Part shown: one piece after another, positions 1-38,347 of the stretch
How positions within the stretch are numbered: position 1 is the stretch's first letter
Layout of the letters: every line of letters starts with the position of its first letter
Assembly (NCBI GenBank): GCA_017512175.1
Contig: JAFWHA010000009.1
Coordinates: 1-38,347, forward strand
Source: Candidatus Saccharimonadota bacterium
GTDB lineage: Bacteria; Patescibacteriota; Saccharimonadia; Saccharimonadales; Saccharimonadaceae
Direction of reading: 5' to 3'
Length of the DNA stretch: 38,347 bases
Notes under the pieces: model-generated
What the model was told of the DNA's origin: nothing
What the model saw: the letters and a program-made list of their open reading frames with translations, nothing else
The model's database searches: none
Translations under genes and position numbers: made by a program

Positions 1-1
1 A

Positions 2-1168
2 TCTACATATACTTTTACTATCCCTAGTGGAATTAGTAATATGCCAATTAAGACTAATATGGTTATAAAAGAATGGAACACTAAACCAGATGGTACAGGA
101 ACAGCTTATGCACTAGGCGATAAGTATACTATTACTATAGATGATACTAGTCCTCATTCTAATGAGGCTACACTTTATGCTATCTGGACTAAAGATTTCT
201 TCTCTATTGCTAGTATGCAAGAAATGTATCCTACTGTTTGTGCTAAACTCTACACTCCATCTAACGCTACTGGCACTAACGCTACGGCTATTACTCTGAC
301 TTCTGATAATGCTGGTACTGTTCCTAGTGCTAAAGCTACGCAAGCTGTCACTAACTATGCAGGATATAAGTCAATTGTAACTAGTAGCGGCTCCGTATCT
401 GGGGATAACCAGCCTTATGTCGCACAACGCACATTGTCAGACATTAGAGACTCGAAAAAGTACACCATTAGAAAGATGGCTGATGGGAATTGTTGGATGG
501 CAGAAAACCTAAATTTTTCTCTATCGGCTGGCACACGACTAACTAAAGACAATACTGACATTTCTTCAGACTGGACAATACTTGCTATCGAAGCAAGCGA
601 AACTGCTGTTAGTAAAAAGTGGGGAACTGGAAGCAATTGGGGCGACACGTCGCAAATTACGGATGGAGAAATTAATACCGTACATAGTTTTAATGGAGTT
701 AGTTCGGAAACTACGACATCCTATGGCGGAGAGACGCAGAAAATTGGAGTTTATTATAATTGGTATACTGCAACGGCAAAATCAGGTACAGCGAGCTCAG
801 GAGCTGGTGTCGTTGCACCATATTCTATTTGCCCAAGAGGATTTAAACTACCAGATAATTCTGGCGAGAAATCTTTCGCAAATTTGATAAACCTTAAGTA
901 TGGGCTAGTGAGCGATAGTGAGCCGTCTAGCTATATTATTGGAAGATGGCCGCTGTCGTATATGCCCTCTGGGAACTATACTTGGTACGTGCCTGCGCTT
1001 TCATCTCACGGGACACATGGGTATTATTGGTCTAGTACTAGCCAGAGCCGTACGAATGCGCATGGTATGGGGGTATATACAGTGTCACAACAAAATATAT
1101 TCGTAATTAGCAGCCAGAATAATTATGTAAAAGCGGCTGGAATAAGTGTGCGTTGTGTGTCAAGATAA
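2..1168 (+). CDS. FISUMP-domain surface protein, 3' part (5' end outside window)
   Basis: The frame is open from base 2, before the first ATG at 41, so this is the C-terminal 388 residues of a longer protein. The first ~60 residues end an InlB-type Listeria-Bacteroides repeat (WNTKPDGTG ... TLYAIW), the same module seen in the protein starting at 37046. A short linker (SIASMQEMYPTVCAKLYTP) leads to the FISUMP domain, which starts at YTIRKMADGNCWM (bases ~460-499) and ends GISVRCVSR. The domain is thought to adopt a C-type-lectin-like fold and the protein is presumably displayed outside the cell; no LPXTG signal is seen. Bases 419-499 are an 81-bp perfect inverted copy of 1773-1853. The 3' end is AT-rich and lacks the NNC-rich variable region of the other FISUMP domains here. 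The function of the domain is not known. Confidence 0.85.
   Translation, partial: STYTFTIPSGISNMPIKTNMVIKEWNTKPDGTGTAYALGDKYTITIDDTSPHSNEATLYAIWTKDFFSIASMQEMYPTVCAKLYTPSNATGTNATAITLTSDNAGTVPSAKATQAVTNYAGYKSIVTSSGSVSGDNQPYVAQRTLSDIRDSKKYTIRKMADGNCWMAENLNFSLSAGTRLTKDNTDISSDWTILAIEASETAVSKKWGTGSNWGDTSQITDGEINTVHSFNGVSSETTTSYGGETQKIGVYYNWYTATAKSGTASSGAGVVAPYSICPRGFKLPDNSGEKSFANLINLKYGLVSDSEPSSYIIGRWPLSYMPSGNYTWYVPALSSHGTHGYYWSSTSQSRTNAHGMGVYTVSQQNIFVISSQNNYVKAAGISVRCVSR
419..499 (+). repeat. 81-bp inverted repeat, arm 1 (junction site S1)
   Basis: This arm is identical, in reverse orientation, to 1773-1853. It encodes VAQRTLSDIRDSKKYTIR and the MADGNCWM motif, so it spans the junction between the upstream part and the FISUMP domain. 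Bases 429-450 are the 22-bp core also found at 1822-1843, 36691-36712 and 38325-38346. Recombination between the two arms would invert about 1.35 kb and exchange the C-terminal domain in frame. Confidence 0.95.
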
Positions 1169-1172
1169 GAAT

Positions 1173-1838
1173 CTATAAGGCTACACAGCGGACATTAAAC
1201 CCGTAGTACTTGCCGTCGCTGTTCTGCGGGTAGACGCGCGTCGTGTCGAAGAACAGGTAGTAAGCGCGGGTAGCAGTACTATAAGCGGTAGAAGACCACC
1301 AGTGGCCTAAGCCGCTACTCAGGAAGGCACCCGAGGTGAAGTGGCCGGCGCGTGGAAGGGTAAATGGGAAGGCTTCTAATATCTGGTATTCGGAAGTGGA
1401 GGAGTGATTAGCAGGATTGACACCGTAAGTGTTCAGTAGGGAGCCCCAAGATTTCTGCGCTCCTCCACTAGGATATTGTTTATTTGTGTAATTAGCTGGT
1501 AGTCTCCAATGTGCTGGACAGATAGAGTTTGTAGCATCGCCATCGCTAGTAGTCATACTAGATGTTCCACTCCCAGCAGTGGCAGCATACCAAGTGTAGT
1601 ACCAAGTATTGAAGGTGCTACCATAGGCAGTATTACCATTCATAATACAAGCTGCATTGGTATTTCCATTACCACAAATAGCTCCAGTATTGAATGTAAT
1701 CTGCTCTCCAGTAGTATTGTTAACACCAGTACGAGTACTGTTAGCATATAACTCATATTTAAGGTTAGAGCTCATCCAACAATTCCCATCAGCCATCTTT
1801 CTAATGGTGTACTTTTTCGAGTCTCTAATGTCTGACAA
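1173..1838 (-). CDS. Promoterless FISUMP C-terminal cassette (probably silent)
   Basis: A complete FISUMP domain, SDIRDSKKYTIR then MADGNCWM through to YYGFNVRCVAL, without signal peptide or N-terminal part. The only possible start is TTG at 1836-1838, without ribosome-binding site; the same TTG is an internal leucine codon in the gene at 2-1168. The frame continues upstream to an in-frame TAG at 1890-1892. The stop lies 4 bp from the stop of the convergent + strand gene. The first 81 bp are identical to the junction of that gene, so an inversion would fuse this domain to the expressed N-terminal part. Its last ~56 codons (1185-1352) form a GC-rich, NNC-codon-rich region matching those at 27598-27765 and 36030-36200. 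I interpret it as a storage cassette, not an independently translated gene. Confidence 0.7.
   Translation of the reverse strand: MSDIRDSKKYTIRKMADGNCWMSSNLKYELYANSTRTGVNNTTGEQITFNTGAICGNGNTNAACIMNGNTAYGSTFNTWYYTWYAATAGSGTSSMTTSDGDATNSICPAHWRLPANYTNKQYPSGGAQKSWGSLLNTYGVNPANHSSTSEYQILEAFPFTLPRAGHFTSGAFLSSGLGHWWSSTAYSTATRAYYLFFDTTRVYPQNSDGKYYGFNVRCVAL
1185..1352 (-). other. Variable region A of FISUMP cassette (DGR-like)
   Basis: On the minus strand this runs from CGC GCC GGC to GTC CGC TG. Compared with 27598-27765 and 36030-36200 the invariant codons are mostly A-free (GGC, TTC, TGG, GCT, CTG, GTC, GGG), while differing codons are mostly NNC, for example TAC, TTC, GAC, CGC, AGC, GGC. This pattern is known from diversity-generating retroelements, where template AAC codons become NNC. 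Confidence 0.6.
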
Positions 1839-1853
1839 TGTGCGTTGTGCGAC
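1773..1853 (-). repeat. 81-bp inverted repeat, arm 2 (junction site S2)
   Basis: Perfect reverse-complement copy of 419-499, at the 5' end of the reversed FISUMP cassette. Identity stops abruptly on both sides (after GTTGGATG, and before GTCGCAC), which suggests recent homogenisation or recombination, because the flanking FISUMP sequences are far less similar. Confidence 0.95.
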
Positions 1854-1920
1854 TATAAAAAATAGCCTCGAATTTGACTCCCACCACGTCTAAACTTGCA
1901 AAAACTTAATGTCGTAAAAT
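1851..1920. repeat. Conserved 70-bp cassette-border sequence, copy 1
   Basis: This segment aligns without gaps with 36720-36789, by my count 58 of 70 positions identical. In both places it directly precedes the 5' end of a reversed FISUMP cassette. It carries TTTGACTCCCACCA, GTCTAAACT and GCAAAAACTTAATGTCG. Read with the cassette, both copies have an in-frame TAG followed by T-W-W-E-S-N. It is absent upstream of the expressed junctions at 419 and 38309, so it marks silent cassettes. Confidence 0.75.
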
Positions 1921-1928
1921 AATCATGA

Positions 1929-1934
1929 TATAAT
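1929..1934 (+). promoter_or_regulatory. −10 box of the membrane protein gene (leaderless)
   Basis: TATAAT sits 6 nt before the ATG at 1941, so transcription should start at or next to the start codon. No Shine-Dalgarno sequence is present. Confidence 0.7.
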
Positions 1935-1940
1935 TAAACT

Positions 1941-2549
1941 ATGAGAAAGGTTAGCCTTTTGTTAAACCTCGCAATAATAATACTCGAAATCATAGGGCTA
2001 ACTATTGCATTGACTACTACTGGTAAACTTGCAATACAATATTATACTGAGCAAAGTAACATTTTGGCGCTTCTTGCTTCGTTTGCGACTTTATTCTTCC
2101 TACTGACGAAAAGAAAGCCTACAAAATGGTTGCTTTGGCTAAAATACACTGCGACTCTCGGTCTAGCCATAACATTTCTAGTGACAATTTTCATACTGGG
2201 TCCGATGTTTGAGTTCCGATATGATTATCTATTATTTCATGGAAGTTTAATGTTCTTCCACACTCTTTGTCCGATAATTGGCATAATTACTTTTATCTTT
2301 GCAGATAACCTTGGAAAAATTACTATGAAAGACACACTACTTAGCCTAGTTTGGACAGTAGGATACGCAATAGTTATGATTATTTTAAATATTTTGCACG
2401 TGCTTAGTGGCCCATATCCTTTCTTAAGAGTGACGGAACAACCCATCTACGTATCAATACTATGGACAATAATATTGTTTTCGGTAACATTTTTCGTTTC
2501 TACAATAATGAGATGGGGGAAGAACAGAATAAAAACAAGCCGAAATTAA
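1941..2549 (+). CDS. Integral membrane protein, Pr6Pr / FAR-17a-AIG1-like
   Basis: A 202-residue protein with about six hydrophobic segments and almost no soluble part. The motif YYTEQSN near residue 34-40, followed later by an HGSLMFFHTLCPI segment, resembles the TxQSN...H pattern of Pr6Pr-type membrane proteins (FAR-17a/AIG1-like group). The biochemical function in bacteria is not established; eukaryotic relatives hydrolyse hydroxy-fatty-acid esters through Thr and His, and a Thr (T35) and His residues are present here, but transfer of that function is only a guess. It is transcribed from its own leaderless promoter, away from the reversed cassette on its left, and is followed by ftsE after 43 nt with a separate −10 box. 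Confidence 0.6.
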   Translation: MRKVSLLLNLAIIILEIIGLTIALTTTGKLAIQYYTEQSNILALLASFATLFFLLTKRKPTKWLLWLKYTATLGLAITFLVTIFILGPMFEFRYDYLLFHGSLMFFHTLCPIIGIITFIFADNLGKITMKDTLLSLVWTVGYAIVMIILNILHVLSGPYPFLRVTEQPIYVSILWTIILFSVTFFVSTIMRWGKNRIKTSRN

Positions 2550-2580
2550 TTCTTTTCTTCCATTTCCAACCAGCTTATGT

Positions 2581-2586
2581 TATTAT
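2581..2586 (+). promoter_or_regulatory. −10 box of ftsE (leaderless)
   Basis: TATTAT lies 6 nt before the ATG at 2593, matching the spacing of the other leaderless genes in the window. Confidence 0.55.
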
Positions 2587-2592
2587 TTAAAT

Positions 2593-3549
2593 ATGATATT
2601 ACTTGATCAGGTAACTAAACTCTATCGGGGTGATTCTCATCCTGCGCTTGATCATGTTTCTCTACATATTGAGCCGAATGAATTTGTTTTTCTTGTTGGT
2701 CAATCTGGAGCTGGTAAGTCAACTCTCATTAAAATGATTACAAAAGAGGAATTTCCAGATTCTGGCAAGATTATTGTCGGCGGTATTGACCTTGATTATG
2801 TCAAGAAACGCTATATCCCACATTATAGAAGGCGTCTTGGGGTAGTATTCCAAGATTACAAACTATTGCCTGGTCGTACCGTGTTTGAGAACGTGGCTTT
2901 TGCACTAGAAATTGCTGGCATGAGCAATCGCGAAATTAACAAGACCGTGCCGAAGGTTTTGGAGCTAGTCGGACTTCTTGATAAGGCAAAGAAATTTCCT
3001 CAGCATCTCTCTGGTGGGGAACAACAACGTGTTTCTATCGCACGTTCCATCGCTAGACAACCGAAAATTCTAATCGCTGATGAGCCTACTGGGAATCTTG
3101 ACAAGCTCACACGTGGAGAGATTATTGATTTGTTGAAGAAAATTAATGATTTCGGTACGACATTACTAGTGACTACTCACGATGAAAATATCGTCAATAA
3201 TTTACAAAAACGTGTCGTAACTCTCAAGGATGGTAAAATCGTCGCAGACCAGAAAGTGCATGGTATTTATCGTTTGGATGGTACTGGTAGAGTCACGGAG
3301 AGTATGCAAACTCCAACTCGCCGTATCATTCGTACTACAGAACTAGGCAAACGTCCTATGACACCGGTATCCGTGGCTAGGAATCAGGCAGTGGCCGCGC
3401 CAGTTCAAGTTGCTAGGCCAGTGGCGGCAGATTCGGGAACTTCAGTGGCTAATTCGGCTGCTATGCCGCGCCGTCGCTCCGCTAAGCCTGCTACTACGCC
3501 AGTTAATGCTCGCGATCCTCGTCGTTATCGCTCAAGGAGGGTAATCTAA
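2593..3549 (+). CDS. ftsE: Cell division ATP-binding protein FtsE with long basic tail
   Basis: ABC ATPase of the FtsEX complex, which drives FtsX at the membrane to activate peptidoglycan hydrolases during division. Walker A is GQSGAGKST (residues 36-44), the signature LSGGEQQRVSIARS is near 139-152, and Walker B is ILIADEPTGNLD near 159-170. FtsE is usually about 220-230 residues; this one has about 90 extra C-terminal residues rich in Arg, Pro, Ala and Val, ending RRYRSRRVI. The tail is low-complexity and its role is unknown. The stop codon overlaps the ftsX ATG by one base (TAATG), and AAGGAGG at 3534-3540, inside the ftsE tail, serves ftsX, so the two are translationally coupled. Confidence 0.95.
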   Translation: MILLDQVTKLYRGDSHPALDHVSLHIEPNEFVFLVGQSGAGKSTLIKMITKEEFPDSGKIIVGGIDLDYVKKRYIPHYRRRLGVVFQDYKLLPGRTVFENVAFALEIAGMSNREINKTVPKVLELVGLLDKAKKFPQHLSGGEQQRVSIARSIARQPKILIADEPTGNLDKLTRGEIIDLLKKINDFGTTLLVTTHDENIVNNLQKRVVTLKDGKIVADQKVHGIYRLDGTGRVTESMQTPTRRIIRTTELGKRPMTPVSVARNQAVAAPVQVARPVAADSGTSVANSAAMPRRRSAKPATTPVNARDPRRYRSRRVI

Positions 3550-4586
3550 TGTCAGATAGTAAAGCAAAATCTACCAAACAAAACCTTAAGACCATGAGCA
3601 AGACTAGCAAGGCTCATAAGCTTCGTAGTACTTCACGTATTTTTAAGTATGGTGCGATTGGCTTTGCTAGGAATGTGTGGCTATCAATCGCATCGACTTT
3701 GGTCATGACTATTACTCTCGTAATTCTATTCGTTACTATCATTGCGAGCGCTATTCTTTCTTCTACTGCAGACACTATGCGTGAGAAAATTGATATTACT
3801 ATCTACTTTAAACCTGGTACATCTATTACTGCGCTAGGTGAAATGGCTAGCGTGATGAGCGGTGATGAAAACGTTAAGAGCGTAGAAGTATCAACATCGG
3901 AAGAAGAATACGATAAGTTTCTCGCAGACAACACAGATGACCAAGCTCTAATGTCGGCACTTGATGATTCAGCAATGCGCGAACTAATGATTTCTACAAT
4001 GCAAGCCACAATGCGCATTAAACTATATGATATCGATGATTTATCTGGAATCGAAAATATTGTAGATAATAATCGTATATTCATTACTACAATGGACCAG
4101 AATAAACCGCCTACCTACGATGTCAACAGGGCCGAAATTGAGACTATTACAAGCTGGGCGAACATCGCTAGGAATGGTGGTATTATTCTATCGATTATAT
4201 TCTTAGCAATTTCCATCCTAGTAATCTTCAACACGATTCGTATGGCAATTTTCTCTCGTAGAGAAGAAATTTACATGATGAAATTAGTTGGAGCCGATAA
4301 TAGTTTCATTCGCGGACCATTCTTAATCGAAGCTCAAATATGTGGAGCGATATCTGGTATTATCGCTTCTACGATAGGATATTTTGGTTTCCATGCATTA
4401 GCACCACATCTAAAAAACTACGGAATTAACATCTCCGCTATCACTGACGTCTTGGAAACCAGTTGGCTAGTAGTAGTTTTCTTGGTTATAATTGCAATCG
4501 GCATCCTTATCGGTACGGTATCCTCATCTCTTGCTATCCACAAATATCTTCGTGGCAATAAAAAACGACACAAACATAAGAAATAG
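3549..4586 (+). CDS. ftsX: Cell division protein FtsX
   Basis: Permease-like partner of FtsE, 345 residues. A basic cytoplasmic N-terminus (~40 residues) is followed by a first TM segment (~50-73), an extracellular domain (~74-200) with IDITIYFKPGTS and YDVNRAEIE, and three C-terminal TM segments (~207-230, ~255-280, ~300-325), the usual FtsX topology. The extracellular loop normally binds a coiled-coil hydrolase or its activator, and the next gene encodes such a protein. The start is set by AAGGAGG 8 nt upstream and the overlap with ftsE. Confidence 0.95.
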   Translation: MSDSKAKSTKQNLKTMSKTSKAHKLRSTSRIFKYGAIGFARNVWLSIASTLVMTITLVILFVTIIASAILSSTADTMREKIDITIYFKPGTSITALGEMASVMSGDENVKSVEVSTSEEEYDKFLADNTDDQALMSALDDSAMRELMISTMQATMRIKLYDIDDLSGIENIVDNNRIFITTMDQNKPPTYDVNRAEIETITSWANIARNGGIILSIIFLAISILVIFNTIRMAIFSRREEIYMMKLVGADNSFIRGPFLIEAQICGAISGIIASTIGYFGFHALAPHLKNYGINISAITDVLETSWLVVVFLVIIAIGILIGTVSSSLAIHKYLRGNKKRHKHKK

Positions 4587-4589
4587 GTC

Positions 4590-4618
4590 TTTACAAATCA
4601 TTCTGCTTATGCTAAAGT
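4590..4618 (+). promoter_or_regulatory. Promoter of the CHAP hydrolase gene (leaderless)
   Basis: TTTACA (4590-4595), 17-nt spacer, TAAAGT (4613-4618), then 6 nt to the ATG at 4625. Confidence 0.55.
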
Positions 4619-4624
4619 AAAGGC

Positions 4625-5785
4625 ATGAAAGCTCTCAACACTAAAATAAAAACTATTTTTGTCCTGTTAATGATTCCTGTGCTAATCGCATCACTTGTTT
4701 TTATTCCAAAAAATGAGGCTTATGCTGATTATTCTAGATGTGTAAGTGACGAGTGTAAGGCCGCTCAAGCCAAAGAAAATGAATTACGCCAAAAAGCTTC
4801 TGAGGCTACAAACGAAGCTATGACCGTGGAGGGGGAAATTGAAAAGTTGAATATAGAGATTGCTGCGATTGAAGCGAATATTGAGACCTCAGTAGCTACG
4901 GTCAATGATTTGAAAAAGCAGATAAAAGAGACTGAAGAAAAATTAGATACTCAACAAACTGGCTTAGCTAGTTTACTAGTACAGATGCACTTCGAGGATA
5001 ATAATAATCCATTGACATTGCTAGCTAGTTCTAGCACTCTGTCGGATTTTGCAGAAAAACAAGCTCGAAATGATACGATTAAAGCACAAATTGCCGCTGG
5101 AATTGAAACTATTAAAGAGCTAAAGGCGGATCTTGAAGGGCAAAAAGCTGACGTCGAACGTCTCATCCTAGAAATGGAAGGGCAGAAAACTGTAATTGGC
5201 GAAAAACGTTCTGAACAAAGTAAAATTGCTGAGAAATATCGTGAAAACGCCGCTGCCTTCACCGCCGATGCTGAAGCAGCACATCAAGAAATGCTCGCTC
5301 AAGTAGAGTGGGTGCGCACACAAGTTCAATCTTCTGGCAATATCGGAGGACCACGTTCTACTTCTGGATATGACACTTATCCATGGCGTAATGCTTGTAT
5401 GTATGAAGGCAAGGGTCCTTGGGCAGTAATCAACTGGAAATCTGGTGGATACGGTGGCCTTTATTGTCAGTGTGTAGATTATGCCGGCTGGAAAGTGTAT
5501 GAATATACCCATGGTCGTGTTAATGCTGAGATGTGGGGAAATGCAAACATGTGGGCATCTTCCGCACAAGCCTATAGTGGAATTTGGGTAGACAATACTC
5601 CAGCGGCTAATACCGTAGCAGTCAGTGGCTATGGCGGATACGGACACGTGATGTGGGTAGAATCAGTCAATCCCGATGGCTCACTAAATATCTCTGAATA
5701 CAATTATTATCCTTATGTATTTTCTACTGGCGTAGTTACTAATCCATCTGGGCTATCGTATATCCATCTAGATAATTACCATTAA
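4625..5785 (+). CDS. Secreted coiled-coil CHAP peptidoglycan hydrolase (PcsB-like)
   Basis: A 386-residue exported protein. Signal peptide residues 1-~34 (hydrophobic FVLLMIPVLIASLVF, likely cleavage after AYA). Residues ~40-225 are coiled coil, rich in Glu/Lys/Ala. The C-terminal CHAP domain (~255-386) has the likely catalytic Cys283 in QCVDYAGW and His341 in GYGHVMWVE, followed by ISEYNYY as in the third CHAP motif. CHAP domains cleave peptidoglycan as amidases or endopeptidases. The coiled coil plus CHAP architecture and the position directly after ftsEX match streptococcal PcsB, which FtsEX activates outside the membrane to separate daughter cells. It has its own promoter. Confidence 0.9.
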   Translation: MKALNTKIKTIFVLLMIPVLIASLVFIPKNEAYADYSRCVSDECKAAQAKENELRQKASEATNEAMTVEGEIEKLNIEIAAIEANIETSVATVNDLKKQIKETEEKLDTQQTGLASLLVQMHFEDNNNPLTLLASSSTLSDFAEKQARNDTIKAQIAAGIETIKELKADLEGQKADVERLILEMEGQKTVIGEKRSEQSKIAEKYRENAAAFTADAEAAHQEMLAQVEWVRTQVQSSGNIGGPRSTSGYDTYPWRNACMYEGKGPWAVINWKSGGYGGLYCQCVDYAGWKVYEYTHGRVNAEMWGNANMWASSAQAYSGIWVDNTPAANTVAVSGYGGYGHVMWVESVNPDGSLNISEYNYYPYVFSTGVVTNPSGLSYIHLDNYH

Positions 5786-5791
5786 TTCTGA

Positions 5792-5797
5792 TATAAT
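5792..5797 (+). promoter_or_regulatory. −10 box of the S41 protease gene (leaderless)
   Basis: TATAAT is 6 nt upstream of the ATG at 5804, and only 7 nt after the stop of the preceding gene. Confidence 0.65.
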
Positions 5798-5803
5798 AGG
5801 GTA

Positions 5804-6994
5804 ATGGTAAAACGCGAGGAAAAGGAAAAGAAGGTAAGCTTAGGCAGTGCTTTAGTTATTTGCTTTATCACTCTCGTCATTGGTGTTTTCGTGGGGATGA
5901 ATTGGAACAGCTTTGCTGCTACATTTATGCCTTACTTAGGATTCAAAAGTAGCGGCAATACGAATGATTGGAGCTCTCTTGACGAGGTCTATAATACTCT
6001 AGCTGCAAAATATGATGGCGAAGTGGAATTCAGTGCAGCACTAGAAGGTGCAAAAAAGGGAATTGCTGCTTCAGTAGGTGATGTTTATACTTCTTATATG
6101 ACCGCTAGCGAAGCTGCGGACTTCAACAAGTCGTTGCATGGCGAAGTTGGAGCGGGAATTGGTGTAGCAATGGCAAAAAGAGGTGATTACATTAGAATTA
6201 CTAGAGTATTACCAGACAACCCTGCTAAGAAAGCCGGTATACTTGCTGGGGATATCATCTACAAAATAGATGGCAAAAACGTACTAGGAGAAGATGCTTC
6301 TGAACTCGCAACTAAGCTAAGAGGCGAGAAAGGAACTAAAGTTAGCTTAACTATTGTAAGGGATGGAGAAGAGAAGACTTTTGATCTCGTTCGTGAGGAA
6401 ATTAATAACGTGTCTGCTTATGTAGACTATAGTGGTCAAACCGCTATCATTCATGTCACTCGTTTTGATACTGATACTGGTACGTTAGTCAAGAACTTCA
6501 CTAAAGAATTCGCAGACAAAAATATCAACAAAGTCGTCTTAGATCTTCGAGATAACGGTGGTGGATATGTTTCAGCGGCAAAAGATTTACTCAGCTTGTG
6601 GATTGATAGCAAAGCTGTCTTAGTCCAGAAATCTGTTCGCGTTCCAGAAGAGACAGTTTATGCAAACCATGGTCAGGCTACTCTTTCTGACATGAAGACT
6701 ATTGTGCTAACTAACGGTGGCACCGCTTCGGCATCGGAGATTGTAGCTGGCGCACTCAAAGATTATAACAAGGCTACGATTATTGGCGAAAAGACCTATG
6801 GGAAGGGCGTCGTTCAAACATTAGTAAACCTAAGTGGTGGCGCGTTGCTCAAAGTTACCACTGCACACTGGTATACTCCTGAAGGTAATACGATTAATAC
6901 TACTGGTATTTCTCCAGATCAAGAAATCGTCCGTAGCTATGACGACATCAACAATGACAGAGACCCACAAATGGATGCTGCACTTTCCGCTTAA
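5804..6994 (+). CDS. C-terminal processing peptidase, S41 family with PDZ domain
   Basis: A 396-residue membrane-anchored protease. One TM segment (~11-33), a short N-terminal helical region with the S41 prodomain pattern (VYTSYM), a PDZ domain (~115-195, GAGIGV ... ITRVLPDNPAKKAGILAGD), and the S41 catalytic domain. The Ser/Lys dyad is in NGGTASASEI (Ser309 or Ser311) and GEKTYGKG (Lys334). CtpA/CtpB-type enzymes cut exported proteins near the C-terminus outside the membrane, often limiting the activity of cell-wall hydrolases. The position behind the FtsEX/CHAP genes suggests such a role here, which is an inference. No terminator is visible after it. Confidence 0.92.
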   Translation: MVKREEKEKKVSLGSALVICFITLVIGVFVGMNWNSFAATFMPYLGFKSSGNTNDWSSLDEVYNTLAAKYDGEVEFSAALEGAKKGIAASVGDVYTSYMTASEAADFNKSLHGEVGAGIGVAMAKRGDYIRITRVLPDNPAKKAGILAGDIIYKIDGKNVLGEDASELATKLRGEKGTKVSLTIVRDGEEKTFDLVREEINNVSAYVDYSGQTAIIHVTRFDTDTGTLVKNFTKEFADKNINKVVLDLRDNGGGYVSAAKDLLSLWIDSKAVLVQKSVRVPEETVYANHGQATLSDMKTIVLTNGGTASASEIVAGALKDYNKATIIGEKTYGKGVVQTLVNLSGGALLKVTTAHWYTPEGNTINTTGISPDQEIVRSYDDINNDRDPQMDAALSA

Positions 6995-7042
6995 TTTCAT
7001 GAGGAGTAGCCACTAGCATTTTTATTATTATTCGTCTTATGA

Positions 7043-7048
7043 TATAAT
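7043..7048 (+). promoter_or_regulatory. −10 box of the glutaredoxin gene (leaderless)
   Basis: TATAAT ends 7 nt before the ATG at 7056. Confidence 0.65.
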
Positions 7049-7055
7049 ATATTAT

Positions 7056-7274
7056 ATGGTAAAAACAGAGGTCAAAGTTTATTCTACTAGTTGGTGTCCA
7101 TATTGTCATGCTTTAATGAATTGGCTAGAAAAACTAGGCATAGAATTTCAAGAAATTGATGCAGAAAATATGAATTTACAATCAGTCCCAGTTACTAAAA
7201 TTGGGGATGAAGAAATCATTGGCTTCGACCGTCCGGCCATCAAAAAGGCATTAAAGAAAGCGAGCTTGCTCTAA
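7056..7274 (+). CDS. Glutaredoxin-like protein (CPYC)
   Basis: A 72-residue thioredoxin-fold protein. The redox motif is WCPYC at residues ~13-17, followed by a helix (HALMNWLEKLG), the cis-proline motif SVPVTKIGD, and the glutaredoxin C-terminal pattern IIGFDRPAIKKAL. It should reduce disulfides in the cytoplasm; the small size fits NrdH or mycoredoxin-like glutaredoxins. The next gene starts 2 nt after its stop, so the pair is co-transcribed. Confidence 0.85.
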   Translation: MVKTEVKVYSTSWCPYCHALMNWLEKLGIEFQEIDAENMNLQSVPVTKIGDEEIIGFDRPAIKKALKKASLL

Positions 7275-7276
7275 AA

Positions 7277-8005
7277 ATGAAGAAGAATTTGATTTTTATT
7301 CACGGGTTTAGAGGTGATCATCTTGGTCTAAAGGAAATGGCTGAGAATTATTTTGATAAGAAAAAATTCAATATTTATTTGCCAGATATTCCTCCGGCCG
7401 GCGAACATTCTATGGAAAGTTACACGCCACTAACCTACGCAAAATTTATCGCTGACTACATTAAAGCTCACAATATTAAAAAGCCTATTCTAATCGGTCA
7501 CTCCATGGGGTCAATTGTAGCCGCTGCTACTGCGGAAAGATATCCGGAACTACTTGATAAAAAAATAATATTCCTTTCCCCAATCTCTATTAAGCCTTCA
7601 GCATTTTTTGCAGCGCTAACACCATTTTCCATCCTTTTGCCAAACAGACTAGTTACTTATATCACAACTAAATATCTTTTTATTCCTAAAGATAGACCGC
7701 TATTCCTCGAAACGTTAGCAATTAGTAGGCTTTGTGGCGCAGATTACGTAAGCCGCATCGAAGTCTTTAAATCTGCTAGATTTTCCTCGCACTATTGTAT
7801 TTCAGATTTTGATTTTGCTAGTAAAAAGGCTTGCTTCATCTCTGGAGAGAAGGATCGGCTTATTCCTAGAAAGAAGACAGAATATGTCGCTAGGAATATG
7901 GAATCCCCAACTTTTTACATTAAAAATACCGGCCATTTGCTGAATTACGAAAATCCAAAAGAAACAGCGTTTGTCATTAAGAATTTTATACGTAGGAAAA
8001 AATAA
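7277..8005 (+). CDS. Alpha/beta hydrolase
   Basis: A 242-residue alpha/beta-hydrolase-fold protein. The oxyanion region FIHGFRGDH is at residues ~7-15, the nucleophile elbow GHSMGS at ~74-79 (Ser in GHSMG), the acid probably in SGEKDRLIP, and the catalytic His in NTGHLLNYENP near 220. There is no signal peptide, so it is cytoplasmic. The fold covers esterases, lipases and lactonases, and no substrate can be read from the sequence. It follows the glutaredoxin gene by 2 nt and its stop abuts the stop of the convergent glycosyltransferase gene. Confidence 0.85.
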   Translation: MKKNLIFIHGFRGDHLGLKEMAENYFDKKKFNIYLPDIPPAGEHSMESYTPLTYAKFIADYIKAHNIKKPILIGHSMGSIVAAATAERYPELLDKKIIFLSPISIKPSAFFAALTPFSILLPNRLVTYITTKYLFIPKDRPLFLETLAISRLCGADYVSRIEVFKSARFSSHYCISDFDFASKKACFISGEKDRLIPRKKTEYVARNMESPTFYIKNTGHLLNYENPKETAFVIKNFIRRKK

Positions 8006-9274
8006 TCAATCTTCTTCCGTTTGTAGCTTAATTGCTGTCTGATAGATTTCTTCAAATCGCGAAAGAGTATAATTTAAGTCGTGTTTTTTAGCGATTTCTA
8101 AACTTTCTTTGCCGTATCTAGCTTTTAATTCCTTGTCGGAGAGAATCTTAATAATCGCTCTGGCAATACCTTTGACATCACCTGGCTGGCACAAAATTCC
8201 ATTCTTTTTGTTTTGACAAAGCTCCCTTACGGCACCTGCATCTACTGCAACTAGCGGTAAGCCAGTAGCGGCTGCTTCAATCAAAACTATACCTTGCGTT
8301 TCCGTTTCGCTTGCAGTGACGAAAACATCACCCGCCCTATAGATTTGTTGCAAATCTGGAGGCATGACCCTACCGAGAAATTTAACTTTAGATTCTATAC
8401 CAAGATTCGCCACTTGGTTTTTTAGATTGTCTCTATCAATACCGTCGCCAACAATCAAGAACTCTACATCTGGAATGTTCTTTGCTACCTCATAAAAAGC
8501 ATCTATTGATATATTGATGCTTTTTTCTGGGTCAACCCTGCCAACATATATTAATTTCGGTTTAGTTATATCTATATTATATTTTTTACGAATAGCTTCA
8601 GAAATCTTTCCGGGACGGAATTCGGATAAATCAATTCCGTTCGAAATTGCTTCGACTGGGACTTCATATTTCTTTTCATGATTCGGAAGCAAGCCTTCAA
8701 TGGCGATTTCTGTTGGGACGGTAGCGTATTCGCTGTGTTTTAGAAAACTAGCCATGTATGTTCTAATTGCAGCATCAACTGGTTTTTTGACTGGTTTTAA
8801 GAACTTGAACTGTCCAGTAACGTTATCAGGATAAGCATGCCCAGTGGAAACAATCGGCACGTTATTCTTGTGAACATAGTGCATAATGGCAAGGGCAATG
8901 CTTTCTGCTGTTTGTAGATGCACCACATCTGGTTGGAATTCGTCTAGTACTTTTTTAATTTCGAAATACGGATTAATCGACCACCAGATTCCATGCTTGT
9001 ATGCGAAACGTGGTATCTTTTTACCAAATAGCTCTTTCTTTTCTGGGACGTCATTAATTTGGTCTGGGTAAAATGGGAATCTAGCAGAAGTCAGATGTAT
9101 AGTTTTAACTTTTGTTTTTTTGTCTACATCAACGTGATATTTTCCATTGAAACTCGGTGCGATTACCATAACTTCGTGACCACGCTTAGCTAAACCATTT
9201 GCTAAGTTGTGAGCAAATACAGCGACACCATTAGTCATTGGGTAATAAATATCAGAAGCGATTACTATTTTCAT
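8006..9274 (-). CDS. GT4-family glycosyltransferase
   Basis: A 422-residue GT-B glycosyltransferase. The N-terminal Rossmann domain begins MKIVIASDIYYPMTNGVAVF with the usual glycine-containing acceptor loop, and VVHLQTAES is the acceptor-domain segment. The donor domain has IYVGRVDPEKS and the EX7E nucleotide-sugar motif in ETETQGIVLIEAAATGLP. The family includes lipid glucosyltransferases and PimB-like mannosyltransferases; it probably acts at the inner face of the membrane in glycolipid or surface-polysaccharide synthesis. The start follows a TATAAT by 6 nt on the minus strand. A second GT4 gene lies at 11579-12853. Confidence 0.88.
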   Translation of the reverse strand: MKIVIASDIYYPMTNGVAVFAHNLANGLAKRGHEVMVIAPSFNGKYHVDVDKKTKVKTIHLTSARFPFYPDQINDVPEKKELFGKKIPRFAYKHGIWWSINPYFEIKKVLDEFQPDVVHLQTAESIALAIMHYVHKNNVPIVSTGHAYPDNVTGQFKFLKPVKKPVDAAIRTYMASFLKHSEYATVPTEIAIEGLLPNHEKKYEVPVEAISNGIDLSEFRPGKISEAIRKKYNIDITKPKLIYVGRVDPEKSINISIDAFYEVAKNIPDVEFLIVGDGIDRDNLKNQVANLGIESKVKFLGRVMPPDLQQIYRAGDVFVTASETETQGIVLIEAAATGLPLVAVDAGAVRELCQNKKNGILCQPGDVKGIARAIIKILSDKELKARYGKESLEIAKKHDLNYTLSRFEEIYQTAIKLQTEED

Positions 9275-9280
9275 AATTAC

Positions 9281-9286
9281 ATTATA
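9281..9286 (-). promoter_or_regulatory. −10 box of glycosyltransferase gene (leaderless)
   Basis: On the minus strand TATAAT lies 6 nt before the ATG at 9274. It is part of a 16-bp sequence (9279-9294) that is repeated inverted at 9465-9480 as the smpB promoter. Confidence 0.7.
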
Positions 9287-9299
9287 GCATGATAAGCCT

Positions 9300-9450
9300 A
9301 TAAGAGTTAGACTGACACCTATTTGGAGATTAGGACTTAAATGTCAGCACGTCATACGCTGGGAAATGCTTCGCATTTCCGTCAGGAATATACGTGGTGA
9401 CATTTAAATCTGGGAGATAATCTCTAAGTAGGTGTTAGTCTAACTCTTAT
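9300..9450. repeat. Structured palindromic element, copy 1 (candidate RNA or DNA hairpin)
   Basis: The two halves are nearly complementary over 151 bp: outer arm ATAAGAGTTAGACT with AGTCTAACTCTTAT, a conserved inner part, and an apical hairpin GAAATGC-ttc-GCATTTC. The conserved blocks are 9331-9362 and 9380-9412; copy 2 has them at 35847-35878 and 35918-35950. The helix has an internal loop CATACG opposite GAATAT and a GT bulge. All four differences in the 65 conserved bases form two compensatory pairs (9339/9405 and 9346/9398, A-T here, G-C in copy 2). Confidence 0.8.
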
Positions 9451-9472
9451 GGAATAGTCAAAACTATCATGC

Positions 9473-9478
9473 TATAAT
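9473..9478 (+). promoter_or_regulatory. −10 box of smpB
   Basis: Extended TGCTATAAT with 9 nt to the ATG at 9488; no Shine-Dalgarno sequence. The surrounding 9465-9480 is an exact inverted copy of 9279-9294. Confidence 0.65.
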
Positions 9479-9487
9479 GTTTATAAG

Positions 9488-9901
9488 ATGAAAAAGAAGA
9501 AAGTATCAGATTCTGTGACTGTTAACCGTCGTGCCAGATATGACTATCAGCTCGGGGAAGAACTTGTTTGCGGTATGAGTCTGACTGGTTTGGAAGTACG
9601 TAGTATTCGTGACCACCATGTACAACTCAAAGGCTCATTTGTAACTATCAGAAGTGGCGAGCTTTGGTTGAATAATCTTACTTTAGGCGCAGAAACCGCT
9701 AGGAATATCCGCCTTTTAGTAACTAAGCGACAACTGCGCACTTTGGAGCGTGCAAAACAAGATGGATATTCTTTAGTACCCACTAAATTATTAGGCGGTG
9801 GTAGGCATATTAAATTAGTGATTGCTACTGCTAGAGGCAAGAAAAAATACGACAAGCGCCAAACTATTAAAGATCGTGATATTATGAGAGGTAAATATTG
9901 A
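9488..9901 (+). CDS. smpB: SsrA-binding protein SmpB
   Basis: A 137-residue tmRNA-binding protein needed for trans-translation, which frees stalled ribosomes. The family pattern is clear: NRRARYDYQL at the start of the OB fold, SLTGLEVRSIRDHHVQLKGSFV (E and R of the conserved GxEVKS-R segment), WLNN, and the basic C-terminal tail ARGKKKYDKRQTIKDRD that enters the mRNA channel. The length is near the usual 150-160. The last codon overlaps the ATG of xthA (TGATG). No tmRNA gene was recognised in this window. Confidence 0.95.
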   Translation: MKKKKVSDSVTVNRRARYDYQLGEELVCGMSLTGLEVRSIRDHHVQLKGSFVTIRSGELWLNNLTLGAETARNIRLLVTKRQLRTLERAKQDGYSLVPTKLLGGGRHIKLVIATARGKKKYDKRQTIKDRDIMRGKY

Positions 9902-10707
9902 TGTTGTACAATATATATTCTTGGAATGTTAATGGTCTTAGGGCAGTCGTCCGTAAGGGCGCGCTAGAAAAATTCATTAAAGAGAATAATCCTGATATAC
10001 TTTGCGTTCAGGAAACAAAAGCAAAGCAAGACCAAGCCGAAATTGACTTTCCGGAGTACACAGAACTTTGGAACTCGGCAAAGCGTGCGGGCTATTCTGG
10101 CACTGCAATTTTTACCAAGCCTCCTTATGCGACGTCTTTCAAAGGCTTCACTGATAATATAAACATCGCTTATAATTGGGCAGATGACACACATGGTGAT
10201 CCTACAGATGAGGGGCGCGTACTCACTGTCGAATATCCAGAATTTTATCTTGTAAATGTTTATACGCCAAACAGCAAGCATGAACTTACTAGATTAAAAC
10301 TTAGGGAAAAATTATGGGATCCAGCTTTTCTAAACTTTTTGAAAGAACTCGAGAAAGGTAAACCAGTCGTAGTGTGTGGAGATTTCAATGCAGCACATAC
10401 AGAAATTGATCTTGCTAGGCCAGGCGACAATGAGGGAAATGCTGGCTTTACTAAAGAAGAGAGAAAGGGAATTGATAACATCATAAATGCTGGATTTATT
10501 GATACATTCCGCTTTCTTCATCCTGCCGAAACTGGACGATATACTTGGTGGACTTGGCGCGCAAATGCTAGGGTGCGTAATATTGGTTGGCGCATTGACT
10601 ATTTCTTTATTAGTAAGTCATTGAAGAATAATTTAAAAAAGGCGGAGATATACGAGAAAATTGAAGGCTCCGATCATTGTCCTATCTCGATTACTTTGGA
10701 ATTTTAA
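9901..10707 (+). CDS. xthA: Exodeoxyribonuclease III / AP endonuclease
   Basis: A 268-residue member of the exonuclease-endonuclease-phosphatase family, cutting DNA 5' of abasic sites and degrading 3' ends in base-excision repair. Motifs in order: YSWNVNGLRAV (metal-binding Asn), LCVQETK (catalytic Glu), YSGTAIFTK, VCGDFNAAHTEIDLARP (Asp/Asn of the active site), and the terminal GSDHCPI (Asp-His pair). I place the start at ATG 9901, overlapping the smpB stop by one base; a TTG one codon earlier is possible but less likely. It is translationally coupled to smpB. Confidence 0.93.
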   Translation: MLYNIYSWNVNGLRAVVRKGALEKFIKENNPDILCVQETKAKQDQAEIDFPEYTELWNSAKRAGYSGTAIFTKPPYATSFKGFTDNINIAYNWADDTHGDPTDEGRVLTVEYPEFYLVNVYTPNSKHELTRLKLREKLWDPAFLNFLKELEKGKPVVVCGDFNAAHTEIDLARPGDNEGNAGFTKEERKGIDNIINAGFIDTFRFLHPAETGRYTWWTWRANARVRNIGWRIDYFFISKSLKNNLKKAEIYEKIEGSDHCPISITLEF

Positions 10708-10734
10708 ACAATAGACATTTAGAGGGAATTGCGT

Positions 10735-11520
10735 ATGGAAAAAATAGAATATTGGAAAAAACTAGACAATCTAAAATCCTATGAAGATTTAAAATGGAAT
10801 ATTCCGGAACAAAAATCTGGTACTATTTCTTTGATTGGTGGTAATCTGCAAAATTTTTCAAGCATTATTCGCACTGCTGAATTTATCCAAAAAACTTTTC
10901 CTATTGCTAAGTTAAATATCGTTTTGCCGGATTCTTTGAAATCGAAACTTCCACCGCTTCCAGACGTAATTTTCACTAAATCTACCGAATCTGGCTCATT
11001 TGCAAAATCAGACGAACTAAATGACACTCTGGAACGTACTGATTTTGCAATTTTGCTCGGAGATTTATCTAAAAATTCAGCTACGGAAGTAGCCGTTGCG
11101 GAGGCGATTAAAAATTCCGATACTAGAATTCTCCTCACGAGAGATGGTATAGATTTAATTTTGACAGAAATGGGCGAGATTATCGAACGTGATGGATTAT
11201 TCATTCTCGCTTCAATGGCGCAACTACAGAAATTATTTCGCGCCGTTTACTATCCAAAAATGCTTCTTCTATCTATGCCGCTGATGCCAGTAGTTGAAAC
11301 GTTGCATAAGTTTACATTGAGCTATAAAACAACGATTCTAACATTCCACCAGGAGCAAATTATTGTAGCTAATAACGGCAATATAGTTACCGTTCCGATT
11401 GCCGCCACAGATTACACGCCATTATCACTTTGGAATGGCACTCTTGCTTCAAAAATTTCTATAATGAATCTGTATAATCCTGGGAAGGAAATTGATGCTA
11501 CTTTAAGCGCTATAAATTAG
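10735..11520 (+). CDS. Ribokinase-fold protein, divergent NAD(P)H-hydrate dehydratase-like
   Basis: A 261-residue protein I only tentatively recognise. GTISLIGGN near residue 30, the IVLPDSLK segment, FAILLGDLSKNSATE in the middle and ILLTRDGIDLI resemble the beta-alpha pattern and glycine turns of the YjeF C-terminal/NnrD group, which repairs hydrated NAD(P)H using ADP or ATP. The usual C-terminal GTGD motif is not evident, so catalysis is uncertain. The start is ATG 10735, with GAGGG at 10722-10726 as ribosome-binding site; an in-frame TTG at 10729 is too close to it. It follows xthA by 27 nt and is probably in the same operon. Confidence 0.45.
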   Translation: MEKIEYWKKLDNLKSYEDLKWNIPEQKSGTISLIGGNLQNFSSIIRTAEFIQKTFPIAKLNIVLPDSLKSKLPPLPDVIFTKSTESGSFAKSDELNDTLERTDFAILLGDLSKNSATEVAVAEAIKNSDTRILLTRDGIDLILTEMGEIIERDGLFILASMAQLQKLFRAVYYPKMLLLSMPLMPVVETLHKFTLSYKTTILTFHQEQIIVANNGNIVTVPIAATDYTPLSLWNGTLASKISIMNLYNPGKEIDATLSAIN

Positions 11521-11558
11521 TAGCATCACATTGATAGCATCATAAAAAATAATAGTAC

Positions 11559-11577
11559 AGTAGAAAATCTACTATTT
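11559..11577. terminator. Weak bidirectional hairpin between convergent genes
   Basis: AGTAGA-aaa-TCTACT followed by ATTTATT; the bases upstream are also A-rich. It sits between the convergent stops at 11520 and 11579. Confidence 0.35.
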
Positions 11578-11578
11578 A

Positions 11579-12853
11579 TTAATAATGTTTAACTAATCGG
11601 TCGTAAACTTCGACTAGCTTTTTGATTTGGGTTGATTGTAAAATTTCCTTGCGATGATTCAGCATTGCTTCGCTCATTGCCGCAATTTGTTCTGGGTGTC
11701 TTGCAATTTCGTCTAAAGTCTTTGCCATTTCTTCTGGCTCTGGACTTTTAGAAAAAACTGCTCCGGCAGAAGGCACTACTTCTTTCATGTCTGGATCGCA
11801 GAAAAACACTGGTAGGCCAACTGCTTCCGCTTCAAGTAAGGTTAGGCCTTGCGTGTCGAATCCATACGATACAGTGACGGACAGATGTTGGTCCATCATT
11901 TTTTCTAGCACTTTTTCATGTGGGACTCTTCCGAAGAAATTCACTCGATTCGACAGATTATGCTTTCTCACAAAAGTACGAGCTTTTCCCATAGCGTTGC
12001 CGTCGCCACAAGCAGAAAAGATAAATGGCTCTCGCATCATATTTAGCGCCTCCAAAAACGGCATAATTCGTTTTTCGTTCGAGATGCGGCTATTCCAGAA
12101 TAGTTTTAATGGCTCTTTAGATTTCATATTTCGCACTAATGATTTGTCTTTAAATTTCTGATCAAAGCTTTCCACCATTTCGTCTGAAACACCATTTGAA
12201 ACTACGGAAATAGGTTTGCTCACACCATATTCTTTTAACTTTTCAGCAAAGTGTTTGGAAGGAGTAAGCACCATATCGGCAAAATTTGCATGATTTACCA
12301 TCATGGTCCACATCTTAGCTCTAGCAAAAGTCGGGGCAAACTTTTTATCACGTTTCACTTTAATACTGTGTGGTAAATATGTACTATGTAGAAAATTCAA
12401 AACGCAAGCTACTAAACTCTTAAATGGGTGCGGCACATTAATTGCGATTGCCATATCTTCTCGCCCATGCATAGTCTGAACAAGTGGGATTTTGAATTTT
12501 CTAGCTAGCCTCGCGCCAGACAGGGAACAACTGGCTTCGTAGTGAACATGTACGAGGTCAAATTGTGAAAATACTGGATACTGTTCTAGAATCCATTTTT
12601 CTACTATTTCTGGAGATTTTGAAAGTGGCGCACCATTTAGCCGTAAACGCTCGTGCGTTGGAACGATTACAACATCTTTTTCTAAACTTTTTTCAGTTAG
12701 TCCTAAAATTTTACCAGCTTTATCCTTAAATCCCGGCGCAAAAATTACCACTTCGTGCCCAAGTTCTTTTAGGCTTTTTGCTTGCGCGCAAATAGAAGAA
12801 GGTATCCCTCCTGGGACTTCCAAGAAAACATCAGTAAAAATTGCAATTCTCAT
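11579..12853 (-). CDS. GT4-family glycosyltransferase (second copy type)
   Basis: A 424-residue GT-B enzyme. The N-terminus MRIAIFTDVFLEVPGGIPSS has the GG acceptor loop, and LVHVHYEAS, VQTMHGRED and VLTPSKHFAEKL follow in the expected order. The donor domain has LFWNSRISNEKR and FGRVPHEKV, then FDTQGLTLLEAEAVGLPVFF with the EX7E-type arrangement. It differs clearly from the GT4 at 8006-9274, so it is a separate paralogue. The likely role is in synthesis of a membrane glycolipid or surface glycan; donor and acceptor cannot be read. It has a TATAAT 6 nt upstream of the ATG on the minus strand. Confidence 0.88.
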   Translation of the reverse strand: MRIAIFTDVFLEVPGGIPSSICAQAKSLKELGHEVVIFAPGFKDKAGKILGLTEKSLEKDVVIVPTHERLRLNGAPLSKSPEIVEKWILEQYPVFSQFDLVHVHYEASCSLSGARLARKFKIPLVQTMHGREDMAIAINVPHPFKSLVACVLNFLHSTYLPHSIKVKRDKKFAPTFARAKMWTMMVNHANFADMVLTPSKHFAEKLKEYGVSKPISVVSNGVSDEMVESFDQKFKDKSLVRNMKSKEPLKLFWNSRISNEKRIMPFLEALNMMREPFIFSACGDGNAMGKARTFVRKHNLSNRVNFFGRVPHEKVLEKMMDQHLSVTVSYGFDTQGLTLLEAEAVGLPVFFCDPDMKEVVPSAGAVFSKSPEPEEMAKTLDEIARHPEQIAAMSEAMLNHRKEILQSTQIKKLVEVYDRLVKHY

Positions 12854-12859
12854 AGGTAA

Positions 12860-12865
12860 ATTATA
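12860..12865 (-). promoter_or_regulatory. −10 box of second glycosyltransferase gene (leaderless)
   Basis: TATAAT on the minus strand, 6 nt before the ATG at 12853. Confidence 0.65.
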
Positions 12866-12870
12866 CCATA

Positions 12871-12950
12871 AGCGTGCTAAAAATAATCTACACTTAGCCA
12901 GAAAACTAATCTATATCCGATTAAAAATAATTTACACTCGGCCAAAAACT
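12871..12950. repeat. Imperfect direct repeat of about 30 bp
   Basis: TAAAAATAATCTACACTTAG near 12878 recurs as TAAAAATAATTTACACTCGG near 12924, each followed by CCA and an A-rich stretch. It lies between the SDR gene and the glycosyltransferase promoter. It could hold promoter or operator elements; I see no further signal. Confidence 0.4.
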
Positions 12951-12976
12951 AGATGCAATTATTAATAACCTAAAAA

Positions 12977-13738
12977 CTAAATGCAGGTATATCCGCCATC
13001 TACTGGTAAAATTACACCAGTAACATAGCTAGCTTCTTTACTCGCTAGGAAAATTGCAGCTGCATTTAGTTCACCCTCTTTGCCGTATCTTTGCATTGGC
13101 ACAGTGCGCTTGGCAAACTCTTGGAATTTTTCCGTATCAAGTACTGGCTGAGTAAGCTCCGTATAGAAATATCCTGGACAAATTGCGTTGCAAGTGATAC
13201 CACTAGTTGCAAGTTCTGCTGCTACAGCTCGCGTGAAGTTTACTACAGCACCTTTGGACGTATGATAAGCAATAGTTGGAATTTCTGTGTTACCAACTAG
13301 ACCATACATGGAAGCGATATTAATAATGCGGCCATAACCAGCTTTTTTCATAATGTTGCCAAATGCACGAGTCATTTTGAATACCGAAGTTTCGTCAGTC
13401 GCAATGGTAAAATCCCATTCTTCGTCGGCCATGTCTAGGACACCTTTATCCTTGGATGAGCCGGCACAGTTTAGCAAAATATCTACTTTACCGTATTCTT
13501 TTTCTACTGCTTTTGCAGCATCATCAATACTCTGAGTCGAAGTAACATCACATTTTACTGGAAGTACTTTAACCTTGTATTCTGTGGCGAGTTCTTTAGC
13601 GAATTCCTCAAGACGTTCTATTCTACGTGCTAAGATTGCAAGATTTGCCCCCTGTTTTGCAAATCCTTTAGCCATCTGTTTGCCGAGTCCTGAAGATGCT
13701 CCAGTCACTACTGCTACTTGTCCTTTCAAATCGAACAT
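12977..13738 (-). CDS. Short-chain dehydrogenase/reductase
   Basis: A 253-residue classical SDR of normal length. The cofactor-binding TGASSGLG is at residues ~12-19, NCAG near 89-92, the catalytic Ser in NIASMYG near 143, and the YHTSK catalytic Tyr/Lys near 158-162; the C-terminal PVDGGYTCI is typical. RR after LA in LARRIERL suggests preference for NADP(H). The family acts on sugars, lipids or hydroxyacids; resemblance to gluconate 5-dehydrogenase and 3-oxoacyl-ACP reductase types does not settle the substrate. AAGGAGAAAT precedes the ATG, and the upstream gene ends 1 nt before it, so the two form an operon. Confidence 0.9.
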   Translation of the reverse strand: MFDLKGQVAVVTGASSGLGKQMAKGFAKQGANLAILARRIERLEEFAKELATEYKVKVLPVKCDVTSTQSIDDAAKAVEKEYGKVDILLNCAGSSKDKGVLDMADEEWDFTIATDETSVFKMTRAFGNIMKKAGYGRIINIASMYGLVGNTEIPTIAYHTSKGAVVNFTRAVAAELATSGITCNAICPGYFYTELTQPVLDTEKFQEFAKRTVPMQRYGKEGELNAAAIFLASKEASYVTGVILPVDGGYTCI

Positions 13739-13739
13739 A

Positions 13740-14192
13740 TTATTTCTCCTTTTTAGTTAATACTTTTTCCACCTGCTTCTTCAATTTTTGCCCGACGCTT
13801 TTTAGGTCGATTACAAAATCATTATTAGGCGCGGCCGCCTTAGCCTTGTTCTCGTACAACTTCTTAGAAACATCATATAAACCTTGGATATGATTTTCCA
13901 AGAAATAATAATGTTTAACATAGAAGATGGATAGTATCCACATAATTAATGTTGCTAGCATCATTGGAAAGAAGCTCATCCAATAATCCATTTTTACTAG
14001 CACCATCGCAAAAATAACGATCATTGTCAAAACAAATGTTAATCCAACAAAGAATAACATAATAATTAAATGAATAAATCTCTCGTGTTGAAAATTAGCA
14101 ATCATCTTATCGTGATATGCAATTAAGTCATCGGTAGGACTATTCATCTTTTTCTTAATAAAATCTTCATAATCTTTAATTCTTTGTTCCAC
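13740..14192 (-). CDS. Two-TM membrane protein of unknown function
   Basis: A 150-residue protein not recognised by family. Residues 1-38 are charged and helical, two TM segments follow (~39-63 and ~69-92), and the C-terminal ~55 residues are basic and helical (KKLYENKAKAAA ... KKQVEKVLTKKEK). Both ends should be cytoplasmic. The start is GTG 14192, only 3 nt after AGGAGG (14196-14201), unusually close; no better in-frame start is obvious before Met16. The upstream region is a 39-bp tandem duplication containing this promoter, ribosome-binding site and start. It is co-transcribed with the SDR gene. Confidence 0.7.
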   Translation of the reverse strand: MEQRIKDYEDFIKKKMNSPTDDLIAYHDKMIANFQHERFIHLIIMLFFVGLTFVLTMIVIFAMVLVKMDYWMSFFPMMLATLIMWILSIFYVKHYYFLENHIQGLYDVSKKLYENKAKAAAPNNDFVIDLKSVGQKLKKQVEKVLTKKEK

Positions 14193-14260
14193 ACTCCTCC
14201 TTTTTTATAATTATATCACAATTTGTTCCACACTCCTCCTTTTTTATAATTATATCACAA
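14183..14260 (-). repeat. Exact 39-bp tandem duplication covering promoter, RBS and start codon
   Basis: Copies 14183-14221 and 14222-14260 are identical. Each contains, on the minus strand, TATAAT, AGGAGG and GTG GAA CAA. The outer copy therefore starts a mini-reading frame GTG GAA CAA ATT GTG ATA TAA, which ends in the TATAAT of the inner copy. The precise identity suggests a recent duplication. Confidence 0.9.
14210..14215 (-). promoter_or_regulatory. −10 box of two-TM protein / SDR operon
   Basis: TATAAT on the minus strand, about 18 nt from the GTG start; repeated identically in the tandem copy at 14249-14254. Confidence 0.6.
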
Positions 14261-14361
14261 CAAAAATGTATAACCGTGTTTTCAAAAAATAAACAATAAT
14301 CAAAAAGTTGGGGAAATCTCTAATAAAATTAGCTAAACTTCAAAAATCTCGAGAAAAGCTC

Positions 14362-14390
14362 TTGCTTTTTTTAAAAAATTACGCTAAACT
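14362..14390 (+). promoter_or_regulatory. Possible orphan promoter
   Basis: TTGCTT (14362-14367), 17-nt spacer, TAAACT (14385-14390). It would start a transcript near 14397 that meets the terminator at 14413-14436 after about 40 nt. No gene lies between. Confidence 0.35.
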
Positions 14391-14412
14391 AGAAATGTAG
14401 AGTTGAGTTTTG

Positions 14413-14436
14413 CCCCCGTCATGTTCGGGGGTTTTA
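14413..14436 (+). terminator. Intrinsic terminator without an upstream gene
   Basis: CCCCCG-TCATGTT-CGGGGG followed by TTTTAT. The nearest gene to the left is on the other strand, so it must end a short RNA starting in 14260-14410, or be a remnant. Confidence 0.7.
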
Positions 14437-14472
14437 TGATGGTTGAAGCTATTAGGCATAAAACACGCCAAT

Positions 14473-14499
14473 GTATTTGTATGCTAGCCACACAAATAC
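14473..14499. promoter_or_regulatory. Inverted repeat upstream of a membrane protein gene
   Basis: GTATTTGT-atgctagccac-ACAAATAC, an 8-bp perfect dyad about 30 nt upstream of the −35 box of the gene at 14592; possibly an operator. The rest of 14261-14527 shows no coding potential beyond the short promoter-terminator unit. Confidence 0.3.
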
Positions 14500-14527
14500 G
14501 ACATCTAGCTGCTTACAATAAAATATA

Positions 14528-14557
14528 TTGACTTTATTAAAATATTTATGTTAAAAT
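14528..14557 (+). promoter_or_regulatory. Promoter of small membrane protein gene
   Basis: TTGACT (14528-14533), 18-nt spacer, TGTTAAAAT with TAAAAT at 14552-14557. It gives a leader of about 28 nt with AAAGGA 8 nt before the ATG. Confidence 0.6.
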
Positions 14558-14591
14558 TAGCGCATAATAACCTAAACAAAGGATAAAGTAA

Positions 14592-15047
14592 ATGGCAAAA
14601 AAAGAAGCAGCACATAATAGTAAACTCTATCTGAGAATACTCGGCATCATCGAGATTGTCTTGGCCGCTCTATCTATTATATTAATGATTATTTTCATGA
14701 TGAGCAACATCACGTTAACAGAAATGGGCATCAGCGGACAACAGATTAGCGATTTAGCAGCACAGAATATCTCTGAATCCACATTTAAGACTATTGTCGG
14801 CATAACTGGCATTGTCATAGGAATACTTGATGCGCTTATTGGTTGGCTACTTATTCGTGCCGCTAATAATCCTAAGAAGTCGACTTTCGTACTCGTCTTA
14901 GTAGTCTTGATGACTGTAACTTCAATTGTTACATTATTCACCTCAGGATTTAGCAGCATCGGAACAGTTATTGGCAACATCACCAGTGTCACTGTCAATG
15001 TATTAGCACTCATGTCGCTATTTAGGATTCGTAGCGAAAACAACTAA
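14592..15047 (+). CDS. Small membrane protein, four TM segments
   Basis: A 151-residue protein of unknown family. Four hydrophobic segments are visible, about 14-40, 62-86, 96-115 and 122-142; the loop between the first two is polar (TLTEMGISGQQISDLAAQNISE). It resembles small DUF4064-type membrane proteins in size and layout, but I cannot assign it. AAAGGA 8 nt upstream supports the ATG. It has its own promoter and terminator, so it is a single-gene unit upstream of the ABC transporter. Confidence 0.65.
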   Translation: MAKKEAAHNSKLYLRILGIIEIVLAALSIILMIIFMMSNITLTEMGISGQQISDLAAQNISESTFKTIVGITGIVIGILDALIGWLLIRAANNPKKSTFVLVLVVLMTVTSIVTLFTSGFSSIGTVIGNITSVTVNVLALMSLFRIRSENN

Positions 15048-15060
15048 TCAGTATAGTCCG

Positions 15061-15089
15061 AATCCCTCAGCGTAGCTGGGGGATTTTTT
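15061..15089 (+). terminator. Intrinsic terminator
   Basis: AATCCC-t-CAGC-gta-GCTG-g-GGGATT followed by TTTT, 13 nt after the stop at 15047. Confidence 0.85.
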
Positions 15090-15125
15090 GTGACTTTTTT
15101 ATTAGCCGTAATAAATATTTTTTGC

Positions 15126-15131
15126 TAAAAT
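15126..15131 (+). promoter_or_regulatory. −10 box of ABC transporter gene (leaderless)
   Basis: Extended TGCTAAAAT, 6 nt before the ATG at 15138. Confidence 0.55.
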
Positions 15132-15137
15132 TATAAT

Positions 15138-17420
15138 ATGTTAAAGATTAAGAATGTATCTAAAATTTACAGATCCGACGAAGTGGAGCTAAAGGCGCTA
15201 GATAGTGTTTCGGTCAATCTTAGAGACAACGAATTTGTTTCTATACTTGGTCCAAGCGGCTCTGGCAAAACTACCTTACTTAATATAATTGGTGGTCTTG
15301 ACCACTACACTAGTGGTGACATCATCATCGATGGGACCAGCACTAAAGATTATACTGATCGCGACTGGGATTCTTACAGAAACCATCGCGTAGGATTCGT
15401 TTTTCAAAATTATAATTTAATTCAACATCAGAGTGTTCTTGCAAATGTCGAGCTCGCGCTTACCCTGTCTGGTGTTTCGGCCTCAGAACGCAGAGCACGT
15501 GCAAAGAATGTGCTAAAAGAAGTTGGACTAGAAAAGCATATGAATAAGCGCCCGAATCAGCTTTCTGGCGGACAAATGCAGCGCGTGGCTATTGCGAGGG
15601 CATTAGTGAATAATCCAGATATCGTACTTGCAGACGAGCCGACTGGATCTCTTGACTCGAAAACCAGTACTCAGATTATGGAGCTTCTTATGAAGGTTGC
15701 TAAAGACAAACTGGTAGTGATGGTGACACATAACCCAGAATTGGCTAAAAAATATTCTACGCGCATCATCAATGTTAAAGATGGTCGCATTGTCAGCGAT
15801 ACGAATCCGTTTAACGGTAAAGAGGAAAAGCTGTCGGAGAAAAAACATAAATACACTTCAATGGGTATCGGTACTGCACTATCTCTCTCTAAAAATAATC
15901 TTTTGACGAAATGCGGACGGACAATTCTTGTCGCGATTGCTGGAAGTATCGGCATCATTGGAATTGCCTTGGTACTAGCTTTAGCCAGTGGGGTTAATAA
16001 GATTACAGATAAGTCTATGGAGCTAGGCTCGATAGTTTCGCCAATTACCATCCAGAAATCATACCTAGAAAATGGAATATTCAGTGAGCTATCCAATTTG
16101 GGAACGAGCACTACTGATAACAGCCAAAATGCAGTGCTTGCGATTGATGATCTTACTAACAATTCTATTATCACTAAACAAAACCATGTAAAACACAATG
16201 ACACTGCAGCTCTGAAAAAATACATTGATAGTCATGCGTCTGAGATGAAAAGTTTCACTGAATCCGTTAATTACGACTATGACATTGATTTTATCGTTTT
16301 CGATAAAGATAAGCTCGGTAACACTATGAAGATTAGTCCCATAGAAAAGATTGTGTATAACTCTACTAGTAGTTCTAGTACAGGTCTTGGACTGGAGGAT
16401 GTTGGCACTACGGAAATATCTGAATATGACATCCTGAGAAATTCTTTCAAAGAAATAGTTTCTACTAAAGCATACGACGTAGTGTCTGGGCATCTTCCAG
16501 AAAATAGTAACGAATTACTGCTTGTAGTTAACGAAAATGGTAGTTTGCCACTCAGTACTGCGTACGCACTAAACCTTGTAGATCGCTCAGAACTCCGTCA
16601 ATATATTGAAGAAATAAATGCAGGTGCGTCGCACCAGTTCTCTAATGTTTCTCTTAATTATAATGACATTATCGGCAAGACATATCGGGTAAATATCACT
16701 CCGGGCGACAACTATGATAATGGCTACGAATTAGCTGTGGTAGGCATTGCTAAAATCAAAAATGAAGCCGACGAAAGCGGCTATATCGGTTACACTCCAG
16801 AATTGGAAGAAAAGATTGTCATGGCTAACGACCAATATGATTTAGCATCTCCTGCGACCATCAATATTATCGCAAAGAGCCCTACCGACAAAGCTAAAGT
16901 GACAGAATTCTTAGATAACTACAATAATCAAGTAAACAATGAGTCGGAAAAAATCCATTATATAGATCAAACTAAAGTCATAGCCGACATTCTAAAAGAC
17001 ATCGTGAACGCAGTTTCTACCGTTTTGATTGGTTTTATCGCTATTTCGTTAGTAGTGTCTAGTATCATGATTGGTATTATTACTTATATTTCCGTCCTTG
17101 AGCGCACCAAAGAAATCGGTATCCTGAGAGCAATCGGCGCTAGCAAACGCGACGTAGCGCGTGTCTTTCGTGCAGAAACTATCATTGAGGGATTCTTTGC
17201 TGGAGTCTTAGGAGTGTTCGTATCTTGGCTATTATGCCTACTAATCAATTTCGTTATCTCTATATTTAGTCCGGACTTTGGTGGCGATATTGCTGATTTT
17301 AGCATCGTGGCCGCACTTATATTAATACTAGTTAGCGTACTTCTGACAGTGTTAGCTGGAGCAATTCCTGCAAAACGGGCTAGTCGGAAAGATCCTGTTG
17401 AAGCTCTTCGTAGTGAATAA
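15138..17420 (+). CDS. MacB-type ABC transporter, fused ATPase-permease
   Basis: A 760-residue fusion. The ATPase (1-~225) has Walker [10 protein letters not shown] (~38-46), Q-loop FVFQNYNLI, signature [14 protein letters not shown] and Walker [14 protein letters not shown] first TM segment (~263-285) leads to a large extracellular region (~290-620) and three further TM segments (~625-655, ~685-715, ~725-750) with the FtsX-like permease pattern ([19 protein letters not shown]; ending [14 protein letters not shown]). This is the mechanotransmission type of transporter (MacB, LolCD, YtrF), which moves or extracts substrates on the outer side without classical import. Fused ATPase-permeases of this length are common in Gram-positive-like cells. 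The substrate is unknown. Confidence 0.92.
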
Positions 17421-17429
17421 CAAACTAAA

Positions 17430-17516
17430 TGGTGGGCGAAGAGGGAATCGAACCCTCACGGTATTGCTACCACTAGATTTTGAGTCTGGCGCGTCTACCA
17501 ATTCCGCCATTCGCCC
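17430..17516 (-). tRNA. tRNA-Leu (CAA)
   Basis: On the minus strand the acceptor GGGCGAA pairs with TTCGCCC, discriminator A, and CCA is encoded (17430-17432). The anticodon loop is CTCAAAA with anticodon CAA, reading UUG. A long variable arm (GTGGTAGCAATACC) is typical of the type II leucine tRNA; the T arm is GAGGGTTCGATTCCCTC. Confidence 0.95.
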
Positions 17517-17527
17517 AAGTTACAAGA

Positions 17528-17556
17528 ATTATATCATACATTGACAGAATAAGCAA
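17528..17556 (-). promoter_or_regulatory. Promoter of tRNA-Leu
   Basis: On the minus strand TTGCTT (17556-17551), 17-nt spacer, TATAAT (17533-17528), 11 nt before the first tRNA base. It overlaps the divergent promoter at 17541-17569. Confidence 0.75.
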
Positions 17557-17569
17557 TTTATGCTATAAT
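17541..17569 (+). promoter_or_regulatory. Consensus promoter upstream of the sortase gene
   Basis: TTGACA, 17-nt spacer, TATAAT with a TGC extension. After 6 nt comes ATG TAG (17576-17581), a start codon followed at once by a stop. The transcript probably continues into the sortase gene 94 nt further on. Confidence 0.75.
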
Positions 17570-17657
17570 TAGATAATGTAGTGGGCGGTCTGTGGCTCAG
17601 AAAAATAATCTTAAGAAAACCACAAAAAGTAAACACCAAAAACTAAACTATTCATGC

Positions 17658-17663
17658 TATAAT
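17658..17663 (+). promoter_or_regulatory. −10 box of the sortase gene (leaderless)
   Basis: Extended TGCTATAAT, 6 nt before the ATG at 17670; a second promoter after the consensus one at 17541. Confidence 0.65.
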
Positions 17664-17669
17664 TAATCT

Positions 17670-19103
17670 ATGGATTCCAAAGACGGTGGGCAGACTTTTA
17701 GCGCCACGAATGATTCCGCAAATACTTCTGAAGACCGCCAGCGTCAAACTGCGGCAGAAATTGCAAGACGCAAGGTTTTGGCGGCTTATGATTCTAATGC
17801 TGACAAAATTAAAAAATCTCCTGCCATCTCCAGAACTTATAATACTGCTAATCAGGATTTTTCCGCTACACAGGCATCTAGTTTTTCCTCAACAGCATCT
17901 AATTCGTCAAGTCAGCCTATTTTCAGTGGAAATACTACCAGTGCGATCAGTGGAAATACTACCAGTGCGATCAGTGGAAATACTACCAGTGCAAATTACA
18001 AAAGTACTCCTATAAACACTAATGTTACCGCCCAAAAGGACAATGCTGAGGCTTGGAAAAAATATCATTCAGCTTGGCAGAATTATTATCAAAAGTATTA
18101 CAGCGAATATTACGCTAAAGCAGCAAAAGATTACATCGAAACGGAGAAATTAAAAGCCGAAAGGAAACGCCACGACGAAGAAATGAAGTTGGCCGCTGCG
18201 GGTCTAGTCGGAGATAAACCGGTAGTTACAGAAGTAAACCCGAAAAAGCAGAAGTTCATTACTGGTACTAACGAAGCGAATGCTCCCACTATCGAAGAAG
18301 AACAGGGGATTATGGACTCTTTGCGTCAAAAAATCCGAGAAAAGGCCGTCAAACAGGCTAAACATTCTAGAAAAGCTAAGCGACTTATTCCGCTTATTGC
18401 GGGAGCCATAGCGATTTTGTTGGTACTGTTTCTACAATATAACCGCTTGATTTTTGCGCCAATTATGGCGTATGTTTCTCCTGGAAATACGGAAGATAGT
18501 GGTATTACTGCGCTCGATCCTACTGTAACGACAGCAGTCGGACCTGATAGTCGTTTGATAATTCCGAAACTTAATGTTGATGTGCCAATTAATTTCGGAA
18601 TTTCAAATGACGAAGACAGTATTAACGCTGCTATGGAAAATGGCGTTGCGCAATTTTCGATTCCGGGCGCCTCCGCTATGCCAGGAGAAATTGGTAACCT
18701 AGTTATTACTGGACACTCCGCTGGGGATATCTATAGTAATAACCAATATAAATTCATTTTCTCTGGCCTAGAACGTTTAAGCGTAGGAGATTTGCTCTAT
18801 ATTGACTATCAAGGTGTGCGCTATACTTATTCTGTAACGAAATTTGAAACAGTAGAGCCAGACAATGTCGCTGTATTAGTATACGACACCGATAAGCCAA
18901 TGCTAACATTAATTACCTGCACCCCGCTAGGAACAGCGCGCTATCGTCTCTTGGTTTCCGCCGAACAAATTAACCCTGTTCCAAGTGGAGTAACCCAGAG
19001 CGATTACAAAGAAGATGCATCTGAAATTGAAGTTACAGAAGTAATGCCGAAAAATGAGCCGACATTCTTTGAGCGAATCTGGAATTTCCTGACCGGAAGT
19101 TAA
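17670..19103 (+). CDS. Sortase with long cytoplasmic N-terminal region
   Basis: A 477-residue protein. Residues 1-~235 are polar and low-complexity (Ser/Thr/Asn, then a Lys/Glu/Tyr-rich helix), including SGNTTSAI three times. One TM segment lies at ~242-262, followed by the sortase beta-barrel (~285-445). The catalytic triad is visible: His349 in VITGHSAGD, Cys417 in TLITCTP and Arg426 in TARYRLLV. Sortases cleave a C-terminal sorting signal and join the protein to the cell wall or to pilin subunits. No LPXTG-like signal was found in the surface proteins in this window. The extended N-terminus is unusual; typical sortases have ~200-250 residues. Confidence 0.9.
   Translation: MDSKDGGQTFSATNDSANTSEDRQRQTAAEIARRKVLAAYDSNADKIKKSPAISRTYNTANQDFSATQASSFSSTASNSSSQPIFSGNTTSAISGNTTSAISGNTTSANYKSTPINTNVTAQKDNAEAWKKYHSAWQNYYQKYYSEYYAKAAKDYIETEKLKAERKRHDEEMKLAAAGLVGDKPVVTEVNPKKQKFITGTNEANAPTIEEEQGIMDSLRQKIREKAVKQAKHSRKAKRLIPLIAGAIAILLVLFLQYNRLIFAPIMAYVSPGNTEDSGITALDPTVTTAVGPDSRLIIPKLNVDVPINFGISNDEDSINAAMENGVAQFSIPGASAMPGEIGNLVITGHSAGDIYSNNQYKFIFSGLERLSVGDLLYIDYQGVRYTYSVTKFETVEPDNVAVLVYDTDKPMLTLITCTPLGTARYRLLVSAEQINPVPSGVTQSDYKEDASEIEVTEVMPKNEPTFFERIWNFLTGS
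17924..17993 (+). repeat. 24-bp tandem repeat, three units
   Basis: Units 17924-17947 and 17948-17971 are identical; the third differs at its end. Each encodes SGNTTSAI. Being in frame, changes in copy number would lengthen or shorten the sortase N-terminal region by 8 residues. Confidence 0.95.
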
Positions 19104-19106
19104 AGA

Positions 19107-20585
19107 TTATTCTATGATTTTCTCTCTGAAGATATTTGTTTTGCCATCGACGGTTAAATCGTAATATAGCCATTTGTTGTTTCTGGAAATAACCGCGCTA
19201 GAGTCTGTTTTGGCTAGTTCGCGAAGGTTTTGGCCGTCAAAATCTAATACGCTAAGCTTGCCATCGACTATATTGCCAAGCAAATAATCGCTTACAATAA
19301 ATACCATGTCACTTCCTAATGTATATTGTGAGAGCTTACTAAGTTCAGCATCAAACATTGCGACTTCGGCGCCATTTCTAGCCATCATTAATTGCTCATC
19401 GGACCAAACTGTTAAAGCATCGGGAACGCTAGTTAATTTTTCTTCTAAAATCAGCTCCATGTCCGCCAATCCTTGTCTAGTACTGTTTGGATATTCTCCA
19501 CGATAGACTAAAAGTGAGTTATCAAGTGCTATCATGAGATATTTTTTTCCAAGATATTCCGACAGGGCAACCTGCATTCTTCTGTCGCTCTTGGCACCAG
19601 CTACGAAAACATCCTCAGCGGAATCTTGATAAATCATTATAGCCTTGATTGGGGTATCGCTAGAAATACCATCAGACTCACTTTCTGTACTCTCTTTCAG
19701 AAGAAAAGCCTGCTCTTTCGCATAATCTTTAAAAGTATAGTTGCCGACGTATGCCAAAGTTGTGCCATCATTATAAAAATCATCTACTGAACTTGCAAGA
19801 ATTCCAGAAACAGTTTTGCCATTAACGGTAATAATCCTAAGATTATTATTTTCCAGAGTAACTAATCTGTCGCCTGCTCCAGTTAAAAATCGCACTTTTG
19901 AAAAATCCAAGCCAAATTCTTGCGTAACATTGAAGCTTTCACTAGGATTTTTTAGATTAACGAGTATCCATTCGTTCTTGTCGCTGTTTTTTGTGCGCAT
20001 CAGAACTTTTTCATTATTGTCATTCCAAAATATTTCTCGCACGACATTTGAGCCAAGAGCTTCTTCTAGATTTAGCTTCGTTTCTGAAATGTCATCTGAA
20101 GCAATATCTAATAACGTCCAATATCTATCCCCAGCTATATTATATAGTGCACGCGAGCCATCTTCGGAGAAACTCATATTTTCTATTTGATTATCATATT
20201 CTCTAACTTTCTCCATCGTGCGGTCTTTAAGAAAAAGTCTTGGATATTCAATTTTTAGGAGCCAGCCCGACTCAGCCGTAATTTCTTTACTCCAAGTGTC
20301 GTAACCTTCTTTCGAGAGTTTAAGATTATGATTACCAGCCGACAACATCTTGCTCATATTGGTATGAGCTAGCATTACCTCATCATCTATTTCGACTGTC
20401 GCACCAGATGGTATTGATCTGACTTGCAATAGTCCTGACTGCGCTAAGTCTCCATCTTTATTAACATTGTAACCCATCGCTACGAAAGTCAAGACAATCA
20501 CCGCAGCCACTACCACAATCGTCATTATGATTTCTGTGACAATTAATTTGATAGTTCTAATACGCTTTTTGCGCTCTCTATCCAT
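19107..20585 (-). CDS. PEGA-domain membrane-anchored protein with propeller-like repeat region
   Basis: A 492-residue protein with one N-terminal TM segment (~13-37) and the rest extracytoplasmic. Residues ~50-115 form a PEGA domain (LLQVRSIPSGATVEIDD ... KLSKEGYDTWSKEI), a small surface-associated beta domain. The remaining part has repeating beta-rich units such as NMSFSEDGSRALYNIAGD and SSAVISRNNKWLYYD, like WD40/TolB-type propeller blades. The role is probably in envelope binding; the ligand is unknown. Its stop faces the sortase stop with 3 bp between. Confidence 0.8.
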   Translation of the reverse strand: MDRERKKRIRTIKLIVTEIIMTIVVVAAVIVLTFVAMGYNVNKDGDLAQSGLLQVRSIPSGATVEIDDEVMLAHTNMSKMLSAGNHNLKLSKEGYDTWSKEITAESGWLLKIEYPRLFLKDRTMEKVREYDNQIENMSFSEDGSRALYNIAGDRYWTLLDIASDDISETKLNLEEALGSNVVREIFWNDNNEKVLMRTKNSDKNEWILVNLKNPSESFNVTQEFGLDFSKVRFLTGAGDRLVTLENNNLRIITVNGKTVSGILASSVDDFYNDGTTLAYVGNYTFKDYAKEQAFLLKESTESESDGISSDTPIKAIMIYQDSAEDVFVAGAKSDRRMQVALSEYLGKKYLMIALDNSLLVYRGEYPNSTRQGLADMELILEEKLTSVPDALTVWSDEQLMMARNGAEVAMFDAELSKLSQYTLGSDMVFIVSDYLLGNIVDGKLSVLDFDGQNLRELAKTDSSAVISRNNKWLYYDLTVDGKTNIFREKIIE

Positions 20586-20592
20586 GCTTAAT

Positions 20593-20598
20593 ATTTTA
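20593..20598 (-). promoter_or_regulatory. −10 box of PEGA protein gene (leaderless)
   Basis: TAAAAT on the minus strand, 7 nt before the ATG at 20585. Confidence 0.5.
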
Positions 20599-20695
20599 CC
20601 ATATTCTCTAAAAAATAAATTTAAAAAAGATATTGCTTTTTCATATAAATTTAAGTTATAATAAGAATAACCTGAATGTGTGGAGGTAATTATAA

Positions 20696-22276
20696 GTGAC
20701 TAAAATTCAGATTACAGATGACACTGATACGAAAAAAGCGGCTAAAGAAGTGGCCCAGAAATCTAGTGCCCGCAAAACCTCTAAATCTACTAAAAAGATA
20801 TCTGTAGATACTACTGTTGCTGAGCCAAAATCAGTCAAGAAAATTAAGATTGAAGACGATAAGATTGAAGCTAAGAATAGTAAAAAGGTATCTACGGAAA
20901 AGAAATCTGCTAAAAAAGTTACTGCTTCTAAGAAATCTAAAAGAAATGTCAAAGTAGAGAAGACTACTACTAAAACTTCTGAAATTAGAGTTAGAAAGAA
21001 AAAATCTGCTAAAAGTTCTACTGAGAAATCTGAAAAATCTAAGAAATCTTCCTTTACTAGAAGCACTCCACCAGTTTCTGTAGCTGCTACTCATAGTAGT
21101 GTCCAGAGATCTACGGCTCTTTCTCGCCGTTACGTAAAGAGGCCGCTCAATGAGTCTATTGCACCGGAAAAGTCAGAAGTTATAAAAATAGCTGAAGCAC
21201 CGAAGCCGGTAGAAACTGTTGAGGCGCCGAAGCCAGTAGAGATAAAAGAGACACCGAAACCAGTAGAAGTTATTGATGTACCGAAACCAGTAGAAGTGGA
21301 AGAAACGCCAAAGCCGGTAAAGATTGAGGAGGCGCCAAAACCAGTAGAGATAAAAGAGACACCAAAACCAGTAGAAATTGAGGAGGCACCAAAGCCTACA
21401 ATTGTCGAGCCTGAGGCTGGTAATGGTGTAGCCGTTCAAACTGAGGTAAGTATACCAGTAACGACAAGGAAAGATTCGGAGCCGGAAGTCGAGAAAAAGT
21501 CTCTTTCTAGGGCAGAAGCTAAAAAAGAACGTCAAGCTGCAAAACAGGCTAAAATTCAATCTCGTTTAGAAGAAAAACGAGCGCGTGCAGAAGCAGAAGC
21601 TAAGAAGCAGGCGGAGATTGCCAAGAAAAAAGCTGAAGCCAAGCAACGAAAAAATGAGGCTGCCAAGAAGAAGGCAGAGGCGAGAAGAGAAGCTGCTAAT
21701 AAGAAACAGTCAGCTTTAAGATTCGCGGCTAGATCCACTTCCAAGCTTTCCGCTGTTATCTCTACCGAAAATGCCGCAGGAGAAGCGGAAATGCATCGAG
21801 AATTCCGCAAAAAGAAGAAAGGTAGTCGCATAGCATTAGCTCTGCTTTGTTCAGCGATTACGGTTGGAGCTTTGGTCGCTTATGTCCATTTCAATATGCC
21901 AGATATCTCCGTGAAAGTCGCAGCGATGCAGACTGGAATTGATGCTTCATATCCGGATATTATTCCGCGTGGATATTCACTCAAAAACGTTTCTTCGGAC
22001 AAAGATGGTGAGATTTCGATGACTTTCGAAAATACCGATGGCAATACTTTTGTCTTGACGGAAGAAAAGACTACTTGGGATAGCAATGCGCTGCTTACGA
22101 ATTACGTCAAGAAAGTTATGTCATCCGAATTTTCTACAATGCGTGAACAAGGTGTGACAATTTATTCCGAAGGAGATTCTGCTACGTGGGTGAGTAATGG
22201 CATTTTTTACAAAATTAAATCTTATGGCAAGAATCTAACAAAAGAACAAATTCGAAACCTCGCTACTTCCGTTTAG
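20696..22276 (+). CDS. Lysine-rich PKP-repeat membrane protein
   Basis: A 526-residue protein with GTG start, 9 nt after GGAGG (20682-20686). Residues 1-~150 are Lys/Ser/Thr-rich and unstructured; ~167-238 are eight 9-residue units of the form EAPKPVEIK; ~265-345 form a charged coiled coil (AEAKKQAEIAKKKAEAKQR). One TM segment (~380-400) is followed by a ~125-residue extracellular domain ending SNGIFYKI ... LTKEQIRNLATSV, which resembles DUF4367-like domains. The Pro-Lys repeats recall TonB-type spacers that span distance, here on the cytoplasmic side. The function is unknown. Confidence 0.75.
   Translation: MTKIQITDDTDTKKAAKEVAQKSSARKTSKSTKKISVDTTVAEPKSVKKIKIEDDKIEAKNSKKVSTEKKSAKKVTASKKSKRNVKVEKTTTKTSEIRVRKKKSAKSSTEKSEKSKKSSFTRSTPPVSVAATHSSVQRSTALSRRYVKRPLNESIAPEKSEVIKIAEAPKPVETVEAPKPVEIKETPKPVEVIDVPKPVEVEETPKPVKIEEAPKPVEIKETPKPVEIEEAPKPTIVEPEAGNGVAVQTEVSIPVTTRKDSEPEVEKKSLSRAEAKKERQAAKQAKIQSRLEEKRARAEAEAKKQAEIAKKKAEAKQRKNEAAKKKAEARREAANKKQSALRFAARSTSKLSAVISTENAAGEAEMHREFRKKKKGSRIALALLCSAITVGALVAYVHFNMPDISVKVAAMQTGIDASYPDIIPRGYSLKNVSSDKDGEISMTFENTDGNTFVLTEEKTTWDSNALLTNYVKKVMSSEFSTMREQGVTIYSEGDSATWVSNGIFYKIKSYGKNLTKEQIRNLATSV
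21194..21409 (+). repeat. 27-bp tandem repeat, eight units (PKP repeat)
   Basis: Eight 9-residue units with core PKPVE, third positions diverged, encoded in the preceding gene. The divergence indicates an old, selected protein repeat, not a recent slippage product. Confidence 0.9.
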
Positions 22277-22319
22277 AAATTTTGGGACTGATATTTTTGC
22301 ATTTTGCTTAGTAATTTAG

Positions 22320-22325
22320 TATAAT
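22320..22325 (+). promoter_or_regulatory. −10 box of gltX (leaderless)
   Basis: TATAAT, 7 nt before the ATG at 22333. Confidence 0.65.
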
Positions 22326-22332
22326 TACCCCT

Positions 22333-23874
22333 ATGAATATTACTCGTTTTGCTCCAAGCCCCACTGGATATATCCATATTGGAAATGTTAGGAGCGCAAT
22401 TTATCCATATTTAATTGCTAGGCAAGACAATGGGACCTTCATCTTGCGCATAGAAGATACGGACCAAGCCCGCTATGTAGCTGGTGCTACCGATTTGATT
22501 GTTGAAACTCTGAAGTGGCTCGGACTAGATTGGAATGAAGGCATCGAAGTGGGTGGAGAACACGGCCCTTATTACCAATCCGAACGTCGCGATATTTATC
22601 ATGCTTACGCTAGAAAATTAATCGAGGCAGGCAGAGCTTATCCAGATGACACGTCTAAGGAAAAGATTGATGAGTACAGAAAGTCTGACAACGAAAAGAA
22701 AATTCCATATCTTTATCGAAACCACCGTCCAAAGGCTGCAGAGCTTGCTGGAACTAGCGAGGCTATTGCTTGGGAGCCAGGAGTGCCACTACGCTTCAAA
22801 TCTATTCCAAAAAGATATAGCTGGCACGATGAAGTAATGGGTGACCTTAGTGCAGGTGAAGAAGTGATAGATGATATCATATTGATAAAGGCTGATGGAT
22901 TGCCAACTTATAATTTCGCTCATATCGTAGATGATTTTGAGATGAAAGTAACTCACATCGTGCGTGGGGTAGAATATCTTTCTAGCATGCCGAATTATCT
23001 CAATATCTACGAAGCTTTAAAAATTGAACATCCAAAATTCGTCTCGCTGCCACACGTGCTAGCTACCACTGGCAACAAGAAACTATCTAAGCGTGATGGT
23101 GCTAAATCGGTAATAGATTACAAAGATGAGGGAATTTTGCCTGAAGCTATGCTAAACTATCTTGCTTGTCTTGGCTGGAATGATGGAACGGAGCAAGAAA
23201 TTTACTCTATGCAAGATTTACTAAAAGCTTTCAGTGTGGAAAGAATTCAAAATTCCGGAGCGCGTTTTGATGAGGTAAAATTACTCTGGCAGAATGGCCA
23301 ATGGATTAGAAAAATCGCCGACGAAAAGGGAATTGATGTCCTCTATGAGCGAACTATATCTAAAGATGCGGCAAGCCTAGCTGCGCATGAGGCTAATCCA
23401 GAAAGGGATAGTTTAATCAACTTCTGGCCAGAAGAAGCGATGGACTATCCAGAAGAATACCGCAAGAAAGTTCTAGCTATCATCTATGACCGTCTAAAGG
23501 TGTTGTCAGATTTGAAGCTTTACACAACATATTTCTTCACTGACCCAAAGATAGATTTGGAGATGCTAAGCGGAAACAAGTTTTTGAAAAAACTTTCGGA
23601 AACAGAGCAAAGTGAGCTTTTAAATACTATAATCGAAAAATTATCTGATATTTCTCAAGATGATTGGACGGCAGACAATTTGCAATCCGCTTTAAACGTA
23701 TTACTTGAAGAAACTGGCAAAAAGCCTGCGGAGCTATTCAGCTTAATTCGTATCGCGTTGTCTTATGCACCGTTCTCGCCAGCTTTGCATCTTACAATGG
23801 AAGTGCTTGGTAAAGATGCCACACTCTCCCGTTTGAACAGTACTCGTTCTGCTATTGTAAATGATTTGAATTAA
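22333..23874 (+). CDS. gltX: Glutamyl-tRNA synthetase
   Basis: A 513-residue class I synthetase that attaches glutamate to tRNA-Glu. The HIGH-type motif is PSPTGYIHIGN (residues ~8-18), followed by LRIEDTD, TYNFAHIVDD and HIVRGVEYLSS, and the KMSKS-type motif is KLSKR (residues 250-254). The C-terminal anticodon-binding domain is present and the length is normal (~470-500). The N-terminus begins directly at the catalytic domain. It lies 4 kb upstream of a tRNA-Glu (CTC) gene. Charging may extend to tRNA-Gln if an amidotransferase is present, which cannot be judged here. Confidence 0.96.
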   Translation: MNITRFAPSPTGYIHIGNVRSAIYPYLIARQDNGTFILRIEDTDQARYVAGATDLIVETLKWLGLDWNEGIEVGGEHGPYYQSERRDIYHAYARKLIEAGRAYPDDTSKEKIDEYRKSDNEKKIPYLYRNHRPKAAELAGTSEAIAWEPGVPLRFKSIPKRYSWHDEVMGDLSAGEEVIDDIILIKADGLPTYNFAHIVDDFEMKVTHIVRGVEYLSSMPNYLNIYEALKIEHPKFVSLPHVLATTGNKKLSKRDGAKSVIDYKDEGILPEAMLNYLACLGWNDGTEQEIYSMQDLLKAFSVERIQNSGARFDEVKLLWQNGQWIRKIADEKGIDVLYERTISKDAASLAAHEANPERDSLINFWPEEAMDYPEEYRKKVLAIIYDRLKVLSDLKLYTTYFFTDPKIDLEMLSGNKFLKKLSETEQSELLNTIIEKLSDISQDDWTADNLQSALNVLLEETGKKPAELFSLIRIALSYAPFSPALHLTMEVLGKDATLSRLNSTRSAIVNDLN

Positions 23875-23892
23875 TTTTTAACATAACCATGA

Positions 23893-23898
23893 TATAAT
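23893..23898 (+). promoter_or_regulatory. −10 box of DUF3048 gene (leaderless)
   Basis: TATAAT, 6 nt before the ATG at 23905. Confidence 0.65.
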
Positions 23899-23904
23899 AG
23901 TTTC

Positions 23905-25416
23905 ATGGGCAAGAAAAAAGTTAATAAGGCATTAGAAGAAGCTAACGAAGCGGCAAAAACTGAAGAAATTAAAGAAGCTAACGTTAGAGAAACTACTGAA
24001 GTTAAAGAAGAGACTGCGAAGGAATCTACGGAAGTATCTACAAAAGGCGGCACAGAAGTAGCTGCGAAGGAATCTGAGGAAGCATCTGTAAAAGGCGACG
24101 CAGAAGTAGCTGCTGAAGACGAGCCTCACGAACAATCTGATGATGAAGTTTATGATCCGAAAAATGAAAAGAAATTCAGCAAAGTTAAAGAGCCCTTATC
24201 TGAAGACGAGAAAAGAAAGAAAAAACGCAAAAAAATCATTATTACTGTAATTATTATTGTGGTGCTTTTGCTGATTGGCGGTGGAGTAGCAGCATATTTC
24301 TTATTCTTCTATCACAATGAGCCTAAAGAGGAAGTGGTGGTAGAAGTAGCGCCAGAGCCAGAGAAACCTAAGTACTATAGTAACTTGACCGGACTTGAAA
24401 TTGCTAATGAATCACTGAACAACAGTCCGACTTTCTGTATCCAAGTTCCGAACGGAATGGATGGGGCGCGCCCACAGACTGGCCTAAATGAAGCCGCTAT
24501 CGTTTTCGAGGCAATTGCAGAAGCTGGAATCACGCGTTTTGCAGCTATCTTCCAGAATCCAGACACTTCCGTGATTGGACCGATTCGTTCCCTTAGAAGT
24601 TACTACCTCAGTTGGGATACTCCTTTTGATTGTACTATCGTCCACGCTGGAGGCTCTCCAGATGCTTCTAGGGAAGTGGCAAACGGAGTTTACCGCGACA
24701 TGAACGAATCTGCAGTTTACATGTGGCGCAATTATAGTAGCTACTGGGCACCAAATAATTTGATGACTTCTCCAGGGCTTCTAAACGAATATAATAATGC
24801 TCTCGGATACACTTCTTCAAAGCCGGCGGTCTTTCCACGTCTAAAACCGGAAGAAGCAGAAAAAATCGTAAAAGAGAATCGCAAGAAAGCTGGCTTAGAC
24901 CAAGAAACTACGGAAGAAACTCAAGAGTCGCAGGAAGTAGGCAAGGAACAGACCACAGAACAAGAGGTCGTGCCATTAGTTCGAGATATTGAGATGAATT
25001 TCGGATATGTTTCCGCCTTTAATATTCAGTATAAGTACAACGAGGCTACTAACGCATACCTTCGCTCTTATCAGAATGGACAGGAACACATTTCTTATTC
25101 TTGCCCAGCTGGCTTAGACCAGCCAGACCCAAAGACTGATTGTGGTGTAGCAAGACAGCTTGAGCCTTCCGTAGTGATCGCAATGATGGTTGATGAATAC
25201 TTAGATACAGATGGGTACCACCAAGTAATCCAGACTATCGGCTCTGGGGTGGCATACATTTTCCAAAATGGTACCGCTGAGAAAGGTACTTGGGTAAAGA
25301 ATAGCAGGGAAGACCAAATCACTTTCAAGGATAGCTCTGGAAATATCATGTCGTTTACTCCAGGTCAGATGTTTATTTCTGCATTACCAAACTCCACTGG
25401 TGGGGTAAACTACTAA
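23905..25416 (+). CDS. DUF3048 (YerB-like) membrane-anchored protein
   Basis: A 503-residue protein. Residues 1-~105 are acidic and repetitive (Glu/Ala/Lys) and cytoplasmic, followed by a basic stretch and one TM segment (~110-134). The outer part (~155-500) is a DUF3048 domain: FCIQVPNG, ARPQTGLNEAAIVFEAIAE, GITRFAAIFQ, IGPIRSLRSYYL, with the later VARQLEPSVVIAMMV. YerB-type proteins are lipoproteins of Gram-positive bacteria with unknown function; here the anchor is a TM helix. An acidic insert (~335-355) interrupts the domain. It ends just before a strong terminator. Confidence 0.88.
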   Translation: MGKKKVNKALEEANEAAKTEEIKEANVRETTEVKEETAKESTEVSTKGGTEVAAKESEEASVKGDAEVAAEDEPHEQSDDEVYDPKNEKKFSKVKEPLSEDEKRKKKRKKIIITVIIIVVLLLIGGGVAAYFLFFYHNEPKEEVVVEVAPEPEKPKYYSNLTGLEIANESLNNSPTFCIQVPNGMDGARPQTGLNEAAIVFEAIAEAGITRFAAIFQNPDTSVIGPIRSLRSYYLSWDTPFDCTIVHAGGSPDASREVANGVYRDMNESAVYMWRNYSSYWAPNNLMTSPGLLNEYNNALGYTSSKPAVFPRLKPEEAEKIVKENRKKAGLDQETTEETQESQEVGKEQTTEQEVVPLVRDIEMNFGYVSAFNIQYKYNEATNAYLRSYQNGQEHISYSCPAGLDQPDPKTDCGVARQLEPSVVIAMMVDEYLDTDGYHQVIQTIGSGVAYIFQNGTAEKGTWVKNSREDQITFKDSSGNIMSFTPGQMFISALPNSTGGVNY

Positions 25417-25440
25417 ATCACTATAGAGCTTGACAATCAA

Positions 25441-25472
25441 AAATATGTTGTAAATTTTACAACATATTTTTT
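25441..25472 (+). terminator. Intrinsic terminator after the DUF3048 gene
   Basis: A 14-bp AT-rich stem (AAATATGTTGTAAA with TTTACAACATATTT) followed by three more T. It lies 24 nt after the stop. Confidence 0.75.
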
Positions 25473-25500
25473 GTATAAAACATAAAAAGTATGCTATAGT
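25471..25500 (+). promoter_or_regulatory. Promoter of the FISUMP gene at 25753
   Basis: TTGTAT (25471-25476), 18-nt spacer, TATAGT (25495-25500) with a TGC extension. Transcription should start near 25507, directly at the folded leader. Confidence 0.6.
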
Positions 25501-25507
25501 TAGAAGT

Positions 25508-25725
25508 GGATATCTATAGTAAATTGTCAAACGATTTTTTAGTTATTTTGACTAATCGTTGCTCACTTAATAACTAGTTTTTAGTTATAGACTATTGCCA
25601 CAATATAGGCGCTATGAGCCTATGGTAAATAGTCGAGTGAGCAATCGTTTGATGTATTACTATAGATATCCAGCTCGTAGCGCCTTTTTGTATCATTACC
25701 ACATGCGATACCATCAAGGCGCTAC
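25508..25725 (+). promoter_or_regulatory. Structured mRNA leader with loop-flank pairing (candidate switch)
   Basis: A 15-bp perfect closing stem (25508-25522 with 25657-25671), a 10-bp stem (25527-25536 with 25643-25652), and inner hairpins at 25571-25587, 25590-25634 and 25605-25623. The apical stretch 25607-25619 (AGGCGCTATGAGC) can pair over 13 bp with 25673-25685, just outside the closing stem. The same strand (25678-25687) can instead pair perfectly over 10 bp with 25716-25725, just upstream of the ribosome-binding site GGAGG (25744-25748). The two pairings exclude each other. Confidence 0.65.
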
Positions 25726-25752
25726 CCCAGAAGGAAAACTAACGGAGGTAAT

Positions 25753-27777
25753 ATGCTAAACAAAATAAAGAATAGAGTATCGACTCGAAGAACGTCGAGT
25801 AAAAGTGGATTAACATTACGAGGACATCAGAGATGGATAGTAAGCGTGGTTTCCGTGTTCCTGCTGGCTTTTGTCACTGCTTTTGTTGCATCTTCTGTCT
25901 TTTCTCCGCAAAACACCACTAATGCCGATACGCTATACTTTAATGTTACTGGCTCAGACTACACTACCTCCGTCAAGTCTGCCGATAACATAGTGATCAA
26001 TATGAAAGCGACACCTTCTGGCAACGTGGCAATTGCGCACGATACTGTAACTACCGTTACCGACAATCCAGATGGTTACCAGCTATATTTCTCTATGGAC
26101 CAGCTAGCAGATTATGATGCTGCTCACCCTGGCAATGCACTATATAAAGATGGTAATACTACTGCCTCCCAAATGCTGAAGCCGACTACTGCAGCCGCAT
26201 CTGCTCCGGCGGTGCTAGATGGTAATACTTGGGGATTTGCGATTCCGACAGGGCAGACTGGTGTTCCGAGCACTATGAATAACTTTGACTCGGCTTATTC
26301 TGATACTTCTGCTAGTATGAATAAGTTCGCTTTCACTCCACTACGCTCTTCTGCCGTTAAAGTCCAAGAACGTTCTGGCTCCCCTACTACTACCGAAGGG
26401 GATAATCTAGAAATCTATTACGGAGTTAAGGCTAATCTAGCAGTAGACCCTGGCCAGTATACTGGCACAGTCAACTATTTCGTCGTATCCGATACTTCTA
26501 TCTCCTCCTTTGACACAATTGCAGTTAACCCTACCGTAATCAGTCCGAATGGTGGAGAAAACCTAACCATCGTGACTAGCCTACATACTAACTATGCTTT
26601 TACTAGCTCTGACATTAACGTAACTATCACTAGCAAGACTGATAGTTCTAACTCTAAGGCTTGCACGATTAATGGTATTAATGCTGACACGGGGAACGTA
26701 ACAATTAGCTGCGTCGCTCCAGCCCTACTAACTGGAGACTACGAAGTAGAGGTAGAAATACCATCTTATGGGAAGGACTGGACCGCAGACCTAACAGTAT
26801 CCTCTGCTCCAGCTACTTTCTGGAACATTACCTACATGCAGGAAATGACTGCAGATGTTTGTAGTAACGTCACTACTCCATCTAGGACAGCTGGGGAGGA
26901 AGATACTAACGGCTCCCACGCAGGCGATGCTGCTTACGTTCCGACCAGAGTGCTTTACGACTGGCGTGGCAAAGATGGTACTGGAAGCATCACGAACAAA
27001 GTCGCTCCAAATAGCGCTAATGCCCAGACCTATACTATCAGAAAACTCGCTGATGGCAACTGCTGGATGACGGAAAACCTCAACCTTCCACTCTATAAGA
27101 ACTATACTACTCCTGGCATGAACACGGATGCAACTAACTTAACTGCGCAACCAGTAGAAGTAGCAGATATCAACGGAAATATCGTCAGCCAGAGTAGGAC
27201 GGATAGTGTCTATGGTAATATCACTTCTGATGGTGTCTGGACTCCGGTTAAGGCTCCTAACTTGACTGACAACGATGACACTTACGCTCTTAATGGTAAT
27301 ACTGCCTACAATATCGGTAATACTGGTGAGGCGGCTGCCTGGAATGATATCTGGTACTACTCTTGGAGTGCGGCGACAGCCGGCTCTGGCACAGCAGACA
27401 TGGTCACTTCTAGTGGTGATGCTGGATACTCCATCTGTCCGAAGGGCTGGAAGCTCCCGACTAACTACACTAATAGCGTATCTACTTCTGCAGCTAAATC
27501 TTGGGGCTCCCTACTAAACACCTATGGTATTAGCCCTACTTGGCATGAGACTACTTCCGCATACCAGATACTAGAAGCCTTCCCATTCAACCTTCCCCGC
27601 GCCGGCTACTTCCACTTTGGTGCCTTCCAGAATAACGGCGTCGGCCACTGGTGGTCTTCTACTGCTTATAGTACTGCTACCCTCGCTCGCCTCCTGCACT
27701 TCAGCACGAAGGGCGTCAATCCGCAGAACTACTACTCCAAGTACTTTGGGTTTACTGTCCGCTGCGTGTCGGCCTAG
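25753..27777 (+). CDS. Secreted FISUMP-domain surface protein with DGR-like variable end
   Basis: A 674-residue exported protein. A basic N-terminus is followed by a signal or anchor segment (~29-52, WIVSVVSVFLLAFVTAFV), then beta-rich domains (~60-360). The linker FWNITYMQEMTADVC (~357) precedes the FISUMP domain, which starts at YTIRKLADGNCWM (~430) and ends FGFTVRCVSA. The last ~56 codons (27598-27765) form an NNC-rich variable region related to those of the reversed cassettes. The start is supported by GGAGG 4 nt upstream. It has its own promoter and folded leader. Unlike the proteins at the window ends it lacks the 22-bp junction core, so it should not take part in the inversion. Surface display and ligand binding are inferred. 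Confidence 0.88.
   Translation: MLNKIKNRVSTRRTSSKSGLTLRGHQRWIVSVVSVFLLAFVTAFVASSVFSPQNTTNADTLYFNVTGSDYTTSVKSADNIVINMKATPSGNVAIAHDTVTTVTDNPDGYQLYFSMDQLADYDAAHPGNALYKDGNTTASQMLKPTTAAASAPAVLDGNTWGFAIPTGQTGVPSTMNNFDSAYSDTSASMNKFAFTPLRSSAVKVQERSGSPTTTEGDNLEIYYGVKANLAVDPGQYTGTVNYFVVSDTSISSFDTIAVNPTVISPNGGENLTIVTSLHTNYAFTSSDINVTITSKTDSSNSKACTINGINADTGNVTISCVAPALLTGDYEVEVEIPSYGKDWTADLTVSSAPATFWNITYMQEMTADVCSNVTTPSRTAGEEDTNGSHAGDAAYVPTRVLYDWRGKDGTGSITNKVAPNSANAQTYTIRKLADGNCWMTENLNLPLYKNYTTPGMNTDATNLTAQPVEVADINGNIVSQSRTDSVYGNITSDGVWTPVKAPNLTDNDDTYALNGNTAYNIGNTGEAAAWNDIWYYSWSAATAGSGTADMVTSSGDAGYSICPKGWKLPTNYTNSVSTSAAKSWGSLLNTYGISPTWHETTSAYQILEAFPFNLPRAGYFHFGAFQNNGVGHWWSSTAYSTATLARLLHFSTKGVNPQNYYSKYFGFTVRCVSA
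27598..27765 (+). other. Variable region B of FISUMP gene (DGR-like)
   Basis: This 56-codon region has variable codons CTC, CGC, CTC, CAC, AGC, GGC, TAC, TAC, TCC at positions where copies A and C carry other NNC codons, inside an invariant frame (GCT..CTG..TTC..ACG, GTC, CCG CAG, AAG TAC, GGG, GTC CGC TGC). The domain position, the last part of a C-type-lectin-like fold, is the usual place of DGR targets. Confidence 0.6.
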
Positions 27778-27847
27778 CTGTAGAACTTTGCGCGCCGGTC
27801 AGGAATATAGCACTTTGCACGCTGACTGAACTATAGCGCTCTATATC

Positions 27848-27876
27848 GACCCGTGATGCGATAAGCATCACGGGTC
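27848..27876 (+). terminator. Strong hairpin after the FISUMP gene
   Basis: A 12-bp perfect stem GACCCGTGATGC-gataa-GCATCACGGGTC followed by TTGTCC. The U-tract is poor, so it may be a weak terminator or a 3' stabiliser. Confidence 0.6.
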
Positions 27877-27952
27877 TTGTCCGTTATGTGCTAGTCGGGC
27901 TATAGCTTTCCTCTTTACTAAACCCAAAAATAATGCTAAAATAAATGTAGCT

Positions 27953-28029
27953 GGTCTCGTCGTCTAGTGGTCTAGGACGCCTGGTTCTCATCCAGGAAAT
28001 CGCGGGTTCGACTCCCGCCGGGACTACCA
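27953..28029 (+). tRNA. tRNA-Glu (CTC)
   Basis: Acceptor GGTCTCG pairs with CGGGACT (with G-U pairs), the anticodon stem CCTGG/CCAGG encloses TTCTCAT with anticodon CTC (reads GAG), the T arm is GCGGGTTCGACTCCCGC, and CCA is encoded. A TAAAAT −10 box lies at 27937-27942. The der ATG follows 7 nt after the CCA end, so der is probably co-transcribed. Confidence 0.95.
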
Positions 28030-28036
28030 TTTATTT

Positions 28037-29557
28037 ATGAAAACTCTACCCATCGTAGCATTGATTGGTCAAACTAACGCAGGCAAGTCTAGCCTGCTTA
28101 ATAGGTTTGCGCACAAAAATATCGCTATCGTGGCTAGAGAAGAAGGCACTACACGTGATAATGTTTCCGCCAGAATTGACGATAGGTTTCTACTAGTAGA
28201 TACTGCGGGTCTCAAAAATCCAACTGATGATTTCGAGGCTAGCATCAAAGAACAGATTGATGATGCGATAGAGAGTGCCGATTTGATTTTACTGACACTT
28301 GATAGTACTAAATTTTTTAACCACTACGATAAGAATATCGCTCGCTCGGCTTTAAAGTCTAAAAAGCCAGTTTTTCTAATTTTAAACAAGTCAGACCATG
28401 GCGAAGCGCTAGATATAAACGAATTCCGAGCATTAGGTATTGACGAGTCGCATATTTTCCGCACTTCGGCTACTACCGGGCAAGGAATTAGCGAGCTAAA
28501 ACATGCTATTTTGAAAGAAACTAAGAATGTCGAATCTATAGCAGAAGATGACGAGGGTATACCTGCCTTGAAAATAGCCTTAATTGGTCGCCCGAACGTA
28601 GGTAAATCATCTCTGTTTAATACCCTAAGCAAGAAACAACAAGCGATTGTTTCTAGCCGGCAAGGAACTACTAGGGATGTCAACCGAGTAGAAGTTAAGT
28701 TTAAAGGTAAAATATTAGAGATTTTAGACACCGCAGGTCTGAGAAAACCCGGAAAACGCGAAGTCGGAATTGAAAAATTCTCTGCATTGCGCACACTGGC
28801 GGCCATTGAAGAAGCTGACATCTGCTGTCTATTAGTCGACAGTACTGAGCCACACAGCAAGCTCGACCAATCATTAGCTGGCCAAATTGTTGAAGCTGGG
28901 AAGGGAATCATTGTCGTAGTAACTAAGTCTGACCTTTTAGATAATTCCACTCCGACTAATTATTTTGGAGAGCAGAACATTAAAAATCGTACTGCCGCTG
29001 ACTTTCTGTTGGATAGTTTGGAACGAGATTTCGACTTTCTACCGTACGCACCAGTAATTTTTACTAGTTCAGAAACCGGTAAAAATACTACCAAAATCTT
29101 CGATTTGGCCCTAGATATCGACGAAGCTAGACATCACCAAATCAAAACTCAAGATTTGAATAAAATTTTGCACCAAGCGATACTCGAACATACTCCTGCA
29201 GGACTTAAAAATACCCACCCAAAGCCAAAATATATTGTACAAACCGATATTACTCCACCTTGGTTTGTAGTACATGGGCATGATTTAGGGCTGCTACATT
29301 GGTCTTACAAGCGCTTCTTAGAGCGAAAAATTCGTGAATTCTACCCGTTTCTTGGAACGCCAATTTTCTTCTCTTTTAGAAATACAGAATCTGAATCTAT
29401 AGATAAGAAAAACAGTCCCGTTATAGGAAACAATTCTCAAAGCCGGCAAAGCAATAAAAACAAGGTGCAAAGTAGCAAAAGCGAAGTCAAGGTGCAAAGT
29501 AGCAAAAGCGAAGTTCAAAGGAGTAAAAGCAGAGCCCAAAGGAGCCGCCAAAAATGA
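28037..29557 (+). CDS. der: Ribosome-associated GTPase Der (EngA)
   Basis: A 506-residue double GTPase for 50S subunit maturation. First G domain: G1 GQTNAGKSS (~10-18), G3 DTAGLK (~55-60), G4 NKSD (~117-120). Second G domain: G1 GRPNVGKSS (~183-191), G3 DTAGLR with the Der-typical KPGKREVGIEKFSALRTL, G4 TKSD. The KH-like C-terminal domain (~365-455) includes KPKYIVQTDITPPWFVVHGH. After it comes a ~50-residue basic Ser/Lys/Gln tail with a perfect 27-bp tandem repeat, absent from typical Der. The stop overlaps the pth start (ATGA). Confidence 0.95.
   Translation: MKTLPIVALIGQTNAGKSSLLNRFAHKNIAIVAREEGTTRDNVSARIDDRFLLVDTAGLKNPTDDFEASIKEQIDDAIESADLILLTLDSTKFFNHYDKNIARSALKSKKPVFLILNKSDHGEALDINEFRALGIDESHIFRTSATTGQGISELKHAILKETKNVESIAEDDEGIPALKIALIGRPNVGKSSLFNTLSKKQQAIVSSRQGTTRDVNRVEVKFKGKILEILDTAGLRKPGKREVGIEKFSALRTLAAIEEADICCLLVDSTEPHSKLDQSLAGQIVEAGKGIIVVVTKSDLLDNSTPTNYFGEQNIKNRTAADFLLDSLERDFDFLPYAPVIFTSSETGKNTTKIFDLALDIDEARHHQIKTQDLNKILHQAILEHTPAGLKNTHPKPKYIVQTDITPPWFVVHGHDLGLLHWSYKRFLERKIREFYPFLGTPIFFSFRNTESESIDKKNSPVIGNNSQSRQSNKNKVQSSKSEVKVQSSKSEVQRSKSRAQRSRQK
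29461..29514 (+). repeat. 27-bp perfect tandem repeat in the der tail
   Basis: Units 29461-29487 and 29488-29514 are identical, encoding KVQSSKSEV twice; diverged units follow (VQRSKSRAQRS). The identity suggests recent in-frame expansion of the basic tail. Confidence 0.95.
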
Positions 29558-30069
29558 AACTAATCGTCGGCTTCGGTAATCCAGAGGAAAAATACAATTT
29601 CACGCGCCATAATTTTGGTTTTTTGACATTAGATTTTTACGCCAAAATCAAGAAGTTAGAGTGGCAAAAGAAAGAGAAATTCAATGCAATTTGGCTAAAA
29701 TACGGCGATACTATTCTGATCAAACCCCAAACATATTACAACGAAGTTGGGCGGAGTGTGCAAGCATTTTCTCATTTCTATAAGATTTCTCCGAAAGATA
29801 TTTTGATTATTTGCGACGATTTCAATCTTGAATTTGGCAAAATTCGCTTCCGTACACATGGCTCCGCCGGTGGTAATAACGGCCTAAAGTCCGTTATTAC
29901 CGAAATCGGCACCGCCGATTTCCCTCGCCTAAGGCTCGGTACCGGCTCCTCTCTCCGTAAGAAAACTGGCGATACTGATTTCGTGCTAGGAAAATTTACT
30001 GCATCCGAAAAAGAGAAGCTCCCAGATATTCTAAGAGAAGCGTGCGAGAATATCGATAGTAAGCTCTAG
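29554..30069 (+). CDS. pth: Peptidyl-tRNA hydrolase
   Basis: A 171-residue enzyme that frees tRNA from prematurely released peptidyl-tRNA. Motifs: IVGFGNPEEKYNFTRHNFG with the catalytic His19, IKPQTYYNEVGRSV (family KPxTYMNxSG, here with Tyr for Met), ICDDFNLEFGKIR (catalytic Asp), and GSAGGNNGLKSV (substrate-binding Asn). The length is slightly below the usual ~185-195. It overlaps der by 4 nt and is translationally coupled to it. The stop codon TAG shares the palindrome CTAG with the stop of the convergent dprA. Confidence 0.95.
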   Translation: MKLIVGFGNPEEKYNFTRHNFGFLTLDFYAKIKKLEWQKKEKFNAIWLKYGDTILIKPQTYYNEVGRSVQAFSHFYKISPKDILIICDDFNLEFGKIRFRTHGSAGGNNGLKSVITEIGTADFPRLRLGTGSSLRKKTGDTDFVLGKFTASEKEKLPDILREACENIDSKL

Positions 30070-31052
30070 TTTACGGTCAAAATCCATTGGTTAGCACCCA
30101 AAGATTTAACCACACCCTTAATCTCCAAGACGGAAACCGCCCTCGCAAAATCAGAGGCGGTAATTTTTGCTTCACGAATAATATCGTCTCCATCCCTGTT
30201 ACCATCTATAACTGCTTGTAAAATCTGACATTCTACCTCTGTTTCGGCAAAACGAGAAATTAGCTTAAGCATGGCAGTTCTATCATTCTTAGTCTTATGA
30301 TAGAGCCGACTAGGAAACAATAGATTTAGGAGATCATCAGGCTCCGTATAGGGAATAGCTCCCTGCGCGATTAATTTGTTACATCCTTTGGAATTTTCTC
30401 TGGTAATATCCGCTGGCACAGCCATCAGATCTTTGCCAGTATCAAGCGCATGCATAGCAGTATTTAGGCTGCCAGATTTTGTTGCCGCCTCTGCTACTAA
30501 AACTACATCAGCTAAGCCTGCAATGATGCGGTTTCTTTCTAGGAAACGGGCTTTCATCTGCTTACCACCAGAAGCTATATCTTCTGGGCCATATTCAGAG
30601 ATGATTGCACCACCTCTGTCGATAATCTCGCGAGCTAGATTTAAGTGTGTGCTTGGGTAGATTTTATCTATCGGAGTACCGAGCACTGCAATAGTGATAC
30701 CTCCTGCATCTAATGCTGCTAGGTGCGCAATACTATCAATGCCATAGGCTAGACCAGAGATCACTATAGCTCCAGCTTTAGCTGCTTCGTAGGCCGCTCG
30801 GTAAGTTACCTCCTCGCCATAGCTAGTATTCTTGCGAGAGCCGACAATAGCTACGCATTTTGGACGTGCCGGCCGAAAATCTGAGCCAAAAATCAGCGAT
30901 TTTTGGCAATCAGCATAAGCATTACAGGGGTAGCTAAAATCACACATTTTTGGCAATTTTCCATAAAAATATAACATTTTTGGAATAAGCGCAAGCATTT
31001 TTAACACCTCTGTAAATTCGTGCTCTAGGGGTGAAATTTTATTGATTTTCAT
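30066..31052 (-). CDS. dprA: DNA-processing protein DprA
   Basis: A 328-residue protein that loads RecA on incoming single-stranded DNA in natural transformation. The Rossmann-like core is clear: CVAIVGSRKNTSYG, VISGLAYGIDSIAH, GGAIISEYGPE, FLERNRIIAGLADVVLVAEA and GSLNTAMHAL. A winged-helix-like domain ends the protein (~265-328). The N-terminal SAM-like domain is missing, and between YFYGKLP and the GSR motif there are about 27 unusual residues (with QKSLIFGSDF) encoded around a 10-bp inverted repeat at 30885-30907. The start ATG 31052 has CATAAT 5 nt upstream on the minus strand. Its presence suggests DNA uptake ability. Confidence 0.92.
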   Translation of the reverse strand: MKINKISPLEHEFTEVLKMLALIPKMLYFYGKLPKMCDFSYPCNAYADCQKSLIFGSDFRPARPKCVAIVGSRKNTSYGEEVTYRAAYEAAKAGAIVISGLAYGIDSIAHLAALDAGGITIAVLGTPIDKIYPSTHLNLAREIIDRGGAIISEYGPEDIASGGKQMKARFLERNRIIAGLADVVLVAEAATKSGSLNTAMHALDTGKDLMAVPADITRENSKGCNKLIAQGAIPYTEPDDLLNLLFPSRLYHKTKNDRTAMLKLISRFAETEVECQILQAVIDGNRDGDDIIREAKITASDFARAVSVLEIKGVVKSLGANQWILTVN

Positions 31053-31071
31053 AAAAATTATGAAAAAAGTG

Positions 31072-31100
31072 TTGACTTATTTTTTAAAGCGTGCTATAAT
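31072..31100 (+). promoter_or_regulatory. Near-consensus promoter of an ncRNA
   Basis: TTGACT (31072-31077), 17-nt spacer, TGCTATAAT with TATAAT at 31095-31100. It is among the strongest promoters in the window and is divergent from dprA. Confidence 0.85.
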
Positions 31101-31106
31101 GAAAAC

Positions 31107-31457
31107 AGTTAGAGGCCACAAAAAGCCTCAACTGCACCTAAATAAATCATAATTTCTACTACTATTGTAGCATGTTTTTGTGAAAATAGTGGAAGAAGTT
31201 GCGTGTTCTTGAATCCAATTCGGCTATATAATTTCTCTATACGGTTATATAGTTATAAGTATTACCTCCACTTATGAATTGGGTAGTTCAAGAACATAGC
31301 AACCCCCATAACCGGCGGGCCCCAATTTGTGTGAGGTGGGTCGCGCTTCCGGGGCTTCCCCGGTATCTAGAAAAAGAAGCGTTGTGGGGTAGTCAAAAAA
31401 CCTCTAGTCGGGATTAGGTGATGCCCACCCTTACCTAATCCCAACCGGAGGTTTTTT
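31107..31457 (+). ncRNA. Unidentified structured non-coding RNA (~350 nt)
   Basis: It is bounded by a near-consensus promoter and a strong terminator and has no long reading frame. Visible helices: GAGGC/GCCTC near the 5' end; CTACTATT with AATAGTGG; GTTGC ... GCAAC enclosing GTTCTTGAA/TTCAAGAAC and CCAATTC/GAATTGG, with side hairpins CTATATAA/TTATATAG and ATAAGT/ACTTAT (a junction); a second domain closed by 31304-31312 with 31381-31389, containing CGCTTC/GAAGCG and CCGGGG-ctt-CCCCGG. I looked for RNase P, tmRNA and SRP signature motifs and did not recognise them; 6S RNA cannot be excluded. The 3' end is the terminator 31395-31457. Confidence 0.7.
31395..31457. terminator. Strong bidirectional terminator
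   Basis: AAAAAACCTC ... GAGGTTTTTT encloses GGGATTAGGT ... ACCTAATCCC; A-tract and T-tract make it work in both directions. Confidence 0.9.
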
Positions 31458-31547
31458 GATGTCATCATTATTCTCGAATAGAATTTAAACACCACTGCTA
31501 TTGTATAGAAAATTTAGACTATTACTTCTTATGCTTGACAGGTGTGT

Positions 31548-31553
31548 TATTAT
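31548..31553 (+). promoter_or_regulatory. −10 box of topA (leaderless)
   Basis: TATTAT, 7 nt before the ATG at 31561. Confidence 0.5.
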
Positions 31554-31560
31554 AGAATAT

Positions 31561-33912
31561 ATGAGCTTCAAAAATTTAGTCATAGTAGAGTCGCCTGCCA
31601 AGGCTAAGACTATCGAAAAATATCTAGGTAAAGATTTTAAGGTAATGTCTTCTGTTGGACATATCAGAAAAGATACCAAAGTTGATCCTAGTCATGATTT
31701 TGAAGTGACTTATGAAATTGATGAAGGGCATACTAAAATCGTCAATGATTTGAAAAAAGCCGCAAAACAAGCCGAGACAATCTGGCTAGCTACCGATGAA
31801 GACCGCGAAGGAGAATCAATTTCTTGGCATCTGATAGAAGTACTAAATTTGCCAAAAAATACCAATCGCATTACCTTCCATGAGATTACCAAACCTGCGC
31901 TAGAGGAAGCCGTCAAAAATCCTCGAAAAGTAGACATGGATATGGTATCTAGTCAGCAAGCTAGGCAGACACTAGATATGCTAGTAGGCTATGATTTGTC
32001 TGGGGTAGTGCGCAAGAAAGTGCCTGGTGCGATTTCTGCGGGGCGCGTGCAGAGTCCGGCGCTCAAGCTAGTGGTAGAAAAAGAGCGCGAGATAGAGAAA
32101 TTTAACAGCAACTCTACCTATAAGGTAACCGGCGATTTTACAAAAGAAGGCAAAAAAACCGTATTCCAGGGGGTTTTAGATGGAGATAGCCCTGATACTC
32201 CAGAAAAGGCTAAAAAGCTCTTAGAGAGCCTTCTAGGTGCCAAATATAAGGTAAAAAGCATAAGCCGTGCAGAGACTACAAAGGTTAACCCAGTACCTTT
32301 TGCCACTGCCGCTCTACAGATCGAAGCGAATGCTAAACTTGGTTTTTCTTCTAGTACTACTATGCGTGCCGCTCAGGGTCTATATCAAGCTGGGCATATA
32401 ACCTACCACCGTACAGACTCGCTCAATCTTTCCAATCAGGCTCTCGGAGCAATCGCAAATTACATCAAGAAAAACTTTGGCGAAAATTATCTAAAAGTGC
32501 GTCATTTTAAGACTAAATCTGCTGGAGCGCAGGAAGCCCACGAAGCAATTCGTCCGACACATATCGACACAGAGGTAGCTGGAGCTAATGATTATGAAAA
32601 ACGACTCTATAATTTGATTCGCACGCGTACACTAGCTACACAGATGGAAAATGCAGTAGTTGACAGGACTACTGTAAAACTAGAAGCTATACAGGGAACA
32701 AAAACTCTTAATGTCGTATTCACTGCTAAAGGTGAGGTGGTTAAGTTTGATGGTTTTCTAAAAGTCTATGGCAAATCGAAAGATACTGATTTGCCACAGC
32801 TAGCCGAAGGTGACCTCTGCATAGCTCAGGAAATTATTGCCCATGAGACCTTTGCCAAGCCGCCTGCTAGGTACACTGAAGGCTCGTTAGTCAAAAAGTT
32901 AGAAGAACTAGGCATCGGGCGCCCATCTACTTATGCTTCGATTATGAGCGCGATTCAGGCGCGTGGTTACGTCGTAAAGGGCGAATCTGAAGGGGAAGAA
33001 CGTGAAGTAACTGAATTCGTATTAAGTGACACCTTAGAGAGCCGCAAAGTCACAGAAAAGAGTGGTGCAAATAAAGGCAAACTCCTTCCTACTCCTGTTG
33101 GAGAATTAGTTGCTGATTTCTTGACTGATCATTTTGAGCAAATCGTGAATTACGGATTTACGGCAGACGTGGAAACGAAATTAGATAAGATTGCCGATAA
33201 GAAACTTGAACGAGTCAAGATGCTTCAAGATTTTTATACTCCGTTTTCTAAACTGGTAGAGAAGTCAGATAGTGCTGAGAGGTATAATAATGCTAATGCT
33301 CTGGGAACTGATCCGAAAACAGGGAAGAATATCTATGCTAAAGTAGGTAAAAATGGTGGTTTTATCCAATTAGGCGAGAACGAGAAGGAAACAGGAGAAA
33401 AGCCACGTTTTGCACCACTACCGAAGGGCGCAAATGTCAAAACTGTCACCCTAGAACAGGCGTTAAAACAACTTGCCTTGCCAGTTTTGCCGCGTAATCT
33501 CGGCAAAGCTAAAGATGGTACGGAGATTATTGCGGCTGCTGGTCCATTTGGGCCGTATCTTAAAGCTGGCAAATATAATATACCGATGAAAGATTTTGAC
33601 CCATATACCGTAACACTAAAGCAAGCTGAGCCGCTTTATCAGGCAAAAATTGATAGTATTATCGCTGATTGGGATGATATTATGATTATAAATGGGGCCT
33701 ACGGGCCGTACGTCAAGGGGCCAGGACGTCGCAATAACGCAAAAATACCTAAAGAAATAGACCCAAAGAAATTAACTCGTGAAGAAGCAGAGAAGATATT
33801 AGCCGAAAGACCGAAATCTTCGTCTCGTCACGCTCCGCATCGTAGGAAAGCTGCTAAGAAGACCACTAGAAAAACTACTAAAAAAGCCACTAAGGCTAAA
33901 AAGACTGCCTAG
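31561..33912 (+). CDS. topA: DNA topoisomerase I (type IA)
   Basis: A 783-residue enzyme that relaxes negative supercoils. It begins MSFKNLVIVESPAKAKTIEK, the start of the Toprim domain, with DEDREGE in TDEDREGESISWHL. The active-site Tyr282 is in GHITYHRTDS. IGRPSTYASIM lies in the core. The zinc-finger region is replaced by the repeat type GTDPKTGKNIYAKVGKNGGFI and GPYGPYVKG-like segments without Cys, then a basic tail (KKTTRKTTKKATKAKKTA). I choose ATG 31561; a TTG at 31501 would add 20 untypical residues and lies upstream of the −10 box. The tail frame continues after the TAG stop (33913-33975). Confidence 0.95.
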   Translation: MSFKNLVIVESPAKAKTIEKYLGKDFKVMSSVGHIRKDTKVDPSHDFEVTYEIDEGHTKIVNDLKKAAKQAETIWLATDEDREGESISWHLIEVLNLPKNTNRITFHEITKPALEEAVKNPRKVDMDMVSSQQARQTLDMLVGYDLSGVVRKKVPGAISAGRVQSPALKLVVEKEREIEKFNSNSTYKVTGDFTKEGKKTVFQGVLDGDSPDTPEKAKKLLESLLGAKYKVKSISRAETTKVNPVPFATAALQIEANAKLGFSSSTTMRAAQGLYQAGHITYHRTDSLNLSNQALGAIANYIKKNFGENYLKVRHFKTKSAGAQEAHEAIRPTHIDTEVAGANDYEKRLYNLIRTRTLATQMENAVVDRTTVKLEAIQGTKTLNVVFTAKGEVVKFDGFLKVYGKSKDTDLPQLAEGDLCIAQEIIAHETFAKPPARYTEGSLVKKLEELGIGRPSTYASIMSAIQARGYVVKGESEGEEREVTEFVLSDTLESRKVTEKSGANKGKLLPTPVGELVADFLTDHFEQIVNYGFTADVETKLDKIADKKLERVKMLQDFYTPFSKLVEKSDSAERYNNANALGTDPKTGKNIYAKVGKNGGFIQLGENEKETGEKPRFAPLPKGANVKTVTLEQALKQLALPVLPRNLGKAKDGTEIIAAAGPFGPYLKAGKYNIPMKDFDPYTVTLKQAEPLYQAKIDSIIADWDDIMIINGAYGPYVKGPGRRNNAKIPKEIDPKKLTREEAEKILAERPKSSSRHAPHRRKAAKKTTRKTTKKATKAKKTA

Positions 33913-33978
33913 AAGACTACTAAGAATACTGCCAAGAAGGCTACTAAGAAGACTACTAAGAGCGGGAGCCCCAGCTAA
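33913..33978 (+). pseudogene. Detached Lys/Thr-rich tail of topA
   Basis: Directly after the TAG stop of topA the frame continues with K/T/A repeats (KTTKNTAKKATKKTTKSGSPS) to a double stop TAA TAA. It looks like the original C-terminus, cut off by a nonsense mutation; TAG readthrough would restore it. Confidence 0.6.
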
Positions 33979-34003
33979 TAAACTCCGTTTCGTGCTTTTT
34001 ATA

Positions 34004-34031
34004 TTGTCTTTTATGGTTTTTATGTTATAAT
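34004..34031 (+). promoter_or_regulatory. Promoter of the 123-residue protein gene
   Basis: TTGTCT, 16-nt spacer, TGTTATAAT with TATAAT at 34026-34031, giving a leader of about 70 nt. Confidence 0.65.
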
Positions 34032-34063
34032 ATAGGTATGTGGTAATCGTGCCATACGCTAGC

Positions 34064-34084
34064 CTTATTGCATTAAGCAATAAG
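34064..34084 (+). promoter_or_regulatory. Leader hairpin before the 123-residue protein gene
   Basis: CTTATTGC-attaa-GCAATAAG, an 8-bp perfect stem 10 nt upstream of GGAGG (34095-34099). It may protect the mRNA or tune translation. Confidence 0.5.
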
Positions 34085-34107
34085 AGGTACCTTAGGAGGT
34101 TGAGAGA

Positions 34108-34479
34108 ATGGTAAAAGAGCTGAAAATTACAGATGGTCCCGATAGAAAAGCACTCTTTAACTCTTTGGAATACGCACAGGATGACAATGTCAGTTTTCCC
34201 GTCAGTTTTAAGGGGTTTATAGTACAAAAAGATATCAGCAAATCTACGGAGATTGTTCTGAAGCCACAACTTCATGCTATCAGACATGCTGCTAACGCTT
34301 ATGATTTATCTGCGCCCAATAGAGGACAAGAGTTTATCATTAGCGGATTTTGCAAGGCTGAAGATCTTAACGTCTATGACGGTGCAGATTATATCGGCTT
34401 TGAAGCCCATTATTCCACTATCACTAAGTCCGGAAATATGGTCTTTAATAGTACAGCTATCATTCAAAGTCTTGCATAA
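34108..34479 (+). CDS. Hypothetical protein, 123 residues
   Basis: Not recognised. The protein is soluble, without signal or TM segment, mixed alpha/beta in appearance, and begins MVKELKITDGPDRKALFNSL. Features: VSFPVSFKGFIVQKDISKS, LHAIRHAANAYDLSAPNRGQEFIISGF, and ADYIGFEAHYSTITKSGN. The start is well supported by GGAGG 8 nt upstream. It is a single-gene unit with its own extended −10 promoter, a folded leader and an intrinsic terminator, which suggests a regulated or abundantly made small protein. Function unknown. Confidence 0.75.
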   Translation: MVKELKITDGPDRKALFNSLEYAQDDNVSFPVSFKGFIVQKDISKSTEIVLKPQLHAIRHAANAYDLSAPNRGQEFIISGFCKAEDLNVYDGADYIGFEAHYSTITKSGNMVFNSTAIIQSLA

Positions 34480-34487
34480 AAACCTCT

Positions 34488-34516
34488 AAGTCCACCTGCA
34501 ATATGGTGGACTTTTT
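34488..34516 (+). terminator. Intrinsic terminator
   Basis: AAGTCCACC-tgcaatat-GGTGGACTT followed by TTT, 9 nt after the stop at 34479. The remainder of 34517-34660 is AT-rich with short CTTACTATTTTT/GCTGGCTATTTT repeats and no gene. Confidence 0.9.
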
Positions 34517-34668
34517 CTTACTATTTTTCTTACTATTTTGCTGGCTATTTTGCTGGCTTTTAGCAATTTTAGCACACTATTCTGCTTATATTTAAAGTAA
34601 TTAAAAATAAATTATTGACAATGTAAAAAATGTGGTAAAATAGAACATAGAAAACTATAAAAATTAAG

Positions 34669-34697
34669 TTGACATTTTAGCAGAAATATGATATCAT
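34669..34697 (+). promoter_or_regulatory. Promoter of sigma4-HARE gene
   Basis: TTGACA (34669-34674), 17-nt spacer, TATCAT (34692-34697). A second TTGACA at 34615-34620 with TAAAAT at 34636-34641 (15-nt spacer) may be a weaker tandem promoter. Confidence 0.6.
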
Positions 34698-34745
34698 AAG
34701 CTAAATGATCAATAGTAACAGGGGTGGAATAAAGGAACATATTTC

Positions 34746-35777
34746 ATGGAACAAAATGCAGAAGTGATTGCGAATGCGATCAACGGCAGCCTAAAAATCA
34801 TCGAGCAAGATCGCGAAAAGGAAATCATTTCTCGTCGTTTCGGACTAAATGGCCAGAAGGAAACGCTTGAGCAAATTGGCGATATGTTGTCGATTACTCG
34901 TGAGCGCGTTCGTCAGCTAGAAAAGGCTATTCTGATTCGTCTTCGTGTTTGTTCCGAGGAAGGCGAAATTCCTGAACTTGCTGCTGCCGAAAAGGTCATT
35001 ATTAGAAATCTTACAGAGACTGGTCGTATTGCCCGTGTATCTACTTTAGCCGACAAAATCTATGGCAGAACTACAACCGCCTCAGAGCGCTCTGGACTAG
35101 CTTTTATTGGTAACATCTCTGCTTCTCTTACTACTATTGACGAAAATGACAATTACTATGCCTCTATCGGTATTGCCGAATATGGTAGCACCTCCGAGGT
35201 CAAGAAAAAAGTTGATGAAGTCGTGTCAGTCATCAAGAAAAACAAGAAACCTATGACCCTTGACGAGCTAGATGGAAAATTAGATTATGAGCACCCATCA
35301 CATATCGAGGCTGTAGCTTCTATCTCTAAGCAGCTTGCTAGCCTTAATGGTCTCTGGGGACTAGCTAAATGGCCTACGGTCAATCCTAAGAATATTCGCG
35401 ATAAAATCTTCGTGGTACTAGAAACCAAGAAGGAGCCAATGCATTTTGCTGATATCGCAAAAGCTATTTCTGAATCTGATTTTAAGAGAAAAAATGTCAC
35501 CATTCAGGCTATTCATAACGAGCTAATTAAAGATGAACGTTTTGTCTTGATTGGGCGTGGCATCTATGCATTAGATAGTTGGGGGTACAAAAAGGGAACT
35601 GTATCTGATATTATTAAAAATATCCTAGAGAAAGCTGGTAAACCACTTACTCGCGAAGAAATCGTTCGCGAAGTCTTGCACTCACGCAAGGTTAAAGAAA
35701 CTACTATCTTGCTGAATTTGCAGAATAAGAAGTATTTTGTAAAAGTTGGCAAGAATTCGTATAAGTTAGCGGCTTAA
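34746..35777 (+). CDS. Sigma-70 region 4 fused to HARE-HTH winged-helix domains
   Basis: A 343-residue DNA-binding protein. Residues ~18-62 are a sigma-70 region 4 helix-turn-helix (REKEIISRRFGLNGQKETLEQIGDMLSITRERVRQLEKAIL), the part that reads −35 boxes. There is no region 2, so it cannot act as a full sigma factor. Two winged-helix parts follow, one near 150-190 and one near 215-280 with the HARE pattern (PMHFADIAKAISESDFKRKNVTIQAIHNELIKDERFVLIGRGIYAL), then a third HTH-like C-terminus (KPLTREEIVREVLHSRKVKETTILLNL). HARE domains occur in RNA polymerase delta subunits. It probably modulates transcription at promoters. AAAGGA lies 9 nt before the ATG. Confidence 0.85.
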   Translation: MEQNAEVIANAINGSLKIIEQDREKEIISRRFGLNGQKETLEQIGDMLSITRERVRQLEKAILIRLRVCSEEGEIPELAAAEKVIIRNLTETGRIARVSTLADKIYGRTTTASERSGLAFIGNISASLTTIDENDNYYASIGIAEYGSTSEVKKKVDEVVSVIKKNKKPMTLDELDGKLDYEHPSHIEAVASISKQLASLNGLWGLAKWPTVNPKNIRDKIFVVLETKKEPMHFADIAKAISESDFKRKNVTIQAIHNELIKDERFVLIGRGIYALDSWGYKKGTVSDIIKNILEKAGKPLTREEIVREVLHSRKVKETTILLNLQNKKYFVKVGKNSYKLAA

Positions 35778-35817
35778 GGGTAGGGAATTCTTGCGGAAAG
35801 TTGAGTTTTTGCAAGTT

Positions 35818-35993
35818 CGGAAATTCACGAAAAAATTTTTTGATGCTAGGACTTGAATGTCGGCACGTCATACGCTGGAAAAACCGCAGAGATTTGTCTC
35901 AAATCTCTGTGGTTTTTCGTCAGGAATATACGTGGCGACATTCAAATCTGCTAATTTTATAGCATCAAAAATCTTTTTTCGTAAGAATTTCCG
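35818..35993. repeat. Structured palindromic element, copy 2 (candidate RNA or DNA hairpin)
   Basis: The outer stem 35818-35848 with 35960-35993 differs in sequence from copy 1 but is again self-complementary. The conserved blocks are 35847-35878 and 35918-35950. The apical helix is longer than in copy 1 (AAAAACC, then CAGAGATTTG with CAAATCTCTG). The conserved helix, CATACG/GAATAT internal loop and GT bulge are retained. It lies between the sigma4-HARE gene and a reversed FISUMP cassette. Confidence 0.8.
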
Positions 35994-36017
35994 ATTTTGG
36001 GAAAAGTAGTGTTGTGA

Positions 36018-36707
36018 TTAAATGGAGACGCAGCGGACATTAAGCCCGTCGTACTTGACACTGACGGCCTGTGGATAGACGCTCGTCGTCGTGTAGAAGG
36101 CCAGGTAGTAAGCGCGGGCAGCAGTACTACCAGCAGTAGAAAGCCACCAGTAGCCGCTGCCGTTATTCCGGAAAGCACCCGAGTTGAAGTAGCCGGCGCG
36201 GGGAAGGTTAAATGGCTGCCCTACTAATGTTTGCCATTCGGAATCCGAAGCGTGGTTTTCTGGAGAGATATCGTAAGCGTTTAGCAAATATCCCCAAGAT
36301 TTATTAGCTCCACCACTCGGATATTGCTTGTTAGTGTAGTTAGTTGGTAATCTCCAGTGAGCTGGGCAGATAGAGTTTGCTGCATCTCCGTTATCGAAAG
36401 TCGTACTGGCTGTCCCGCTCCCAGCAGTAGCGGCATACCAAGAGTAGTACCATTCCCCATACCATTCGCTACTAGTGTCTGTATTCTCTGTAGTATTACC
36501 ATTCATAATACAGGCGGCATTAGTGTTACCATTCCCACAGACAGCTCCAGTATTGAACGTAATAGTATTTCCAGTAGTATTATTAACTCCAGTATAGGTT
36601 TTATTAGCTTGTAACTCGAACTTCAAGTTATCACTCATCCAACAATTCCCATCAGCCATCTTTCTCACTGTATAGGATTTGCTAGGTTGTTCTCTAATGT
36701 CTGACAA
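36018..36707 (-). CDS. Promoterless FISUMP C-terminal cassette (probably silent)
   Basis: A 229-residue FISUMP domain from SDIREQPSKSYTVR and MADGNCWM to YDGLNVRCVSI, without N-terminal part. The only start is TTG 36705-36707, without ribosome-binding site, and it corresponds to an internal codon in the full-length genes. Upstream the frame reaches a TAG in the conserved 70-bp border sequence. The first half is clearly related to the cassette at 1173-1838 (GVNNTTG, ITFNTGA, CGNGNTNAACIMNGNT shared); the last 57 codons carry the NNC-type variable region. The 22-bp core at 36691-36712 is inverted relative to 38325-38346, so inversion would join this cassette to the N-terminal part of the gene starting at 37046. 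Confidence 0.7.
   Translation of the reverse strand: MSDIREQPSKSYTVRKMADGNCWMSDNLKFELQANKTYTGVNNTTGNTITFNTGAVCGNGNTNAACIMNGNTTENTDTSSEWYGEWYYSWYAATAGSGTASTTFDNGDAANSICPAHWRLPTNYTNKQYPSGGANKSWGYLLNAYDISPENHASDSEWQTLVGQPFNLPRAGYFNSGAFRNNGSGYWWLSTAGSTAARAYYLAFYTTTSVYPQAVSVKYDGLNVRCVSI
36030..36200 (-). other. Variable region C of FISUMP cassette (DGR-like)
   Basis: On the minus strand this has 57 codons, one ACG more than copies A and B. Variable codons here include AAC, AGC, TAC, GCC, TAC, AGC, GCC, GTC, GTC, GAC; CGG stands where the others have CTG and CAG, so only the middle base of C-N-G changes. Confidence 0.6.
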
Positions 36708-36712
36708 TGTGC
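36691..36712 (-). repeat. 22-bp junction core, site S3
   Basis: It reads GCACATTGTCAGACATTAG plus AGA on the minus strand; identity to the right-end site (38322-38346) extends to 25 bp. It includes the short dyad TGT-CAG-ACA. Confidence 0.9.
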
Positions 36713-36719
36713 TTTTTAA

Positions 36720-36789
36720 GACTATGGAAAATGAGGCTAAATTTGACTCCCACCATGTCTAAACTCGCAAAAACTTAATGTCGCAAAAT
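36720..36789. repeat. Conserved 70-bp cassette-border sequence, copy 2
   Basis: Ungapped match to 1851-1920 (58 of 70 by my count), also directly upstream of a reversed FISUMP cassette. It is followed by the promoter of the gene at 37046. Confidence 0.75.
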
Positions 36790-36824
36790 GCGCAACTTTT
36801 TGCTTGTGTTTTTTAAAAATGTGT

Positions 36825-36830
36825 TACAAT
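36825..36830 (+). promoter_or_regulatory. Extended −10 promoter of the FISUMP gene at 37046
   Basis: TGTTACAAT with TACAAT at 36825-36830; the −35 region (TTGCTT or TTGTGT near 36800-36809) is off optimal spacing. The transcript would begin near 36837, just before the folded leader. Confidence 0.5.
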
Positions 36831-36849
36831 GGAATTATAAATTAAAAAT

Positions 36850-37027
36850 CCCGGCAGGATTTGAACAAAATTAATTTGCATTTTTGAAACTGAGATTTTG
36901 TTGATATTCACATAGGCGAAGTAGTGGCTATAACGTGCACTTCTGTTGTCTTATGTGAACATCGGAAATGCTATGTTTGAATCCTGCCGGGTTTAGACCG
37001 TTGTAGCCACTATTTTGTAGGGTGGCT
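36850..37027 (+). promoter_or_regulatory. Structured mRNA leader with loop-flank pairing (candidate switch)
   Basis: An 18-bp closing stem with two G-U pairs (36850-36867 with 36974-36991), a 12-bp stem (36903-36914 with 36952-36963) and a hairpin 36918-36943. The hairpin loop 36923-36935 (AGTGGCTATAACG) can pair over 13 bp with 36999-37011, just outside the closing stem. That strand (37005-37010) can instead pair with 37022-37027, just upstream of AAGGAGG (37036-37042). The topology equals that of the leader at 25508-25725 although the sequences differ. Confidence 0.65.
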
Positions 37028-37045
37028 CTGCGAAAAAGGAGGCCA

Positions 37046-38347
37046 ATGCCAAAAAGTATAGAGAAAAAACTGTTTATCGCTTCAGCTATTTTTGGTGTTC
37101 TTGGTGTTATATCAGCTTCTATCACTAATATCCCTCCCGCTTCCGCCACAACTGATTCCTCTGCTTCTTCTGATGTTACGGTAACCCTGTCGGATATTAT
37201 TGCTCTTAGGATATTAGATAGTACTGCTAGTTCAGAAATAAGTAGTCTAGTACTTAATCTTACCCCTACTCCTAATGGTGTATTTACCAAAGGAAGCTTT
37301 AATGTAGAAGGCTCTACGTCTAATGTTACAGGCTATAAGCTATATATGACTAGTATTGGTACTAACCCAGTAAGTAATGGTAGCAGCAGTGGGGATAATA
37401 GTGGCGGTGATAGTACTACTGCTACCTATACTACAGACCTAGTTAATACAGACTCTAGTGTAACTGGAGATACTGGACTAATACCTACCTTAGTATTACC
37501 TTCTGGAGTAGATACTATTACAGAAGCAGAGTTTAGGGTAAGTAATTCTAACTATAAGAACATGTGGGGATACAGTCTTAATGGTCTTACAGTATCTTCT
37601 ACTACTAATCCTTCTACTGGTCTAGTAGAGAATACTATTACAGAAAACAGTGACACTTCTGCTATTACTTATACTAGTATTCCAGCCCATAGTACTAACA
37701 CATTAGTAGATGAGTTTACTTCATCAGTAGAGAGTGGTCTTACTCCAGTCACTATTGGTGTTAATGTTAGTAATAGTAAAGCTTCTGGCACCTATAAGAA
37801 CACTCTAGAGTTTACAGCTATAGCTAATGAGATACCTATAGACTATAAGCTAACGTTCAATGCTAATACAGACGGAGCTGGAGGAGAGGATATGAGTCAG
37901 ATTACTAACCTATATAGTCCTCTAACTTATTCTAGTATAGCTTCATCACATACCTTTACTCTACCTAACCCAGCAGACAATAGTAATGCTCTAATTAGGA
38001 ATAACTATATGTTCTCTGGTTGGAATACTAAGCCTGATGGTACAGGAGATACTTACAAAGCTGGAGCAGAGTATACTATTGTGATTGACGATACTGATCC
38101 TTATTCTAATGAGAATACACTCTATGCTACATGGAAACCACTACCAAACTTCTGGAAGATAGCTAATATGCAGGATATGACTACTACTGTATGTAATTCT
38201 GTCTATACTCCTACTAATGCTACTGAACTTACTACTCCTAAGGCCATTATGATAGATAAACTAGCTGCCCAAGCAGGAAAGTATGAAGCTACATCAGACA
38301 ATACTAGCCCTAATGTCGCACAAAGCACATTGTCAGACATTAGAGAT
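37046..38347 (+). CDS. FISUMP surface protein, N-terminal part (3' end outside window)
   Basis: The frame is open from ATG 37046 to the last base, 434 codons without stop. Signal peptide: MPKSIEKK then a hydrophobic stretch (LFIASAIFGVLGVISASI), likely cleaved near ASA-TT. Residues ~40-270 are Ser/Thr/Asn-rich and beta-like. An InlB-type repeat follows (~275-370: KLTFNANTDG ... FSGWNTKPDGTGDTYKAGAEYT ... TLYATW), then the linker FWKIANMQDMTTTVC and VAQSTLSDIRD at the very end, where the FISUMP domain should begin. AAGGAGG lies only 3 nt from the ATG. The window stops 1 base after the 22-bp core. The architecture equals that of the gene at the left edge. Confidence 0.85.
   Translation, partial: MPKSIEKKLFIASAIFGVLGVISASITNIPPASATTDSSASSDVTVTLSDIIALRILDSTASSEISSLVLNLTPTPNGVFTKGSFNVEGSTSNVTGYKLYMTSIGTNPVSNGSSSGDNSGGDSTTATYTTDLVNTDSSVTGDTGLIPTLVLPSGVDTITEAEFRVSNSNYKNMWGYSLNGLTVSSTTNPSTGLVENTITENSDTSAITYTSIPAHSTNTLVDEFTSSVESGLTPVTIGVNVSNSKASGTYKNTLEFTAIANEIPIDYKLTFNANTDGAGGEDMSQITNLYSPLTYSSIASSHTFTLPNPADNSNALIRNNYMFSGWNTKPDGTGDTYKAGAEYTIVIDDTDPYSNENTLYATWKPLPNFWKIANMQDMTTTVCNSVYTPTNATELTTPKAIMIDKLAAQAGKYEATSDNTSPNVAQSTLSDIRD
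38325..38346 (+). repeat. 22-bp junction core, site S4
   Basis: Same core as at 429-450, 1822-1843 and 36691-36712, inverted relative to 36691-36712. It is the last complete element of the window. Confidence 0.9.

Follow-up and report, generated by a model that had tools for sequence, protein, structure and literature searches.

In the shufflon of plasmid R64, inversion by the tyrosine recombinase Rci, acting at sfx repeats, exchanges C-terminal segments behind the constant N-terminal part of pilV. Invertible type I hsdS loci and the vsa, vpma and mpl systems of Mycoplasma also swap protein parts or promoters by inversion, each via a single tyrosine recombinase, and we know of no dif-derived sites with locus-specific spacers in any of them. 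Among the Mycoplasma systems, HvsR and Xer1 are named (cited in PMC3599477). In Ureaplasma parvum, XerC inverts the mba locus (the UU172 phase-variable element), and CodV binds dif (PMC3599477). A dif site comprises ∼28–30 bp, with two imperfect inverted half-sites of 11–12 bp around a 6-bp central region, which is the place of exchange (PMC5357621). Xer is exploited by other elements and by pdif modules, examples being CTXphi, the GGI and Acinetobacter plasmids (PMC5357621, PMC9947245). Diversity-generating retroelements with Fib_succ_major targets act on the same domain family as that described below (PMC4159848).

Here, we analyzed a stretch of 38,347 nucleotides (the window), which is the whole of contig C3 from a Candidatus Saccharimonadota genome (G000, a MAG of 611,729 bases in 17 contigs, 72% complete), alongside related genomes, mostly of ruminant-gut Candidatus Saccharibacteria and including MAGs from goat, sheep and other samples. 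We consider it likely that the window contains a switch in which site-specific inversion of DNA gives a secreted or surface protein a different C-terminal FISUMP domain, most likely through the action of Xer. In the open-access literature, no paper was found on inversion-driven phase variation or on a dif site in Saccharibacteria, and none joining Saccharibacteria with FISUMP; the few open-access papers that join Saccharibacteria with phase variation appear to treat other matters.

The proposed Saccharibacteria switch is a new variant with respect to the systems above, in that its sites match dif, its spacers are specific to each locus and the only recombinase common to carriers is the housekeeping Xer. 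It shares with the R64 shufflon a constant N-terminal part, alternative C-terminal segments and several silent segments, but its sites resemble dif, not sfx, and its FISUMP cassettes are scattered over many chromosomal loci. Nor does it qualify as an Rci-type shufflon, as no rci-like gene was seen beside the cassettes of the window. Like the mba system, it would combine an Xer-family tyrosine recombinase and short inverted repeats with switching of part of a surface protein in a small-genome bacterium. In Ureaplasma, however, inversion and dif binding fall to two enzymes (XerC and CodV, respectively) and the repeats do not correspond to dif, whereas the Saccharibacteria sites match the arms of chromosomal dif, the housekeeping Xer is the sole shared recombinase, and the spacers are distinct for each locus. 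The hsdS and Mycoplasma systems differ in that other proteins are switched, by dedicated recombinases. As with CTXphi, the GGI and pdif modules, host Xer is implicated at dif-like sites whose central region influences which sites recombine; but those elements are mobilized or integrated, while the Saccharibacteria sites lie in frame within genes and would swap protein domains. Finally, the retroelements diversify the same domain family at a C-terminus, whereas here the variation is through whole alternative cassettes and not through single bases. No template/variable-repeat pair came to notice in the locus, without a dedicated search for one.

The preliminary description of the window had reported, from the left end alone, a perfect 81-bp inverted repeat whose arms fall at one and the same codon in each of two intact FISUMP domains, and each part of that account was borne out. 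The arms are fully complementary and 1273 nt apart (Table 1), making the probability of a chance origin negligible. The two domains face each other tail to tail, the stop codon of cassette 1 (1166–1168) being 4 bp from that of cassette 2 (1173–1175), and both score above the TIGR02145 cut-off (41.65 bits). Both arms begin at the same Val codon (419 and 1853), and inversion in silico generates an intact ORF of 365 aa, running from base 2 to the end of cassette 2, in line with the in-frame exchange that had been proposed. Reversed cassette 2 was also said to lack start signals. Indeed, an in-frame stop lies 13 codons upstream of it, there is no ATG, GTG or TTG before an internal TTG at 1838, no RBS above chance was found for it, and promoter-like matches in the locus 1 region (8 versus 7.1 expected) do not exceed chance. 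Outside the arms, cassettes 1 and 2 show ∼35% aa identity.

Table 1. Coordinates of features in the window
Feature	Position	Strand	Basis or remark
Constant N-terminal region, 3' part, of expressed surface-protein gene	1–418	+	Open frame from base 2
Dif-like site s1, expressed side, TATGTCGCACAA-CGCACA-TTGTCAGACATT	416–445	+	20/24 arm positions equal genus dif consensus
Inverted-repeat arm, left, 81 bp	419–499	+	100% complementary to right arm
FISUMP cassette 1, expressed position	419–1168	+	TIGR02145 60.2 bits, PF09603 34.7 bits
FISUMP cassette 2, silent, reversed, intact ORF	1173–1853	−	TIGR02145 53.8 bits
Inverted-repeat arm, right, 81 bp	1773–1853	−	Inverted-repeat search
Dif-like site s2, silent side, spacer CGCACA as in s1	1827–1856	−	19/24 dif arm positions
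Conserved silent-context element beside reversed cassettes, containing dif-arm-like TTTTACGACATT (on −)	1854–1921		
Non-switching FISUMP gene (internal control)	25753–27777	+	8/24 arm positions; no dif-like site at homologous position
FISUMP cassette 3, silent, reversed, upstream of second surface-protein gene	36018–36722	−	TIGR02145 39.3 bits
Dif-like site s0, ATAGTCTTAAAA-AGCACA-TTGTCAGACATT, left arm of silent type	36696–36725	−	Pattern match and arm scoring
Second N-terminal 'head' gene, ATG at 37047, signal-peptide-like start	37047–38347	+	ORF list, sequence inspection
Dif-like site s1' of second gene, AATGTCGCACAA-AGCACA-TTGTCAGACATT	38312–38341	+	21/24 arm positions

The start of the N-terminal gene of locus 1 lies beyond the contig. 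Bases 1–115 are shared exactly with two other contigs, C11 at its end and C16 at its start, and hence the head of this locus could not be resolved between the two. The part of the gene on C11 starts with MSKSIEKKLFIASAIFGTLGVISASI, which is signal-peptide-like, and C11, joined by the exact overlap toward locus 1, carries a head gene and a reversed silent cassette in a layout like that of locus 2 (see below). Part of the silent-context element forms a 50-bp direct repeat (1871–1920 and 36740–36789, 94%), with more copies at most silent sites. In the copies at 1854–1921 and 36723–36789, and at L063 and L064 in G019, the element includes, at ∼60 bp from the site, a dif-arm-like TTTTRCGACATT, as well as a short stem-loop (stem TTTAGAC...GTCAAA, loop GGNGGGAG). 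It was found in two species and was not seen in the other carriers examined.

The outer part of each 81-bp arm is a 30-bp dif-like tyrosine-recombinase site, made up of 12-bp inverted arms and a 6-bp spacer and read in frame as V-A-Q-x-T-L. Across species, the site takes the form AATGTCGCACAA-spacer-TTGTACGACATT, again with two inverted 12-bp half-sites and a 6-bp spacer. This is the anatomy of dif (AATGTCGCACAA-N6-TTGTNCGACATT), which sites of the window match at 16–21 of the 24 arm positions, with those at 419, 1853 and 38315 at 19–21; the score of s1 is reached at only a handful of window positions. In the genome as a whole, the repeat core is not unique but recurs at 14 FISUMP sites. FISUMP genes of another type in this genome contain no such site, matching dif at 7–10 of the 24 arm positions at the homologous place, which indicates that the FISUMP fold itself needs no dif-like motif. 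In two head genes of other genomes (L118 in G072 C43, from 1527; L273 in G070 C11, at ∼2109), the dif-like site leads into a short tail that is not FISUMP and ends at a stop (VPQRTLCDNHFQVN-stop, for example), possibly representing an empty or OFF state.

We searched for the core AATGTCGNACAA-N6-TTGTNCGACATT (≤3 mismatches) in 174 genomes of the genus and found it in 155, as a single copy in nearly all; the reversed pattern, used as a control, gave zero matches in the same 174. The single-copy site, typically AATGTCGCACAA-TATAGA-TTTTACGACATT, is one on which the coding strand converges from both flanks (left mostly +, right mostly −) in 9/9 genomes, while the change in GC skew is less clear. 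Given its uniqueness and this convergence of genes, as at a replication terminus, the single-copy site is probably the chromosomal dif, insofar as sequence alone can tell. The dif of G000 itself was not found in the incomplete MAG (72%). Genomes with multiple copies are the carriers of reversed FISUMP cassettes: G000 and G032 have 10 copies each by the ≤3-mismatch core search (the 14 in G000 being the total of FISUMP sites), G021 has 8, G070 and G074 have 6, and G072 has 5. Across the order, the core occurs in 203 of 393 genomes, and high counts are confined to this genus. No FISUMP cassette follows the site-like matches found beyond the genus, in G237 and G194, and the pattern had no match in viral contigs. 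Second dif-like sites were also seen in G087, where a near-perfect palindrome (C10:31998–32027) lies within ∼5 kb of xer, and in G089 (C2:15828 and 20342, 4.5 kb apart). These extra sites may mark Xer-integrated elements.

At the right end of the window (36.0–38.3 kb), a second layout is seen. Here, ∼320 bp containing a promoter-like element (TTGCTT/TACAAT, ∼36800–36832) and an AGGAGG RBS (∼37038) separate reversed cassette 3 from the second head gene. Cassette 3 falls just below the TIGR02145 cut-off and has 68% aa identity to cassette 2. The contig ends (38347) 6 bp past s1', precisely where the known cassettes of the genome diverge (GATAGT / GATGGT). Several other elements were noted. The leader of the second head gene (36849–36995) contains inverted copies of CCCGGCAGGATTTGAAC, which are tRNA T-arm-like (GGGTTCGAATCCTGCCGGG type) and were not called as tRNA. 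Two perfect tandem 39-bp copies (TTTGTTCCACACTCC...) at 14183–14260 lie just upstream of the gene at 13740–14192, and 27-bp tandem repeats (21183–21396) encode a PKPVEIKE-type repeat in the protein of 20696–22276. Elsewhere in the genome, C6:1550–2872 (L019) holds a tail-to-tail cassette pair in which both sites are in silent context, i.e. a storage pair without a head gene.

Spacers proved identical within closed pairs (the window; G000 C6; G032 C2 and C9; G021 C3 and C5; G028 C37) and among linked sites (36722/38315; G070 153/1403/3801; G032 C3-end/C13-end and C12-end/C13-start), and usually different between loci. The spacer of chromosomal dif, where found in carriers, differs again from those of the cassette sites. 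From a simple tally for G000, G032 and G021, with independence of sites assumed, such grouping within genomes is expected by chance ∼3 times in 100,000. The bodies of paired cassettes are 34–50% identical, no more than those of unpaired cassettes, so whole-cassette duplication in the recent past does not explain the spacer match. For instance, C6a is 67% identical to window cassette 2, which has a different spacer, versus 35% to its own partner, which has the same one. One caveat here is that local duplication could account for part of the matching.

Left arms follow another pattern. In the AGCACA group of G000, silent sites have GTCTTAAAA (4/4) and expressed sites have GTCGCACAA (2/2). Similarly, silent sites of G070 have GTCGCTTAA (GTC GCT TAA, with an in-frame stop; 4/4), compared to GTCGCACAA (GTC GCA CAA) at the expressed site. 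The left arm thus goes with its context, as would be expected if strands were exchanged inside the spacer and the cassette moved. One right-arm base differs in G019 between the expressed site and the silent site with which it shares a tail.

An invertible C-terminal switch had been inferred in the preliminary description from a single locus. Comparative evidence supports that inference, although the inverted form has not been observed directly, as neither reads nor a second genome of the species were at hand. The outer part of the repeat corresponds to a site of which genomes otherwise have a single copy, and spacers, unlike cassette bodies, are matched within pairs. The tail-to-tail arrangement is found also in G032, G021 and G028, which, together with the window, have the layout of a C-terminal inversion switch (a constant N-terminal part and reversed C-terminal segments, with inverted in-frame sites). 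Silent cassettes are full-length and under purifying selection (dN/dS 0.12–0.34 among G000 cassettes), suggesting that they are probably expressed at times. Assemblies break at the sites much above expectation: 3 of 14 sites in G000 (0.2 expected) and 5 of 9 in G032 (0.1 expected, P ∼8e-9) are ≤250 bp from a contig end. Contigs C3 (head, expressed) and C13 (silent flank) of G032 have an exact 141-bp tail in common, which starts at the site, and C2 and C38 of G019 have 141 bp in common. Mixed orientations could explain these observations, though so could a static repeat if it were 141 bp or longer. As such a repeat yields the same graph, the 141-bp tails of L058/L059 were dropped as proof of two orientations. 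No Rfam match was obtained in the locus. Cassette 2 has no sequence relative in the PDB, its AlphaFold model is of low confidence (mean pLDDT 63.7), and Foldseek returned no significant match to this model.

G000 encodes three tyrosine recombinases (PF00589), all on contigs other than that of the window, and no serine recombinase was found in this genome. The recombinase on C9 (47054–47995) is the housekeeping Xer. XerD is its best model; it falls below the XerC and XerD equivalog cut-offs and above that of the archaeal XerA-type model, and its sequence shows GLRVSEL, HTLRHSF and LGHSNISTTQIYTH. Xer is present in one copy in 158/174 genus genomes, and it is the only recombinase common to carriers (7/8). 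In G074, G021 and G019 it is the sole PF00589 protein; no serine recombinase was found in G074. A serine invertase was rejected as the agent, being absent from G000 and present in only some carriers. No PF00589 protein was found in G028, a carrier with two matched sites that is 97% complete, which perhaps reflects an assembly gap. The housekeeping Xer is the most likely agent of inversion; its binding to, and recombination of, the cassette sites are inferred. Canonical XerCD/dif exchange requires FtsK at the septum, and action at distant sites would therefore need an FtsK-independent mode. Such a mode is described for archaeal XerA (PMC5357621).

There is a small but real chance that a dedicated recombinase acts at the cassette sites instead, as XerC (UU222) does in Ureaplasma, where it is CodV that binds dif and the two roles are divided between enzymes (PMC3599477). 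G000 does have two additional tyrosine recombinases, in a 305-aa frame on C14 and a 369-aa frame on C11, and no Xer was found in carrier G028. The C14 enzyme was rejected for this role, however, because its type is scattered through cassette-free genomes and missing from G021, G019 and G074, the very carriers in which nothing but the housekeeping Xer represents PF00589, and the arms of the cassette sites are those of dif. Another possibility, which we regard as improbable, is that the copies are shaped by RecA-type homologous recombination or gene conversion, the motif at the cassette start being a mere coding constraint. Against this reading stand the occurrence of the motif as the single-copy dif of the genus, the non-switching FISUMP genes of G000 that do without it, left arms that remain with their context, and spacers that match where bodies do not. 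Yet in the window arms perfect identity continues for ∼54 bp past the dif-like core, other cassettes too have stretches in common downstream of the site, and the G019 tails are identical past the right-arm mismatch. Since spacer exchange leaves the 81-bp identity beyond the site unexplained, some homologous recombination or gene conversion seems to be needed alongside site-specific inversion.

That the arrangement is merely static, the cassettes being paralogues duplicated in inverted orientation that undergo no inversion at present and the contig breaks being due to ordinary repeats, seems quite improbable to us. No inverted junction has been seen, and N-terminal regions are repeated between loci (C3 and C10 are 95% identical), which is enough to break assemblies. 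But copies without start signals retain full ORFs, with the dN/dS values given above, the layout recurs across species despite the dissimilarity of cassette bodies, spacers are matched within loci, and the window stops just past a site, at the very point of divergence between cassettes. A false inverted duplicate created in assembly is harder still to credit. The genome is a short-read MAG whose contigs end at repeats; nonetheless, the architecture is repeated in several species MAGs assembled separately (goat, sheep and other samples), and the two cassettes of locus 1 differ beyond the arms, as noted above.

We therefore retain inversion at dif-like sites as the preferred reading. Our sequence comparisons establish the anatomy of the sites, their likely identity as dif (from uniqueness and convergent strand), the matching of spacers, the integrity of silent cassettes and the recurrence across species; present-day inversion, Xer as its agent and surface (antigenic) variation as its purpose are inferred. 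In the proposed mechanism, an in-frame dif-like site for a tyrosine recombinase heads each FISUMP cassette, and spares are kept reversed behind their own copy of it, without start signals. Xer, normally active at chromosomal dif, would pair two inverted sites whose 6-bp spacers are identical and, by exchanging strands there, invert the DNA between them. At locus 1 (419–1853), the two tails would flip; at locus 2 (36.7–38.3 kb), it is the promoter and the N-terminal head that would do so, with a tail on either side. The spacer would serve as the address of the locus. On balance, we lean toward a broader interpretation, namely that Xer and dif of this ultra-small Saccharibacteria lineage have been co-opted as a genome-wide tail shuffler, in which dif copies lie in frame, locus-specific spacers act as addresses that prevent recombination between loci or with dif, and tail-flip and head-flip layouts are both used.

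The means by which CPR bacteria such as Saccharibacteria vary their host-facing surface are largely unknown. If our interpretation is true, the switch would be a new route for surface variation in Saccharibacteria, and an essential housekeeping recombinase would double as a generator of diversity, making a dedicated invertase unnecessary. The spacer code yields direct predictions, and two or more dif-like sites in one genome would provide a simple signature for finding such systems elsewhere.
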